64,000 nt of DNA from Shimia gijangensis (lineage in GTDB: Bacteria; Pseudomonadota; Alphaproteobacteria; Rhodobacterales; Rhodobacteraceae). The translations under genes were made by a program, and so were the position numbers. How positions within the stretch are numbered: the first letter of the stretch is position 1; each line of letters starts with the position of its first letter. Below the pieces are notes generated by a model. That model made no database searches. It saw nothing but the letters and a program-made list of their open reading frames with translations, and was not told the DNA's origin. Positions 1 to 64,000 of the stretch are shown piece after piece. The stretch is taken from contig NZ_FQZQ01000019.1 in assembly GCF_900142085.1 (NCBI RefSeq), forward strand, positions 1 to 64,000, read 5' to 3'.

Positions 1-277
1 CTTTCTCATCTTCCACTCCTCAGTGGCTACGATGAGCCAGAAACTCTCCCTTATCAAATCACCCTAATTGGACCCATAGGCGCTGACGTCAGACATTGAT
101 TATGAGCCTATGAGACGTATTTTGTCGTTCTTCCTTGGGTACAACATAACGATAAGCATACACGTCACCGCGTTTATGCAGACCTTTGGGAAGATGAGAC
201 ATTTCGGTATTCCTAGCTGGCAAAGCGTTTCTCCTAAAGTATAACTCAGGACGCTAAGTGCTTGGAAGTGTTGAACG
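1..277. other. Non-coding stretch beyond the 3' end of tRNA-Gly
   Basis: I see no convincing gene here. The only long reading frame crosses the tRNA and has no recognisable protein features. No integrase, tRNA-end duplication or terminator was recognised, although this is the side of the tRNA where an integrated element would lie. Confidence 0.4.
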
Positions 278-351
278 TGGAGCGGGTAACGGGAATTGAA
301 CCCGTAACTAAAGCTTGGGAAGCTGCCGTGATACCTTTTCACCATACCCGC
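278..351 (-). tRNA. tRNA-Gly (anticodon CCC)
   Basis: Read on the minus strand, a full 74-nt cloverleaf can be drawn. The acceptor stem GCGGGTA pairs with TACCCGC, the D stem is GTGA/TCAC, and the T stem ACGGG/CCCGT closes the loop TTCAATT. The discriminator is T and CCA is encoded. The anticodon loop TTCCCAA has U33, CCC at 34-36 and A37. The anticodon stem has one mismatch (28/42), so the isotype is firmer than the fine fold. It lies 67 bp beyond the 3' end of the DUF2235 gene on the same strand. Confidence 0.9.
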
Positions 352-418
352 CGCTGGGGTTGAGATAACGCGCGGAACTTGGCGGGTCAATGTAGGATCG
401 CCGCTTTCAAAACAATCT

Positions 419-1765
419 CTATGGAAGGTTTGGCGGATCGTAATTTTGGGACGGCGTGTCTCGACGCTGATAGGCGCTGTCATCCACATCGCTTTTGTCT
501 GCAATTTTGCGGGGTTCTTTCAACGGCAGATACCAGATCAACCCACGCCTGAACCAATTTGTCTCTCCTTTTTCCCTACGCTTCAAAGACTTAGGTAGGA
601 TTTCTAATATGTGCCAAAGCGGAGCACCCTTGCTATGCCAGAAGGAATTGTGGATCGGCGCCAGGGGGTCTGGTTTGGCATAAGGCAACCCTCCGGGAGT
701 ACGGGCGTCTGGATCAAGACCTTTGAGGTCCTTATTGGCGCGACGGGTAGAGAGTTTCAGCCCATAAGACCGTGGACGTGGAAGGGGTGGTTTGCCGGCC
801 TTTTTGCGCGCGGCGTTGTCTTCGGCATCTGCCTGACGCTCGGCTGTGGCCAGTTCATTCAGCGACCACAAAAGGGTCAGCTTGCCAATGCCGCTTTCAT
901 TTTCCGCGGGCGATCCGCCAATGTCCGAGTGAAATCCCGGAAACCAGCGTTGGATAAGGTATTGGCGGCGGCGGCGGGACTCGTGGCGAAAGTTGTTGCC
1001 GTAATAAACCGGCTGGCCGTCCGCATCCGGTTCCGGATCCCAGTGTTGGGCGCGAAACATTGTCCGACGTTCGTCAATGGACAGAGCATGAGTCACAATC
1101 CGTACCGAAACGTTGCTGTTGACGTTGGCATGTGTTCCGATCTCGGCCAGGCTGCCAAATTTCCGAAGGTTATGAAGCGGACGGCGGAACCGGATCAGTG
1201 AATTGACCGTGTCAAACAGCATCAGCGCGCGGATTGGAGCTGACTGTGGGCGCATGACCCGTTCATATTCGCGCAACGACTGAAAGACCTTGTCGTCACT
1301 GGCACTTTTGCCAAAGTCGGTTACCCGTCTATAGGCACGGAATACCGGTTCGATCAGGTGAATGTGGTTGGCATCCACCAAACCGAAATTATGGATGAAT
1401 CCGGCCAGAATTCGAGCAGCATAGGCGCCGCGTGAAAACCCGACGATGTAAATCTGATCATTGGCAAAATTGCCCGAACCGCGCTCTTCCTCTTTATCTT
1501 CGTGGCTTTGGTAGGTCTCGCAGAGATAGCGATATGCGCCAAGCACATCATCTTCCAGGCCCAGCCCAAAAGTTTGCCCAAGAAAGCCTGTTACAGCCTG
1601 CCGAAGGCGACCAAATTTTTGCGACCCGTCATAGGTGCCTATGCCCATGAAATATCGTGCTTTTTGCGTCGTCTTATCGAGCGCACGATACAGTTTTAGC
1701 ACGTTGGAATCGCGATCGCCGATCTCGTTTCCGGTGCCATCAATACATACGATAATCTTGGCCAT
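419..1765 (-). CDS. DUF2235 alpha/beta-hydrolase-domain protein
   Basis: This 448-residue protein has the layout of the DUF2235 family, an alpha/beta hydrolase fold related to the Tle1-type phospholipase domain. The start VCIDGTGNE is the typical first strand. GFSRG (Ser near residue 111) is the nucleophile elbow, FDTVNS supplies a likely Asp, and FPGFHSDIGG a likely catalytic His. I chose the ATG at 1765; an in-frame TTG 15 bases upstream adds only five residues. There is no signal peptide and no type VI secretion gene nearby, so a role as a secreted effector is not supported. Substrate is unknown. It stands alone between tRNA-Gly and the corrinoid-activator gene. Confidence 0.85.
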   Translation of the reverse strand: MAKIIVCIDGTGNEIGDRDSNVLKLYRALDKTTQKARYFMGIGTYDGSQKFGRLRQAVTGFLGQTFGLGLEDDVLGAYRYLCETYQSHEDKEEERGSGNFANDQIYIVGFSRGAYAARILAGFIHNFGLVDANHIHLIEPVFRAYRRVTDFGKSASDDKVFQSLREYERVMRPQSAPIRALMLFDTVNSLIRFRRPLHNLRKFGSLAEIGTHANVNSNVSVRIVTHALSIDERRTMFRAQHWDPEPDADGQPVYYGNNFRHESRRRRQYLIQRWFPGFHSDIGGSPAENESGIGKLTLLWSLNELATAERQADAEDNAARKKAGKPPLPRPRSYGLKLSTRRANKDLKGLDPDARTPGGLPYAKPDPLAPIHNSFWHSKGAPLWHILEILPKSLKRREKGETNWFRRGLIWYLPLKEPRKIADKSDVDDSAYQRRDTPSQNYDPPNLP

Positions 1766-1847
1766 AAATACGCGCGCCAATCATTGTTAGAATGGCGCGA
1801 TAGTGCAGAGCCACAGGTTGTCCTGTCAAGCTTGGAGCAGATGTTGC

Positions 1848-3902
1848 TTATCCGCGGCGGCGTCTGCGACGACGTCCACCACCTTCGCCATCCGTGTCGC
1901 CACCGCCTGTGTTAAAGTTCACATCTGGCAGCGTCACGATCTTGGATAATTCCGGGAACGGGTCCGTCGCATGTGGGATAGCGCTGGCATTGATGAAATG
2001 CTCTTGAAACCTTGGCTCAATGGCGGTTTCGACTTTGGTGATCTCGCCAACTGTGGTCTCAATCTCGCGACGAGAGCCGACATTGCACAGCGCGATCCGC
2101 GCGCCTGTTCCGGCGGCGTTGCCCGCAGACGTGACCTTGTCCAGCGGTGCGTCCGGGATCATACCCAGCACCATAGCGTGTTTGTTCGAGATATGGGCAC
2201 CAAAGGCGCCAGCCAGCACAACTCGATCCACGGTTTCGACGTTCATTTCATCCATCAAAAGGCGGGCCCCGGCGTAAAGCGCGGATTTGGCCAGTTGAAT
2301 GGCGCGAATGTCGCCTTGGGTGACAGAAATCAGGGGCCCACCATCTGCGCGTGCGTCGTGGATCACATAGGCGTGGGTCCGTCCCTCGGGGATGCAGCGC
2401 TCGGTGCCAGTTTTTTCGGCCGAGCCTATCAGCCCGCTGGGGTCAAGCAAACCCGCCATGCGCATTTCGGCGACGGCCTCAATAATGCCAGATCCGCAGA
2501 TGCCTGAAATGCCCGTGGTGGCGATGACATGTTCAAAACCGTCCTCATCGGACCACGTATCTGATCCAATCACCCGGAATCGGGGCTCTTTGGTGACCGG
2601 GTCAATTTCTATTCGCTCAATGGCCCCGGGGGCGGCCCGTTGGCCACTGCTGATTTGGGCACCTTCAAATGCAGGCCCCGTGGGGGAGGAACACGCCAGT
2701 ACACGCTCTTTGTTGCCCAGCAGGATTTCGGCATTGGTGCCGACGTCCACAACCAGCACAAGGTCTTCGGATTTGCCCGGTTCTTCGGCCAACGCTACCG
2801 CTGCGGCATCTGCACCGACGTGACCTGCAATACACGGCAGGATGTAGACTTGGGCGTTTTCATTCATCACGTTGAGATCAAGATCCCGCGCATTCATCGC
2901 CAGCGACTCTGACGTGGTCAGCGCAAAAGGCGCCTGACCCAATTCCACCGGATCAATGCCCAACAACAAGTGGTGCATGACCGGGTTACACACGAATACG
3001 GTTTCCAGAATTTGGAAAGGGCGAATGCCAGCCTCGGTTGAGATGGCCTCGGTCAGACCGTTGATGGCGGTGCGCACGGCGGTGGTCATTTCTTTGTCGC
3101 CACCGGGGTTCATCATCGCATAGCTGACCCGGCTCATCAGGTCTTCGCCAAAGCGAATTTGCGGATTCATCACCCCGGACGAGGCTTTAACCTCGCCGTT
3201 GCGCAAGTCGCAAAGATGTGCTGCGATGGTGGTTGAGCCAAGATCAATCGCCAGACCATAGATGCGGTCTTCGGTCAGGCCCGGCCAGATTTCCACAACC
3301 TTGTGGCAGGTATCCTTGTGGGACTTGTGCAAAGCCACGGTGACCTGCCATTGACCCTTGCGCAAAACGGGCTGTAGGCGGGTCAGGACAGTCAAGTCGG
3401 CCGTAATGTGCTCAATGCCCCATTGATCCTGTAACGCACGTTCCAGCCGCTCCAGATCGCCAGTAGGCTCGTGCATATCGGGTTCCTGGACCTCGACAAA
3501 GTATAGATGCGTGGCCGGGTCCATAACGATGTTGCGTGATGAGGCGGCTTTGCGCACAACTTGCCTGTGCACCTGAGATTCTGGTGGAACATCAATTACG
3601 ACGTCACCTTGCACAGCCGCCTGACAGCCCAGCCGACGCCCGTCGATCAGCCCGCGTTTGTCCTGATAGCGTTGTTCGACAGAATTCCATTCGCTGAGCG
3701 CGTCTTGGGCCACGGTGACGCCGTGCTTGGAGAATTCTCCATACGACGGTGTGATCTGGCATTTGGAGCAAATACCGCGACCACCACAGACCGAGTCCAA
3801 ATCCACTCCCAGCTGACGGGCGGCTGTCAAAATGGGGGTTCCGACCGGAAAGTGTCCGCGTTTGCCCGAAGGGGTAAAGATCACGAGGGGATCGCTGCTC
3901 AT
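1848..3902 (-). CDS. RACo-like corrinoid-protein activator (2Fe-2S plus ASKHA/DUF4445)
   Basis: This 684-residue protein starts with a plant-type 2Fe-2S ferredoxin domain (about residues 5-95) with a cysteine cluster in CGGRGICSKC and a later GCQA. A linker follows, then a large ASKHA-fold ATPase-like domain: AIDLGSTTIAAHLCD, VVDVGTNAEI, and CGSGIIEAVAEM near the end. This is the architecture of RACo-type proteins, which use ATP and a low-potential cluster to reduce Co(II) cobalamin on corrinoid methyl carriers back to Co(I). No corrinoid protein or methyltransferase is adjacent; the MttB-family gene at 39 kb is the only candidate client in the window. The C-terminus ends in an unusual Gly/Arg-rich tail with eight consecutive arginines. 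Confidence 0.85.
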   Translation of the reverse strand: MSSDPLVIFTPSGKRGHFPVGTPILTAARQLGVDLDSVCGGRGICSKCQITPSYGEFSKHGVTVAQDALSEWNSVEQRYQDKRGLIDGRRLGCQAAVQGDVVIDVPPESQVHRQVVRKAASSRNIVMDPATHLYFVEVQEPDMHEPTGDLERLERALQDQWGIEHITADLTVLTRLQPVLRKGQWQVTVALHKSHKDTCHKVVEIWPGLTEDRIYGLAIDLGSTTIAAHLCDLRNGEVKASSGVMNPQIRFGEDLMSRVSYAMMNPGGDKEMTTAVRTAINGLTEAISTEAGIRPFQILETVFVCNPVMHHLLLGIDPVELGQAPFALTTSESLAMNARDLDLNVMNENAQVYILPCIAGHVGADAAAVALAEEPGKSEDLVLVVDVGTNAEILLGNKERVLACSSPTGPAFEGAQISSGQRAAPGAIERIEIDPVTKEPRFRVIGSDTWSDEDGFEHVIATTGISGICGSGIIEAVAEMRMAGLLDPSGLIGSAEKTGTERCIPEGRTHAYVIHDARADGGPLISVTQGDIRAIQLAKSALYAGARLLMDEMNVETVDRVVLAGAFGAHISNKHAMVLGMIPDAPLDKVTSAGNAAGTGARIALCNVGSRREIETTVGEITKVETAIEPRFQEHFINASAIPHATDPFPELSKIVTLPDVNFNTGGGDTDGEGGGRRRRRRRG

Positions 3903-3960
3903 TGATTAGTCCTGTCGTCTTGTTCGCTCGTTTCAACATATCTGGCCTTTGAAGGTGTGA

Positions 3961-5603
<1,643 letters not shown>

Positions 5604-5604
<1 letters not shown>

Positions 5605-6767
5605 TGACGCCGGCTGCACGCGTTCAAACAGCGATAGAGCTGCTGGATCAGATTCTCGAAGGTACGCCTGCGGAAAAAGTACTGACCGGCTGGGCCCGCA
5701 AATCCCGGTTTGCCGGATCAAAAGACCGGGCCGCCGTGCGCGATCACGTTTTCGACGTTTTGCGCAGACGGCGGTCGGTATTGGCGGCTGATACCGTTGA
5801 AACCGGGCGGTCCTTGATGATTGGGCTGTTGGCTCAGGATGGTGCGGATCTGGAAGACTTGTTTTCCGGGCAGGGCTATGGACCCAGTGTCCTGAGCGTA
5901 GAAGATCGTGCAATGGATGAGGTCATGCAATCGGAACGCGCTCTGGATTTGCCAGATTGGGTACAGCCGTTGCTTCAGGCATCGCTTGGCGACGCCTTTT
6001 TGGAGAATGCCAAGGCTTTGCGGAAGCGTGCGCCGGTATTCCTGCGTGTCAATTTGCAAAAAACAACCCGCGAGGCGGCGATTGATCTTTTGCGAACCGA
6101 TGGGGTTGAAACGGTCGTTTGTCCCTTGGCGGACACGGCGCTTGAGGTGATCGAAGGCCCGCGAAAGGTGCCCAATTCACAGGCATTCAAGGAAGGTTAC
6201 ATTGAAGTTCAGGACGCCTCTAGCCAGGCTGCTATTGCACAATTGCCTCTGCGGGATGGCATGCGGGTGCTTGACTATTGTGCCGGAGGTGGTGGCAAGA
6301 CACTGGCCATGGGGGGACGTATTGGCGGAACGTTTGTGGCGCATGATGCCCTTCCACAAAGAATGTCTGATTTGCCTGTAAGAGCAGATCGTGCTGGGCT
6401 TCAGGTCCAGATTTTTGATGATAATCAACTGACGCGGGAACCAGGTTTTGATTTGGTATTTTGTGATGTACCCTGTTCCGGGAGCGGTACATGGCGTCGC
6501 AGCCCCGATGCCAAATGGCGCTTTTCTCCCGATGACTTAAAGGCCCTTTTGGACGTGCAGTCTGAAATACTAGACAACGCTTGCGATCGCGTTAACTCAT
6601 CAGGAACAATTGCTTACGCGACATGTTCAATGTTGAGAGAGGAAAACGAAAATCAAATAGATCGTTTTATAGCCAGACATAGTGACTGGACGTGCAGCGC
6701 AACCCATCATTGGCAAATCACCGAACGTTGCGATGGTTTCTTTCTGGCCCTGTTGACCCGAACCTGA
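5604..6767 (+). CDS. rsmB: 16S rRNA (cytosine-967-C5) methyltransferase, RsmB family
   Basis: This 387-residue SAM-dependent methyltransferase would modify C967 of 16S rRNA, or a related RNA cytosine. An N-terminal NusB-like helical region (residues 1-130) precedes the Rossmann domain. Motif I is VLDYCAGGGGKT. The two cysteines used by this family are in PCSGSGTWRRSPD (near residue 290) and in YATCSML. The start is the ATG fused to the guaB stop as TGATG; an upstream TTG in frame would add one residue. Other members of the RsmB/RsmF family cannot be fully excluded. The NusB-like domain favours RsmB. Confidence 0.88.
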
Positions 6768-6802
6768 CAATTCCTGTATTCAACCTATAAGTGTATTCTG
6801 TT

Positions 6803-6817
6803 TTAAATGCCTGTTAA
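6803..6817. promoter_or_regulatory. Full CtrA box (TTAA-N7-TTAA) upstream of cckA
   Basis: TTAA-ATGCCTG-TTAA lies 43 bp before the cckA start and matches the alphaproteobacterial CtrA consensus TTAA-N7-TTAA exactly. CckA feeds phosphate through ChpT to CtrA, so this would be a feedback site. Binding is inferred from sequence only. Confidence 0.55.
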
Positions 6818-6860
6818 GGCTTTTGATACACCGTGTTCTAAAGTTTGACAGGAGGGCAGA

Positions 6861-9155
6861 ATGGCGTTCACGGCGCAGGAAAAGCTGCAAGTGGCTAGCG
6901 TTGCCCCAACGGTGTTTTTGTGGGCCATGGCTGGGGGGCTTTTGGTGGCCTCGATGGCTTTTGTTCATCCTCAGTTGCGTTTTGCGCTGGGGTTAAGCGG
7001 CGGAATTGTTGTTGCGGTCAACTTGATTTCCCTCGCGCGCAGGCGGATGCAAAAACGCAACTCCAGTACCGTTTCGCGAGCGCTTGGCGCAATGATTGCC
7101 CGTAGACCGCATCAGCAGTATTTGAGTGATGCTCTCGGTATTGTGCTGGCGTCAAACTGTGACACCAGGGCTGAGGGAAGCCTGATCTCGACGCGGCTCA
7201 GGGATGCCACAGCAGATGCAGACGGGCTTGTGGCCTCCTTGCTTCAACAGGCTCGAAAAGAAGGCAAAGCAAGTGACCTGTGTGCGGTTCGCAACGGGCG
7301 TCTGAGCGTGCATGTGGCTGAAGTGGCTCAAGGTGTTTTCCAGTGGCAGATTGAGCGTGATCAGGGCGATGTGCGTAACACGCATGCTTCTGGTGTTCCC
7401 AGGTTGCCAATGATCACTGTCGGTCGCCGGGAGTCTATTTTGTTCATGAATGCCGCTGCTCGTGATATTCTGGGCGGACGCAAGGCTGTCCTAAGCGAGA
7501 TTTTCGGTAAAAAGGACCCGGTTTCCGGAGAGGCGAACACGGTTGAAACGCCGGATGGGCGCCGCCAGTGTCTGGTTGCTGAATTTCCTCTGTCTTGCGG
7601 GCGGCGTGAAATCTATTTGCTACCCACCGTCATGCCGCCAACAAAAAACAGTGCAGTACAGTTTGACGATTTACCGGTGGCTTTGTTGAAAGTCGATGTG
7701 AACGGGCAGATTCAAACCGCCAATCGCGCCGCGCGAACATTGGTGCGCAGACCCATTGAGACGGGCACCAGCATGAGTGACCTGATGGAGGGGTTGGGGC
7801 GCTCGATTGGCGATTGGCTAACCGAAGCAGCGGCTGGCCACGGCGATCACCATTCAGAGTTTTTGCTCCTGAAAAACGATGATCGAGAAGTCTTTGTACA
7901 AGTCAGCTTGAATCGCATTGTCGAAGGCGAACAGACAACCCTCATTGCGGTTCTGAGTGACGCAACTGAGCTTAAATCGCTTGAGGCACAGTTTGTCCAA
8001 AGCCAAAAGATGCAGGCAATTGGCCAGCTTGCCGGCGGTGTTGCGCATGACTTCAACAACTTACTGACAGCAATTACCGGTCACTGCGACCTTTTGCTTC
8101 TGCGTCATGATCAGGGAGACCCCGATTTTGGCGATCTCACGCAGATCAATCAAAATGCAAATCGGGCGGCGGCTTTGGTTGGGCAACTTCTGGCGTTCTC
8201 CCGCAAGCAAAACCTGCAACCCAAAGTCTTGAATTTGCGTGATACCATGGCTGATCTAACGCATTTGCTGAACAGGCTTGTCGGGGAAAAAATTGCTCTA
8301 AACCTCGTTCATGATCCGGTCTTGCGTTCGATCCGGGCCGACAAGAGGCAATTGGAACAGGTTTTAATGAACCTTGTGGTCAATGCGCGTGATGCGATGC
8401 CGGACGGCGGGGAAATCACGATCAGAACAGAAAGCACTGTTCTGGAGCACCCACTTGAGCGAGATCGGGTGACCGTTCCTGTGGGCAAATACGTCGGAGT
8501 AAAAGTCTCAGATGAAGGGTGTGGTATTGCACCGGAAAAGCTTCAGAAGATTTTTGAACCCTTTTATACAACCAAACGCACCGGAGAGGGTACGGGACTT
8601 GGATTGTCAACGGCTTATGGGATCGTCAAGCAAACCGGCGGGTACATATTTGTGGACAGCGTATTGGGTGAGGGCACAACCTTCTCGCTTCTGTTTCCTG
8701 TGCACGAACTCTATGAGAAGCCAACGGAACCCCCTAAGCAAATGCGTGAAGAAGGTGATGTTGAAGTCCGCGGTGGGGTGGTTTTGCTGGTCGAAGACGA
8801 AGCTCCTGTTCGCAGTTTTGCCTCCCGTGCGCTGCGACTCCATGGATTTAGTGTTCTTGAGGCCGAATCCGGTGAGGAGGCATTGGAAGTTCTTGAAGAT
8901 CCGGACGCGCATGTTGACTTGTTTGTCAGCGATGTGGTTATGCCGGGAATAGACGGGCCAAGCTGGGTCAGGCGCGCACGTGAAACCCGACCCAACATCA
9001 GAGTTGTCTTTATGTCTGGCTATGCCGAAGATAGTTTTTCAGACAAGCAGGCGGCTATAGAAGGGTCAGCATTTCTACCAAAACCCTTTTCTTTGAGTGA
9101 CTTAACGGGACTTGTTCAAGAGCAGATTGGCCTAGGTCACGACAGGCTTTCATAA
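6861..9155 (+). CDS. cckA: Cell-cycle hybrid sensor histidine kinase CckA
   Basis: This 764-residue membrane hybrid kinase begins with two N-terminal transmembrane helices (about 15-35 and 40-58). One or two PAS-like regions follow (about 170-370), then a dimerisation/phosphoacceptor motif GGVAHDFNNLL with His near 396. The ATPase domain contains GTGLGLSTAYGIV, and the C-terminal receiver domain has the phosphorylatable Asp near 691 in VSDVVMPG. In alphaproteobacteria CckA switches between kinase and phosphatase activity on the ChpT-CtrA relay that controls motility, gene transfer agents and cell cycle. The start follows a strong AGGAGG. The last 19 bases overlap the convergent sulfotransferase gene. 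CckA identity rests on domain order and the HDFNN box. Confidence 0.92.
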   Translation: MAFTAQEKLQVASVAPTVFLWAMAGGLLVASMAFVHPQLRFALGLSGGIVVAVNLISLARRRMQKRNSSTVSRALGAMIARRPHQQYLSDALGIVLASNCDTRAEGSLISTRLRDATADADGLVASLLQQARKEGKASDLCAVRNGRLSVHVAEVAQGVFQWQIERDQGDVRNTHASGVPRLPMITVGRRESILFMNAAARDILGGRKAVLSEIFGKKDPVSGEANTVETPDGRRQCLVAEFPLSCGRREIYLLPTVMPPTKNSAVQFDDLPVALLKVDVNGQIQTANRAARTLVRRPIETGTSMSDLMEGLGRSIGDWLTEAAAGHGDHHSEFLLLKNDDREVFVQVSLNRIVEGEQTTLIAVLSDATELKSLEAQFVQSQKMQAIGQLAGGVAHDFNNLLTAITGHCDLLLLRHDQGDPDFGDLTQINQNANRAAALVGQLLAFSRKQNLQPKVLNLRDTMADLTHLLNRLVGEKIALNLVHDPVLRSIRADKRQLEQVLMNLVVNARDAMPDGGEITIRTESTVLEHPLERDRVTVPVGKYVGVKVSDEGCGIAPEKLQKIFEPFYTTKRTGEGTGLGLSTAYGIVKQTGGYIFVDSVLGEGTTFSLLFPVHELYEKPTEPPKQMREEGDVEVRGGVVLLVEDEAPVRSFASRALRLHGFSVLEAESGEEALEVLEDPDAHVDLFVSDVVMPGIDGPSWVRRARETRPNIRVVFMSGYAEDSFSDKQAAIEGSAFLPKPFSLSDLTGLVQEQIGLGHDRLS

Positions 9156-9733
9156 AGCTCGAACTCGGCCGGGCATCGGCTTCGTAGTTGTGTTTCAACG
9201 CGTGGCGATAGTCGCAATTCCATCGGTGGTGAGACATTCTCGCGTGATAACGCAATTTGGGTATCCAATCTGTCCTGTAAGAAGGCTAGCAACTTTGCTT
9301 GATCCTCATAACGAAACAAGTGTTTGACGCTGGTGCCATTTGGTCGAGGCTCAAGGAATTTGGCCTGGCTACCGACATTGGAAAAGCAAGGTCTGACGCC
9401 TCTGACATAAGCTTCAACAAACTCGTCAAAACTCACGTCGTGAGTAGAGTTTGGGCGCCCCTTCATAAAGTCCCGACGACGAAATCGATACCAGCTTCCT
9501 AACCAGCTTACGGGTTCGCGCATTACAGCGACCGTTTCCATATTGTCTTCTTTACAGGCCTTTTCAAACATTGGCCGGAAAAAGCGATTGTATCGGTAGA
9601 CTGGCGCATGTTTTAGCTCAGGCGGGTCCGAGACAACTATGGAAGCCAAAGGTGCCAGAGCCTTTTCAAGGGCGGTGGTGCCGGTTTTGGGAACCGAGAG
9701 CAGAACTAGTTTTTCTTTCCAAAAAACAAGCAT
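9137..9733 (-). CDS. Small sulfotransferase-fold protein
   Basis: The protein has 198 residues. The N-terminus LLSVPKTGTTALEKAL carries the 5'-phosphosulfate-binding P-loop PKTGTT (residues 15-20) of sulfotransferases. VAVMREPVSWLGSWYRF resembles the 3'-phosphate-binding strand, with Arg and Ser in REPVSWLGS. The acceptor is unknown. Related roseobacter proteins are sometimes labelled gamma-glutamyl kinase, which the motifs do not support. The gene converges on cckA with a 19-bp overlap and diverges from recA. Confidence 0.65.
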   Translation of the reverse strand: MLVFWKEKLVLLSVPKTGTTALEKALAPLASIVVSDPPELKHAPVYRYNRFFRPMFEKACKEDNMETVAVMREPVSWLGSWYRFRRRDFMKGRPNSTHDVSFDEFVEAYVRGVRPCFSNVGSQAKFLEPRPNGTSVKHLFRYEDQAKLLAFLQDRLDTQIALSRENVSPPMELRLSPRVETQLRSRCPAEFELYESLS

Positions 9734-9833
9734 TTGAGAGCCTCAATCATTTTTTGTTTGGTTTCATTCTTTTTCGTAAACTACTCTTTAACGCTTCCGC
9801 GAAAAAGTATTTTTGAGAAAATTCTATTGAAAT

Positions 9834-9848
9834 GTTCTTGTTTTGATC
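9834..9848. promoter_or_regulatory. Near-consensus LexA (SOS) box upstream of recA
   Basis: GTTC-N7-GATC differs by one base from the alphaproteobacterial LexA consensus GTTC-N7-GTTC. It lies about 80 bp before the recA start and 28 bp centre to centre from a second, perfect box. Confidence 0.45.
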
Positions 9849-9861
9849 TCATAAGGGGTGA

Positions 9862-9876
9862 GAACAAGACGGGAAC
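9862..9876. promoter_or_regulatory. Perfect LexA (SOS) box upstream of recA
   Basis: GAAC-AAGACGG-GAAC is the exact reverse complement form of the alphaproteobacterial LexA consensus GTTC-N7-GTTC. It lies 50 bp upstream of the recA start codon, where repression of recA by LexA is expected. Confidence 0.7.
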
Positions 9877-9926
9877 ACAGGCAATCATTGCTGCCATCGG
9901 CGGTGTATGGAATAAGGATGCAAATC

Positions 9927-11009
9927 ATGGCAACGGCAGAGCTATTTGAAATGAGCAGTAAAAAATCCGCAGACAAACAAAAGGCGCTGGACAGCGCCTT
10001 GGCCCAAATCGAACGTCAGTTCGGTAAAGGGTCGATTATGAAATTGGGTGCCGACAATCCGGCGCAGGAAATTGAATCCACTTCAACCGGCTCTTTAGGG
10101 TTGGATATTGCACTAGGTATTGGTGGTCTCCCTAAGGGGCGTATCATTGAGATCTACGGCCCCGAAAGCTCGGGTAAAACCACTCTGACCTTGCATTGCA
10201 TTGCGGAAGAACAAAAAACGGGCGGTGTATGCGCCTTTGTGGACGCGGAGCACGCGCTGGATCCACTTTATGCAAAAAAGCTGGGTGTTGATCTGGACGA
10301 ATTGCTGATTTCGCAGCCCGATACAGGCGAGCAGGCCCTGGAAATTACCGACACTCTGGTGCGGTCCGGGGCTGTAAATATGGTTGTGGTCGATTCGGTT
10401 GCGGCTCTCACTCCAAAATCAGAACTTGAAGGCGACATGGGCGATTCCAGTGTGGGCGTGCAGGCCCGACTTATGAGCCAGGCAATGCGCAAACTAACCG
10501 GTTCAATCTCACGTTCGAATTGTATGGTGATTTTCATCAACCAAATCAGGATGAAAATTGGTGTGATGTTTGGCAGCCCGGAAACAACAACAGGTGGCAA
10601 TGCGCTCAAGTTTTATAGCTCGGTTCGTCTGGATATTCGCCGTATTGGCGCCGTCAAAGACCGTGACGAAATCGTCGGCAACGCAACGCGCGTGAAAGTT
10701 GTGAAAAACAAGGTGGCACCACCCTTCAAGCAAGTTGAGTTCGACATCATGTATGGCGAAGGGATTTCGAAAAACGGTGAGCTTTTGGATCTGGGTGTCA
10801 CGGCTGGCGTCGTGGCCAAGTCGGGATCTTGGTTTAGCTATGGTGACGAACGGATTGGACAAGGCCGTGAGAATGCCAAGCAGTTTTTGCGGGAAAACAA
10901 GCGGATTGCCTATGAAATTGAGGACAAAATCCGCGCTGCTCATGGGCTGGAATTTGATATGCCCAAGGGCGAGGATGACAATGATGTCCTGATGGATGAC
11001 GAAAAGTAG
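9927..11009 (+). CDS. recA: Recombinase A
   Basis: RecA forms ATP-dependent filaments on single-stranded DNA for strand exchange and stimulates LexA self-cleavage. The 360-residue protein has Walker [10 protein letters not shown] (near residue 80), Walker B-like [15 protein letters not shown], the L2 region around [16 protein letters not shown], and an acidic tail ending in [12 protein letters not shown] chose the ATG at 9927 because AAGGA sits about eight bases upstream and it gives the expected N-terminus. Upstream in-frame starts at 9858 and 9918 are less well placed. Two LexA-type boxes precede it. The 236 bp to alaS contain no supported gene. Confidence 0.98.
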
Positions 11010-11245
11010 ACCTGCCTTTTAGGCAAATCTTCTTGGATTTTTCAGAGAAGCGGTCATGTCATGAAAATGACGTGGCCGTTTCAATAAAAAGTTCTAACCT
11101 CGCGACCTTAGACAATCGACTTACAAAAAAGGCCGGCGAGGAAATTGATCATTTGGTCCTTCTACGCTTTGACATGTGGACAGGCGCGGGCAGGGGTTAT
11201 AAACCCTCGTGGAACGTCTGAAACCAGCCGCGAGAGACCAATTTT

Positions 11246-13918
11246 ATGCCCAGTCTGAACGACATCCGGTCCACATTCCTGAATTACTTCGCCAAGCAAG
11301 GCCATGAGATTGTATCGTCCAGCCCACTTGTGCCCCGTAACGATCCAACCCTGATGTTTGTAAACTCAGGCATGGTGCAGTTTAAGAACCTGTTTACCGG
11401 TGTTGAGCATCGCGACTACCAACGCGCCACGACCTCGCAAAAATGTGTACGCGCAGGCGGCAAACACAATGACCTCGACAACGTAGGCTATACCGCGCGT
11501 CACCACACATTTTTCGAAATGCTCGGCAACTTTTCGTTTGGAGATTACTTCAAGGAAGAGGCTATCCCGTTTGCCTGGAACCTGATCACCAAAGAGTTTG
11601 GAATCGATCCTAAACGGCTTTATACCACTGTGTATCACACAGACGACGAAGCCTATGATATCTGGAGGAAAATCGGCGTTCCGGAAGAGCGGATTATCCG
11701 CATCGCGACATCAGACAATTTCTGGCAAATGGGTCCCACGGGGCCATGCGGCCCCTGCACCGAGATTTTCTATGATCACGGCGACCATATTTGGGGTGGC
11801 CCTCCTGGTAGTCCCGAGGAAGATGGTGATCGCTTCATTGAAATCTGGAACATCGTTTTCATGCAGAACGAACAGTTTGAAGATGGTTCAATGCGCGCAC
11901 TGGACATGCAGTCGATTGATACCGGCATGGGGCTCGAGCGTATCGGCGCGCTGTTGCAAGGCAGCCATGACAATTATGATACGGATCTTTTCAAATCCTT
12001 GATCGAGGCCTCAGCAGGCGCAACTTCGACCGATCCTTTTGGCGACAAGAACGTGCATCACCGGGTGATTGCGGACCACTTGCGGTCCACGTCGTTCCTG
12101 ATTGCTGATGGGGTGATGCCGTCAAATGACGGGCGGGGATATGTGCTGCGCCGGATCATGCGACGTGCCATGCGACACGCCCATCTGTTGGGGGCCAAAG
12201 ATCCGGTTATGTATCAATTGGTGCCATCGCTGGTCAGCCAAATGGGGGCTGCGTTCCCTGAACTGGGGCAAGCACAAGCCTTGATCGAAGAAACTCTGAA
12301 GCTGGAAGAAACCCGGTTCAAGCAAACTTTGGACCGCGGACTCAAGCTGCTGGATGACGAATTGGATGGTTTGGATGAGGGCTCGCCATTGGCGGGTGAA
12401 GCCGCGTTTAAACTTTATGACACTTATGGTTTCCCATTGGACCTGACGCAGGATGCGTTGCGCGAAAAGGGCCGTGAAGTGGACACCGACGGCTTTGATG
12501 CGGCAATGGAAGCGCAGAAAGCTAAGGCGCGCGCGGCGTGGTCGGGGTCAGGTGACGCGGCAGATAATGCTGTTTGGTTTGATCTTTTGGATGCAGATGG
12601 GGCCACTGATTTCCTTGGCTATGATACCGAAAAAGCCGAAGGCCAGATCAGTGCTCTGATTGTGGATGGTGCCGAGGTTGATAAGATTGACGCCGGAACG
12701 ACCGGTTGGGTCGTCGTAAACCAAACGCCGTTTTACGGTGAGTCCGGCGGTCAGGTCGGAGACACAGGTGTGATCCGTCGTCTTGAAAACCGCAATGAGG
12801 TTGCGGTGGTCGAGGATACGCGCAAGTTTGCAGATGCGAAAATCTATGCCCACAAAGTGCGCGTAGAAAGCGGTGCGATGACCAAAGGTGAGCCGGTCGA
12901 GCTTGAGGTGAATCACGGGCGCAGAACGGCGATCCGCGCCAATCACTCGGCCACGCACCTGTTGCACGAAGCACTGCGCGAGGCTTTGGGCGATCACGTC
13001 GCGCAGCGTGGCTCGCTTAATGCAGAAGACCGTCTGAGGTTTGATTTCAGCCATGCCAAGGCGCTGAGCGCTGACGAATTGCACAGGGTTGGCTTGGATG
13101 TGAATGCCTATATTCGCCAGAACACGGCCGTGGAAACCCGGATCATGACGCCGGATGATGCCCGCGGGATTGGGGCTCAGGCATTGTTTGGTGAAAAATA
13201 CGGCGACGAAGTTCGGGTTGTTTCGATGGGCCGCGCGGAAACTGGCAAAGGCATGGATGGCACAACCTATTCGCTGGAGCTTTGTGGTGGCACACATGTC
13301 AGGCAGACCGGTGACATTGGTGTTTGTGTGATCCTTGGCGACTCGGCCTCAAGTGCTGGGGTGCGTCGTATCGAGGCGCTGACAGGCGAGGCAGCTTTTA
13401 CGCATCTTGAGCGCGAAGCGGGTCGCATGGCAGATGTGGCAGGCGCGCTCAAAGCTCAACCTGTGGATGTTCTGGATCGCCTGAAAGCGATGATGGACGA
13501 ACGTAAGGCTTTGCAGAATGAGGTTGCGCAACTGCGCCGAGAACTGGCGATGGCCGGTGGCGCCGGGCAGGGTGGTGGCGCAGACGACAAAGAGATCGCC
13601 GGCGTAAAGTTCTTTGCGCAGGTGTTGTCTGGCGTGTCTGGTCGCGATTTGCCCCCTTTGATCGACGAACACAAAGCCCGCATGGAAAGCGGCGCGGTTC
13701 TTTTGATTGCGGATACCGGCGACAAGGTTGCGGTGGCCGCTGGTGTCACCGACGATATCAAAGGAAACGTGTCGGCGGTTGACCTCGTGCGTGCTGCCGT
13801 GGAAGCTCTGGGTGGCAAGGGGGGCGGTGGCCGCCCTGACATGGCGCAGGGTGGCGCCAAAGATGCAAGCAACGCCGAGGCCGCGATATCCGCCGCCGAA
13901 GCTGTGATCGGAGGATAA
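11246..13918 (+). CDS. alaS: Alanyl-tRNA synthetase
   Basis: This enzyme charges tRNA-Ala. It has 890 residues, typical for AlaRS. The aminoacylation domain contains [11 protein letters not shown] and [15 protein letters not shown]. The editing domain carries the zinc ligands in [12 protein letters not shown] and CGGTHV. The C-terminal oligomerisation/C-Ala region ends with a Gly-rich [15 protein letters not shown] motif. The start ATG gives the standard N-terminus. A DUF1330 gene follows after three bases, so the two are probably co-transcribed. Confidence 0.97.
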
Positions 13919-13921
13919 GAT

Positions 13922-14209
13922 ATGGGTGCGCTTTGGATTGCTCACGTAACAGTCACGGATGCAGAGGCTTACGGAAAATACGCAGCGCTGGCCGGGCCCG
14001 CGATTGCCAAGCACGGCGGTCATTTCATCGCGCGTGCCGGGCGGTTCGTGCAGCTTGAGGGCAAAGAGCGTCCTCGCAATGTTGTCGCAAAGTTTCCGGA
14101 TGTGGACACAGCGGTGGCCTGCTATCACAGCCCCGAATACCAAGAGGCGCTGGCTCATGCGCGCGGAGCGTCGGAGCGTGAACTGATGGTTGTTGAGACG
14201 GACGAATAA
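13922..14209 (+). CDS. DUF1330 family protein
   Basis: This 95-residue protein of the ferredoxin-like dimeric alpha-beta barrel group is recognised from ALWIAHVTVTDAEAYGKYAALAG, a Gly-rich turn (KHGGHFIARAG) and the CYHSPEYQEAL helix typical of DUF1330. No catalytic residue is assignable. It starts three bases after the alaS stop, so it is probably translated from the same mRNA. Function is unknown. Confidence 0.8.
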   Translation: MGALWIAHVTVTDAEAYGKYAALAGPAIAKHGGHFIARAGRFVQLEGKERPRNVVAKFPDVDTAVACYHSPEYQEALAHARGASERELMVVETDE

Positions 14210-14320
14210 CCGTTCAGGCTTTTCAAAAATTCAAAATACGTTAACCTTACAAAAATACTTGGTTTTATATTGAACCTTTTGGGAAAACCGTATAGGCGTT
14301 CCCCAAAAGGAGTCTGGGTC

Positions 14321-15100
14321 ATGTGTCGTTCGGCCGCCTATATCGGGCAACCCTGTTATCTTGAGGATGTCGTCACCCGGCCAGATCATTCGCTGATCCA
14401 GCAAAGTGTAAGCGCAACGGAATGTAAGACACAGACCAATGCTGATGGTTTTGGTGTGGCGTGGTATGCTCGGCGACCCGAACCTGGTTTGTACCGTGAC
14501 ACGCATCCGGCCTGGTCTGATCCCAACCTCAAGTCCCTGACCGCGCAGGTGCGCTCACCGCTATTTCTGGCGCATGTGCGGGCCTCAACCGGGACCGCGA
14601 CCAGCCGAAATAACTGCCATCCCTTTGTGGTTGGACGTTGGTCGTTTATGCACAACGGTCAGGTTGGCGGGTTCGAAACATTTCGCCGGCGTGCGGACAT
14701 GCTGATCCCGGATGAGCTGTATCACCAGCGCAAAGGCGCAACGGACAGCGAGGTGATGTTTCTGTTGGGATTGGTCGAAGGACTGGAAGAGGATCCCAAG
14801 GGTGCAATGGAAATTGCCGTCGGAATTTTACAAAGAATGAGCCAGGACAAGGGTAGCAGGCCGCATATGCGCATAGGTGCGGCCTTTTCCAATGGCGAGA
14901 CCCTGTATGCGATCCGCTATGCATCAGACAATCGTGCACCAACCATCTATCACCGCTGGAGCGAGACACGGCAGGGACGCGCCGTGGTGAGCGAACCGTT
15001 GGACAAAGGCGAAGCGGGATGGCACGAAATTGCACCCAATTCGTTTTGTACATTCCGTGGACAAAACGTTCGGGTCGAGCCATTCGAGCCGTTGGCCTGA
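14321..15100 (+). CDS. Class II glutamine amidotransferase (EgtC/YafJ type)
   Basis: This 259-residue N-terminal-nucleophile hydrolase begins Met-Cys, so Cys2 would be the exposed nucleophile after Met removal. This decides the start at 14321, which also has AAAAGGAG upstream; the open frame beginning at 14270 would bury the Cys. Family motifs are NADGFGVAWYA, FLAHVRASTGT and NCHPFVVGRWSFMHNGQV. EgtC-type proteins remove glutamate during ergothioneine synthesis, but no egtB or egtD gene is nearby, so the substrate stays open. It ends four bases before the convergent channel gene. Confidence 0.82.
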   Translation: MCRSAAYIGQPCYLEDVVTRPDHSLIQQSVSATECKTQTNADGFGVAWYARRPEPGLYRDTHPAWSDPNLKSLTAQVRSPLFLAHVRASTGTATSRNNCHPFVVGRWSFMHNGQVGGFETFRRRADMLIPDELYHQRKGATDSEVMFLLGLVEGLEEDPKGAMEIAVGILQRMSQDKGSRPHMRIGAAFSNGETLYAIRYASDNRAPTIYHRWSETRQGRAVVSEPLDKGEAGWHEIAPNSFCTFRGQNVRVEPFEPLA

Positions 15101-15104
15101 CGTC

Positions 15105-16175
15105 TTAGATCAGATAAAACTTCACTGCCCAAAACAGGAAGCCCGCGTGAATTGCCGGATAAATCCACACCACAAGGTACCTGTCTATTTTGCGCGCCAA
15201 AGCTTCACGATCATTGATTTTGAGGCGTCGCAAAGCGATGTTCACCAAAACCATTGAGCCCGTAATGACAAACATGCCGACCAACAGGGAATCAATAAAG
15301 GTCAGATAACCCAGTTTTGGCAGAGTTGTTGAAATAGCAAAGTTAAACGCCACAAAAACCAATAGATTGGCCGAGGCCATATCAATTCTGCGGCGGTATT
15401 CCTGAAGGAAAAAGGTGGCCCAGCTAACCATCAAAATGATCATCAAAGGAAGCATGAGGCGAAGGACATAAAACACTATGTGTCGGCGTCCTTCAAACCG
15501 AAGCGCGATTTGCGATGTTTCGAGCCCAGTAAAGCCAGTGACAAATTTGGTTTCCATCTGGGCGCCATAAAGAACCCATTCTTCTTCGCCCAATAAGCCG
15601 CCCAATCCGGATTGATCTTCCAGAGGGAAAAACTCGACAAAGTTACGTGGGAAAAGTGAGGAAATTTCTACGTAAAATGTTTGTTTATCAAATGGGTATC
15701 TGCGAAAATTAAAGTGAGGGGCCTGCAGCGTTGCAGAGAACCTCTCTACATAGGCAGCATTTCCGTCACTTTGCAACATGACGATGGCTTGCTGGACAAA
15801 CCGGCGACCTTGTTGGTTTTGCAGAAGGAACGCGGGCAGGGTAATTCCCTGTTCTGTAGCCAGTTCTACAAATTCATCGGGCCGGTATCTGCGGTAGTCC
15901 TGTGTGCTGTCATCATCGGCAAACGCAAGTCTCGGCAAGTTAAGTTGCATCACCAATGTGCCAACGACTCCAAAGTTTTCCTCTTGCTGGTTTACACCGG
16001 TGATTTGATTGATTTGGATGCCCACACCAACCTGCAAAGGCCCTTCCGAGGGGGGCGGAAGTCTGGAAAGCTGCGCCATATCAAAGCCGTCGGCGCGCGA
16101 CTGCTGTGTCATTGCCCCAAAGGCAAAAGTTGCCACTGCGATTACGAGTACAATAGTTGTAAAAAGTCTATTCAT
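15105..16175 (-). CDS. Prokaryotic pentameric ligand-gated ion channel (Cys-loop-receptor family)
   Basis: The protein has 356 residues. A signal peptide (about 1-28) leads to a beta-rich extracellular ligand-binding domain with the family signature YPFDKQTFYVEI. Four hydrophobic segments follow: M1 HIVFYVLRLMLPLMIILMVSW, M2 ASANLLVFVAFNFAISTTLP, M3 TFIDSLLVGMFVITGSMVLV and M4 YLVVWIYPAIHAGFLFWAV. No cysteine occurs anywhere, so the eukaryotic Cys-loop disulfide is absent, as in GLIC and ELIC. The M3-M4 loop is short. The ligand and ion selectivity cannot be read from the sequence. It lies downstream of typA but behind a strong terminator, so it is likely a separate unit. Confidence 0.85.
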   Translation of the reverse strand: MNRLFTTIVLVIAVATFAFGAMTQQSRADGFDMAQLSRLPPPSEGPLQVGVGIQINQITGVNQQEENFGVVGTLVMQLNLPRLAFADDDSTQDYRRYRPDEFVELATEQGITLPAFLLQNQQGRRFVQQAIVMLQSDGNAAYVERFSATLQAPHFNFRRYPFDKQTFYVEISSLFPRNFVEFFPLEDQSGLGGLLGEEEWVLYGAQMETKFVTGFTGLETSQIALRFEGRRHIVFYVLRLMLPLMIILMVSWATFFLQEYRRRIDMASANLLVFVAFNFAISTTLPKLGYLTFIDSLLVGMFVITGSMVLVNIALRRLKINDREALARKIDRYLVVWIYPAIHAGFLFWAVKFYLI

Positions 16176-16241
16176 TTCAATCGAGCGGCCCCCAAAGTCG
16201 GGTTTAACTTACGATCAAAAAACAGGTTGAAACAAGCCCGC

Positions 16242-16271
16242 AAAGAAAAAGGGCGACCGTTTAGGTCGCCC
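16242..16271 (-). terminator. Rho-independent terminator of typA
   Basis: On the minus strand the arms GGGCGACC and GGTCGCCC enclose a short TAAAC loop and are followed by TTTTTCTTT, directly after the typA stop codon. Confidence 0.88.
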
Positions 16272-16277
16272 GATGTC

Positions 16278-18098
16278 TTACTGCGCTGATTTCGCCATGC
16301 GTTTGCGCTCATGAGGATCCAGATGGCGTTTGCGCAAGCGGATCGAGTTCGGCGTCACTTCGACCAGCTCATCGTCATTGACGTAAGCAATGGCTTCTTC
16401 CAGCGAAAGCTTGATCGGCGTGGTCAGGCGCACGGCCTCGTCTGTACCGCTGGCCCGCACGTTGGTTAACTTTTTACCCTTGAGTGGGTTCACTTCCAGA
16501 TCATTTTCACGGCTGTGTTCGCCAATGATCATACCGGTATAGATTTGCTCTTGAGCGCCGATCATCATCTTGCCGCGATCTTCCAGGTTCCAAAGGGCAT
16601 AGGCCACAGAGACACCGTTTTCCATCGAGATCAGAACACCAGCACGACGGCCCGGGATTGAACCTTTGTAGGGGGACCAGCCATGGAACACACGGTTCAG
16701 AACCCCGGTGCCGCGCGTGTCGGTCAAGAACTCACCGTGGTAACCAATCAGGCCGCGAGACGGGACATGTGCAATGATGCGAGTCTTGCCTGCCCCTGCG
16801 GGGCGCATTTCAACCAATTCACCTTTGCGGGCACCGGTCAGTTTTTCAATGACGGCGCCCGAGTATTCATCATCCACGTCAATGGTGGCTTCTTCGATTG
16901 GCTCCATCCGTTGTCCGTTGTCTTCCTTCATAATGACCTGCGGACGAGAGATTGACAGCTCAAAGCCTTCGCGACGCATGTTCTCGATGAGAACACCCAT
17001 CTGCAATTCGCCACGTCCAGAGACTTCGAATGCTTCTCCTCCGGGGGTGTCAGCGATCTTGATGGCGACGTTGGATTCGGCTTCTTTCATCAGGCGGTCG
17101 CGGATCACGCGTGATTGAACTTTTTTGCCGTCACGACCAGCCAATGGGCTATCATTGATACCAAAGGTCACGGTGATGGTGGGCGGGTCGATTGGCTGTG
17201 CTTCAAGAGGATCATCCACCGCCAAGGCGCAGATGGTGTCAGCCACTGTCGCTTTGGACATGCCCGCAATTGATACGATGTCACCGGCTTGGGCTTCGGG
17301 AATGTCTTGCTGTGCCAAGCCGCGGAACGCCTGAACCTTGGTCACACGGAATTGTTCGATTTTTTGACCGACGCGGGTCAAAGCCTGAACCGTGGCGCCA
17401 ACTTTGAGCGAGCCGGCTTCAACCCGACCGGTCAGAATACGGCCCACAAACGGGTCAGCGCCCAATGTGGTGGCGAGCATCCGGAAGTCTTCGTTCTGAT
17501 GCGCCAGTTGCTTTGGAACCGGAACGTGATTGACGATCAGGTTAAACAGTGCGTGCAGGTCCTTGCGGGGACCATCCAGCTCGGCGTCGGCCCAGCCCGA
17601 GCGACCAGATGCATACATATGTGGGAAGTCCAGCTGATCTTCGGAGGCATCCAAAGATGCAAACAGATCAAAGCATTCATCCAATGCGCGGTCAGGTTCG
17701 GCATCCGGTTTGTCGACCTTGTTCAGGACCACAATTGGTCGCAAACCCAAAGCAAGCGCTTTGGAGGTCACAAACTTGGTTTGCGGCATTGGGCCTTCGG
17801 CGGCATCAACCAGCAATACAACACCGTCCACCATCGACAGAATACGTTCCACTTCACCGCCAAAATCGGCGTGACCGGGTGTGTCTACAATGTTGATACG
17901 GGTGCCTTTCCACTCAACCGAGGTTGGCTTGGCAAAAATGGTGATGCCTCGCTCGCGCTCAAGGTCATTGGAGTCCATGGCACGTTCAGCCACCTCCTGA
18001 TTTTCCCGGAACGCGCCGGACTGTTTCAGAAGTTCGTCCACCAGCGTTGTTTTGCCGTGGTCCACGTGTGCGATGATCGCAATATTGCGAAGGTCCAT
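16278..18098 (-). CDS. typA: Ribosome-associated GTPase TypA/BipA
   Basis: This translational GTPase of 606 residues acts on ribosomes in 50S assembly and stress adaptation. G1 is AHVDHGKTT, switch I includes [12 protein letters not shown]3 is [11 protein letters not shown] and G4 is NKVDKPDAE. Elongation-factor domains II, III and V follow, then the BipA-specific C-terminal domain ending in [18 protein letters not shown]. Length and motifs match TypA rather than LepA or EF-G. A strong terminator follows the stop. Confidence 0.96.
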
Positions 18099-18158
18099 AG
18101 GATAAGCCTTTCCTGTTCGCGCCCGCCCTATATCGCAAGCGCAGAAAAGGCCAGCCCT

Positions 18159-18494
18159 TTAATGGGACGCTGTATTGGAAAACAGGTGGATCACCAAAAT
18201 ACCCACAACGATCAGCCCCATTCCAAAGACAGCTGGCAGATCGAGCCTTTGATTGAACACGAAATATCCAATGATCGCGATGAAGACGATGCCAAACCCC
18301 GACCAGATCGCATAGGTGATGCCCACTGGAAGGTATTTCAAAGTTAGTCCCATCAAATAAAATGAGATCGCATAAGCGACAACAACCATCATAGAGGGCC
18401 ACAGGCGGGAAAACTGCTGGCTGGCTTGAAGGGCGGATGTACCGATGGTTTCGGTGAGGACGGCTGCGATCAGCAGCAGGTAACCTTTGGGCAT
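18159..18494 (-). CDS. Small multidrug resistance (SMR) family transporter
   Basis: This 111-residue protein has four transmembrane helices, the usual size for EmrE-type proton-coupled antiporters of cationic compounds. The key membrane Glu is at residue 15 in LLIAAVLTETIGTSAL, equivalent to EmrE Glu14. TM3 carries the conserved GITYAIWSGFGIV. It is a single gene with no visible SMR partner, so a homodimer is likely. Guanidinium exporters (Gdx) belong to the same fold, and the sequence alone does not separate them securely. It lies 60 bp upstream of typA on the same strand. Confidence 0.85.
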   Translation of the reverse strand: MPKGYLLLIAAVLTETIGTSALQASQQFSRLWPSMMVVVAYAISFYLMGLTLKYLPVGITYAIWSGFGIVFIAIIGYFVFNQRLDLPAVFGMGLIVVGILVIHLFSNTASH

Positions 18495-18644
18495 GAAGGG
18501 TCTTTCGGAGTCAGCGCGTCAGAGAATGTCTGCTTTGCTCCTAAACGCTCTGAGATGGAAATGATGATCGGATTCCGACATCTGGCGTTCAAATTTGAGT
18601 AATCATTCAAATACTATGAGCTATTGGTCTGAACTCAATCTGTT

Positions 18645-19265
18645 CTAGCGCGCGATATATCTGTCGCGGCGATGATTGGTGATAATCATAATGTTTGTGA
18701 CCGCCGCTCCGATCAAAGAATAGAAAACGGTCATTGGTTCGAACATCATGATTGCCAACAGGAAAACGCAAGCGTCAAAGCTCAGTTGCACCCAACCAGC
18801 CTTGATGCCTTTTGCATCCTGAAGCCAAAGCGCGACTATTCCGACCCCTCCGAGGGTTGCCCCGTGGCGAAACAGAGCCAACAGCCCGGCACCTGCGGTA
18901 ATGCCCGCCAACACAGCACCTGCCAATGGATGAAGGGTTGAAAACCCCATGACCTGCGGCAGCACAAAGGTCCAAAGCGTCATGGTGCCCACAGCGGCAA
19001 AGGTTTTGATGGTGAAACGTAATCCCATGCGCAAAAACGCCACCAGATAAAACGGCAGGTTCAACACGAAAAACACTGCCCCAAAGGTCCAGCCGCCCCA
19101 ATAGGACACCAATAGCGAAAGACCAGCAATTTGCCCGGTAATCAATTGACCTGCCTGTAAGAATTGCACGGACAAAGCCATGAACAAGGTACCGACAAGG
19201 ATACCTTGAATGTCTTCGTTCAGACTGTGACGGTCTGCGGGTGGGGTTTCTAACAGCATAGCCAT
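18645..19265 (-). CDS. YitT family membrane protein
   Basis: This 206-residue protein has about five hydrophobic segments. Family signatures are FLQAGQLITGQIAGLSLL near the N-terminus and RHGATLGGVGIVALWLQDAKGIKAGW in the middle, as in YitT/YczE-like proteins. Function is unknown for this family. It lies alone between the SMR gene (150 bp away) and icd. I see no signal in the gaps beyond the icd terminator. Confidence 0.8.
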   Translation of the reverse strand: MAMLLETPPADRHSLNEDIQGILVGTLFMALSVQFLQAGQLITGQIAGLSLLVSYWGGWTFGAVFFVLNLPFYLVAFLRMGLRFTIKTFAAVGTMTLWTFVLPQVMGFSTLHPLAGAVLAGITAGAGLLALFRHGATLGGVGIVALWLQDAKGIKAGWVQLSFDACVFLLAIMMFEPMTVFYSLIGAAVTNIMIITNHRRDRYIAR

Positions 19266-19349
19266 GCGCGGCTATTGGATCCAATCTTGCTCCGTGTCCA
19301 TAGCGTACGCTTTAAATTCCACAGGGTGAGACGCAACGCCGCGATCTGG

Positions 19350-19382
19350 CGAAACAAGAAAGACGGACCATAGGCCCGTCTT
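19350..19382 (-). terminator. Terminator downstream of icd
   Basis: Minus-strand arms GACGGGCC and GGTCCGTC (one G-U pair) with a TAT loop are followed by TTCTTGTTT, 20 bp after the icd stop. The plus side also has a T-rich run. Confidence 0.7.
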
Positions 19383-19403
19383 TTATTGTTTTGTTAAAGG
19401 GTT

Positions 19404-20618
19404 TTAACCCGCCAAGGCTTTGTTCAGATTCTCGTCAATCTTTTCAAGGAATCCCATAGTTGTCAGCCATCCTTGGTCGGGGCCAACCAACAGCGCAAGA
19501 TCCTTAGTCATGTGTCCGCTTTCAACCGTGTCGACGATCACCTTTTCCAGCGTATTCGCAAATTTCATCAGGTCTGCATTATCGTCCAGCTTAGCGCGGT
19601 GCTTGAGCCCCCCGGTCCACGCATAGATTGAGGCAATCGAGTTGGTCGAGGTCTGCTCGCCTTTCTGGTGCTGGCGATAATGACGCGTGACCGTGCCGTG
19701 TGCGGCTTCGGCCTCTACAATTTTGCCATCCGGCGTCATCAATTGTGAGGTCATCAACCCTAACGAGCCGAACCCCTGGGCCACAGTGTCCGACTGCACG
19801 TCTCCATCATAGTTCTTACACGCCCAGACAAATTTGCCATTCCACTTCATGGCACAGGCGACCATGTCGTCAATCAGGCGGTGTTCGTACCAAATGTCGG
19901 CCTCTTTGAACTTTTCAGAAAATTCTTCTTCAAAGACTTGCTGGAACAACTCCAGGAAACGTCCATCGTATTGTTTGAGGATCGTATTCTTGGTTGAAAG
20001 ATACAAAGGCCATTTAAGGTTCAGGGCGTAATTCATTGATGCACGCGCAAAATCCATGATCGACTGATCCAGATTGTACATCGACATAAAGACGCCGGAT
20101 GCAGGTGCATCAAACACTTCGCGCTCAATCACTTCTCCGTCTTCACCGGTGAATTTCATGGTTAACTTGCCTGGTCCGGGAAACTTCATGTCGGAGGCTT
20201 TGTATTGATCGCCAAAGGCGTGGCGACCGATCACAATCGGATTGGTCCAGCCCGGCACGAGCCGAGGCACGTTCTTACAAATGATGGGCGCGCGAAACAC
20301 AACGCCACCCAGAATGTTGCGAATGGTCCCATTGGGCGAAGGCCACATCTTTTTCAGGCCGAACTCCTCAACGCGGGCTTCATCCGGGGTGATAGTGGCG
20401 CATTTGACCGCAACGCCAACCTCTTTGGTCTTTTCGGCCGCATCAATGGTGATCTGGTCATCTGTTCGATCGCGCTCTTCCATTCCAAGGTCATAGTAGA
20501 GCAGGTCAAGGTCCAGGTAGGGCAGGATCAGTTTGTCTTTGATGAACTGCCACATGATGCGGGTCATTTCATCGCCGTCCATTTCGACGATGGGATTGGC
20601 TACCTTAATCTTGGTCAT
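19404..20618 (-). CDS. icd: NADP-dependent isocitrate dehydrogenase (eukaryotic-like, homodimeric type)
   Basis: This enzyme converts isocitrate to 2-oxoglutarate with NADP+ in the TCA cycle. The 404 residues begin [20 protein letters not shown], the signature of the mitochondrial-like subfamily common in alphaproteobacteria. Substrate-binding elements include [14 protein letters not shown] and [13 protein letters not shown]. The metal and cofactor part has NYDGDVQSD and [11 protein letters not shown]. The gene is monocistronic, with its own terminator, and divergent from the phosphodiesterase gene. Confidence 0.96.
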
Positions 20619-20688
20619 GGGTACTCTTTCTGAAAACCGAATGATGTTGCCCGATCTCTAACCTATCGTAATGGTGAAGGGAAGAGTT

Positions 20689-20704
20689 GTATGCAATTGT
20701 ATAC
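20689..20704. promoter_or_regulatory. Imperfect 16-bp palindrome between icd and the GDPD gene
   Basis: GTATGCAATTGTATAC reads almost the same on both strands (one mismatched pair) and is centred about 95 bp upstream of the phosphodiesterase start. The core resembles GntR-type operators, but no regulator gene is adjacent. Confidence 0.3.
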
Positions 20705-20791
20705 CTAAAATTATTTTACCGATTATGAGCTATCGACCGGCATATCCGGTGGGGCTAAGGTACCACAGAAGATGTATGCTGGAGAAGCCTT

Positions 20792-22624
20792 GTGCAAACA
20801 ATGACTGTCATAGAAGCCTATGGTCTAGCTTGGCGCTTGCGCAGGTCGTTTTTCATCTCTCATTTGGTCTTCAATCTTTTGTTGACCGCTTTCGTGGCGC
20901 CATTCATGGCTGGGGTCATGCGATTGGTTCTGGCGCTGTCGGGGCAGCCAGCTCTGTCAGATTTCGACATTGCCTACTTTGTTTTTTCACCCGTCGGATT
21001 TGTGGCATTGCTGCTGGTTCTTGGGTTGTTTCTGACGCTTTATGTGCTCAACGCCGCGTTCATGATGGCCATCGCGCTGCGCAACAAAACGACAGGCGAA
21101 CACGGATTTGCAGATGGGTTTGTCTCGGTTTTACCAAGAGTGCCCGCGATTGTTCAGTTCGCAGTGTTTTTTACCTTGCGGGTTATGGCCATTCTGTTGC
21201 CCTTTGTGACTGTGTCGGGCGGGTTATTCTGGGTGTTTCTAACCAGTTATGACATCAATTATTACCTACAGAACAAGCCGCCTGAGTTTTTGATCGTGGG
21301 CTCTGTGATTGTGTGTCTTCTTGCTTTTGCCGCAGTCCTTTTGTTGCGCCACCTGTTGTCGTGGGCGCTGGCCCTGCCGATGGTCATTTTCGCAAATATG
21401 TCCCCTCAAAACAGTTTTGGGGCAAGCAAAGCGGCCATGCTTGGTCGCCGGATGTCGTTACTGAAAAAGATTCTGACTTGGGGCATTGGGTCTGGCATTG
21501 CCTTGGCGGTTCTGTTCGGGGCGTTTGGCCTTGTTGCTGACAGAGTCTTGGAAGCGTTTGGAAGTGATCTCAGAGTGTTAGCTAAAGTTCTTCTGGTGTT
21601 TGCCAGCGGGTGGGCCTTGTTGAATTTGGCAGCAACGTCTTTGACAACTGGCGCACTGGCCGTTCTTTTGATCGACAAAGCCGGTTGGCCGGACAGGAAG
21701 GTGCGGGCCCCGTCAACGACTGCATTGCGGCGTGTACGGCTAAGCATTGGGATCGCGGCATTGGTTGGTTTCGTTTCCGGTGGTCTGGCTTTGATTGATT
21801 TTGCCCGCATGAAAGTGCCCGATCAGGTTGAGGTGATTGCACATCGTGGTGCCGCTGGGGTGCGCCCTGAAAACACGATGGCGTCGATTGAAAAAGCCAT
21901 TGAAGACGGTGCCGATTGGGTGGAAATAGATGTGCAGGAAACTGGGGACGGCCAAGTGATCGTCATACATGACAGTGATTTCATGAAAATCGGCGGAGAT
22001 CCGGTCAAAGTGTGGGATGCGACCATGCAGGATGTCGCGCGTATCGATATCGGAAGTTGGTTTGACCCGGTCTACGCGGATCAGCGCGCGCCGCTGTTGT
22101 CCGAGGTACTTCTGGCGGCAAAAGGACATGCCGGTGTGTTGATTGAGCTAAAGTATTACGGCCACGACGTGATGCTGGAACAAAGAGTTTCAGATATCGT
22201 GACCGCCACAGGCATGGACGCACATGTGATGTCGATGTCTCTCAAATACCCGGCCGTGCAAAAGATGAAAGCGATCCGGCCTGATTGGCCATCAGGCCTG
22301 TTGTCGTCAGCTTCTGCTGGACGGATCTGGCAGCTGGAGGCGGATTTCGTGGCTGTGAACAAGGCCTCGGCTACGCCAAGGCTAGTACGCGAAATGCGAA
22401 AAGCGGGCAAAAAGCTTTATGTCTGGACCGTGAATGAACCGCTTGAGATGTCGCACATGCTGTCGATGGGCGTAGATGGGTTAATCACGGATGAGCCCGC
22501 CATGGCACGGAACGTGATCAGTCAACGCCATGAGCTTACGACACCGGAGCGAGCGGTGCTGGCGCTGGCCAATAAAATCGGGGTTGCGCTGGACACAAAA
22601 GAGTATCGTGATGAATCTCCTTAA
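20792..22624 (+). CDS. Membrane-anchored glycerophosphodiester phosphodiesterase
   Basis: The protein has 610 residues. The N-terminal half (1-340) is a hydrophobic multi-span domain of the GPDPase-membrane type. The C-terminal half is a GDPD TIM barrel: HRGAAGVRPENT with the catalytic His, EIDVQ with acidic metal ligands, HDSDF with the second His, and LIELKYYG. It would hydrolyse glycerophosphodiesters to glycerol-3-phosphate and an alcohol. The start is taken as GTG at 20792 because GGAG lies seven bases upstream; the ATG at 20801 is too far from it. The 3' end overlaps the next gene by 14 bp, implying coupled translation. Confidence 0.88.
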   Translation: MQTMTVIEAYGLAWRLRRSFFISHLVFNLLLTAFVAPFMAGVMRLVLALSGQPALSDFDIAYFVFSPVGFVALLLVLGLFLTLYVLNAAFMMAIALRNKTTGEHGFADGFVSVLPRVPAIVQFAVFFTLRVMAILLPFVTVSGGLFWVFLTSYDINYYLQNKPPEFLIVGSVIVCLLAFAAVLLLRHLLSWALALPMVIFANMSPQNSFGASKAAMLGRRMSLLKKILTWGIGSGIALAVLFGAFGLVADRVLEAFGSDLRVLAKVLLVFASGWALLNLAATSLTTGALAVLLIDKAGWPDRKVRAPSTTALRRVRLSIGIAALVGFVSGGLALIDFARMKVPDQVEVIAHRGAAGVRPENTMASIEKAIEDGADWVEIDVQETGDGQVIVIHDSDFMKIGGDPVKVWDATMQDVARIDIGSWFDPVYADQRAPLLSEVLLAAKGHAGVLIELKYYGHDVMLEQRVSDIVTATGMDAHVMSMSLKYPAVQKMKAIRPDWPSGLLSSASAGRIWQLEADFVAVNKASATPRLVREMRKAGKKLYVWTVNEPLEMSHMLSMGVDGLITDEPAMARNVISQRHELTTPERAVLALANKIGVALDTKEYRDESP

Positions 22625-23174
22625 ATTTGTGATTTTGAGCGTAGCCACTGCCGCACCGCTTGCTGCGCAGCAATCGTCTGACGGGTTCTCAAAGCGGGTC
22701 GAACTGATGGCGCATCAGCGTCTTGAACGACTTAGGATGATGCCCGAAACCGAACTCGCCCCGTTCACCACAGATGGCTGTTCGGGTGGGATGTCGGCAA
22801 CATGGGATATGGTTGCGCGGTTGTTTCCAGAATTCGCAGAAATGCATATGGAAACCCCACCATGGGAAAGCTGCTGCATCGTGCATGACCGGGCCTATCA
22901 TTTGGGAGGAGAGATTTCCGTGCCTGAGGCCAGTTTTGACGCGCGCCTCAAGGCTGATGAAGACTTGCGATCTTGTGTCAAATCCACGTCGGAAACCCGT
23001 CGAGACCAGTTGAAATCACAATATGGCATTAGTGATGTGCGGATTGATCAGGCCTATGATTTGATTGCGGCCAGCATGTTTGATGCAGTGCGCGTCGGGG
23101 GTGGGCCCTGTTCGGGGCTGACATGGCGTTGGGGATATGGTTGGCCGCAATGCGGGATCTTCGCCGACTGGTAG
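22611..23174 (+). CDS. Secreted protein with phospholipase-A2-like CCxxHD motif
   Basis: This 187-residue protein begins with a signal peptide (about 1-20, ending LAAQQ). The core contains DGCSGG (residues 55-60) and PPWESCCIVHDRAYHLGG with Cys88-Cys89, His92 and Asp93. The CCxxHDxxY arrangement is the catalytic signature of secreted phospholipase A2 enzymes, and the earlier DGCSGG could act as a calcium-loop equivalent. Six or more cysteines suggest disulfides. Overlap with the phosphodiesterase gene links it to phospholipid breakdown. The family itself is not one I recognise by name, and the lipase activity is inference. Confidence 0.6.
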   Translation: MNLLKFVILSVATAAPLAAQQSSDGFSKRVELMAHQRLERLRMMPETELAPFTTDGCSGGMSATWDMVARLFPEFAEMHMETPPWESCCIVHDRAYHLGGEISVPEASFDARLKADEDLRSCVKSTSETRRDQLKSQYGISDVRIDQAYDLIAASMFDAVRVGGGPCSGLTWRWGYGWPQCGIFADW

Positions 23175-23175
23175 A

Positions 23176-23766
23176 TCAGTTTGCCGCAAACCATTTGGCA
23201 ATGCGATCTTTCAAAAAGGTCCAGACGGCGGGCGCGCCTTTTTCAACTTTCCAGCCAACTCGATCTTCAAGCTGTTGTCGGGTGACATTGTATTCCGGCC
23301 ACGTACCACCGCCGGTTTCCAGATTGCAAATCACAGGCTGAACCCGGTCTACGGATTTTGCAAAAACCGCGTCGTCGCTTTCTGCGGCTTCAAATTCGTC
23401 CCACAAAATCCGAAACTCCCGGGCCTGATCATCCGGTAACAGGCCAAAGATGCGATCCGCAGCAGCGGCTTCGGCCGCTTGTGTTTCGGTGCTACCATGA
23501 GCATCACCGCCCTGCGAATGAATGGGGACATCGCCGACATCAATCTCAACCAGATCATGGATCAGCAACATTCGGATGACGCGATTGATGTTGACGGGCC
23601 GGTTGGCGTGTTCGGCCAACACCATCGCATACAGTGCGATATGCCAGCTGTGTTCACCGGAATTCTCGCGCCGGGTGGCATCGAGAATTTTGGTGGCCCG
23701 GAGGACGGTTTTCAGGCGGTCCGCCTCGTTCAGAAATGCGATCTGGGAGGTGAGGCGGTCCGTCAT
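23176..23766 (-). CDS. HD-domain phosphohydrolase (YfbR/HDDC2-like)
   Basis: The protein has 196 residues. The metal site is visible in order: GEHSWHIALYAM (His), LLIHDLVEIDVGD (His-Asp) and a later Asp in FAKSVDRVQPVI. This pattern fits HD hydrolases such as 5'-deoxynucleotidase YfbR and HDDC2, acting on nucleoside monophosphates. It converges tail to tail with the PLA2-like gene with one base between stop codons. It follows the two smaller genes upstream with 1-3 bp gaps, so the three form one minus-strand operon. Confidence 0.82.
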   Translation of the reverse strand: MTDRLTSQIAFLNEADRLKTVLRATKILDATRRENSGEHSWHIALYAMVLAEHANRPVNINRVIRMLLIHDLVEIDVGDVPIHSQGGDAHGSTETQAAEAAAADRIFGLLPDDQAREFRILWDEFEAAESDDAVFAKSVDRVQPVICNLETGGGTWPEYNVTRQQLEDRVGWKVEKGAPAVWTFLKDRIAKWFAAN

Positions 23767-23767
23767 A

Positions 23768-23995
23768 TTACTTCAGTGCATAGCCTGCGGCTTTGAGCTT
23801 CGCGGTAAGCTGAGTGCGGGCGCGCTCTTCGGCGGCGTAGACACGCACGGCCGTCATGAACGCCTCGTGCATGGTGTTTGACGACGCCTCAAGCGTTTCT
23901 GCGATCTCTTGTACTAATTGCTCATCACCCATGGCGTCCTTGGCTTTCAGCACGTCCAACGCGAGTTTTTGAGCAAGATCGTCGAAATAAGCCAT
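23768..23995 (-). CDS. Small hypothetical protein
   Basis: This 75-residue, mostly helical, soluble protein has charged Ala/Glu-rich helices (AETLEASSNTMHEAF, AAEERARTQLTAKLKAAG). No family recognised. It is tightly packed between the alpha/beta hydrolase and HD genes on the same strand with 1-3 bp spacers, which supports it being a real gene. Confidence 0.7.
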   Translation of the reverse strand: MAYFDDLAQKLALDVLKAKDAMGDEQLVQEIAETLEASSNTMHEAFMTAVRVYAAEERARTQLTAKLKAAGYALK

Positions 23996-23998
23996 GGA

Positions 23999-24655
23999 TT
24001 AACGCGTATTTTCGGTCAGGCGGCGTTTCACATAATCGCTGACATTGCCAACCATCGTGTCCATATGCTCTTCGGTTTCAAAGAAGTGCCCCGAACCTTC
24101 GATCTCTTGATGGGTGATCGTGATACCTTTTTGCTCGTGCAACTTGTTGACCAACCCGTGCGTGTCAGCAGGAGGCGCTACACGGTCAGCCGTGCCATTG
24201 ATAATCAGGCCAGACGACGGGCAGGGTGCCAGGAACGAGAAATCGTACATGTTTGCGGGCGGTGCTACCGAGATAAAACCAGTGATTTCCGGACGGCGCA
24301 TCAAAAGCTGCATGCCGATCCAGGCGCCAAACGAGAAACCCGCAACCCAGCAATGCTTGGAATTGTTGTTCATCGACTGCAGGTAATCCAGCGCCGATGC
24401 GGCATCTGACAATTCGCCAACGCCTTGATCGTATTCCCCCTGGCTGCGGCCAACACCACGGAAGTTAAACCGCAAAACGGTGAACCCCATGTTGTAGAAA
24501 GCATAGTGGAGGTTATAGACCACTTTGTTGTTCATTGTGCCGCCAAATTGCGGGTGCGGGTGAAGCACGATCGCAATGGGGGCGTCTTTTTCTTTTTGCG
24601 GGTGGTAGCGGCCTTCAAGGCGGCCTTCGGGTCCGGCGAAAATGACCTCGGGCAT
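23999..24655 (-). CDS. Alpha/beta hydrolase (dienelactone-hydrolase-like)
   Basis: This 218-residue single-domain hydrolase has LHPHPQFGGTMNNKVV near the oxyanion region, FNFRGVGRSQGEYDQG, the nucleophile elbow AGFSFGAWIG (Ser in GFSFG), an Asp candidate in INGTADRVAPP and the His in GSGHFFE. The subfamily with the HPHPxxGG motif is widespread in alphaproteobacteria and uncharacterised. It is the first gene of a three-gene minus operon and is divergent from iscR. Confidence 0.85.
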   Translation of the reverse strand: MPEVIFAGPEGRLEGRYHPQKEKDAPIAIVLHPHPQFGGTMNNKVVYNLHYAFYNMGFTVLRFNFRGVGRSQGEYDQGVGELSDAASALDYLQSMNNNSKHCWVAGFSFGAWIGMQLLMRRPEITGFISVAPPANMYDFSFLAPCPSSGLIINGTADRVAPPADTHGLVNKLHEQKGITITHQEIEGSGHFFETEEHMDTMVGNVSDYVKRRLTENTR

Positions 24656-24692
24656 ATGATTCCTGTCTCATGCGGGGGTGCCGATGTAATTC

Positions 24693-24730
24693 TTGACGAA
24701 TTTACTTGGGCACCTTAGAACGGTTCTAAG
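24693..24730 (+). promoter_or_regulatory. iscR promoter with palindromic operator
   Basis: TTGACG (24693-24698) and TAGAAC (24716-24721) are spaced by exactly 17 bp and point toward iscR. The -10 lies inside a perfect inverted repeat, CTTAGAAC-G-GTTCTAAG (24714-24730). A repressor bound there would block RNA polymerase. The likely ligand is the adjacent IscR (autoregulation). Confidence 0.6.
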
Positions 24731-24812
24731 ATTTGTCCGGCAGATGCCGGAAGCGCTGCAAGCGATTTAGGCGTTTTAGCGTGTAAGGTCAATCAATTGC
24801 TGGGGGCATGTT

Positions 24813-25274
24813 GTGAAACTCTCGACCAAAGGGCGTTATGCCGTCGTGGCATTGACCGATATTGCATTGCAGGACCCCGATAAGCTGGTGACGCTTTCGG
24901 AGATTTCTGGGCGGCAGGACATCTCGCTGCCTTATCTGGAACAGCTTTTTGTCAAGCTGCGTCGGGCAGGGCTTGTTGAGTCCGTGCGCGGTCCGGGTGG
25001 TGGGTATCGCTTGGCACGCGCAACGTCAGAAATTCGGGTTGTGGATGTATTGGCTGCGGTGGATGAAACCGTTTCGGCATTACATACAGGGGCAGGGGCG
25101 ACCGGTGGCTCATCCGGGTCGCGCGCTCAGTCTTTGTCTAACCGCCTGTGGGAAGGCCTGTCAGCGCAAGTTTATGTGTTTTTGCACCAGACACGGCTGT
25201 CAGATGTTGTTGAAAATGAACTGGCACCTTGTCCCGCGATCCCCGGCATTTTTGCGGTGGTGGATGCAGAATGA
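24813..25274 (+). CDS. iscR: Rrf2-family iron-sulfur regulator IscR (single-cysteine type)
   Basis: This 153-residue winged-helix regulator begins KLSTKGRYAVVALTDIAL and has the recognition region SLPYLEQLFVKLRRAGLVES with the wing VRGPGGGYRLA. It heads the suf operon. In E. coli IscR three cysteines bind the cluster; here that segment (about residues 90-110, GAGATGGSSGSRAQS) has none. The only Cys is in ELAPCPAIPG. A one-cysteine IscR is known from Rhodobacter, so cluster or iron sensing must use other ligands. It starts at GTG, and its end overlaps the next ATG by four bases. Confidence 0.9.
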   Translation: MKLSTKGRYAVVALTDIALQDPDKLVTLSEISGRQDISLPYLEQLFVKLRRAGLVESVRGPGGGYRLARATSEIRVVDVLAAVDETVSALHTGAGATGGSSGSRAQSLSNRLWEGLSAQVYVFLHQTRLSDVVENELAPCPAIPGIFAVVDAE

Positions 25275-26317
25275 AGCCACGGGTCTATCTGGACTATAAC
25301 GCAACTGCTCCGCTGCGCTTTGAGGCGCGCGAAGCGATGATTTCTGCCATGGATGTGGTCGGCAATCCGTCCAGTGTGCATGCAGAAGGTCGTACAGCCA
25401 AAGGGTTGTTGGAGCGCGCACGCGGTGAACTGGCGACTGCCCTTGGGGCGGATGGCGCGGATATCGTGTTCACATCGGGGGCGACAGAGGCGGCCTCTCT
25501 GGCGTTAGCTGGTCGCGGGTTTCATGGCGGAGACATCGAACATGATGCAGTTGCGGCTTGGGTGCAGGTGGATTTGCCCGTGAGTCGCAATGGTCAAGTT
25601 TCGGTCAGCGATCCGGCGAAAAGCACGTTGCAATTGGCCAACTCTGAGACCGGCATTGTACAAGACCTGCCTGATGGTCTCGCGGTGAGCGATATGACGC
25701 AGGCCTTTGGCAAGCTGCCTGTTGCCTTCAACTGGTCCGGCGCAACGCTGGCCTTGTCATCGGCTCATAAACTGGGTGGCCCCAAGGGCATAGGCGCGTT
25801 GATCGTCAAGCGTGGCACGGATGTTGCGGCCCAAATGCTCGGTGGCGGACAGGAAATGGGTCGGCGTGCCGGCACGGAAAATGTGATTGGCGCTGCGGGA
25901 TATGCCGCGGCGGCCACGGCAGCGATGCGTGATTTGACCGATGGTGTGTGGGATCGGGTTGCAAATCTGCGCGATTTGCTGGAAGAGACCCTTGCTGCCG
26001 AAGCAAAGGGTACTATTTTTGTCGGGAAAGGCGCAAAACGCCTGCCTAACACGCTTTGTCTGGCCACTGCTGGCTGGAAGGGTGAGACGCAAGTGATGCA
26101 GATGGACCTGGCCGGATACGCCATTTCGGCAGGGTCCGCTTGTTCTTCGGGAAAGGTGCGCGCCAGCCGTGTGCTTAAGGCGATGGGATACGAAGATGAA
26201 GTCGCCGCAGGGGCGATCCGGGTCTCAATGGGACCAGAGACAACAGAACAAGACGTGATGGGTTTTGCCGAGGCGTGGCTGACCCAACTCGGGAAACACC
26301 GCGCTCGCGCGGCTTGA
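25271..26317 (+). CDS. Cysteine desulfurase (IscS/NifS class I)
   Basis: This PLP enzyme releases sulfur from L-cysteine for Fe-S assembly. The 348 residues are somewhat short for the family (380-400), with a compact middle. Landmarks: [22 protein letters not shown], the PLP lysine in [25 protein letters not shown], and the persulfide Cys in [12 protein letters not shown]. It overlaps iscR by ATGA. With sufS at the operon end, this makes two desulfurases in one operon, of class I and class II. Confidence 0.92.
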
Positions 26318-26337
26318 GCGAACAACAGGAGAAGATC

Positions 26338-27861
26338 ATGGCCATTTTGGACCAGACAGACGTGAAAGAAGGCGTTGATCAGGAAACGGTCGATGCGGTT
26401 CGTGAAGTCGGCGAAAAATACAAATACGGCTGGGAAACCGAGATCGAAATGGAATATGCCCCCAAGGGGCTGACCGAGGATATTGTACGCCTGATCTCTG
26501 ACAAAAACGAAGAGCCCGAATGGATGACCGAATGGCGTCTTGAGGCTTTTGCGCGCTGGCAACAGCTCAAGGAACCAGACTGGGCGATGCTGGATTACCC
26601 TGAGGTCGATTTTCAGGATCAGTATTACTATGCCCGTCCCAAGAGCATGGAAAAGAAACCTGAGTCATTGGATGATGTCGATCCGAAGCTTTTGGCTACC
26701 TACGAAAAGCTTGGCATTCCCCTGAAGGAACAGATGATTTTGGCAGGTGTTGAAGGTGCTGACGCGACTCCGGCTGAGGGGCGCAAAGTTGCTGTAGATG
26801 CGGTTTTTGATTCTGTTTCTGTGGGCACTACGTTTCAGAAGGAGCTGAGACAGGCGGGTGTGATTTTCTGCTCGATTTCCGAGGCCATTCGTGAACACCC
26901 CGAACTGGTTAAGAAATACCTTGGCTCGGTTGTGCCTGTTTCGGACAATTTCTATGCTACATTGAACAGTGCAGTCTTTTCTGATGGGTCATTTGTCTAC
27001 ATTCCGCCGGGCGTTCGTTGCCCGATGGAGCTATCGACCTATTTCCGGATTAATGCCGAAAACACAGGCCAGTTCGAACGCACCCTGATTATTGCCGACA
27101 AAGGCTCCTACGTGAGCTACCTTGAGGGCTGCACCGCGCCCCAACGCGATGTCTCGCAATTGCACGCCGCTGTGGTCGAGATTGTCCTGCTGGAAGACGC
27201 CGAAGTCAAATACTCTACCGTTCAGAACTGGTATCCCGGTGATGAAAACGGCAAGGGCGGCATCTATAATTTTGTCACCAAACGCGCCGATTGCCGTGGC
27301 GACCGGTCCAAAGTTATGTGGACGCAAGTCGAAACCGGATCGGCAGTTACCTGGAAGTACCCATCCTGCATCCTGCGCGGCGACGACAGTCAGGGCGAGT
27401 TCTACTCAATCGCCATCACCAACAATCATCAGCAGGCTGACACCGGCACCAAGATGATCCACTTGGGCAAGAACACCAAGTCGCGCATCGTGTCCAAAGG
27501 TATCTCGGCAGGCTTTGCCCAGAATACGTATCGCGGGCTGGTGTCGATGCACCCCAAGGCCAAGAATGGTCGGAATTATACGCAATGTGACTCGCTTTTG
27601 ATTGGCGATAAATGTGGCGCACACACGGTGCCTTATATCGAGGTACGCAACAATTCTGCGCGGGTCGAACACGAAGCAACGACGTCCAAAGTCGATGATG
27701 AGCAAATGTTCTACTGTCGCCAGCGCGGCATGGATGAAGAGGCCGCCGTGGCGCTGATCGTGAACGGGTTTGCCAAAGAGGTGCTGCAGGCCTTGCCGAT
27801 GGAATTCGCCATGGAAGCGCAACAGCTTGTGGCGATTTCACTGGAGGGATCCGTTGGCTGA
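26338..27861 (+). CDS. sufB: Fe-S cluster assembly scaffold SufB
   Basis: The 507-residue scaffold subunit works with SufC and SufD. Typical blocks are [49 protein letters not shown] and [24 protein letters not shown], with conserved Cys. The start ATG at 26338 follows CAGGAGA. It lies 20 bp downstream of the desulfurase gene, and its stop region is overlapped by the next small gene. Confidence 0.97.
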
Positions 27862-28081
27862 TCAACACACAAAACCACTGTCAGTGAAGATCGAAAGCTG
27901 GCTACCTTACGCTTTGCCCGTCCTCGGCGGCACGATCGGCGTGGCTTATGTCAACATGGTACCAACCGCCTTTTTGAATCCGGTTGCAGGCATTGTATTG
28001 GGTGCAGTCGCTGGGCGCATTGCGGCGTTCTTCATTGTCAAAGCAATGCGCAAATCGCGCCGCAAATCCGGGGGGCAATAA
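27854..28081 (+). CDS. Small membrane protein in the suf operon
   Basis: This 75-residue protein has two hydrophobic segments ([20 protein letters not shown] and [20 protein letters not shown]) and a basic tail RKSRRKSGG. The frame has no suitable ATG. A TTG at 27854 sits six bases after GGAGG inside the end of sufB, which gives an 8-bp overlap and decides the start. No family recognised; its place between sufB and the YbjQ gene with tight spacing argues it is real. Confidence 0.7.
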
Positions 28082-28083
28082 CT

Positions 28084-28398
28084 ATGATCATCACAACCAC
28101 GCCATCCGTTGAGGGCCGCAAAATCATTGAATACAAAGGTATCGTAGTAGGCGAAGCCATTATGGGCGCCAATGTGGTGCGTGATGTGTTCGCGTCAATC
28201 ACCGATATCGTCGGGGGCCGGTCGGGCGCTTATGAAAGCAAATTACAGGACGCACGCGACACGGCACTGCGCGAATTAGAAGACCGCGCCAACGCCGTTG
28301 GGGCGGACGCCGTTGTGGGTGTCGATCTGGATTATGAAGTTGTGGGCGGTTCGATGTTGATGGTTTCGGCCAGCGGCACAGCCGTCATATTGGGCTAG
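28084..28398 (+). CDS. YbjQ/UPF0145 family protein
   Basis: This 104-residue protein is recognised by [21 protein letters not shown], the alternating helix [28 protein letters not shown] and the Gly-rich end [14 protein letters not shown]. YbjQ proteins form pentamers; a heavy-metal-binding role has been proposed but function is unknown. It starts two bases after the small membrane protein gene. A 46-bp gap with an A-rich GGAAGAAAA site precedes sufC. Confidence 0.85.
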
Positions 28399-28444
28399 GG
28401 ACCCGGGCAGCCAAGGTTGTCTGTGGATACGCGAAGGAAGAAAA

Positions 28445-29200
28445 ATGCTGGAAATCAAAGACCTGAAGGTCAAACTTGAAGAAGAAAATAAGCAGATCCT
28501 CAAAGGTGTGAACCTAAAGGTTGAGCCGGGCACAGTACATGCCATCATGGGTCCGAATGGATCGGGCAAATCGACCTTGTCGTATGTGCTGTCTGGCCGT
28601 GGTGGGTATGAAGTCACTGACGGCTCGGCGACACTCGAAGGAAATGATCTGTTGGAGCTTGAAGCGGAAGACCGCGCTGCGGCGGGTCTTTTCCTTGCTT
28701 TCCAGTATCCGGTGGAGATTCCGGGCGTGGGCAACATGACGTTCCTGCGCACCGCAGTAAACGCACAGCGCAAAGCACGCGGCGAAGACGAAATGAGCGC
28801 GGCTGAATTTCTGAAAGTGGTGCGCGCCAAGGCCAAAACCCTGAAGATTGACGCGGATATGTTGAAACGCCCGGTGAACGTGGGTTTTTCGGGCGGTGAG
28901 AAAAAGCGTAATGAAATCCTGCAGATGGCCATGCTTGAGCCTAAGATGTGCATCCTGGACGAAACAGATTCCGGTCTGGATGTGGATGCGATGAAGCTGG
29001 TGTCCGAGGGCGTGAATGCGCTGCGTGACGAAAATCGTGGTTTTCTGGTAATCACTCACTATCAACGTCTGTTGGATCACATCAAACCGGATGTGGTGCA
29101 CATTATGGCCGATGGCCGCATCATCAAATCTGGTGGTCCGGAACTGGCGCTTGAGGTTGAAAACAACGGCTATGCTGACATTCTGGCGGAGATGGCCTGA
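28445..29200 (+). CDS. sufC: Fe-S assembly ATPase SufC
   Basis: This 251-residue ABC-type ATPase of the SufBCD complex has Walker A GPNGSGKST, Q-loop FLAFQYPVEIPG, signature FSGGEKKRNEILQMA, Walker B MCILDETDSGLD and H-loop VITHYQRLL. The SufC-specific Lys-Arg-Asn after the signature is present. Its TGA overlaps the sufD ATG by one base. Confidence 0.97.
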   Translation: MLEIKDLKVKLEEENKQILKGVNLKVEPGTVHAIMGPNGSGKSTLSYVLSGRGGYEVTDGSATLEGNDLLELEAEDRAAAGLFLAFQYPVEIPGVGNMTFLRTAVNAQRKARGEDEMSAAEFLKVVRAKAKTLKIDADMLKRPVNVGFSGGEKKRNEILQMAMLEPKMCILDETDSGLDVDAMKLVSEGVNALRDENRGFLVITHYQRLLDHIKPDVVHIMADGRIIKSGGPELALEVENNGYADILAEMA

Positions 29201-30486
29201 TGGCTTTGGATGACCGCAAACTGTCCGCCACCGAGGAGCGTCTCGCGGCGATGACCATGCCAGAGGTTGGATGCACTGCTGATGCCCGACAGGCCGCTTT
29301 GGCACGTGTTCGGGCCATGGGGCTTCCGGGGCGCCGTGATGAGTATTGGAAATACACGCGGCCTGATACTTTGGTGCAGCCAAAGGCGCTTCCGGCTGCA
29401 GTATTTGATGGCGATGAAACGCCGCTGTTCGATGCGATTGATCGTTTGAAAATCGTCTTTGTGGACGGTGTTTATAACGCTGGGCTTTCGGATGAACTCG
29501 AATTGGAAGGCGTTCAGATCGATCGCCTTGAGGATATTTGCTGTCAGAAAAATCACTGGGCAGAAGACCTTTACGGTACGTTGGAAACAAACGGCCAAAG
29601 CCCGGTCGAACGCCCTCTGGCGGCCCTGAATACGGCATTTGCTGGCGATGGAGTGGCCATCCGGGTGACGGGTAAGCCGTCGAAACCGATCAGCCTGATC
29701 TATATTCATGACGCCGAAGATTCAGATGTGTTTCTGCATCACGTTGTGCGAGTCGAAAACGGGGCCGAGGCCACCATCCTGGAAAACGGACCGGCGGCTG
29801 CTCGATTTAATAAGTGTATGGAAATCGACATCGCAGATCGCGGAGCGCTGCATCACGTGCGTGCGCAAGGCCGGGATCACGAGCGCCGTGCCGCGACTCA
29901 TATGTTTGCGCGTCTGGGGCAGGAGAGCGTGTTCAAGACCTTTACGCTGACGGCCAATGGCGTGATGACACGTAACGAAGTGGTTCTGGAACTCACCGGT
30001 GATGATGCTATTGCACACGTCGCCGGAGCTGCTTTGGGTGATGGTGACTTTCACCATGACGACACAGTGTTTATCACTCATGAAGGCGTCAATTGCGAAA
30101 GCCGCCAAGTGTTTAAGAAAGTGTTGTGCAACGGCGCAACCGGCGTATTTCAGGGCAAAATTCTGGTCAAGCAATCAGCGCAGAAAACCGATGGTTATCA
30201 GATCAGCCAATCGCTTCTTCTGGACGACGACAGTCAGTTCTATGCCAAGCCTGAGCTTGAGATTTATGCAGATGATGTAGCTTGTTCGCATGGCTCAACC
30301 TCTGGCGCGATTGACGAAGATGCGCTGTTTTATCTGCGTGCGCGCGGCGTGCCACATGGCACCGCAACGGACCTTCTGACGTTGGCTTTTCTAGCAGAAG
30401 CGGTGGAAGAAATCGAAGACGAGGCACTTGCCGACGACATTCTGACTCGGCTTGAGGGTTGGTTGACCCGCAGGCGCCACGGCTGA
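29200..30486 (+). CDS. sufD: Fe-S assembly protein SufD
   Basis: This 428-residue partner of SufB and SufC in the scaffold complex has a poorly conserved N-terminus including GLPGRRDEYWKYTRP. The beta-helix core carries FQGKILVKQSAQKTDGYQISQSLLLDDDSQFYAKPELEIYADDVACSHGST and ends with FYLRARGVP. It overlaps sufC by one base and the next gene by one base. Confidence 0.95.
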   Translation: MALDDRKLSATEERLAAMTMPEVGCTADARQAALARVRAMGLPGRRDEYWKYTRPDTLVQPKALPAAVFDGDETPLFDAIDRLKIVFVDGVYNAGLSDELELEGVQIDRLEDICCQKNHWAEDLYGTLETNGQSPVERPLAALNTAFAGDGVAIRVTGKPSKPISLIYIHDAEDSDVFLHHVVRVENGAEATILENGPAAARFNKCMEIDIADRGALHHVRAQGRDHERRAATHMFARLGQESVFKTFTLTANGVMTRNEVVLELTGDDAIAHVAGAALGDGDFHHDDTVFITHEGVNCESRQVFKKVLCNGATGVFQGKILVKQSAQKTDGYQISQSLLLDDDSQFYAKPELEIYADDVACSHGSTSGAIDEDALFYLRARGVPHGTATDLLTLAFLAEAVEEIEDEALADDILTRLEGWLTRRRHG

Positions 30487-30971
30487 TGTCGGTGATCGGC
30501 GACATGCTGTCCAGCTATGGCGGGCCACATAAAGTTGTGGCGCGTCATCTGGCCATGGGGCCGCGAGAAGATCGCGCCCTGGCCATTCTTATGGCGGGAT
30601 GTGTGTTGCTGTTTGTCTCCAGCTGGCCTTACAACGCCCGGGTGGCGCATTTTGAAGGGGTAGATATCGGACCTTTGATAGGTGGATCCTTGTTTGGGCT
30701 GCTATTCTTAGCGCCACTGGGGTTTTATCTGATCGCTGCGATTGTCAGCCTTGTGCTGGGGCTGTTTGGTTGGACGGGCGGCGCCTATGCTAGCCGTCTT
30801 GCGCTGTTCTGGGCCTTGCTGGCATCGTCACCTTTGATCCTGTTGCACGGGCTGACCCGAGGGTTTCTGGGCCCTGGGATGCAGGAACAAATCGTCGGTC
30901 TGATTTGGTTTGTCGTGTTCATGTGGTTCTGGATGTCGGGCCTGTTTCAGGCCGGAAAGGATGCCGCATGA
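30486..30971 (+). CDS. Yip1-like membrane protein 1 (suf operon)
   Basis: This 161-residue protein has about four transmembrane segments (for example ALAILMAGCVLLFVSSW, FYLIAAIVSLVLGLFGW, LIWFVVFMWFWMSGLF). The size and layout fit Yip1-domain proteins found in alphaproteobacterial suf operons. The ATG overlaps the sufD TGA, and its end overlaps the next ATG by four bases. A role in Fe-S assembly has not been established. Confidence 0.75.
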   Translation: MSVIGDMLSSYGGPHKVVARHLAMGPREDRALAILMAGCVLLFVSSWPYNARVAHFEGVDIGPLIGGSLFGLLFLAPLGFYLIAAIVSLVLGLFGWTGGAYASRLALFWALLASSPLILLHGLTRGFLGPGMQEQIVGLIWFVVFMWFWMSGLFQAGKDAA

Positions 30972-31549
30972 AAGAACTTCTACGCGCGCTTTTGATGCAA
31001 ACCATAGCCCGGCCTGCGGATGCAGCCCGAACGCTAGTCGGATTGAACCTGCCGCGAGAGGCGGGCTGGATGGCGCTCTTTCTGGCGACCATAATCAATA
31101 CGTTTGCCTATTTTGCCACCCATGCAATTGTCGTCCTGCCAGACGATTTTTGGGTTCCGGTCTTTAATGTTCCGATCATCTATCTGACTCTGTCATTTTC
31201 GTTTTCGACAATGGCAATATTTGGCGTGTACTGGACAGGACAAACTCTTGGTGGAAAAGCGCATTTTCCGGTTTTGGTATCCATGTTGGCCTGGCTGGTT
31301 TGTGTGCAAAGCCTGGCGGATTTCGTGTTTCTCGGCCTGCTAATGATCGTGCCAACTTTGGCGGGGTTGTTTTCGCTAGCGGCGGGCCTTTACGGCATCT
31401 GGATTTTTCTGAACTTTGTAAAGGTCGCGCATGGGTTTACCACCATGGGTAAGGCCATTCTGACAATCACACTGACGCTTGTGGGCTTGATCGTGGGGCT
31501 TTCTGTGTTCCTGTCGGTCATAGGGATCACGGCGATGGGAATTAGCTGA
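30968..31549 (+). CDS. Yip1-like membrane protein 2 (suf operon)
   Basis: This 193-residue protein has about five transmembrane segments. The N-terminus RALLMQTIARPADAARTLVGLNLPREAGW, a cytosolic amphipathic lead-in followed by clustered helices, is typical of the Yip1 family. It is coupled to its neighbours by ATGA overlap upstream and TGATG overlap with sufS. It probably forms a pair with the preceding membrane protein. Confidence 0.78.
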   Translation: MKELLRALLMQTIARPADAARTLVGLNLPREAGWMALFLATIINTFAYFATHAIVVLPDDFWVPVFNVPIIYLTLSFSFSTMAIFGVYWTGQTLGGKAHFPVLVSMLAWLVCVQSLADFVFLGLLMIVPTLAGLFSLAAGLYGIWIFLNFVKVAHGFTTMGKAILTITLTLVGLIVGLSVFLSVIGITAMGIS

Positions 31550-32769
31550 TGTACGACGTCACCAAAATACGTGCCGACTTTCCGATCCTTGCACGAGAAG
31601 TGAACGGCAAGCCGCTTGTTTACCTTGATAATGGTGCCTCGGCGCAAAAACCCAAAGCTGTGATTGACGCTGTTACGCAGGCCTATGAAATGGAATATTC
31701 AAATGTTCACAGAGGCTTGCATTACCTTTCTAATCTCGCAACAGACAAATATGAGGCCGTGCGCGGCACCATTGCTCGGTTCCTGAACGCCAAAACCGAA
31801 GACGAGATTGTGTTAAATTCCGGCACCACCGAAGGCATCAACATGGTGGCCTACGGATGGGCCATGCCCAATATGCAGGCCGGAGACGAGATCATCCTGT
31901 CGGTGATGGAGCATCACGCCAATATCGTACCATGGCATTTCTTGCGCGAACGACAAGGCATTGTGCTTAAATGGGTCGACGTAGACGCGACAGGCGCACT
32001 TGATCCTCAGGCTGTGATCGATGCGATTGGCCCGAAAACCAAATTGGTGGCGATTACACAATGTTCCAATGTTTTGGGGACAATGGTCGATGTGAAAACC
32101 ATCACCGAGGCCTCCCACACCCAGGGCGTGCCGGTGTTGGTAGATGGCTCGCAAGGCTCGGTGCATGCACCCGTCGATGTTCAGGACATTGGTTGTGATT
32201 TCTATGCGATCACCGGCCACAAACTCTATGGCCCCTCCGGCTCAGGTGCGATCTTCTGTAAATCCGAGCGGATGGCCGAGATGCAACCCTTCTTAGGCGG
32301 TGGCGACATGATCAAAGAGGTGTCAAAGGACACCGTGATCTACAATGATCCGCCGATGAAATTCGAAGCCGGCACGCCCGGTATTGTTCAGACCATCGGC
32401 CTGGGCGTGGCTCTGGAATACCTTATGGAACTTGGCATGGACAACGTGGCCGCACATGAAGCGGGTTTGCGTGATTATGCCGTTCAACGTCTGAGCGGTC
32501 TGAACTGGCTTCAAGTGCAGGGCACCACACCAGACAAGGCCGCGATCTTTTCGTTCACGCTGGATGGTGCTGCGCATGCGCACGATATCTCGACGATTCT
32601 TGATAAAAAGGGTGTCGCGGTACGGGCAGGGCACCATTGCGCAGGTCCGCTGATGGACCATTTGGGGGTCACAGCAACCTGCCGCGCGTCTTTTGGGCTT
32701 TATAATACCTCCGATGAGATCGACAAATTGGTTGACGCGCTGGAACTGGCCCACGAATTGTTCGCTTGA
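31549..32769 (+). CDS. sufS: Cysteine desulfurase SufS (class II)
   Basis: This 406-residue PLP-dependent desulfurase feeds SufBCD. Landmarks: YLDNGASAQKPKAVIDA, NSGTTEGINMVAYGW, the PLP lysine in ITGHKLYGPSGSGA, and the catalytic Cys near the C-terminus. The last is in VRAGHHCAGPLMDHLG, the class II RAGxHC motif. It is the last gene of the operon. A GC-rich dyad (GCGGGGG and CCCCCGC) without a T-run separates it from tRNA-Arg. Confidence 0.95.
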   Translation: MYDVTKIRADFPILAREVNGKPLVYLDNGASAQKPKAVIDAVTQAYEMEYSNVHRGLHYLSNLATDKYEAVRGTIARFLNAKTEDEIVLNSGTTEGINMVAYGWAMPNMQAGDEIILSVMEHHANIVPWHFLRERQGIVLKWVDVDATGALDPQAVIDAIGPKTKLVAITQCSNVLGTMVDVKTITEASHTQGVPVLVDGSQGSVHAPVDVQDIGCDFYAITGHKLYGPSGSGAIFCKSERMAEMQPFLGGGDMIKEVSKDTVIYNDPPMKFEAGTPGIVQTIGLGVALEYLMELGMDNVAAHEAGLRDYAVQRLSGLNWLQVQGTTPDKAAIFSFTLDGAAHAHDISTILDKKGVAVRAGHHCAGPLMDHLGVTATCRASFGLYNTSDEIDKLVDALELAHELFA

Positions 32770-32820
32770 CGACATTTACAGATTGCGGGGGATGGTTGCT
32801 CTGGCTATACCCCCGCTCAG

Positions 32821-32897
<77 letters not shown>

Positions 32898-33043
32898 CTT
32901 TATTCCAACATTCGGACGTCGATTTCATGTCTGTGATTCAGACAGGCATCCACTAACCCCGGCAACATGCGTAAACAGCCTCCTTAGAAAACCTAAAGGG
33001 CCTGTTGCAGCGTTAATTGTTTGGCCACTTTTAGCTTAAGGTT

Positions 33044-34351
33044 TCACAAATTTTGGAACGCTCGGTCCAGCGCTTCGGCGGTCTGGTCCACATCATCCAT
33101 CGACAGGCATAGAGGCGGTACCATACGCAAGACAGATTGGTCCGCTCCCGACTTGGACAAGATCAACCCTTGCTCGCGACACGCCTCAAAAACGCTGGTG
33201 GTTGCGTCGCGATCCGGGGTTTTAGAGGCGCGGTCGCTGACGATCTCAATCGCAAGCATCAGGCCCTTGCCACGCACATCCCCGATCTTTTCGTGACGGG
33301 TTTGCAAGTCTTTCAGGCGTTCCAGAAGCGCTCCGCCAACACGTGCAGCATTCTTTTGCAGGGTTTCTTCTTTCATCACTGCTAAAACGGCTCGCGCCGC
33401 GGCCGCCGAGGTCGGATTGGCACCGTAGGTGTGGAACATGAATTTTTCCGCCATAGGAGCGGCAACATGCTTGCGCGCAACCACGGCGCCAATGGGAAAT
33501 CCATTGCCCAAACCTTTGGCCATGACCACGATGTCAGGCACCACGCCGTCAGCTTCAAAGCCCCAGAAATTCGCACCTGTCCGACCAAAACCAGACTGCA
33601 CTTCGTCGGCGATATATAGACCGCCTGCTGCCCGGACACGCTCGGCCGCACCGGACATATATCCGGTTGGCATTTCGATGATACCGCCATAACCCTGTAC
33701 GCTTTCCACGAAAATGCCTGCGACATTGCCAGAGGTGGCCGAGGCGATGGTGCGATCAATTTCATCAAGGTAAGGCTGGGTGCCGGGGCCAAAAATACCC
33801 CGGTACTGGTTGGGTTCGGGAACAAAGGCGACATTGCCGGGCATGCCCGGGTGACGCCAACCTGAGATCCCTGTGATAGACTGGGCCGCAGCGGTTGGAC
33901 CATGATAGGCCGTCCGCAAGGCCAGCAGATCAAGGTTGCCAGTGAAGGTTCTCGCCATGGTCATCGCCAAATCAACGGCTTCGGACCCAGAGTTTGTCAG
34001 ATGCACCACCCATTCGTGGCCCTTGGGCATCGTCGCGGCCAGTTCTTCAGCCAAATGCGCAGGGGTAGGGTGGTAGAACATGGTGGTACAATGGGTAAGC
34101 TCTTGCGCCTGCTCCATGGCCGCCGCCACCACCTTTGGGTGAGAGTGGCCAACCGAAATACAAACGTTCATCCCCAGAAGGTCGGTATATTTGCGGCCTT
34201 CGGTGTCCCACAGATATTGCCCTTGTCCTTTACGGAACACGATTGGGTCGCGAAACGGCGTAAAGCGGGTCAGCGATGAGGCATAATACTTGTCCCGGCG
34301 TGCGGCAGTTTTGTTCAGGTCCCATTCGTTGATGGGGAGTTGATCTGTCAT
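33044..34351 (-). CDS. Class III aminotransferase (AGXT2-like)
   Basis: This 435-residue PLP enzyme has HLTNSGSEAVDLAM, RTAYHGPTAAAQSITG, the cofactor Asp in IADEVQSGFGRTG and the Schiff-base Lys in VVMAKGLGNGFPIGAV. It is closest in pattern to alanine-glyoxylate aminotransferase 2 and beta-alanine/omega-amino-acid transaminases. It would remove the amino group from a primary amine. It is the last gene of the methyltransferase-demethylase operon and overlaps the upstream gene by ATGA, which suggests it acts on the fully demethylated product. Confidence 0.88.
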   Translation of the reverse strand: MTDQLPINEWDLNKTAARRDKYYASSLTRFTPFRDPIVFRKGQGQYLWDTEGRKYTDLLGMNVCISVGHSHPKVVAAAMEQAQELTHCTTMFYHPTPAHLAEELAATMPKGHEWVVHLTNSGSEAVDLAMTMARTFTGNLDLLALRTAYHGPTAAAQSITGISGWRHPGMPGNVAFVPEPNQYRGIFGPGTQPYLDEIDRTIASATSGNVAGIFVESVQGYGGIIEMPTGYMSGAAERVRAAGGLYIADEVQSGFGRTGANFWGFEADGVVPDIVVMAKGLGNGFPIGAVVARKHVAAPMAEKFMFHTYGANPTSAAAARAVLAVMKEETLQKNAARVGGALLERLKDLQTRHEKIGDVRGKGLMLAIEIVSDRASKTPDRDATTSVFEACREQGLILSKSGADQSVLRMVPPLCLSMDDVDQTAEALDRAFQNL

Positions 34352-36762
34352 GAAAGTGCTCCTTTGGCGCGCAAACGGGTATTGTTTGGATCAAATGGTG
34401 GTTGGCTTAGTATTTGGGCTGGCCGCTTTTGACCAAGAACGGATACGTGAAGCCCGTCGCGTGCGGTTGCATCGCGTAAATAGGCAAGCGCCAGAACTTT
34501 GCCGGTGCGGTGGCCATAAGCGCCAGATGTTACAATGCCAACACAGCGGCCGCCTTGCCACAAACCGTGGGCGTAAAACGGATCAACGTCACCGCCTTCA
34601 AGCTCCATCAACACCATATCCCAGTCATTGGCACGCGTCTCTAGGGCTTCACGCCCGACAAAGTCGCGTTCTTTGGGTTTCACGAAGCCGCCCAGACCAG
34701 ATTCAATTGGCGAGCGTTCTGTGGTCAGATCGCTGCCCCATCCACGATACCCTTTTTCAAGGCGCATCGAGTTGGCGGCATACGCCCCGTAGTATCCAAG
34801 GCCCAAAGGTTTTGCCGTGTTTTCGAGCAGAGTAAACAGCTTTGCTGCATCAGCGGCCGGAACGTGCAGCTCCCAACCGGCCTCGCCAATGTAAGACACC
34901 CGCATGGCGCGTACTTTGATGCCGTTGATATCCACAGATTTCACTGTCAGCCAGGGAAAGTCTTGGGGTGCGATATCAGTCAGTGAAGCCCAAACTTCCG
35001 GGGCTTTTGGCCCCATCAATCCAATCACAGCGATCTGATCAGTGACCCTATCGACAGTGACGTCAAAGGCCGTGGCATGCGCGGTCAGAACGTCCAGATC
35101 GATTTCCTCAGCTGCCGCCGCAGAGGTGAGATAGCCGTGGTCCTCTCCCAAACGGGCAATGGCGAATTCGGACAGAACACCACCGGCGGGGGTCAGAACC
35201 TGGTTCAGCCCGATCCGACCCGTTGCAGGTGCGGTGTTGGCGCCCATCGTACCAAGGAATTTGGCTGTATCCGGACCCGAAATTTCGAACTTCGAAAACA
35301 CAGACAGGTCTGCCATGGCCACGCGTGTGGTGGCGGCCTCAACTTCAGCGGCGACTTTCGGGAACCAGTTTGCGCGGCGGAAGGTTTCATCGGCGATTTC
35401 GTCCGACGAATCCGAGAACCAGTTCGGGCGCTCCCAGCCATAGGCGGCTCCCATGATCGCGCCACGTTCGATCATCAGATCATGCAGCGGCGACAGGCGT
35501 TTGCCACGTCCTGCCGGGCGCTCTTCGTTGGGGTAATGTACGCCAAATTGCAGGCCAAAACACTCGATGGCCTTTTCAACGCGGTAGTCCCTGTCAGCCC
35601 ATGAGCCAAACCGACGGCTGTCGACAGCCAGGGGATCCATCGGCGGTGCGCCATGGGTCATCCAATGGGCCAGGAACCAACCGGCTCCGCCACCCTCCAT
35701 CACACCCATGGACGAACCGGTCAACAACCATGCGTTTTCAAGCCCATGTGCCGGGCCGATCAACGGGTTTGCGTCAGGTGTGAACGTGATCGGTCCATTG
35801 ATGACCGATTTCACGCCACCGGTTTCCAACGCCGGGATACGCTCCATCGCGGCCATAATGATCGGCTCAACCCGGTCCAGATCAGGTGGCATCAAATCCG
35901 CACCAAATTCGGGCGGAACCCCATCGACAGACCACACCTGCGCATCTTTTTCGTATGGCCCGAGGATGAGGCCATCGCGTTCCTGACGCACATACCAGCT
36001 TTCCTCGGGATCGCGGATCATGGGCAACTCATCCAGACCTGCGGCCTGCCTGTCTGCGACGGCCTGTACGGTGTCTGTCACCAGATACTGGTGTAGAACA
36101 GGTACGGATGGGATGTTGAGACCCATCATGTGGCCAATTTCCCAGCCCCAAGTTCCGGCAGCGTTCACAATGTGCTGCGCGTGCACGACGCCTTTGGCCG
36201 TGTCGACCACCCATTCGTCACCGTCTTTTCGGATTTCCGTGACCGGGCATTGCCGCCAGATTTCGGCGCCTCCGCGTCGGGCCACATCGGCCATCGCGTT
36301 GGTTGCAAGACTGGGATCCACATGGCCGTCATCAGGTTCATATATTCCGCCAAGCAACCCATCAAGCTGAGTTAACGGGTGCAATTCTGCAATGCGTTCT
36401 GGCGTCAGAACCTCGAGTGGGTATCCGGTGAATTCTGACAGGCCCGCTACATGGCGAAACTCGTCCATCCGATCGGGATTGCGTGTGATACGCATAGCGC
36501 CTGACGCATGAAACCCGCAGCTCAGGCCTGTTTCCTTAGGCAACGTATCACGATAGAGACGGACAGAGGTTGCCCGCAGTTCCTGAATGGTTGGGTTATG
36601 AGCAAAATGCGTGCACAGCCCCGCGGCGTGCCAGGTCGATCCATGTGTGAGATCGTTTTTCTCTACCAGCAACACATCTTTCCAGCCCTCTTTGACCAGA
36701 TGGTACATGAGCGATACACCCATCACCCCACCACCAATGATCAGAACTTGCGCTTTTTTCAT
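34348..36762 (-). CDS. FAD-dependent dimethylglycine/sarcosine-dehydrogenase-like protein A
   Basis: This 804-residue two-part enzyme begins with a DAO-type FAD domain (GGGVMGVSLMYHL dinucleotide motif, then STWHAAGLCTHF with the His used for covalent flavin in DMGDH/SARDH). A GcvT-like folate-binding region and C-terminal GcvT barrel follow (GEAGWELHVPAADA, RLEKGYRGWGSDLTTERSPIE). Such enzymes oxidatively remove N-methyl groups and pass formaldehyde to tetrahydrofolate. It is fused by ATGA overlaps to protein B upstream and the aminotransferase downstream. The exact N-methyl substrate is not readable. Confidence 0.88.
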   Translation of the reverse strand: MKKAQVLIIGGGVMGVSLMYHLVKEGWKDVLLVEKNDLTHGSTWHAAGLCTHFAHNPTIQELRATSVRLYRDTLPKETGLSCGFHASGAMRITRNPDRMDEFRHVAGLSEFTGYPLEVLTPERIAELHPLTQLDGLLGGIYEPDDGHVDPSLATNAMADVARRGGAEIWRQCPVTEIRKDGDEWVVDTAKGVVHAQHIVNAAGTWGWEIGHMMGLNIPSVPVLHQYLVTDTVQAVADRQAAGLDELPMIRDPEESWYVRQERDGLILGPYEKDAQVWSVDGVPPEFGADLMPPDLDRVEPIIMAAMERIPALETGGVKSVINGPITFTPDANPLIGPAHGLENAWLLTGSSMGVMEGGGAGWFLAHWMTHGAPPMDPLAVDSRRFGSWADRDYRVEKAIECFGLQFGVHYPNEERPAGRGKRLSPLHDLMIERGAIMGAAYGWERPNWFSDSSDEIADETFRRANWFPKVAAEVEAATTRVAMADLSVFSKFEISGPDTAKFLGTMGANTAPATGRIGLNQVLTPAGGVLSEFAIARLGEDHGYLTSAAAAEEIDLDVLTAHATAFDVTVDRVTDQIAVIGLMGPKAPEVWASLTDIAPQDFPWLTVKSVDINGIKVRAMRVSYIGEAGWELHVPAADAAKLFTLLENTAKPLGLGYYGAYAANSMRLEKGYRGWGSDLTTERSPIESGLGGFVKPKERDFVGREALETRANDWDMVLMELEGGDVDPFYAHGLWQGGRCVGIVTSGAYGHRTGKVLALAYLRDATARDGLHVSVLGQKRPAQILSQPPFDPNNTRLRAKGALS

Positions 36763-39146
36763 GTGCGCATCCTTTCGCCTTTAGGATCAAACGGCGGGCG
36801 GCGCAGCGGTTTCGCCGCGTAATCCTGCCCGGCAACGCGCACGGTGAACTGGCGCGCAAACAAAGTATCCAGAGTGTCGCCAGGGCTCACAGAAATCAGC
36901 CCAAATGCGAGGTTCAGCCCAGTGCGCGCGCCAACAGCACCACTTGTGGTTAACCCGATATGATCTGTGCCCTCGTAGATTGGTTCGTCGTGCAGCATCA
37001 GGGCATTCCCGTCTACCTCCAACAAAACCATCCTACGTTGAAGGCCATCGCTGCGTTGCTGTTCAAGAACAGATTTGCCCAGAAACGCCTTGGTCCAGTC
37101 AATGGTAAACCCAAGTCCCGCTTCCAGTGGCGTGATCTCAGGTCCGAGATCATGTCCCCAGTGTTTAAAGCCCTTTTCAATGCGGCACCCATCCAGCGCA
37201 TAGTGCCCAAGCGGCTCGCCGCCTGCGGCCACAAGTGCTTCAAAAACAGGGGCCGCCTGAGACGCCTCAACGGTCACCTCCCAACCCAGTTCCCCAACAA
37301 AGCTGACCCGCGTGATACGACATGACACTCCGGCAAGGGTGATATCTGTTGCATAGCCAAAAGGCACATCGGTCCAAGAAGGTGTCAAGCCTTTCAGCAT
37401 TGTGCGGCTGCCCGCGCCCATTACGCCGATCGTGCAATAATCTTCGGTGCGATCCAGAATTTCCACATCACCTGTAAGATGACGGCGCAGGTAAGCCAGA
37501 TCGCGCATCCGCGTGGCAGCCCCCGAGGTCAGATGAAAATCCGTTTGTGAAAGGCGGGTGATGGTGACGTCCATCTCGATCCCGCCATTCTCGTTGAGAA
37601 CCTGTGTATAGACCGCACGACCCACAGCCACATCCATCTGAGCAGTGGTTAGCCAGTTGAGGGCTTCCAAGGCGCCCGCACCAAAAACATCCAGTTTGGC
37701 GAATGGTGACAAATCGATCAATACGGTTCCTGTCGCCATCACCGCAGCTTCGCGCTTGGCAATAGGCAACCATGGTTGCGGGCCAACGGCATAGGGTAGG
37801 TTGCTCTCGGATGGATTGACCGCATACCACAGGCCGCGTTCCCAACCGGCTGTCAGGCCAAAGACTGCGCCCTTTGCGGCCCAATGGTCATGCAGCGCTG
37901 ACTGGCGAAGATTACGCCCCGCCTTGGGTTGTTTGTAGGGCCAGTGCATTGCAAACAGATCCGAAACAGTTTCCTGCATCCTTTCAGCCATATGAGCAGA
38001 GCCAGCGGTGCGTGGGTCAGCGCGTGCAATATCGACTTCCCACATATCCATCGGGGGAACACGGTCCAAAACCCAATCCGCCAAGGCCCGGCCAATCCCT
38101 GCAGAGGACATCACGCCGACCGAGTTCATGCCCGCCGCCACAAACAATCCGTCAACCTGTGGCGTCTCACCGACAAGGGGCCTGGTATCCGCGGTAAAGC
38201 TCTCGGGGCCATTCATGAAGTGTTGAATACCGGCGATCTCAAGAGCTGGAATCAAATCAAGTGCGGCCTCCATAAAAGGCGCAAACTGATCCCAGTCCTC
38301 TGGCAACTCCAGAAACGGGCGATCCCCTTCGGGACCAAAAGCGTTCCAACATTTTGCATCCGGTTCAAAGCCACCGATCACAAGTTTGCCGGCATCGCCT
38401 TTGATATAGATACCCCGATCCAGATCACGGATCACCGGAAACGGCTCTGGCAAATTCGCCATTGGCTCGGTGACCACATACATGTGTTCAACAGCCTGTA
38501 AGGGCAGGGCCACACCTGCGGTCTCAGCAAGCGCCTTGCTCCATGCCCCGGCACAAAGGATCACAATGTCGGCTGCAATTTCTGTCCCATCAGCCAATTG
38601 AACGCCGCAGGCTTGACCGTCTTGTGTCAGAAGCGACGAGACTTGCACATTTTCGTGGATTTCCACGCCGCCTGACCGCGCGCCGCGTGCATATGCCATG
38701 CACAGGTCGACCGGATTGACGTTGCCATCTTCGGGCACATAAAGCGCGCCAACATGGTCTGACAAGTCCAACCCGGGCACGTGGACATCCTTCGTAGACA
38801 CAACTTGAGGCGTCAGGCCCTGCGTCAAGCCCAGGTCGGCAATCCGGTGCAGCTCGTCCAGACGTTCGGTTTCTCGGGCCAGCCAATAGCCGCCTGTTTT
38901 TTTGTACCCCGTCGAAAGGCCGGTTTCCTGCTCAAGTTGGGGAAAAAGTTTCAGCGCATGCGACGCAAGCCTGGTCATATTGGGGGTTGCCCGCAATGGA
39001 CCAACGATCCCGGCGGCATGCCACGACGTACCTGACGTCAGTTGATTGCGTTCAAGCAGCACAACATTTGACGCGCCGCGCTGTGCCAGATGGTAGGCGA
39101 CACTTAGGCCGATCACACCGCCGCCAATAATGATTGTTTTGCTCAT
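36759..39146 (-). CDS. FAD-dependent dimethylglycine/sarcosine-dehydrogenase-like protein B
   Basis: This 795-residue paralogue of the neighbouring protein A has the same domain order. The FAD motif is IIGGGVIGLSVAYHLAQRG, and SGTSWHAAGIVGPL gives the covalent-flavin His. The GcvT part contains GELGWEVTVEASQA and RIEKGFKHWGHDLGPEITPLE. Sequence divergence from protein A is large, so the two likely act on different methylation states rather than being a recent duplication. It starts 91 bp downstream of the methyltransferase gene on the same strand; no gene fits in that gap. Confidence 0.88.
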   Translation of the reverse strand: MSKTIIIGGGVIGLSVAYHLAQRGASNVVLLERNQLTSGTSWHAAGIVGPLRATPNMTRLASHALKLFPQLEQETGLSTGYKKTGGYWLARETERLDELHRIADLGLTQGLTPQVVSTKDVHVPGLDLSDHVGALYVPEDGNVNPVDLCMAYARGARSGGVEIHENVQVSSLLTQDGQACGVQLADGTEIAADIVILCAGAWSKALAETAGVALPLQAVEHMYVVTEPMANLPEPFPVIRDLDRGIYIKGDAGKLVIGGFEPDAKCWNAFGPEGDRPFLELPEDWDQFAPFMEAALDLIPALEIAGIQHFMNGPESFTADTRPLVGETPQVDGLFVAAGMNSVGVMSSAGIGRALADWVLDRVPPMDMWEVDIARADPRTAGSAHMAERMQETVSDLFAMHWPYKQPKAGRNLRQSALHDHWAAKGAVFGLTAGWERGLWYAVNPSESNLPYAVGPQPWLPIAKREAAVMATGTVLIDLSPFAKLDVFGAGALEALNWLTTAQMDVAVGRAVYTQVLNENGGIEMDVTITRLSQTDFHLTSGAATRMRDLAYLRRHLTGDVEILDRTEDYCTIGVMGAGSRTMLKGLTPSWTDVPFGYATDITLAGVSCRITRVSFVGELGWEVTVEASQAAPVFEALVAAGGEPLGHYALDGCRIEKGFKHWGHDLGPEITPLEAGLGFTIDWTKAFLGKSVLEQQRSDGLQRRMVLLEVDGNALMLHDEPIYEGTDHIGLTTSGAVGARTGLNLAFGLISVSPGDTLDTLFARQFTVRVAGQDYAAKPLRRPPFDPKGERMRT

Positions 39147-39237
39147 CTGAATTGTCCCGCTACGAAGCCGGGCTGCGGCTTTGAGACAACAGAGCTGCCC
39201 GCAATCCCGTCTGCCAATCTGTGCGTGAAGCGGCCCA

Positions 39238-40770
39238 TCAGAAGTAATCCATATCTGGCGTTTCGGACTTGCGTTGTGCCATATAGTCCTTCAGTTCAGC
39301 ATCTATTGACGGATCCAGACCCGGGTCATTGTACCCTTCCAACGTTTCTTTCCAAATTCGATTGGCACGCGTGGTGGTGTCCTGAGAGCCTGCCGCCTGC
39401 CATTGCTCAAACGCCGAGTCGTCAGGTGTCAGCGGGCGGAACAGGGCTGACATAAAGTTGGATTGAGTGTGTTCTGACCCCAGAAAATGCTGGCCCGGTC
39501 CGGTGGCGGCGATCGCGGCCATGGCTTGTGCGTTTTCGCTCAGATCAATGCCGTCAAAGAAACGTCCGACTTTGCCACACAGATCATGATCCATGATCGT
39601 TTTCTCAAACGATGTGACAAGCCCACCTTCGAGCCAACCTGTGGCATGGTTGATCACGTTTGCCCCGGCAAACATTGACATCAACAACCCCCATGCGGCC
39701 TCTTGCTGGCTTTGGGCATCTGCGATTTTTGACGAGGACAGTGTGCCAACCGTATGGAGCGGTACGCCGAGGCGCCGGGCCAGCTGTCCGGCCGCGAGCA
39801 CCAAAAGCCCTGCTTCGGGCGTTCCAAAGGTTGGTGCGCCGGTTTTCATGGACATTGTCGACGCAAAACTGCCCATCAGGCAGGGCGCGCCGGGGGACGC
39901 GAGCTGCACCAGCGTCAACGTTGCCAAGGCTTCAGCCAGCACTTGGGCCAGTGTTCCGGCAACCGTGGTTGGCGACATTGCTCCTGTGAGAACCCAAGGC
40001 GAACAAGCCACGGGCTGGCCCGCTCTTGCGTAGGTTTTGAGGGCGCCAGACATATGTGAGTCCATCACCAAAGGCGCGTTGGTGTTTGAGACACAGTAAA
40101 GCACCGCGTTTTCAGCCATGAAATCCGCGCCAAATACGATTTTCGCCATATCGAGCGCATGTCCGGCGCGCTCTGCTCCGATAAAGGCCCCCATGAAGGC
40201 CCGATCTGAGTGGCGGATGTGGGAATACAGCATGTCCAGATGCCGCTTGTTGGCGGGCAGGTCGACCGGCTCACAGACGACCCCACCGGAATGATGCAAC
40301 CAGGGCAACGAATGGTGAAGTTTAACCAGCGTCTCAAAGTCACCATGGGTCGCATAGCGTCGACCTTTGTCCAGATCATGCACAAATGGCGGCCCCCAGG
40401 ACGGGCACAAAACAGTGGCGTCGCCTCCCATTTGTACGTTGTTCGCCGGATTGCGGGCATGTTGCACAAACTGAGCAGGCGCAGTGACCTGAATGGTCTT
40501 GCGACAAAAGCCGGGTACAAATCGGACGCGCGTTCCCTGGACGTCACAACCCGCTTGCCGAAATAGCTCGAGACATTCTGGATCGTCGTGAAACTCCATG
40601 CCTGTTTCGGCCAGAATTTGATCTGCGTTCGCTTCGATCAGGCTTAAACCTTCTTCGTTCAGCACATTAAAGGTGCCAAGCTTACGCTGAATAAACGGTG
40701 CACGAGGGGGTGCACTGGGTGCGGTTTGTGTTCGGCCGCTGCGGCGGCGATTTTTACGACTTCGTTCCAT
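39238..40770 (-). CDS. MttB-superfamily (trimethylamine/betaine) corrinoid methyltransferase, non-pyrrolysine type
   Basis: This 510-residue protein has the MttB family layout: Arg-rich start, NEEGLSLIEANADQILAETGMEF, VCEPVDLPANKRHLDMLYSHIRHSDR, GAFIGAERAGHALDMAKIVFG and the C-terminal ANRIWKETLEGYNDPGLDPSIDAEL. The frame is continuous with no in-frame TAG, so it is not a pyrrolysine enzyme. Non-Pyl members such as MtgB demethylate quaternary amines (betaines) onto a corrinoid carrier. I chose the ATG at 40770 (AAGG eight bases upstream) over a TTG at 40815. It is the first gene of the minus-strand operon. No corrinoid carrier gene is adjacent. Confidence 0.88.
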   Translation of the reverse strand: MERSRKNRRRSGRTQTAPSAPPRAPFIQRKLGTFNVLNEEGLSLIEANADQILAETGMEFHDDPECLELFRQAGCDVQGTRVRFVPGFCRKTIQVTAPAQFVQHARNPANNVQMGGDATVLCPSWGPPFVHDLDKGRRYATHGDFETLVKLHHSLPWLHHSGGVVCEPVDLPANKRHLDMLYSHIRHSDRAFMGAFIGAERAGHALDMAKIVFGADFMAENAVLYCVSNTNAPLVMDSHMSGALKTYARAGQPVACSPWVLTGAMSPTTVAGTLAQVLAEALATLTLVQLASPGAPCLMGSFASTMSMKTGAPTFGTPEAGLLVLAAGQLARRLGVPLHTVGTLSSSKIADAQSQQEAAWGLLMSMFAGANVINHATGWLEGGLVTSFEKTIMDHDLCGKVGRFFDGIDLSENAQAMAAIAATGPGQHFLGSEHTQSNFMSALFRPLTPDDSAFEQWQAAGSQDTTTRANRIWKETLEGYNDPGLDPSIDAELKDYMAQRKSETPDMDYF

Positions 40771-40817
40771 ACTGTGAACCTTGCAACTGACTTGACATTT
40801 GCCAATCAAAATCAATT

Positions 40818-40838
40818 AGTATTCACAATATTTATACT
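40818..40838. promoter_or_regulatory. LysR-type T-N11-A operator in the divergent promoter
   Basis: AGTAT-N11-ATACT is a perfect interrupted dyad with the T-N11-A core expected for LysR regulators. It lies 13 bp before the LysR start codon and 48 bp before the methyltransferase start, so one site could govern both directions. A TTGACA (40792-40797) lies close by. Confidence 0.6.
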
Positions 40839-40850
40839 CTTAGGTTGCCT

Positions 40851-41828
40851 ATGCCGAATTCGCGTCCACCTCACAGCCGTCCGTTGACACCGCGTCTAAT
40901 CCGTTCACTGGAAGTTCTTGTGGCGGTTGCGGAAACAGGCCAGATGCGTATGGGGGCCAAGCTGCTTGGGCTTTCTCAACCCGCCGCGTCTCAGCACATT
41001 GCGAATTTGGAAAAAGAGTTTGGCACGCGGCTTGTTGACCGCAGTACGCGACCGGCCCGGCTGACACACGCCGGGCTTAGGCTGCACAATCGCGCGCAAA
41101 AGATCCTGAACGCTTTGTCCGATATGGAATCTGAAATGCGCCACATTGGGCAGGCATCGATCAATGTGTTGCGTGTCGGCATTCAGGCTTCAATTGCGAC
41201 CACGATCACGCCGTCGCTGATCGCATTGGCACAAGAGCAATTTGGCGTTGAAGATATTATCCTGCATGCTGGACAAAGCGGCGACCACGAACATCTTCTC
41301 AGGACAAAGCAAGCTGATCTGGCAATTACGTCAAACCCGTTTTTGGATATGGACGGTCTTGAACGTCATCACATTATGAAAGAAGCGTATCTGCTTGTTT
41401 TACCACCTGATTACGCGGGGCCTACTGATAGCTTAGAGGCCGTTCAGGAGTATTTACCGCTGATCCGTTTTGGGGATACCACAAATGCCGGACGTCAGAT
41501 TGCCCAGCATCTGCGACGATTGAGGTTTGAGCCCAAAAAGGTCATTCAGGCCGATCGATCCAGCATGGTCACATCCAGCGTTGCCGCCGGGCAGGGATTT
41601 AGCTTGTTGACGCCGACATTGCTGATTGATGGCATGGTGGAAGACATGCGGATGAGCTTGCGCGTCCTGCCCGTGACAGGGTTGTCACGCACATTGACGG
41701 TAGTCGCACGAAAAGGAGAACTGCGTGAATTGCCTGCAAAGATCGCAGAGCTGACAACCAGGGAACTCACGCGCAAGATCGAAGAGTTTGTTGGGGGGAT
41801 TGGTTTGGAGGCAGTGACGCTCGGGTAG
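40851..41828 (+). CDS. LysR-family transcriptional regulator
   Basis: This 325-residue regulator has an N-terminal winged helix (residues 12-72) with MRMGAKLLGLSQPAASQHIANLEKEFGTRLVDR and a C-terminal periplasmic-binding-like effector domain (about 95-300). It starts at the ATG at 40851, two codons after a possible TTG. Divergent from the methyltransferase operon with a T-N11-A dyad between, it is the obvious controller of that operon. The effector is probably a methylated amine or downstream amino acid, by inference from context. Confidence 0.9.
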   Translation: MPNSRPPHSRPLTPRLIRSLEVLVAVAETGQMRMGAKLLGLSQPAASQHIANLEKEFGTRLVDRSTRPARLTHAGLRLHNRAQKILNALSDMESEMRHIGQASINVLRVGIQASIATTITPSLIALAQEQFGVEDIILHAGQSGDHEHLLRTKQADLAITSNPFLDMDGLERHHIMKEAYLLVLPPDYAGPTDSLEAVQEYLPLIRFGDTTNAGRQIAQHLRRLRFEPKKVIQADRSSMVTSSVAAGQGFSLLTPTLLIDGMVEDMRMSLRVLPVTGLSRTLTVVARKGELRELPAKIAELTTRELTRKIEEFVGGIGLEAVTLG

Positions 41829-41951
41829 TGGCAAACGTGATGCGGACCGAAGTGGGTATTCCTACGAATTGCCGCGCTGCGGCGGTCAAGGCGGCTTGCC
41901 CGACTCAAAGAATTCGGTTCACGTGCTGACAAACAGTACAAGGATACCGGC

Positions 41952-43295
41952 ATGACCGTGACGTTTGACCAGTTTGCAGCCAATCTGACCTACACCGATA
42001 TTCCACAAGATGTGCTGGCCATTTTACGGCGTAGCTTTACCGATACGATGGGAGTTGCGGCTGTTGGCAGTACCACTTCGATGTCCGGCCTGGCACGCAA
42101 AGCGGCATTGGCAGTGTTTGGCACCGGAACAGCAGGCAGTTCGCGCATGTTAATGGATGGCCGTTCAGTGAGCCCGGCGGGCGCGGCGATGGCGGGGGCC
42201 TTTCTGGTCGATAGTATTGATGCACACGACGGGGTAACTCCGTGTCAGGGGCACGCAGGCTCAGCCGTTTTTCCCGCGCTGATCGCGATGGCACAGTCGC
42301 GGGGCAAACCGATGTCCGGCGCTGAGTTTGCCACATATTTGGCCGTTGCCTATGAAGTTTGCTACCGCGCAGGGGAAACCCAACACGCCACTTGTGAGGA
42401 TTATCATACCTCGGGTGCATGGACTTCCGTTGGCATTGCGACCTCCGGGGCACGCATGTTGAATTGTGACCCCGAGGCCATTCGCCATGCTGCAGGAATT
42501 GGCGAGTATCATGGGCCACGCAGTCAAATGATGCGTTGCATTGATTTCCCCACCAATGTTCGGGACGGTGTTGGCTGGGGCGCGCCTTCGGGAGTGACGG
42601 CAGCCTATCTCGCATCCGAAGGCTTTACCGGTGCGCCGGCGCTGACTTGTGAAGGGGCCGGGTCGGAAACCTTTTGGCAGGATTTGGGTCAGGGGTGGCG
42701 GATCACTGATTACACCCACTACAAAGCCTATCCTTGTTGCCGGTGGTCCCATGCAGCGATCGATTCCGTATCCTATCTGATTGCGGAACATGGCTTGACC
42801 CATGATATGATCAAGAGCGTTGAGATACGCACCTTCCACTATGCGACCCGTCTCGCGGGTCAGGAACCCGCCAACCTCGATGAGTTTACTTATGCGATTG
42901 CGTTTCCAGTGGCGGCAATGATTGTGCGGGGTCAGGTTGGTGTGGCCGAACTGACGCCGGAGGCGTTGAGGGATCCGGATATTCTACGGATAAGTCGGGC
43001 GACCAAACTGATTGACGATGACCATTTCACCGAAATCAGCCGCCACAAACGGTGGGCTCAGGTGACCTTGGTTCTGAAAGGTGGTCGGCGTATTGAGGAT
43101 ATCCCCCGCACGCCGCGAGGGGATGCAGATTTGCCGTTAAGTGACGCTGAAATCTCTTCGAAGTTTCATTTGCTGGCTGATCCGGTGCTGGGGTCAAGCC
43201 GAGCCAATGAAATTGAACAACTATCAGGTCAGTTTGACAAACTATCCGCGACTGACTTGCAGCGGCTGTTCACGCTTTGCACGGATGCGACATAA
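41952..43295 (+). CDS. MmgE/PrpD family protein
   Basis: This 447-residue protein is recognised from VDSIDAHDGVTPCQGHAGSAVFPAL, the CRWSHAAIDSV region and the C-terminal domain with ISRHKRWAQVTLVLKGG. Family members include 2-methylcitrate dehydratase PrpD and cis-aconitate decarboxylase, but most are uncharacterised, and no prpB or prpC is present. AAGGA precedes the ATG. It is 123 bp downstream of the LysR gene on the same strand and ends at a shared terminator. Confidence 0.85.
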   Translation: MTVTFDQFAANLTYTDIPQDVLAILRRSFTDTMGVAAVGSTTSMSGLARKAALAVFGTGTAGSSRMLMDGRSVSPAGAAMAGAFLVDSIDAHDGVTPCQGHAGSAVFPALIAMAQSRGKPMSGAEFATYLAVAYEVCYRAGETQHATCEDYHTSGAWTSVGIATSGARMLNCDPEAIRHAAGIGEYHGPRSQMMRCIDFPTNVRDGVGWGAPSGVTAAYLASEGFTGAPALTCEGAGSETFWQDLGQGWRITDYTHYKAYPCCRWSHAAIDSVSYLIAEHGLTHDMIKSVEIRTFHYATRLAGQEPANLDEFTYAIAFPVAAMIVRGQVGVAELTPEALRDPDILRISRATKLIDDDHFTEISRHKRWAQVTLVLKGGRRIEDIPRTPRGDADLPLSDAEISSKFHLLADPVLGSSRANEIEQLSGQFDKLSATDLQRLFTLCTDAT

Positions 43296-43298
43296 AAA

Positions 43299-43322
43299 AA
43301 CCGGCCTAAGACAGGGCCGGTT
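43299..43322. terminator. Bidirectional terminator between PrpD-like and DUF882 genes
   Basis: Arms AACCGGCC and GGCCGGTT enclose an 8-nt loop between two convergent genes. The minus-strand side is followed by a run of seven T, making it strongest for the DUF882 gene. Confidence 0.82.
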
Positions 43323-43349
43323 TCGTTGAAATGCTTGTTGGATAAGGAG

Positions 43350-43919
43350 TTAGCGACCCCAGGTGCGCACCGGGCCGCAATCCATATGTACAAAATTTGA
43401 TCCCGAATACCGGCCAACACCGCCTGCACGACAGGCTGACGCGGCGCGTGCCATCTGGCTGACGGACCGTGAGGCCAAACGCAAATCGGCGGCTTGTCCC
43501 TTCATGTGCAGAGAGTTCTTGGCGACACCGCGTGATCGTGACCGCAGCATGGCATTGGTCTGCGGGCTGCGGTAGCCCGACAACAGCATATAGGGTTCGC
43601 TCACATCCATCATGTTGTGTGACGCGGCCATGATGTCGATGGTGCGCAGATCAATTTCTTTCACGCCATCAGTGCGCCAGTCGCGCATGAATTTGTGAAT
43701 TTCTTTGACGGCGTCTTTGATATAGTCGCCTTCGATCCAATAGATCGTGTCCAGACGTTCGCCTGTGCGGCCTGAATACATGCGGATACGGCGAATATCA
43801 CCAGAACCGCGCAAAAAGCCTGCTGCATTGGAAAAAGTTGGCGCTGCCACTAGAGTGGTTGCCGCGAAGGCGCGCAGAAGTCCGCGCCGTGTCATGCTCA
43901 AAGAGCTGGATTCGGTCAT
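43350..43919 (-). CDS. DUF882/YcbK-like exported peptidase-fold protein (Tat signal)
   Basis: The protein has 189 residues. The N-terminus MTRRGLLRAFAATTLVAAP is a twin-arginine-type export signal. The mature part has the M15/DUF882 metal site SLHMKGQAADLRL (His, Asp) and NFVHMDCGPVR (His). YcbK-type proteins are thought to act on peptidoglycan. In alphaproteobacteria this gene commonly sits beside a YcbB-type L,D-transpeptidase, as here in divergent orientation. Confidence 0.88.
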   Translation of the reverse strand: MTESSSLSMTRRGLLRAFAATTLVAAPTFSNAAGFLRGSGDIRRIRMYSGRTGERLDTIYWIEGDYIKDAVKEIHKFMRDWRTDGVKEIDLRTIDIMAASHNMMDVSEPYMLLSGYRSPQTNAMLRSRSRGVAKNSLHMKGQAADLRLASRSVSQMARAASACRAGGVGRYSGSNFVHMDCGPVRTWGR

Positions 43920-44232
43920 AGTCTAAGCGCCTGTCCCGTCGCTACCTCATCCGCGATTTCTGCGGGTTTTTTGTTACCATCCCCAAGTGTGCGCAATGTA
44001 TGCCACATATCGAATCGCCGACCAAGTGCTGTTTTGTCACGCATCAAATTATCAAGAGATTTAGGCGTAATTATGCTGAAAGCCGAAATGTGTGCCCGAT
44101 GAGCCAAGAAACTGCGCCCTGACCGCATCATGGGTCTCGGGAATGTTGCATCTAAAGCATTTGTGAATAGACAGGGCATGGTTTTCCGGGAAAAAAGGGG
44201 AAACGTTATTTTTTCGGACGGAGTTAGACTAG
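43920..44232. other. Divergent intergenic region between DUF882 and L,D-transpeptidase genes
   Basis: These 313 bp presumably hold both promoters. A small dyad CCGC-N7-GCGG followed by GTTTTTT (43951-43973) looks like a plus-strand terminator with no gene in front of it. A minus-strand open frame of 87 codons (43916-44179) overlaps the DUF882 start by ATGA but resembles no protein I know. I do not call it a gene. Confidence 0.4.
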
Positions 44233-45855
44233 ATGATGCGTCCTTACTTTTCAGTTAAACGAATTCTTGGGGTCGCTGGACTCTGCGGACTTTTGCTGGC
44301 CGCGCCTCTGACAACGCCAGCTCAGGCACAAGTGACAGCCTTTAAGCAGGCTGTTGCAGAGACTGCAGCGCGAGATGACGATATCGCTGCGTTCTATCGC
44401 GAAAACGGATATCAGCCGATTTGGACCGTTGAAGGCCCCAAAGGGCTTGACCGACGCAAAGCCTTAATGGCGGCCCTTCAGGACGCTGATGACCACGGTC
44501 TTCCGACGGATCGCTACAAATTTGACCTGCTGTTTCAACAAATGGCAGAGGCCCGTAGCCCGCGTGACTTGGGCATTCTCGAAGTTGAAATGAGCAAATC
44601 CTATCTGGCGTATGCACGTGATATTCAGACCGGAATGTTTGTTCCCGCGTCACTGGACGGCGGCATCCAACGCAAAGCACCCTTGCGGGATCGCAAATCC
44701 TATTTGACCGGGTTGGAAAAAACGTCGGAAGCAAAAATCTATTTCCGCGCGCTGCCACCACAGAGCGCAGATTATCTTCGCCTGATGAAAGAAAAAATGC
44801 GTTTGGAACGCGTGGCTTCTCAGGGCGGATGGGGCCCAAATGTTCAGGCTAAGAAACTCAAGCCCGGTGACACTGGTACAGCCGTTGTGGCGATGCGCAA
44901 TCGCCTGATCGCGTTGGGGTACCTGAACCGCAGTGCAAGCCGCAGCTTTGATGCGCCCTTACAAAAGGCGGTTCAGGCATTTCAACTGGATCATGGCCTT
45001 GAAGCGGACGGAGTTGCCGGTGGTGCGACGATCACCGAGATCAATCGCCCGGCTACGCAGCGCTTGCAATCGGTCATTGTGGCAATGGAGCGGGAACGCT
45101 GGCTGAACCTGCCTGAAGGCCGTGGCGAACGCCATATATTGGTAAATCTGACAGACTTTCATGCCCGTGTTGTCGATGATGGCAAGGTAACCTTCAAGAC
45201 CCGTTCGGTGGTGGGGAAAAACCAACATGACCGCCGCAGCCCGGAGTTTTCGGATGTGATGGAGCACATGGTCATCAATCCAACGTGGAATGTACCACGT
45301 TCTATTGCGACCAAGGAATATCTGCCGATGCTGCAACGCAACCCGAATGCGGTCAGCTATCTTAAGGTGATTGATGGTAGCGGTCGGGTCGTAAACCGTG
45401 CCGATGTTGACTTTACCCAGTTTTCAGCGCGCAGTTTTCCGTTTGATATAAAACAGGCACCTGGCACGCGCAACGCTTTGGGACTGGTTAAGTTCATCTT
45501 TCCCAACAAACACAATATCTATCTGCACGACACCCCGTCCAAAAGCCTGTTTTCCCGCGAAAGCCGCGCTTTCAGCCATGGGTGCATTCGTTTGCAGCAG
45601 CCGTTTGATTTTGCCTATACGCTTTTGGCCGCACAGGAAGACGACCCCAAGGGCGTGTTTCACAAGCATCTGAAAACCGGACGCGAAACGCAGGTTGATC
45701 TGGAAAAACAAATTCCGGTGCACATCATTTACCGCACCGCTTTCACCAATGCCAAAGGTCCGGTGCAGTACCGACGCGACGTCTATGGACGCGACGCTAA
45801 GATCTGGAAGGCAATGGCCAATGAAGGGGTGGTCTTGCGGTCGGTTCAGGGCTAA
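44233..45855 (+). CDS. L,D-transpeptidase (YcbB/LdtD type)
   Basis: This 540-residue exported enzyme would make 3-3 peptidoglycan cross-links. It has a signal peptide (about 1-33, ending PAQAQ), an SH3-like scaffold region, a peptidoglycan-binding domain (GDTGTAVVAMRNRLIALGYL to FQLDHGLEADG), then the YkuD catalytic domain. The catalytic cysteine is in SHGCIRLQ, with upstream NIYLHDTPS supplying the conserved His. It is divergent from the DUF882 gene and followed 27 bp later by lpxD. Confidence 0.92.
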   Translation: MMRPYFSVKRILGVAGLCGLLLAAPLTTPAQAQVTAFKQAVAETAARDDDIAAFYRENGYQPIWTVEGPKGLDRRKALMAALQDADDHGLPTDRYKFDLLFQQMAEARSPRDLGILEVEMSKSYLAYARDIQTGMFVPASLDGGIQRKAPLRDRKSYLTGLEKTSEAKIYFRALPPQSADYLRLMKEKMRLERVASQGGWGPNVQAKKLKPGDTGTAVVAMRNRLIALGYLNRSASRSFDAPLQKAVQAFQLDHGLEADGVAGGATITEINRPATQRLQSVIVAMERERWLNLPEGRGERHILVNLTDFHARVVDDGKVTFKTRSVVGKNQHDRRSPEFSDVMEHMVINPTWNVPRSIATKEYLPMLQRNPNAVSYLKVIDGSGRVVNRADVDFTQFSARSFPFDIKQAPGTRNALGLVKFIFPNKHNIYLHDTPSKSLFSRESRAFSHGCIRLQQPFDFAYTLLAAQEDDPKGVFHKHLKTGRETQVDLEKQIPVHIIYRTAFTNAKGPVQYRRDVYGRDAKIWKAMANEGVVLRSVQG

Positions 45856-45882
45856 GTATTTCTCGCAACTCGCGGGGGAATT

Positions 45883-46974
45883 ATGGTTTATTCGATCCAG
45901 CAGATTGCCGACGCCATCGGGGCCGAGGCCTTTGGGAATACCGATCTCATTGTTGAACGGGTGACAGAACCGGCAATGGCAGGTGCAAATGATCTTGCGT
46001 TGTTGACGAACCCTAAATTTGCGGGTGGGCTTGCGCAAGGTTCTGCGCGTGCAGCGATGCTCTGGCCGGGGGCTGACTGGCAGGAGTTGGGTCTGGAAGC
46101 AGCGATTGAATCCCCACGAGGCCGATATGGCCTGTCTGGCCTGTCTGCACTGATGGATCCCGGTCAGCATTTTGGAGCGGGTATTCATGCTTCTGCGGTG
46201 ATTGATCCGACCGCCGAGATTGGCGAAAACGTTGCGATTGGCCCGCTCGTGGTGATTGGTGCCCGAGCTAAAATTGGCGCCAACAGCATTATTGGGCCAC
46301 AGTGTTCGGTAGGCGCCGACGCGACCCTCGGCGCAAATGCCTATTTGCGGGAAATGGTTTCGATTGGCGCCCGCGCAACAATTGGCGCGCGGTTCATTGC
46401 ACAACCGGGGGTTCGTGTCGCGTCAGACGGATTTTCCTTTGTGACTCCGGAAAAGTCTGGTGTCGAAGCAGCCCGTGAAACCCTAGGGGATCAGGGCGAC
46501 GTAAAATCGCAAGAATGGACCCGTATTCACAGCCTTGGGTCCGTGACCATTGGCGATGATGTCGAATTGGGCGCAAACACCTGTATCGACTGTGGTACAA
46601 TTCGCGACACCCGGATCGGCAATGGCGTAAAAATGGATAATCTGGTCCATATCGCCCACAATGTGGTGATTGGTGACAACACGATCCTTGCCGGGCAATG
46701 TGGTATCGCCGGGTCAACCGTGATTGGTAAAAACGTCGTCATGGGCGGTCAGTGTGGCGTAACGGACAATACGACCGTGGGCGACAATGTAATTGCTGGC
46801 GGGGCCACCAAAATGATGTCCAAAGTACCGGCCGGTCGCGTGGTTCTGGGCTCTCCGGCTGTCAAAATGGAGACTCACCTGGAGATGTATAAAGGGCTAC
46901 GCCGCCTGCCGCGCCTGATCGCAGATGTCGCGAAGCTGCAGAAAACCATTTCCAAGCCGGACACGAAGGACTAA
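45883..46974 (+). CDS. lpxD: UDP-3-O-(3-hydroxyacyl)glucosamine N-acyltransferase LpxD
   Basis: This lipid A enzyme transfers a 3-hydroxyacyl chain from ACP to UDP-3-O-acyl-glucosamine. The 363 residues comprise an N-terminal uridine-binding domain (1-100) and a left-handed beta helix of hexapeptide repeats (IGENVAIGPLVVIGARAKIG onward). The catalytic His is in NLVHIAHNVVIGDN, and a C-terminal helix carries MYKGLRRLPRLIADVAKLQK. It is detached from the usual bamA-lpxD-fabZ-lpxA cluster and instead precedes an acyl carrier protein and ketosynthase. Confidence 0.95.
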   Translation: MVYSIQQIADAIGAEAFGNTDLIVERVTEPAMAGANDLALLTNPKFAGGLAQGSARAAMLWPGADWQELGLEAAIESPRGRYGLSGLSALMDPGQHFGAGIHASAVIDPTAEIGENVAIGPLVVIGARAKIGANSIIGPQCSVGADATLGANAYLREMVSIGARATIGARFIAQPGVRVASDGFSFVTPEKSGVEAARETLGDQGDVKSQEWTRIHSLGSVTIGDDVELGANTCIDCGTIRDTRIGNGVKMDNLVHIAHNVVIGDNTILAGQCGIAGSTVIGKNVVMGGQCGVTDNTTVGDNVIAGGATKMMSKVPAGRVVLGSPAVKMETHLEMYKGLRRLPRLIADVAKLQKTISKPDTKD

Positions 46975-47006
46975 ATGACAGCCAAACCTGTCGAAAGGAT
47001 TACAAC

Positions 47007-47264
47007 ATGAGCGTCAAGGACAAGGTCATCGAGATCATCGCCGAACAGGCTGTGCTGGAGCCTTCGGACGTCACCATGGAAAGCACGCTTGAAGACCTGG
47101 GCATCGACAGTCTTGGTCTGGTTGAGAGCATTTTTGCGATTGAAGAAGCCTTTGATATCTCGGTGCCCTTCAATGCCAATGATCCCACCGAAAGCGATTT
47201 TGATATCTCTTCTGTCACAAGCATTATTGCTGGGATCGAAAAACTGGTTGCAGAGCAATCCTAA
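47007..47264 (+). CDS. Specialised acyl carrier protein
   Basis: This 85-residue protein carries the phosphopantetheine site DLGIDSLGLVES (Ser near 35). It is acidic with a four-helix pattern, and differs from housekeeping AcpP, which is more strongly conserved around DSLDTVE. It is shorter than AcpXL. It sits 32 bp after lpxD and 27 bp before a ketosynthase, so it likely forms a dedicated ACP-KAS pair for an unusual acyl chain. Confidence 0.88.
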   Translation: MSVKDKVIEIIAEQAVLEPSDVTMESTLEDLGIDSLGLVESIFAIEEAFDISVPFNANDPTESDFDISSVTSIIAGIEKLVAEQS

Positions 47265-47291
47265 CACGGCACGCTTAAGGGGCCCAATGTC

Positions 47292-48500
47292 ATGAAACGC
47301 GTCGTCATCACAGGGGCAGGGACCATCAATGCCCTGGGCCAAAACGTGGAAGATACGTTTGCCGCAATGAAAGACGGCCGATGTGGGATTGGTCCGCTTG
47401 AGATGCGCGATGTAGACCGGCTCACGATCAAGATCGGCGGGCAGGTGCATGGGTTCGAAGCGGAAGCCCGCTTTAACCGCCAGCAAATTGCCCTTTATGA
47501 CCGCTTTACCCAGTTTGCGCTGGTGGCAGCGCGTCAGGCGATCAAACAATCCGGGCTCGAGTTCTCTGGCGAGATGGCGGCAAAGTCCGGCGTTGTTCTG
47601 GGAACGTCGGGTGGTGGTATGCAGACTTTGGATGAAAACTACCGATCGGTTTATGAAGACGGCAAAAACCGCGTGCACCCGTTTGTGGTGCCCAAATTGA
47701 TGAACAATGCCGCTGCCAGCCATCTGAGTATGGAATTCAACCTTAAAGGGCCCAGCTTTACTGTGGCGACAGCCTGTGCATCCTCAAACCATGCGATGAG
47801 CCAGGCGTTTCAGCTGGTGCGCACGGGGATGGCGCCCGTGATGGTGACGGGCGGGTCTGAATCCATGCTGTGCTTTGGCGGCGTGAAGGCATGGGAAGGT
47901 CTGCGCGTGATGTCCAAAGATGCCTGCCGCCCGTTCAGTGCCAATCGCAATGGCATGGTTCAGGGCGAAGGTGCAGGGGTGTTTGTGTTTGAAGATTATG
48001 ATCACGCTCGTGCACGTGGTGCGGATATTCTGGCCGAGGTCGTCGGATTTGCGATGACGTCGGATGCGTCCGATATTGTGATGCCTTCCAAACAAGGGGC
48101 CGCGCGGGCGATCTCGGGAGCTTTGGCGGATGCCAAAGTGAACCCGGAAGAAGTGGGCTATATCAATGCGCACGGCACTGGCACAGCCGCCAACGATAAA
48201 ACCGAATGCGCTGCTGTGGCAGATGTGTTTGGTCCTCATGCGGACAATCTGATGATCTCATCGACGAAATCCATGCATGGCCATCTTATTGGTGGCACAG
48301 GGGCTGTGGAACTTCTTGCTTGCATTATGGCGCTGCGCGAAGGGGTGATTGCGCCGACCATCAGTTACGAAGAGCCCGACCCCGAATGCGCGTTGGATGT
48401 GGTGCCCAATGAGGCCCGTGATGCCAAGGTCGACGTGGTTTTGTCCAACGCCTTTGCCTTTGGCGGTCTCAACGCTGTATTGGCGCTGCGCAAGGTCTGA
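47292..48500 (+). CDS. Beta-ketoacyl-ACP synthase II-like (FabF/NodE group)
   Basis: This 402-residue condensing enzyme has the full Cys-His-His triad: TACASSNHAMSQ, NAHGTGTAANDKTE and KSMHGHLIGGTGAVE. The malonyl site and Gly-rich end NAFAFGGLNAVLAL are present, so it should elongate acyl chains. Pairing with its own ACP resembles NodF-NodE and the long-chain fatty acid systems of lipid A, but fabZ and a long-chain acyltransferase are absent. A terminator follows the stop. Confidence 0.9.
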   Translation: MKRVVITGAGTINALGQNVEDTFAAMKDGRCGIGPLEMRDVDRLTIKIGGQVHGFEAEARFNRQQIALYDRFTQFALVAARQAIKQSGLEFSGEMAAKSGVVLGTSGGGMQTLDENYRSVYEDGKNRVHPFVVPKLMNNAAASHLSMEFNLKGPSFTVATACASSNHAMSQAFQLVRTGMAPVMVTGGSESMLCFGGVKAWEGLRVMSKDACRPFSANRNGMVQGEGAGVFVFEDYDHARARGADILAEVVGFAMTSDASDIVMPSKQGAARAISGALADAKVNPEEVGYINAHGTGTAANDKTECAAVADVFGPHADNLMISSTKSMHGHLIGGTGAVELLACIMALREGVIAPTISYEEPDPECALDVVPNEARDAKVDVVLSNAFAFGGLNAVLALRKV

Positions 48501-48510
48501 GCCAATAGAA

Positions 48511-48534
48511 AAAGCCGCCCCGAAAGGCGGCTTT
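48511..48534 (+). terminator. Terminator of the lpxD-ACP-KAS unit
   Basis: Arms AAAGCCGCC and AGGCGGCTTT close a short CCGAA-type loop ten bases after the ketosynthase stop, followed by CATTTTG. It may serve the convergent IalB gene as well. Confidence 0.8.
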
Positions 48535-48558
48535 CATTTTGTTCACTCGTTTGGCCGC

Positions 48559-49143
48559 TTAGTTTGGAACGGGGTTCGACTTTTCATAGGCTTCTTTGAA
48601 ACCTTTGAGCGACATGTTCACAGTCACGACCTGATCTGGCGCCAAAGCAGGAACCAATGACACGGTGACATTGTTGCCGCCTTTGTATGCTTCAGCCTCA
48701 AGCGCCGAAAGCCCCATGCGGGCCAGACATCCGATTTGCAGACAATAGGCATAAGGAATGCGGTTGGCAGGGACACCGTCCAGAGCCAGTGTCAGCTGTT
48801 GTGGCAGCAAGGTCTGCAAAGGCACAACAAATGTGGCTCCTGCAGCCGCCGGAGCGCCGGCGGGAAGACGGTATACGGTGACTTCGGCAATTGAGTTGCC
48901 ATTGTTGTCTTTCAGCAGCTGATACATCCGGCATGGACGTGGTTCAGGGCCGGTTCTGGCGCACTGTAGATCCCAATCCCCGATAATTTCCGATGTGGTG
49001 TCATCACCGCTGGCGACACCCTCAGAAGTGCTGGGCTGAGTGTTCAGCAGCGAGCCGTCTGACAAGGAACCCACCTGAGCCGAAAGAGGCGCGGCAAGCA
49101 GCATGACAGATGCGGCTGCAATAAGATGACGAAATTTGTACAT
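48559..49143 (-). CDS. Invasion-associated locus B (IalB) family protein
   Basis: This 194-residue exported protein has a signal peptide of about 23 residues (LIAAASVMLLAAPLSAQ). The IalB fold signature is GDWDLQCAR, then PCRMYQLL, ATFVVPLQTLLPQQLTLALDG and the second cysteine pair in YCLQIGCLARM. IalB homologues outside Bartonella are common in free-living alphaproteobacteria, and their role is unknown. I took the ATG at 49143; the open frame reaches 49209 with a possible ATG at 49155. Confidence 0.85.
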   Translation of the reverse strand: MYKFRHLIAAASVMLLAAPLSAQVGSLSDGSLLNTQPSTSEGVASGDDTTSEIIGDWDLQCARTGPEPRPCRMYQLLKDNNGNSIAEVTVYRLPAGAPAAAGATFVVPLQTLLPQQLTLALDGVPANRIPYAYCLQIGCLARMGLSALEAEAYKGGNNVTVSLVPALAPDQVVTVNMSLKGFKEAYEKSNPVPN

Positions 49144-49271
49144 AGTGGGGTCCATCCCTAAAATTCTCGATTCACGATCCGACTTACCATGCCTTTTAAA
49201 GGTTGTCATTGAGGCTGGTCAGTTTCTGAAGATTGGTAGCAAAATATTGCTGTCGGGCCAGACAGATAGGT

Positions 49272-49342
49272 CAAAAAAAGAAAAGAGGCCCGAAGGCCTC
49301 TTTTCCATTTTACTCCCCGTCGGACTGGCCGACTTATTCATT
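49272..49342 (-). ncRNA. Candidate small RNA (about 70 nt, two stem-loops)
   Basis: On the minus strand a TTGACG-17 bp-TAACGT promoter would start a transcript near 49342. It would fold a 5' stem GTCGG-CCAGT-CCGAC, leave GGGGAGTAAAATGG unpaired, and end in a perfect 10-bp stem with a UUCG tetraloop (49281-49304) and a CTTTTTTT tail. No reading frame of note lies inside. It sits in a 430-bp gap between IalB and the DUF853 gene. Identity with a known RNA family could not be tested. Confidence 0.45.
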
Positions 49343-49348
49343 GAGGGA

Positions 49349-49377
49349 ACGTTATGAAGAAATGTCGCACCCGTCAA
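49349..49377 (-). promoter_or_regulatory. Promoter of the candidate small RNA
   Basis: On the minus strand TTGACG (49377-49372) and TAACGT (49354-49349) are separated by exactly 17 bp. The -35 is strong and the -10 weak. It points at the stem-loop region that ends in a perfect terminator. Confidence 0.4.
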
Positions 49378-49420
49378 CAGGAAAAATACGCTCTTTGCGT
49401 TTTGTTTTTACACGAAAAAT

Positions 49421-49444
49421 GGGCCGTGCAATACGCAACGGCCC
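49421..49444 (-). terminator. Orphan terminator-like hairpin
   Basis: GGGCCGT and ACGGCCC arms enclose ten bases; on the minus strand the stem is followed by ATTTTTC. No minus-strand gene lies upstream, so it may end another short transcript arising in the DUF853 promoter region. I found no clear promoter for it. Confidence 0.35.
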
Positions 49445-49573
49445 AATTCGACAGGGAGGAAGTCTGTCTGTTCGAACCCTTTGATCCGATCTAATACAAT
49501 CAACACTGGCAGAGATTGGTTAAGAATGTATTTTGATCTTGTTCTGGTGCGTTTTTGAAAAGGATTTGGCTGT

Positions 49574-51133
49574 TTGGAAAACTCGATTTTCATTGGTGGG
49601 GGTGGTGAAGACTATGCCACCAAACAAGGGCTGACCCTGAAATACGCGAACCGCCATGGGCTGGTTGCGGGCGCGACGGGTACAGGCAAAACCGTGACCT
49701 TGCAGATTCTCGCAGAAGGGTTCTCCAATGCGGGCGTTCCGGTTTTTCTGTCGGATGTCAAAGGTGATTTATCCGGGCTGGCAGAGGCAGGCAGCGAAGC
49801 TTTCAAACTGCATCAGGCTTTTTCGGACCGTGCCACCAAGATTGGTTTTGACGATTACACCTATGAAAGCTTCCCAGTGACTTTTTGGGATTTGTTTGGC
49901 GATCAGGGCCACCCTGTGCGCACCACAGTGGCCGAAATGGGTCCCTTATTGCTTTCGCGCCTGATGGAGCTGAGTGACGCGCAAGAGGGCATTCTGAATA
50001 TTGCCTTCCGACTGGCGGACGAGCAGGGTTTGCCACTGTTGGACCTCAAGGATTTGCAGGCGCTCTTGGTCTGGGTTGGCGAAAACCGTCAAGAGCTTGC
50101 CCTGCGCTATGGCGCGATTTCAGTGGCCTCAGTCGGGGCCATTCAACGCCGTCTTTTGATTCTTGAAAACCAGGGTGGTGCCAAACTGTTTGGTGAGCCT
50201 GCGCTTGAGCTTTCTGACATTATGCGCACGGAACCTGACGGACGCGGGCGGATCAATATTCTGGCCTCGGATAAATTGATGAGCGCACCGCGGCTCTATG
50301 CGACGTTCCTTTTGTGGTTGTTGTCTGAATTGTTCGAAGAGCTGCCCGAGGTTGGCGACCCGGACAAACCCAAACTGGTGTTTTTCTTTGATGAGGCGCA
50401 TCTGCTGTTTGATGGGGCCCCCAAGGCCTTGGTCGACAAGGTCGAACAGGTGGCGCGTCTGATCCGATCCAAAGGCGTCGGCATCTACTTTATTACGCAA
50501 AATCCCGCGGATGTGCCCGAAGATGTTCTGGGCCAATTGGGCAACCGTATCCAACATGCGTTGCGGGCCTTTACCGCGCGCGATCGCAAGCAGCTTCGCA
50601 TGGCGGCAGAAACCTACCGCGAAAACCCAAGGTTTTCCACAGAACAAGCCATCCGAGAGGTCGGCGTGGGCGAGGCCGTGACCTCGATGCTTTTGAAAAA
50701 AGGTGTGCCCGGCATTGTTGAGCGAACTTTGATCCGCCCGCCGTCGTCCAAGCTTGGTCCAATTGACCCGGCTTTGCGAAAACAGGTTATCAATACATCT
50801 CCGGTGGCAGGGAAATATGAAAACCTGCAAGATCGTCGGTCAGCCTATGAAATCCTGAAACAGCGCTCGGAAAAGGCTGCCTCCGAAGCTGCGGCTGCTG
50901 AAGAGCGCGAAGAAGAGATGAGCACTGCAGAACGCGAATACAGCGCCGGGCGCCGGTATTCAGGCACGCGTGTTAAACGCTCCAGTTCGCGCACATCACG
51001 GCCCTCGCGGCGATCATCGCGCAACGACAGTTTTGGCGAAGCCATGGGCAAAATGGTTATGAAAGAACTCAGCGGCACCACAGGGCGGCGACTTGTGCGT
51101 GGTATTTTGGGTGGGCTGTTCAAAGGGCGGTGA
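49574..51133 (+). CDS. HerA-like/DUF853 ATPase
   Basis: This 519-residue FtsK/HerA-fold ATPase has Walker [16 protein letters not shown] (residues 34-48), Walker [14 protein letters not shown] and an arginine-rich region including [17 protein letters not shown]. The C-terminal 90 residues are a charged coil followed by an Arg/Ser-rich stretch and a final helix. DUF853 proteins are annotated as helicases but their role is unproven. The start is TTG at 49574, nine bases after AAAGGA; no ATG in frame fits. Confidence 0.85.
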
Positions 51134-51161
51134 TGCCCGGACCCAAGATCACAAAAAGAAA

Positions 51162-51187
51162 GGGCGCCCCGTTAGGACGCCCTTTTT
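51162..51187. terminator. Terminator between DUF853 and livM (convergent)
   Basis: Arms GGGCG and CGCCC around an 11-nt loop, then TTTTTT on the plus side and a T-rich stretch on the minus side, between two convergent genes. Confidence 0.8.
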
Positions 51188-51189
51188 TG

Positions 51190-52491
51190 CTACTTCTCTG
51201 GGATCAGCCCCCTTGGACTGAACCTCAGGACCATCAACAGGATCACGCCCATGGTCAGCAAACGCATGTGAGCTGCACTGGCGATCAGATGCTCTTTCAG
51301 GGAACTGTCATCCGCCATGCCAGAGGTCACCAGTTGCATCAGGTCCGGGCCCCAGACCTCTACCTTGGTGTAGAGGAAGTAGATCAGAAATCCGCCCAGA
51401 ACCGCGCCCAGGTTATTGCCGGACCCACCAACAATCACCATCACCCAGATCAGGAAGGTATAGCGCAAGGGCTGATAGCTGCCCGGAGTCAGTTGTCCAT
51501 CCAGCGTGGTCATCATCGCACCGGCAATACCGCACACAGCCGAACCCAGCACAAAGATTTGCAAGTGACGTTTGGTGACGTGTTTGCCCATGGCTTCAGC
51601 CGCCACCTCGTTGTCACGAATGGCGCGCATCATGCGGCCCCATGGGCTGTGCAACGCCAGTTGAGCGGCGACAAGGATCAGGATCAGCACGGCCGAGAAC
51701 AAAAGTGAATAACCCAGCTTCACGTAAAGCGTCGACGCGGTGACCGGGTCAATACCAAGAGACTGAGCGGAGGCCACAAAGCTTTCGCTTTTCTGCAAGT
51801 CGATTTCGTATGGCATCGGGCGGGGCAGGCCGGACACGTTTTTCACGCCTCTCGCCAGCCAGTCTTCGTTTTTCATTACCGCGATGATGATTTCCGCAAT
51901 ACCCAGTGTTGCAATAGCCAGATAATCCGAGCGCAGGCCCAAGGCCGTTTTACCCACAAGCCAGGCAGCCCCAGCGGCCAACAGGCCGCCAATTGGCCAG
52001 GCCATCAACACCGGCAAGCCAAGCCCGCCGAGGTATCCGGTTGCAGCGGGGTTCACAGCCTCAATTGCCTGTGCGGCCGGGTCAAAAATGAACCGGTACA
52101 GAACAAAACCAACGATCAGGATCGCAACAATGGCAGCGGCACGCGCACGACCACGCAAGCGATTGTTGGCGATAACAGCGACAACAATGGTTGCCGCCCC
52201 AGTCACAAGTGCCAAGATCATGCGCCCACCACCAGCGGACCATGCTTCACCAATGGGCTGGGTCGATGTCAGCACCACGGCCAGACCGCCAAGGGCCACA
52301 AACCCCATAACACCGACATTAAACAGACCGGCAAAGCCCCACTGTAAGTTTACGCCCAGTGCCAGAATGGCCGAGATCAAGCCAAAGTTCAGGATACCAA
52401 GGGCCGAGTTCCACGACACCAACAACCCTTCGCCCAGAATCAGCGAGGCCATGAGCAGGAACAACAAAGACGTTCTCAAGGAATAGGTCAT
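51190..52491 (-). CDS. livM: Branched-chain amino acid ABC transporter permease LivM
   Basis: This 433-residue permease has about ten membrane segments. Family marks are LNFGLISAILALGVNLQWGFAGLFNVGVMGF near the N-terminus and the EAA-like loop SPWGRMMRAIRDNEVAAEAMGKHVTKRHLQIF, which contacts the ATPases. It is longer than usual because of an extra hydrophobic insert around residues 85-135. Start and livH stop overlap by four bases, so it is translated last in the liv operon. Confidence 0.92.
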   Translation of the reverse strand: MTYSLRTSLLFLLMASLILGEGLLVSWNSALGILNFGLISAILALGVNLQWGFAGLFNVGVMGFVALGGLAVVLTSTQPIGEAWSAGGGRMILALVTGAATIVVAVIANNRLRGRARAAAIVAILIVGFVLYRFIFDPAAQAIEAVNPAATGYLGGLGLPVLMAWPIGGLLAAGAAWLVGKTALGLRSDYLAIATLGIAEIIIAVMKNEDWLARGVKNVSGLPRPMPYEIDLQKSESFVASAQSLGIDPVTASTLYVKLGYSLLFSAVLILILVAAQLALHSPWGRMMRAIRDNEVAAEAMGKHVTKRHLQIFVLGSAVCGIAGAMMTTLDGQLTPGSYQPLRYTFLIWVMVIVGGSGNNLGAVLGGFLIYFLYTKVEVWGPDLMQLVTSGMADDSSLKEHLIASAAHMRLLTMGVILLMVLRFSPRGLIPEK

Positions 52492-53501
52492 ACGGATTTC
52501 CCCTTGAAGATACCTGTGGGCTTGAACAACAAGACCACAATCAGGATCACAAAGCTCACCGCGAATTTGTAATCAGTGGACAAAAGCTGCACGAGGCTGT
52601 CGGGTTCAAGTGATTCCGGCAACCAGTATTTCAGAACTTTCTTCCAGGCGTAGGTAATCGTCACCTCGGAAAAGGCGATAATGTAACCACCGGCAATAGC
52701 GCCAAGCGGATTGCCCAACCCGCCAACAATGGCCGAGGCAAAGATCGGCAGTAGCAGCATGAAGTAAACAAACGGCTTGAAGGATTTATCCAGCCCATAA
52801 AGCGTGCCCGCGATGGTTGCCAAAGCGGCCACAATCATCCAAGTGTACATCACAACCCGTTCCGGGTTGATGCCCGAAAGCAGCGCCAGATCTTCGTTAT
52901 CTGAGTAGGCACGCATGGATTTCCCGGTACGGGTTCGGTTCAGGAACCAGAACAACAAGGCCACACAGACCACGGCCACGATCACCGTGATGCCTTGGGT
53001 GGTCTTGATCGCCAGGCCTTCGCGCAAGCCGGTCATTTGTTTGAATTCACGTACTGAAACGATGAACCGCTCACCATCCGAGAATCTCTGATCATTCACA
53101 CCAATGATAAACCGCACAAGGCCATTCATGATGAACATGACCCCCATCGACACGATCACAAGGATCACCGGCTTGGCCTTTTGCTCCCGGTAGAATTTGT
53201 AGACCATCCTATCCGTGAACAGCACCAAGGCCATGGTTGCGACAATGGCGACTGGCAGCGCGAGTAGTGCCGTGGGAAGAGGCCCAAGGCTTACCCCCAT
53301 TCCCTGCAACCACCAGGTCACAAGTACTGTGACCATGGCGCCAAAGGCCATCGTGTCACCGTGCGCAAAGTTCGAGAACCGCAGGATACCGTAGATCAGC
53401 GTGACGCCCAGCGCGCCCAAGGCAAGTTGGCTGCCGTAAGCAATCGCCGGGATCAGCACAAAGTTTGAGAGGGCCACGAGACCGTTTAGAAAGTCTATCA
53501 T
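52488..53501 (-). CDS. livH: Branched-chain amino acid ABC transporter permease LivH
   Basis: This 337-residue permease has about eight membrane segments. Typical blocks: LGALGVTLIYGILRFSNFAHGDTMAFGAMV, NRTRTGKSMRAYSDNEDLALLSGINPERV (ATPase-contact loop) and GLGNPLGAIAGGYIIAFSEV. It lies 70 bp after the inserted secreted-protein gene and overlaps livM by ATGA. Confidence 0.92.
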   Translation of the reverse strand: MIDFLNGLVALSNFVLIPAIAYGSQLALGALGVTLIYGILRFSNFAHGDTMAFGAMVTVLVTWWLQGMGVSLGPLPTALLALPVAIVATMALVLFTDRMVYKFYREQKAKPVILVIVSMGVMFIMNGLVRFIIGVNDQRFSDGERFIVSVREFKQMTGLREGLAIKTTQGITVIVAVVCVALLFWFLNRTRTGKSMRAYSDNEDLALLSGINPERVVMYTWMIVAALATIAGTLYGLDKSFKPFVYFMLLLPIFASAIVGGLGNPLGAIAGGYIIAFSEVTITYAWKKVLKYWLPESLEPDSLVQLLSTDYKFAVSFVILIVVLLFKPTGIFKGKSV

Positions 53502-53571
53502 GTTTTAACTCTCGGAGTTTGGAAGGGGAAAAACGTGTTCGGTCGCGTGAAAACGCGAGTTTGCAGGCTCA

Positions 53572-54090
53572 TCATCGCATCTCTTTGCATTTGTATTCGA
53601 TCACAGACCGGGCTTTGGTCTTGAAAACAGTGGGTGTTTCCAATTTTTGCGTCTGGGTTTGAAATATTTGATAGGAAGGTTCGGCTGCGGGGCTTCCGGC
53701 CTTACGGGCCACTGGCAATTCTGGTCCGAACCACCCTTCAACGCGTTCTTCAAAATTGGCTTTGCGCCAGACAGCGTCCGCGCCCAGAACCTTTGACAAT
53801 GTTCGATACGTCGTATTCACCTTAGAGGTGACTTCGCCGCGGCCAGTCACAACCACCGCTCGGGGCCAGGCTTCGCGCTTTGGTGTAAACGGCGCATACG
53901 AGGACCGATAGACCGCTTCTTCAAAGCTAAGTACCACTTTTCTCGATGTATCGACTGCGCAGGTGCCATTGGTCTGGCATGTCTGCACGGACTGGCACTG
54001 CAAAGAAATTTCGCGATAGGGCGTCACGACGATGGCTTGGGCCGCTACCGGTGTAAGCATGACTGCAATGGCTGAAATGGTCAGTCGCAT
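53572..54090 (-). CDS. Secreted hypothetical protein inside the liv operon
   Basis: This 172-residue protein begins with a signal peptide (about 1-19, ending AAQA). Four cysteines cluster near the mature N-terminus (LQCQSVQTCQTNGTCAVD) and one lies at the end (EYKCKEMR). No family recognised. GGAGG overlapping the end of livF sits eight bases before its ATG, so it is co-translated with the transporter although it resembles no transporter component. Confidence 0.75.
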   Translation of the reverse strand: MRLTISAIAVMLTPVAAQAIVVTPYREISLQCQSVQTCQTNGTCAVDTSRKVVLSFEEAVYRSSYAPFTPKREAWPRAVVVTGRGEVTSKVNTTYRTLSKVLGADAVWRKANFEERVEGWFGPELPVARKAGSPAAEPSYQIFQTQTQKLETPTVFKTKARSVIEYKCKEMR

Positions 54091-54093
54091 AGA

Positions 54094-54801
54094 TTACCCT
54101 CCCAAGAACGATTTGCGGACTTCGGGGTCGGCCAACAGTTCCTTGCCGGTGCCCGTATAGGCATTTGCACCCTGCACAAGAACATAGCCTTTGTCTGCGA
54201 TTTCAAGAGCTTGGCGCGCATTTTGTTCGACCATCAGGATCGGGATGCCTGTGCGGCTGACTTCAATGATACGATCAAACAGCTCGTCCATCACAATAGG
54301 TGATACACCGGCGGTTGGCTCATCCAGCATCAGGACTTTGGGTTGGGTCATCAAGGCGCGGCCCACCGCAACCTGTTGGCGTTGTCCACCGGATAGCTCA
54401 CCGGCATGCTGATGGCGTTTGTCTTTCAGGATCGGGAACAGATCATACACCTGCGCCATGGTATCGCTGAAATCATCAGTGCGGATGAAGGCACCCATCT
54501 CAAGGTTTTCTTCCACCGTCATAGATGTAAAGATATTGCTGGTCTGCGGCACAAACCCCATACCCTTTTGTACACGTGCCTGTGGGCTCAGTTTGGTGAT
54601 GTCCTCGCCATCCAGCGTCACGACCCCGGAATGCACATTGAGCATCCCAAACACCGCCTTCATCGCAGTTGATTTGCCAGCACCGTTTGGCCCGACAATC
54701 ACGGCAATTTCGCCTTTGTCGACCGCGACTGTGCAGTCATGCAGGATATCCGGCCCTTTGCCGTATCCTCCGGTCATGTTTTGTCCGTTCAGAAAGCTCA
54801 T
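54094..54801 (-). CDS. livF: Branched-chain amino acid ABC transporter ATPase LivF
   Basis: This 235-residue ATPase has Walker A GPNGAGKST, signature LSGGQRQQVAVGRALM, Walker B VLMLDEPTAG and H-loop-type MVEQNARQAL. The MVEQN motif and short length mark LivF rather than LivG. I chose the ATG at 54801, preceded by AGGAGAG, instead of an in-frame ATG 39 bases upstream. It lies 94 bp downstream of livG. Confidence 0.93.
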   Translation of the reverse strand: MSFLNGQNMTGGYGKGPDILHDCTVAVDKGEIAVIVGPNGAGKSTAMKAVFGMLNVHSGVVTLDGEDITKLSPQARVQKGMGFVPQTSNIFTSMTVEENLEMGAFIRTDDFSDTMAQVYDLFPILKDKRHQHAGELSGGQRQQVAVGRALMTQPKVLMLDEPTAGVSPIVMDELFDRIIEVSRTGIPILMVEQNARQALEIADKGYVLVQGANAYTGTGKELLADPEVRKSFLGG

Positions 54802-54895
54802 GCTCTCTCCTGTTCTTGTCTTTGACGTCGGCCAGTCCATTGGAATGGTGCCGCCAGCGCGCGTATGGAAGGTTTCGGGTGCCGGGGCACGCCGT

Positions 54896-55678
54896 TTAGG
54901 CTTCCATCATGTCCTTGTTTTTCAGCCCGGTACCGAGATAGGCTTCGATCACCTGCTCATTGGCTTTGATCTCTGCCAATGTCCCTTCGGCCAGTACTTT
55001 GCCCTCGGCCATGCAGATCACCGGGTCACAGATTTTCCCAATGAAATCCATGTCATGCTCGATCACCACAAAGGTATAGTCGCGCTCTTTATTGAGGCGC
55101 AAAATTGCGTCGCCGATGGTGTTGAGCAGGGTTCGGTTCACCCCGGCGCCAACCTCGTCCAGAAACACGATCTTGGCGTCGACCATCATCGTGCGGCCCA
55201 GCTCCAGCAGTTTTTTCTGTCCGCCCGAGACCTGACCCGCTTTGTGATCGGCGAGATGCTCAACCGTCAGAAATTCAAGCACTTCATCAGCCTTGGCACG
55301 CAAAGCACGCTCTTCGTCGGCGATGCGTTTGCGTCCGAACCATGTGTTCCACAGGGTTTCACCCGATTGCGCACCGGGCACCATCATCAGGTTTTCACGG
55401 CAGGTCATCGAAGAAAATTCATGCGCGATCTGAAAAGTTCGCAGCAGACCTTTGTGAAACAACTCGTGTGGCGGCAATCCGGTGATGTCTTCACCATCCA
55501 TTGTGACCGTACCTGACGTTGGCTTAAGAACGCCCGCAATCACGTTGAAAAGAGTTGTTTTTCCCGCACCATTTGGGCCAATCAACCCGGTGATCGAGCC
55601 GGGCTCAATCGATAGGGTGGCTCCGTCGACGGCATGAAAACCGCCAAAATGCTTGTGAACGTCCTGAACGACGATCAT
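54896..55678 (-). CDS. livG: Branched-chain amino acid ABC transporter ATPase LivG
   Basis: This 260-residue ATPase has Walker A GPNGAGKTTLFN, signature VSGGQKKLLELGR, Walker B KIVFLDEVGAGVN and H-loop VIEHDMDFIG. The segment GLLRTFQIAHEFSSMTCRENLMM is LivG-typical. The Walker B glutamate is followed by VGAG instead of the common PAAG. It is separated from livK by a stable intercistronic hairpin. Confidence 0.93.
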   Translation of the reverse strand: MIVVQDVHKHFGGFHAVDGATLSIEPGSITGLIGPNGAGKTTLFNVIAGVLKPTSGTVTMDGEDITGLPPHELFHKGLLRTFQIAHEFSSMTCRENLMMVPGAQSGETLWNTWFGRKRIADEERALRAKADEVLEFLTVEHLADHKAGQVSGGQKKLLELGRTMMVDAKIVFLDEVGAGVNRTLLNTIGDAILRLNKERDYTFVVIEHDMDFIGKICDPVICMAEGKVLAEGTLAEIKANEQVIEAYLGTGLKNKDMMEA

Positions 55679-55726
55679 ATGCTATCCCCCGTGTTGGCGT
55701 TTTTTTTACGCCCTTTTAGATGTTGA

Positions 55727-55752
55727 AACAGCCCGGGAAAACCCGGGCTGTT
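55727..55752. other. Perfect 11-bp intercistronic hairpin between livK and livG
   Basis: AACAGCCCGGG, an AAAA loop and CCCGGGCTGTT lie 24 bp after the livK stop. There is no clear T-run on the minus strand, so it is more likely a partial terminator or mRNA 3' stabiliser, giving more binding protein than permease. Confidence 0.7.
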
Positions 55753-55775
55753 CAATTTTAATCAAAGTGGATCGA

Positions 55776-56960
55776 TTAACGATACTTCGCGGTTGTGATT
55801 TTGCCGCCTTTGATGACGATCTCACGATAGCCCCCGGCCGCTTCACCACCACCGATCAGCTCAACCGCGGTTGCGCCAACATAGTCGATTTCGCCGCCAG
55901 CCGCGAGGATTTCGAGACCCTTGGCCAGCTCGCCAGTGTTGATTTTCTCGCCCGGTGCGTTTGCGACGTCCATGATTTTACCAGCGTAGTCGCCAGGGTT
56001 GCTCGAACCCGCGGCTTGCATGGCCAGCATGATCAGCGCCGCGGCGTCATAGCTTTCACCAATGTAGGGGCCAGATGCATCAACTGTTTCCGAAGAAATC
56101 GCTTCGACGATCATTGTCGTGTTGGCGCTTTCCGAACCCGGAACCGTGCCGATCGAACCTTCGATCTCGTCGCCGAATGCCTCTTCCAGCGCACCACCGA
56201 TCATACCATCTGGCAGGGCGAACGTGTCAAATGCACCTGTGTCCAAAGCAGCGCGGATGACACCGGGGCCACCTTGGTCGACATAACCGGCTACGATCAG
56301 GATATCGCCACCTGCAGATGCCAATGAGGCAACTTCGGCCGAGTAGTCGGCTTTGCCATCTTCGTGTGCGAATGTTGCGGTGACTTCACCACCGGCCGCC
56401 GCGTATGCGCTGGCGATGCTGTCAGCCAGACCTTTACCATAGTCGTTGTTGGTGTAGGTGATCGCAGCCGATTTAAAGCCCTGCTCCATCAACACATCTG
56501 CCAGAACCTGACCCTGACGGGCGTCCGAAGGCGATGTGCGGAAGAACATGCCGTTGTCTTCAGCGGCCGACAATGCCGGAGAGGTGGCCGAAGGCGAAAT
56601 CATGACCATGCCGTTTGGCACGGCGACGTTTGCCAGAATGGCACCGGTCACACCAGAACAGTCCGCCCCAACGATGCCTTTGACACCTTCAGAGGTGATC
56701 AGACGTTCCGCCGCAGCAGAGGCAGCCGCCGCATCGATACAGGTCGAGTCACCGCGCACCGAAGACACGGTCGCGCCACCCAAGAGCTTGCCCGAGTCGG
56801 ACACTTCTTTCATGGCGTATTCGCTACCGGCAGCCATGGCAGGGGTCAGCGATTCAATCGGGCCGGTAAAGCCCATGATCACACCCAGTTTGATATCTTC
56901 AGCGGATGCGGCGCCAGCCAGCAAAGCGGTGGCAGCAGTCGCCATCATTAGTTTTTTCAT
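55776..56960 (-). CDS. livK: Branched-chain amino acid ABC transporter substrate-binding protein
   Basis: The 394-residue periplasmic protein of type I fold has a signal peptide (about 1-20, ending GAASA), then IKLGVIMGFTGPIESLTPAMAAGSEYAMKEV. The ligand-pocket segment is VKGIVGADCSGVTGAILANVAVPNGMVMISPSATSP. Two cysteines (in STCID and ADCSG) may form a disulfide. The ligand could be leucine-type or another amino acid or amide. I chose the ATG at 56960, with GGGAGATAACA upstream; the longer open frame reaching 57203 runs into the divergent gene. Confidence 0.93.
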   Translation of the reverse strand: MKKLMMATAATALLAGAASAEDIKLGVIMGFTGPIESLTPAMAAGSEYAMKEVSDSGKLLGGATVSSVRGDSTCIDAAAASAAAERLITSEGVKGIVGADCSGVTGAILANVAVPNGMVMISPSATSPALSAAEDNGMFFRTSPSDARQGQVLADVLMEQGFKSAAITYTNNDYGKGLADSIASAYAAAGGEVTATFAHEDGKADYSAEVASLASAGGDILIVAGYVDQGGPGVIRAALDTGAFDTFALPDGMIGGALEEAFGDEIEGSIGTVPGSESANTTMIVEAISSETVDASGPYIGESYDAAALIMLAMQAAGSSNPGDYAGKIMDVANAPGEKINTGELAKGLEILAAGGEIDYVGATAVELIGGGEAAGGYREIVIKGGKITTAKYR

Positions 56961-57124
56961 TGTTATCTCCCTAGTCAGTTTATTTTTCTGTCCAGCCCAG
57001 ACCCTATTCGGGGTTTTTTCAAAAGAAAAGGGGGGGGAAACGGGAATTGCCGCCAGGAAAGGCCGGAAAATGGTGATCTTCGTGCTAAATTGCCAGTCAC
57101 TAATCCAAAATGGAGAAATCAACC

Positions 57125-58228
57125 ATGATCCTTCGTCTGTTTGTTGGTCTTGTTCTGGGGGTACAGCTGAGCATCGCCCAAGCCCAGACTCTGGAGACAT
57201 CACAAGGTAGCGCCCGACTTGAGGTCATGGCTGATGGTTTGGCAACCCCTTGGGCGATAGGGTTTCTTCCGGACGGTGGCTTTTTGATTTCCGAACGCGA
57301 AGGACGGCTTTGGCGCGTTGACGATCAGGGTGCCAAGTTCAGAATTTCGGGATTGCCAGATATTCACAGCAAAGGGCAAGGTGGTTTGCTGGATGTGATG
57401 GTGCCCCGGGACTTTGCGCATAGTCGGGAGGTTTTCTTTAGTTTTGCCAAGCGTTTGAAGGGGGGAACGGGGACAGCTGTCATGCGTGCTACGCTCAATG
57501 CCGGGTCAGATCGTCTGACCAATCAGACCGTCATTTTTGAAATGAACACAGGTGTCTCAGGTGGTCGGCACTATGGAAGTCGTATTGTTGAGGCCCGGGA
57601 TGGCACGTTGTTTGTGACTCTGGGAGAGCGGGCGGACCGCGATCAGGCGCAGAACCTGGCTTCGCACAAAGGAAAGGTCATTCGCATTACCCGGGACGGC
57701 GCAATTCCCAAGAACAATCCATTCCTGAAAACTGACGGGGCCTTGCCGGAAATCTGGTCCTACGGGCACAGAAATCCACAAGGCGCGACGCTGGATCGAT
57801 CAGGTAAGTTATGGGTTACCGAGCATGGCGCCAAGGGAGGAGACGAGGTCAATCGCATCCAGAAAGGCGCAAATTATGGCTGGCCAGTGATTTCCTATGG
57901 AACCCACTATTCCGGTTTTAAAATCGGCGACGGCACCAGAAAACCCGGCATGCAGCAACCCAGCCATTACTGGGATCCATCAATCGCACCCTCTGGATTG
58001 TTGATCTATTCCGGCAAGCTGTGGCCACGTTGGAAAGGACATTTCTTTGTCGGGAGTTTGAAGTTTGATTATATTTCAAGGCTTTCTGGTTCAACTTTGA
58101 CGGAAAAAGAGCAAATAAAAGGACGCGAAACAGCCCGTGTGCGCGACATTCGCGAAGCACCAGATGGATCGATTTGGTTCATTGCTGAGGACGGGGGGCG
58201 TGTTTTTCGGATGTCGCCAAAAAACTAA
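57125..58228 (+). CDS. PQQ-dependent sugar dehydrogenase-like protein (soluble Gdh/Asd type)
   Basis: This 367-residue exported beta-propeller protein has a signal peptide of about 21 residues (FVGLVLGVQLSIAQAQ). Family motifs are LATPWAIGFLPDGGFLISEREGRLWRV, the catalytic His region in the early blades, SYGHRNPQGATLDRSGKLWVTEHGAKGGDEVN and IAPSGLLIYSG. It would oxidise sugars or related alcohols in the periplasm. The substrate is uncertain, and no pqq synthesis genes are in the window. I used the ATG at 57125, nine bases after GGAG, rather than the ATG at 57110. Confidence 0.85.
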   Translation: MILRLFVGLVLGVQLSIAQAQTLETSQGSARLEVMADGLATPWAIGFLPDGGFLISEREGRLWRVDDQGAKFRISGLPDIHSKGQGGLLDVMVPRDFAHSREVFFSFAKRLKGGTGTAVMRATLNAGSDRLTNQTVIFEMNTGVSGGRHYGSRIVEARDGTLFVTLGERADRDQAQNLASHKGKVIRITRDGAIPKNNPFLKTDGALPEIWSYGHRNPQGATLDRSGKLWVTEHGAKGGDEVNRIQKGANYGWPVISYGTHYSGFKIGDGTRKPGMQQPSHYWDPSIAPSGLLIYSGKLWPRWKGHFFVGSLKFDYISRLSGSTLTEKEQIKGRETARVRDIREAPDGSIWFIAEDGGRVFRMSPKN

Positions 58229-58387
58229 CCTTCAAACCGCAAATTTTGGCAAATTGGTGTGAATGCAAACGCGCTGATCCAAGCGTCTAAATTCGCCCCT
58301 GCTTGCTAAAATTGCAGTTTGGTAGCAACTTTAATGCGATAAATATGTTGTTTTAAAATGTTCAGTCCAATTTGAAAGGGTATGCCA

Positions 58388-58801
58388 ATGCGTTTTTTAG
58401 CCATTATTGTGGGGCTTTTCCTACCGACGTTTGCTGCAGCGCAAGTGTCTGACTCTACCTTCAGAGATTACGCTGAATTCTCGGCTTTTGTGGATACACA
58501 TTCGCAGTCCAGGGACATAACAAAGCTTTTGACGGTCCTTGGGGGACGAGACGAGTACACCAAAGAACAGATGGCAAACCTGCAGGCTCAGGTTTTCAAT
58601 CTCTACCCAGACGTGCTTCCGAATAAGACAATTTTTCATGAAAACGATTTGGGTGGCGGGGTTCGACAAGAGGTGCGGGCCTATTGGACGGGTCTGTCGT
58701 ATCTCTACCTGTATTTCCTGTTACACGAACGTGACGACGCACTAATCGTATTGCGATTTGCGTTCAACTCTAGTGCCGAGAAAATAATGGAAAACCTGTG
58801 A
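58388..58801 (+). CDS. Small exported hypothetical protein
   Basis: This 137-residue protein has a signal peptide (RFLAIIVGLFLPTFAAAQ). The mature part has no cysteine and includes LLTVLGGRDEYTKEQMANLQAQVFNLYPDVLPNK and a final AWTG-like aromatic stretch (AYWTGLSYLYLYFLL). No family recognised. AAAGGG sits eight bases before the ATG at 58388; an ATG at 58382 is too close to it. It converges directly with the GlxA-type gene without a gap. The 159 bp to the previous gene hold no obvious signal. Confidence 0.65.
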   Translation: MRFLAIIVGLFLPTFAAAQVSDSTFRDYAEFSAFVDTHSQSRDITKLLTVLGGRDEYTKEQMANLQAQVFNLYPDVLPNKTIFHENDLGGGVRQEVRAYWTGLSYLYLYFLLHERDDALIVLRFAFNSSAEKIMENL

Positions 58802-59806
58802 TCAGATAGACAGTCTGGCCGCCTGTGTGCCACGCTCGCGGTAAGGCGTCGTGTCGTAATGAGCACGGTAGCATTTTGAAAAATGGCTGGGCGAAGCAAA
58901 GCCACAGGCCAGTGCCACATTGATCACGCTCATATCGGTTTGCATCAACAGGTTGCGCGCTTTTTGCAGACGCAGCTCCATGTAATAGCGCTTGGGGGAA
59001 CGATTCAAATATCGACGGAACAGGCGTTCGAGCTGGCGGGTGGACATGACCACGTCCTTGGCAAGGATTGAGGGGCTGATCGGTTCTTCGATGTTGTTTT
59101 CCATCATCTGAATAACCTGGCTCAGCTTGGGGTGACGTACCCCAATGCGCGTTGGCACAGACAGGCGTTGTGTGTCCTGATCCGTGCGAATCGAAGAGTA
59201 AATCTGCTGGTCCGCCACCCAATTGGCCAGTTCTTCACCATGATCGTCGGCGATGATTTGCAAAAACATATCAATCGACGACGTGCCACCTGCGGTGGTC
59301 ATACGGTTTCCATCGATGCAAAACACCGACTTGCCGAGATCAACTTCAGGGAATTCTTCGGAAAAACTATCCCGGTTTTCCCAGTGAATAGTGGCTTTTT
59401 TGTTATCGAGCAGCCCAGCCTTGGCCATGATATATGCGGCTGTACACAATCCTCCAACGGTCGCGCCTTTGCGGGCTTCACGGCGCAACCAGTTCAACAG
59501 TTTTTTAGAGGTCGCGGCCTGAATATCGATCCCACCGCACAGAATGATCGTATCATCGCGGTGCAACTCAATTAAATCATCGTCCACCTTTAATTCTGTG
59601 CTTGTCGAGCTGGTCGCCGAGTCACCACCCTCGCCAATCAGAATCCAGTCATACCGCGGAACGGTGGCACCACGGTTTGCCAACCGCAGGCAATCCAAGG
59701 CGGATGCAAACGACAAAAGCGTGAAGTTCTTCAATAGAACAAAGACAAAGCGACGTGGCTTTGTTTGGGGACCAGCAGAGCCATTGTCGCGTGTGACTTG
59801 AGACAT
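58802..59806 (-). CDS. GlxA/GbdR-type AraC-family regulator
   Basis: The protein has 334 residues. The N-terminal two thirds are a DJ-1/PfpI (GATase1-like) domain starting FVFVLLKNFTLLSFASALDCLRLANRG, with LCGGIDIQAATSK and GLCTAAYIMAKAGLL. The C-terminal AraC HTH pair is at about 225-325 (TRQLERLFRRYLNRSPKRYYMELRLQKAR, VALACGFASPSHFSKCYRAHY). GbdR and CdhR, which sense glycine betaine and carnitine breakdown products, share this layout. The methylated-amine operon at 33-41 kb is a possible but unproven target. Confidence 0.88.
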   Translation of the reverse strand: MSQVTRDNGSAGPQTKPRRFVFVLLKNFTLLSFASALDCLRLANRGATVPRYDWILIGEGGDSATSSTSTELKVDDDLIELHRDDTIILCGGIDIQAATSKKLLNWLRREARKGATVGGLCTAAYIMAKAGLLDNKKATIHWENRDSFSEEFPEVDLGKSVFCIDGNRMTTAGGTSSIDMFLQIIADDHGEELANWVADQQIYSSIRTDQDTQRLSVPTRIGVRHPKLSQVIQMMENNIEEPISPSILAKDVVMSTRQLERLFRRYLNRSPKRYYMELRLQKARNLLMQTDMSVINVALACGFASPSHFSKCYRAHYDTTPYRERGTQAARLSI

Positions 59807-59962
59807 CGAGCGAATTCCTGAACCGTTTGAGTGTCAAAACACTCTTGTCGAAAATGTTAGCGCCTTTTCATAGCTACAGGTCAAGGCCGTTAATTCAGTT
59901 ATGGCCCTTGCTCAAGAGCTTTTGTATAGAGGGGCCTCAAACTTTGTTACCGGAGAAAGACA

Positions 59963-61330
59963 ATGGCAGAATGGCTCAAATCTGGCTGGCGCAACAAACC
60001 GCGGATCCAGATGCCTGATTACTTGGATGGAGACGCGCTGAAGGCCGTAGAGGCCCAGCTTTCAAGTTATCCTCCGCTGGTCTTTGCGGGCGAAGCGCGC
60101 AGCCTGAAGGCCAAGCTTGGCGCTGCAGCGCGCGGCGAAGCGTTTCTGCTGCAAGGTGGTGATTGTGCCGAGAGTTTCGAGCAGTTTAGCGCCGATGGTA
60201 TTCGCGATACCTTTAAAGTGATGCTGCAAATGGCGATGGTGCTGACCTATGGCGCCAAGGTGCCGGTTGTTAAAGTTGGCCGCATGGCAGGTCAATTCGC
60301 TAAGCCACGGTCTGCACCCACTGAGGTTGTAGATGGTGTGGAATTGCCAAGTTATCGTGGCGACATCATCAACGAACTGGATTTCACCTCGGCGGCACGT
60401 ATCCCTGATCCTGCAAAAATGTTGCAGGCCTATACCCAGGCCGCCGCAACACTGAACCTGTTGCGCGCGTTTTCGACCGGTGGTTACGCCGATGTAAATC
60501 AGGTGCACGCCTGGACTCTTGGGTTCACCGAAGGTGAAAAAGCCGCAAAATACCGCGATTTGGCGAACCGGATCAGTGACACATTGGATTTCATGCGGGC
60601 TGCTGGCGTGAACAACGAGTCGACAGATTCGTTGAAAACAGTGGACTTCTACACAAGCCACGAAAGCTTGTTGTTAGAGTATGAAGAAGCGCTCACCCGG
60701 TTGGATTCCACCAGTGGCAACTGGCTGGCCGGATCGGGGCACATGCTTTGGATTGGCGATCGTACACGTCAGCCAGACGGTGCCCATGTGGAGTTCCTGA
60801 GAGGTGTTCAAAACCCGATTGGATTGAAATGTGGCCCGACAACCACGGCTGAAGATCTGAAAATCCTGCTTGAAAAGCTGAATCCGGAAAATGAGTCGGG
60901 CCGTCTAACCCTGATCGCCCGTTTCGGTGCCGGGTCCGTGGGCGAGCATCTGCCGCGACTTATCAAGACCGTTCAGGAAGAAGGCGCAAACGTGCTTTGG
61001 ACCTGTGATCCGATGCACGGCAACACGATCAAATCGGCCACTGGGTACAAAACCCGGCCCTTTGACAGTGTTTTGCGTGAAGTCCGCGAATTCTTTGGCG
61101 TGCACAAAGCCGAAGGCACTGTGCCGGGTGGCGTGCACTTTGAAATGACCGGTCAGGATGTAACAGAATGCACCGGTGGCGTGCGCGCTGTTACCGAAGA
61201 GGACCTTTCGGATCGCTATCACACAGCTTGTGATCCACGTCTGAACGCATCGCAATCGCTGGAGCTGGCCTTCCTTGTCGCCGAGGAATTGTCTGCACTT
61301 AGACAAGAGCGTCACGCAAAAGCCGTTTGA
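59963..61330 (+). CDS. Class II 3-deoxy-7-phosphoheptulonate (DAHP) synthase
   Basis: This first enzyme of the shikimate pathway joins phosphoenolpyruvate and erythrose-4-phosphate. The 455 residues are of the plant-like class II type: [14 protein letters not shown] (metal Cys), [53 protein letters not shown] and [18 protein letters not shown]. It lacks the N-terminal extension of the mycobacterial enzyme. GGAGA precedes the ATG. It is monocistronic with a strong terminator. Confidence 0.95.
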
Positions 61331-61357
61331 TAACGCGCTGGTAAAAAATAATAAAAA

Positions 61358-61393
61358 GGCGGGGTGCCATGTCCAGTGGCCCCGCCTTTTTTT
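61358..61393 (+). terminator. Terminator of the DAHP synthase gene
   Basis: Arms GGCGGGG and CCCCGCC (with further AAA/TTT pairing) around a 15-nt loop are followed by seven T. The A-rich flank makes it usable for the convergent PAS gene too. Confidence 0.9.
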
Positions 61394-61417
61394 GTTAGAT
61401 CACTCTTTACGCACCAG

Positions 61418-62089
61418 TCACCACCAACCGAAGGTGCGGCGCCTTTGTTGCCACGGTGCGGGGAAATGACGACAGCACAGCCTCTGGAATGGTAGAGGGT
61501 TCAGGCCGTGTCCGAGAGGCAGGCGCCTCGGCGGCGCTTTCCTTTTTCTGTTCCCAGTGCAACTCGCGCAGAAAACTGCTTTCAAGAAAAAATCGCCGGG
61601 GTCGAGACCCGACTTGACCCCTTGTCTCAAGCCCCCCAGAACGCGGGTCACATCGCCTTTTGAGGATCGCAGCGGCAGCAAAAGCAGTTCACCTTCCAGG
61701 GTAGGGCGACCCAACCCACGCTCTCCGATCAGGCTCAGGCGCGCTTTGGCGGGTCCCCTGAACACATCTTCCAAAGCCAGACGGAAGCTGTTGCGCGCGT
61801 CATCGCAGATCAGAGAGGAAATAGGCATGCCACGCACGTCCATTCCCATCACATCATTCAACAGACTGCCACCAATCCGAATGCGGGCCATTCCGGGTGC
61901 CATCCGCTCGAGAATAAAGGCATGTCGTAACGCAGATTGAAATCCGCGCGGATCCAATTCGGTCCTGCATGGCATGTCTCTGTCTTCTCGCAATGCCTCC
62001 CAATAGGCCTCGATTTCGCGCAAAACAGCACCCGCTCGGCGTTCTGGTTTGCGGCCCAATCCATTGTCAAATAATCCCATATCGCTCAC
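61418..62089 (-). CDS. PAS_5 domain protein
   Basis: The protein has 223 residues from the GTG at 62089, or 220 from the ATG at 62080; I cannot decide between these. Residues 20-165 match the alphaproteobacterial PAS_5 pattern: AYWEALREDRDMPCRTELDPRGFQSALRHAFILERM, ARIRIGGSLLNDVMGMDVRGM, LLLLPLRSSKGDVTRVLGGL. The basic tail (NRKRKAPPRRLPLGHG to the end) is low complexity. No effector domain is present. A TTAA-N7-GTAA sequence about 90 bp upstream is one base off a CtrA box. Confidence 0.8.
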   Translation of the reverse strand: MSDMGLFDNGLGRKPERRAGAVLREIEAYWEALREDRDMPCRTELDPRGFQSALRHAFILERMAPGMARIRIGGSLLNDVMGMDVRGMPISSLICDDARNSFRLALEDVFRGPAKARLSLIGERGLGRPTLEGELLLLPLRSSKGDVTRVLGGLRQGVKSGLDPGDFFLKAVFCASCTGNRKRKAPPRRLPLGHGLNPLPFQRLCCRHFPAPWQQRRRTFGWW

Positions 62090-62316
62090 CCGATATCTCT
62101 GCGTTTACCCCGTCACGACGGTTTCCCCGAATGGCATCTGGTTTTGTTAACCTTTTGCTCATGAGTGTTACCGCAACATTAACATCTCACATTTTCCCTA
62201 AATGCAGGGAAAAACGTTGGAAAATGGTTAATCTTGTGAGCCCTCCGCTGGCGCCTGTCTTGCGTGGCACCCCGGAATAGCTTTAGGTGTCGCCAAAGCC
62301 GAACAAGGAGAACTGC

Positions 62317-63207
62317 GTGCTTCATTCGATGACAGGGTTTGCCGCCCACAAAGGGATGGCCAACGGGTACAGCTGGGGCTGGGATTTGCGCGGCGTGAAC
62401 TCCAAAGGCTTGGATTTGCGATTGCGGGTGCCGGACTGGATCGAAGGGCTTGAAGGCGTTTTACGTGCCGAGTTGAGCAAAAAGCTGTCCCGTGGTGCTG
62501 TCACATTGTCGTTGCGGGTTCAAAAAGACGACGAAGACTCTCAGCAGGCGTTGAACCTTGGACAGCTGTCCACCGTGCTCGAGGCAATGGCCGAGGTTGA
62601 AACACAAGCCATGGATCGTGGTCTGTCGCTGGCACCATCGCACGCCAGTGATATTCTGGCTTTGCGCGGCGTCCTGGATACAGCCAGCATTGAGACCGAC
62701 ACCAAAGCGTTGCGCGCGGCGATTGTGGCAGATCTGCCAGACCTGTTGACCAGTTTTCTTGAAATGCGACGCAATGAAGGGGAAGCGCTGGATTCTGTGA
62801 TGAAGGATCAGCTGAACCAGGTTGAAGCATTGACCGAAGCCTCGGCAGAGGCCGCCGAGAAACGTCGCGATGATGTGGCGGCAAACCTGCGCGCCAATCT
62901 GGCGAGGGTATTGGAAAACGCCGACAATGTTGACGAAGGCCGGGTGGCTCAGGAACTGGCGATGATTGCGGTTAAAACCGATGTCACAGAAGAACTTGAT
63001 CGTTTACGGGCCCATGTTGTAGCTGCGCGCGATTTGCTGGCCAAAGGCAGCCCGGTGGGTCGCAAGCTGGATTTCCTGATGCAAGAGTTTAACCGCGAGG
63101 CAAATACCCTGTGTTCAAAGGCACAATCAGTTGACCTGACCGGGATTGGTCTGGACCTTAAAGCGGTGATCGACCAGATGCGCGAACAAGTTCAGAATGT
63201 GGAATAA
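62317..63207 (+). CDS. yicC: YicC-family endoribonuclease-like protein
   Basis: The 296-residue protein begins HSMTGFAAHKG, the family start. The middle is helical, and the C-terminal DUF1732 block has RLRAHVVAARDLL, GRKLDFLMQEFNREANTLCSKAQ and KAVIDQMREQVQNVE. YicC proteins are linked to RNA turnover. The start is GTG at 62317, six bases after AAGGAG; the open frame to 62287 has no better site. It sits ten bases upstream of gmk, a widespread pairing. Confidence 0.93.
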   Translation: MLHSMTGFAAHKGMANGYSWGWDLRGVNSKGLDLRLRVPDWIEGLEGVLRAELSKKLSRGAVTLSLRVQKDDEDSQQALNLGQLSTVLEAMAEVETQAMDRGLSLAPSHASDILALRGVLDTASIETDTKALRAAIVADLPDLLTSFLEMRRNEGEALDSVMKDQLNQVEALTEASAEAAEKRRDDVAANLRANLARVLENADNVDEGRVAQELAMIAVKTDVTEELDRLRAHVVAARDLLAKGSPVGRKLDFLMQEFNREANTLCSKAQSVDLTGIGLDLKAVIDQMREQVQNVE

Positions 63208-63216
63208 AGTGACAAA

Positions 63217-63867
63217 ATGACTGACATGTGCAACCGACGCGGTCTTCTTATTATTCTGTCTTCACCCTCTGGAGCGGGCAAATCAACGCTGGCCCGTCGT
63301 TTGATGCAATGGGATGAGGGTCTTAGTTTTTCGGTTTCGGCCACCACTCGCGCTCCGCGCAAAGGTGAAGAGCACGGTCGCGAATACTTTTTCCTGAGTG
63401 AAGATGAGTTTAAGAATCAGGTGACAGACGGGCAGATGCTGGAACACGCCCATGTGTTCGGTAATTTTTATGGCTCTCCCGCAGGTCCGGTGAAAAAGAC
63501 CATCGAGGCAGGCAATGACGTGTTGTTTGATGTTGACTGGCAAGGCGAGCAGCAGATCCGCAATTCTGACCTCGGCAAACACGCGCTGTCGATCTTTATT
63601 TTGCCGCCTTCGATCACTGAATTGCATCGCCGTTTGGTCAGCCGGGGACAGGACAGTGAAGAGGTGATTTCTAAGCGTATGCTCAAGAGCTGGGACGAGA
63701 TCAGTCACTGGGGCGCCTATGATTACGTGTTGATCAATGACGATCTGGATGAAACCGAGGCAGAGTTGAAAACCATCATTGCGGCCGAGCGTATGCGCCG
63801 TGAACAACAGCCAGCCCTGCAAGATCATGTGCGTGTCTTGCAAACCGAGTTTGAGGAGATGTCCTGA
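63217..63867 (+). CDS. gmk: Guanylate kinase
   Basis: This enzyme phosphorylates GMP to GDP with ATP. The 216 residues include the P-loop [15 protein letters not shown] (near residues 15-29), the GMP-binding [21 protein letters not shown] and the lid region around [12 protein letters not shown]. It completes, with guaB at 4 kb, two guanine-nucleotide genes in the window. Its TGA overlaps the next ATG by one base. Confidence 0.96.
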
Positions 63868-64000
63868 TGTCAATTTATGAATTGGATGGAAAACGCCCGC
63901 AGGTTGATTCGGATGCCTGGGTTGCGCCGGATTCAAATGTGATCGGCAATGTTGAGGTTCAGGCAGGGGCGTCGATCTGGTTTGGCTGCACCGTTCGCGG
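63867..64000 (+). CDS. Gamma-carbonic-anhydrase-like protein (5' fragment, runs off the window)
   Basis: Only the first 44 codons are present: [13 protein letters not shown], then DAWVAPDSNVIGNVEV and GASIWFGCTVRG. This is the first turn of the left-handed beta helix of gamma carbonic anhydrase/YrdA-type proteins. Metal ligands lie beyond the window end. The ATG overlaps the gmk stop. Confidence 0.8.
   Translation, partial: MSIYELDGKRPQVDSDAWVAPDSNVIGNVEVQAGASIWFGCTVR

Follow-up and report, generated by a model that had tools for sequence, protein, structure and literature searches.

Demethylation of glycine betaine by the MtgBCD system was reported in 2025 in aerobic marine bacteria, in work on Ruegeria pomeroyi (PMC12478193, in excerpt); the same excerpts describe up to seven pfam06253 genes whose substrates are left unassigned, and for which other methylated compounds are suggested. 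The glycine-betaine pocket of MtgB (Y94, N199, R309, H345) was placed by docking (PMC6855144, in excerpt), and homarine has been linked to Mgd in a 2026 paper (in excerpt). Among flavin-dependent demethylating enzymes, DMGDH is described as having a His225/Tyr259 dyad (PMC5082570, in excerpt).

In Shimia gijangensis, four adjacent genes within the window (the whole stretch of DNA analysed, 64 kb) encode an MttB-family methyltransferase, two FAD-GcvT proteins (DA and DB) and a class III aminotransferase (AT); open reading frames, Pfam matches and two ATGA overlaps confirm the four-gene operon that an earlier note had described on this DNA (Table 1). The protein families are recognizable, catalytic positions and the linkage of the genes are conserved, and the pocket signature of the methyltransferase is unlike that of MtgB. 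The locus is a real, conserved variant of probable corrinoid-/folate-linked betaine breakdown that is undescribed in the literature searched: among the matches listed from open-licence literature, considered as titles and starts of abstracts, no published description of the four-gene set was found. Judged from the sequences, the operon is predicted, with a probability of about 0.68, to serve the catabolism of a single quaternary-ammonium (betaine-type) compound other than glycine betaine; the best reading overall would be aerobic, corrinoid-/folate-linked stripping of a non-glycine betaine followed by transamination.

Table 1. Operon, divergent regulator and associated features in the 64-kb window, with residues at DMGDH-type positions for DA and DB.
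Feature	Position	Strand	Basis	Residues
MttB (PF06253 methyltransferase)	39238-40770 from ATG (40815 from upstream TTG)	-	ORF + Pfam	
DA (FAD-GcvT protein A, DMGDH-type)	36759-39146	-	ORF + Pfam	flavin-His43; His221/Tyr247 dyad; Asp526 at folate-site position
DB (FAD-GcvT protein B, DMGDH-type)	34348-36762	-	ORF + Pfam	flavin-His45; His224/Tyr257 dyad; Glu532 at folate-site position
AT (class III aminotransferase, PF00202)	33044-34351	-	ORF + Pfam	
LysR-type regulator, divergent from operon	40845-41828	+	Pfam	
RACo-type corrinoid activation protein	1848-3902	-	sole genome match	
MmgE/PrpD gene, after LysR gene	41952-43295		Pfam	

Literal ATGA overlaps occur at both the DA/DB and DB/AT junctions, and a gap of 91 nt separates MttB from DA. 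Pfam scores reach 649 bits for PF06253 in MttB and 300 bits for PF00202 in AT; DA and DB each contain DAO, FAO_M, GCV_T and GCV_T_C domains, and the WHAAG flavin motif reported earlier was found again in both. The divergent LysR gene, which the earlier note leaves unmentioned, encodes a protein that probably controls the operon. Matches to promoter and terminator consensus sequences were no more frequent than in shuffled sequence. Beside the operon, the window showed neither a recognizable transporter nor a recognizable enzyme for a downstream oxo-acid step. The MmgE/PrpD gene has no match at any of 88 related loci, and a tRNA-Arg gene and a SufS-family gene are located beyond AT.

Related loci were collected by an AT-based scan of named genomes, and the best 80 of 191 relatives were mapped by tblastn; because these 80 loci were picked via AT, they are biased toward close relatives, and several are congeners. 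Eight extra loci (L018–L025), which bring the total to 88, overlap the 80 and were excluded from the counts; rows with a stop in the translation (over the 88 loci, one for AT, eight for DB, one for LysR) were removed before residues were counted. The neighbourhood search proposed in the earlier note found the genes kept together, with all four present at 70 of these best 80 loci. Their layout is that of the window (MttB, DA, DB, AT) at 42 of the 70 complete loci, DA-DB divergent from LysR-MttB-AT at 27, and a third arrangement at one. Roseovarius nubinhibens ISM (locus L034) is among the genomes with the set. Of the 10 incomplete loci, seven are truncated at a contig end, L029 has no MttB and just a fragment of DA, and L102 and L103 carry AT by itself with 10 kb of sequence present on each side; a LysR match is found at 62 of the 80.

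Wider surveys gave a similar association and a sparse distribution. Among 149 genomes of the same family (its own included), AT was detected at E ≤ 1e-120 in nine and DA at E ≤ 1e-250 in seven, and all seven DA-bearing genomes have AT within a few kilobases of DA; in the remaining two, the contig ends inside the DA match (L018) or AT stands alone (L023). MttB alone is not diagnostic because 78 of the 149 genomes match it at E ≤ 1e-150, relatives of ~45–51% identity being widespread; at ≥77% identity it occurs in only six of the 149, all of them with AT. Across 385 genomes of the class, AT was found in four, its own included, and was absent from the single same-genus genome listed; the distribution of the set is therefore patchy. 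Three deeper AT relatives (48–59% identity) were also examined: at the diverged locus L147, LysR, MttB (66%), AT and DA (54%) are retained in the stretch available before the contig breaks off, at L146 AT stands by itself, and L148 has no MttB and a weak FAD-protein match (30%) 5 kb from AT. The gene set is carried at 53–72% identity by a Mesorhizobium plasmid, and a search for viral copies by MttB peptide patterns found none. Since AT occurs without the other three genes at L102, L103, L146 and, approximately, L148, it may have other uses.

The association survives changes in gene order, and no other evidence speaks as strongly for a shared pathway; this supports the earlier claim that the four genes act together. 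It follows equally that order as such is no code for step order. The related idea that the genes are arranged in the order of the steps stands for the window layout (42/70 loci) and fails for the other two of the three layouts.

MttB is a single open frame of 525 codons that matches PF06253 over 499 of 500 positions and has no in-frame amber codon, in keeping with its previous description as a non-pyrrolysine member of the MttB superfamily. Among solved proteins, the best matches are 4yyc (570 bits), which we take to be an S. meliloti protein, 2qne (363 bits) and 9yce (361 bits). A FastTree phylogeny was built with the remaining MttB-family proteins of the genome. It places the operon copies from layout A and those from layout B (~50% identity between the two) in neighbouring clades (support 0.93) within the MtgB-type group. 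Another copy in the genome (C48) pairs with 4yyc (61% identity) and has the MtgB pocket residues Y/N/R/H. The corresponding positions of the operon MttB are Trp140, Asn244, His354 and His390 (counting from the TTG at 40815). Compared with Y-N-R-H in MtgB, the pocket is W-N-H-H in the copies of group A and F-N-H-H in those of group B, with the Asn and the final His kept. At the MtgB Tyr position, W is found in 42 of 42 covered group A rows and F in 29 of 29 group B rows, and all 71 covered operon rows (of 72, one being gapped) have His in place of Arg309. Arg is retained there in the eight other MtgB-type paralogs of this genome, in 4YYC and in 2QNE; in the seven more distant MttB-family paralogs the residue is Ser, Gly, Thr or Leu, and the absence of Arg therefore does not by itself point to a particular substrate. 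We read the change from Arg to His as a likely change of substrate, the pocket itself resting on docking, and MttB is predicted to carry out the first demethylation, from quaternary to tertiary amine.

With rat and human DMGDH, DB gives a full-length alignment (641 bits; 40% identity to the rat enzyme), and DA is more distant from them (356 bits). DA and DB are 33% identical to each other and are therefore not the product of a recent duplication. Catalytic positions of the DMGDH/DMGO family are present in all ungapped rows of both proteins, which upholds their earlier identification as DMGDH-type FAD-GcvT proteins: DA has His/His/Tyr/Asp in 72 of 74 rows (the other two gapped), and DB has His/His/Tyr in 65 of 69 (four gapped) and Glu in 67 of 69 (two gapped). 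The acid at position 552, which we assume to belong to the folate site of DMGDH and DMGO (Asp552), is Asp in DA and Glu in DB, as in rat DMGDH. In the tree, DA and DB are placed in two distinct clades, each specific to the operon; the sister of DA is one member of a FAD-GcvT pair at C36, whose two genes lie on either side of a homocysteine S-methyltransferase (PF02574) gene.

The best solved match to AT is human ethanolamine-phosphate phospho-lyase, ETNPPL (280 bits), followed by a racemase and the phospho-lyase 5g4i. Two residues are conserved in 79 of 79 AT rows: Lys279, presumably the PLP-lysine, and Arg409, at a position we take to be equivalent to Arg398 of GABA aminotransferase. The solved phospho-lyases 6tor and 5g4i have Lys at the Arg409 position, and it is from these two that Lys is taken as the mark of ETNPPL/5g4i-type phospho-lyases. 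AT is treated as a transaminase because Arg409 is invariant where 6tor and 5g4i have Lys; on that comparison, its assignment as a phospho-lyase is not favoured. The PF00202 match and the conserved Arg409, together with the PLP-lysine, bear out the earlier view of AT as a class III enzyme of transaminase type, and AT is predicted to perform the final deamination. The genome also has a separate enzyme with Lys at the Arg409 position, encoded beside an APH kinase and another MttB.

Partners for the methyltransferase were found at the level of the genome, which has 16 PF06253 matches, 12 FAO_M matches and a single B12-binding_2 match. The corrinoid protein has PF02310 and PF02607 domains, with an MtgC-type model as the nearest in NCBIfam (below cut-off), and near its gene are a DUF1638 gene and a gene above the NCBIfam betaine-homocysteine methyltransferase cut-off. 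Of two pterin-binding proteins, at C29 and C35, the latter (C35:53758) exceeds the cut-off of NF005719 (methyltetrahydrofolate:corrinoid methyltransferase domain) and is MtgD-like; the C29 protein was rejected as MtgD, its gene neighbours pointing to FolP. No Pfam or NCBIfam match was obtained for the ORF L120:2293-3246, immediately upstream of the MtgD-like gene, and a reading of it as MetF-like was dropped. The RACo-type protein of the window has AcsV and RamA as its nearest NCBIfam models, both below cut-off. The 16 MttB-family proteins thus compare with a single corrinoid protein, a single methyl-THF methyltransferase and a single reductive activator found in the genome. We infer that all three serve the operon MttB, with the RACo protein predicted to reactivate the shared corrinoid protein.

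Neighbouring genes at related loci do not name the substrate. OpuAC-type binding proteins are encoded ≤5 kb from the gene set at 13 of the 80 loci; they are of two kinds, the first at 11 loci and the second at five, of which two are new. A permease at L099 exceeds the NCBIfam choline-permease cut-off, and the Mesorhizobium copy is adjoined by an annotated betaine ABC transporter. These recurrent transporters are compatible with a betaine substrate, and the earlier suggestion of a betaine link gains support from them at this minority of loci (13/80). An SDR gene lies near 13 of the 80 loci, two of these being weak matches, and its best NCBIfam models are 3-hydroxybutyrate dehydrogenases, below cut-off. 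An APH-family kinase gene follows AT by ~1.2–1.5 kb at four loci (L045, L047, L048, L049), and nothing was found with two queries at the other 76. No aldehyde dehydrogenase was recognized by eye in the listed neighbour clusters, part of which were run through Pfam. Sulfotransfer_5 relatives occur at 32 of the 80 loci, in 29 of these ≤61 bases from a gene of the set; this sulfotransferase-like gene has no explanation in the proposed pathway.

The operon might instead be a second glycine betaine route, with MttB in the role of MtgB, DA and DB in those of DMGDH and sarcosine dehydrogenase, and glycine/glyoxylate as the substrates of AT. The similarity of DB to mammalian DMGDH, its closest solved relatives, the position of MttB within the MtgB-type group and the glycine betaine/choline ABC group to which the transporters near related sets belong are all in its favour. 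The route is nevertheless unlikely: every covered operon copy has His for Arg309, the genome already has the 4YYC relative with intact MtgB residues as well as the second FAD-GcvT pair that flanks a PF02574 gene, and glycine could be reached without a fourth enzyme. The earlier suggestion that another betaine would fit at least as well as glycine betaine is strengthened by the Arg-to-His change, the operon-specific clades of DA and DB, and the separate 61% relative of 4YYC.

Degradation of carnitine or gamma-butyrobetaine, with AT acting on GABA or 3-hydroxy-GABA, appears quite improbable, since AT reads HGPT at the site of the HGRT motif of GABA aminotransferase, which contains the carboxylate Arg of that enzyme. 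The 3-hydroxybutyrate-dehydrogenase-like SDR (below cut-off) near 11 of the 80 loci, with two further weak cases, would suit such a route, but no carnitine gene was recognized by eye among the listed neighbour clusters. The Eubacterium relatives of MttB include MtyB for gamma-butyrobetaine and MtcB for carnitine (PMC8604678, in excerpt), a precedent that is offset for carnitine by the CdhABC proteins of R. pomeroyi, which convert it to glycine betaine (PMC12478193, in excerpt). A choline or phosphocholine pathway, in which AT would be a phospho-lyase cleaving phosphoethanolamine, draws on the fact that ETNPPL is the closest solved protein to AT, on the phosphocholine-demethylating MttB relative MthB (PMC12155760, in excerpt) and on the kinase gene found after AT at four loci; it is very improbable given the invariant Arg of AT versus Lys in both solved phospho-lyases, the empty kinase search at 76 of 80 loci, and the presence in this genome of a separate Lys-type enzyme, whose gene neighbours encode an APH kinase and a further MttB.

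For a betaine other than glycine betaine, the pathway logic of the operon is likely, as read from the protein families. MttB would move one methyl group onto Co(I) of the only MtgC-like corrinoid protein encoded in the genome; from there, the MtgD-like protein would hand it to tetrahydrofolate, and the RACo protein of the window would rescue oxidized cobalamin. DA and DB would oxidize the two remaining N-methyl groups via covalent FAD, their GcvT domains trapping the oxidized groups on tetrahydrofolate, and AT would finally transaminate the primary amine to an oxo-acid or semialdehyde. Beta-alanine betaine is offered as a first guess for the substrate, possible rather than probable. A broader proposal, tentative and somewhat short of even odds, is that the operon may constitute a complete oxygenase-free aerobic pathway for a non-glycine betaine (e.g., beta-alanine betaine), in which one cobalamin-dependent and two flavin-folate demethylations deliver C1 units to tetrahydrofolate before transamination, and which plugs into a hub of one corrinoid protein and one activator serving many MttB-type enzymes. 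If this is true, a single corrinoid protein and activator form a hub for many such enzymes that differ in substrate. The operon supplies one extra pfam06253 gene with complete partner enzymes, a searchable pocket signature and a short substrate list, and therefore makes a question of marine methylated-nitrogen cycling directly testable.

Compared with MtgBCD of R. pomeroyi as given in the excerpts, the system described here uses the same MttB family and a matching list of parts (a corrinoid protein encoded near DUF1638 and homocysteine-methyltransferase genes, an MtgD-like protein and RACo); it differs in that MttB shares an operon with two FAD-GcvT proteins of its own and an aminotransferase, in its W/F-N-H-H rather than Y-N-R-H pocket, and in the 16 pfam06253 genes of the S. 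gijangensis genome versus up to seven. DA and DB resemble rat/human DMGDH and Arthrobacter dimethylglycine oxidase in domain order, flavin-His, His/Tyr dyad and the acid at the Asp552 position, but belong to separate operon-specific clades. AT shares the PF00202 fold family and PLP-lysine position with class III omega-aminotransferases and ETNPPL/5g4i-type phospho-lyases, and differs from the two solved phospho-lyases of that type in having the transaminase-type Arg, not Lys. As with MtcB, MtyB, MtpB and MthB of Eubacterium limosum, as excerpted, one MttB-type enzyme per quaternary amine would feed a corrinoid protein; unlike the host of this operon, E. limosum is an anaerobe, and the passages of its papers on MtyB and MthB mention no FAD-GcvT or aminotransferase genes, which here accompany the methyltransferase.

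A relative of a Sulfotransfer_5 (PF19798) protein lies beside the four-gene set (MttB, the two FAD-GcvT proteins DA and DB, and the class III aminotransferase AT) in 32 of the 80 loci fetched with AT (the best 80 of 191 relatives), and in 8 of those 32 it is antisense, between MttB and DA. Next to the Mesorhizobium plasmid copy of the set, the annotation gives an amidohydrolase, a betaine ABC transporter and a small Rieske protein (L149:1881-7217). Neither the amidohydrolase nor the Rieske protein matched any of the loci searched at E<=1e-12.

Sulfotransfer_5 relatives beside the set, and two other genes of the window
Feature	Location	Strand	Domain match
Sulfotransfer_5 relative, example	L041:11351-12118		
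Sulfotransfer_5 relative, example	L095:4391-5167		
Protein with neurotransmitter-gated ion channel ligand-binding domain	window 15105-16175	-	PF02931, 33.5 bits
Protein with Tle1-like phospholipase catalytic domain	window 419-1780	-	PF09994, 208 bits

Elsewhere in the S. gijangensis genome, another FAD-GcvT gene has a Sulfotransfer_5 relative (31%; L141:10955-11695) some 3 kb away. On the same contig (C46), in L141:1645-8032, a FAD-GcvT gene has nearby an enolase-superfamily gene, whose product is nearest to the NCBIfam model for cis-3-hydroxy-L-proline dehydratase, below its cut-off; this arrangement is reminiscent of (hydroxy)proline betaine clusters. On contig C29 (L122:6904-14871), another MttB gene has two neighbours within 7 kb: a kinase gene of the APH family, and a class III enzyme whose residue at the phospho-lyase position is Lys.

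Other MttB genes of this genome adjoin a different class III aminotransferase (L133:5508-8640) or one or more FAD-GcvT genes (L123:7927-11916 and L126:6113-10232), which suggests that these three loci are further substrate-specific modules. The whole genome holds 16 matches to PF06253, the MttB family, alongside a single B12-binding_2 corrinoid protein and a single RACo activator. The 2025 paper on the glycine betaine demethylation system MtgBCD of aerobic marine bacteria mentions up to seven pfam06253 genes (PMC12478193).
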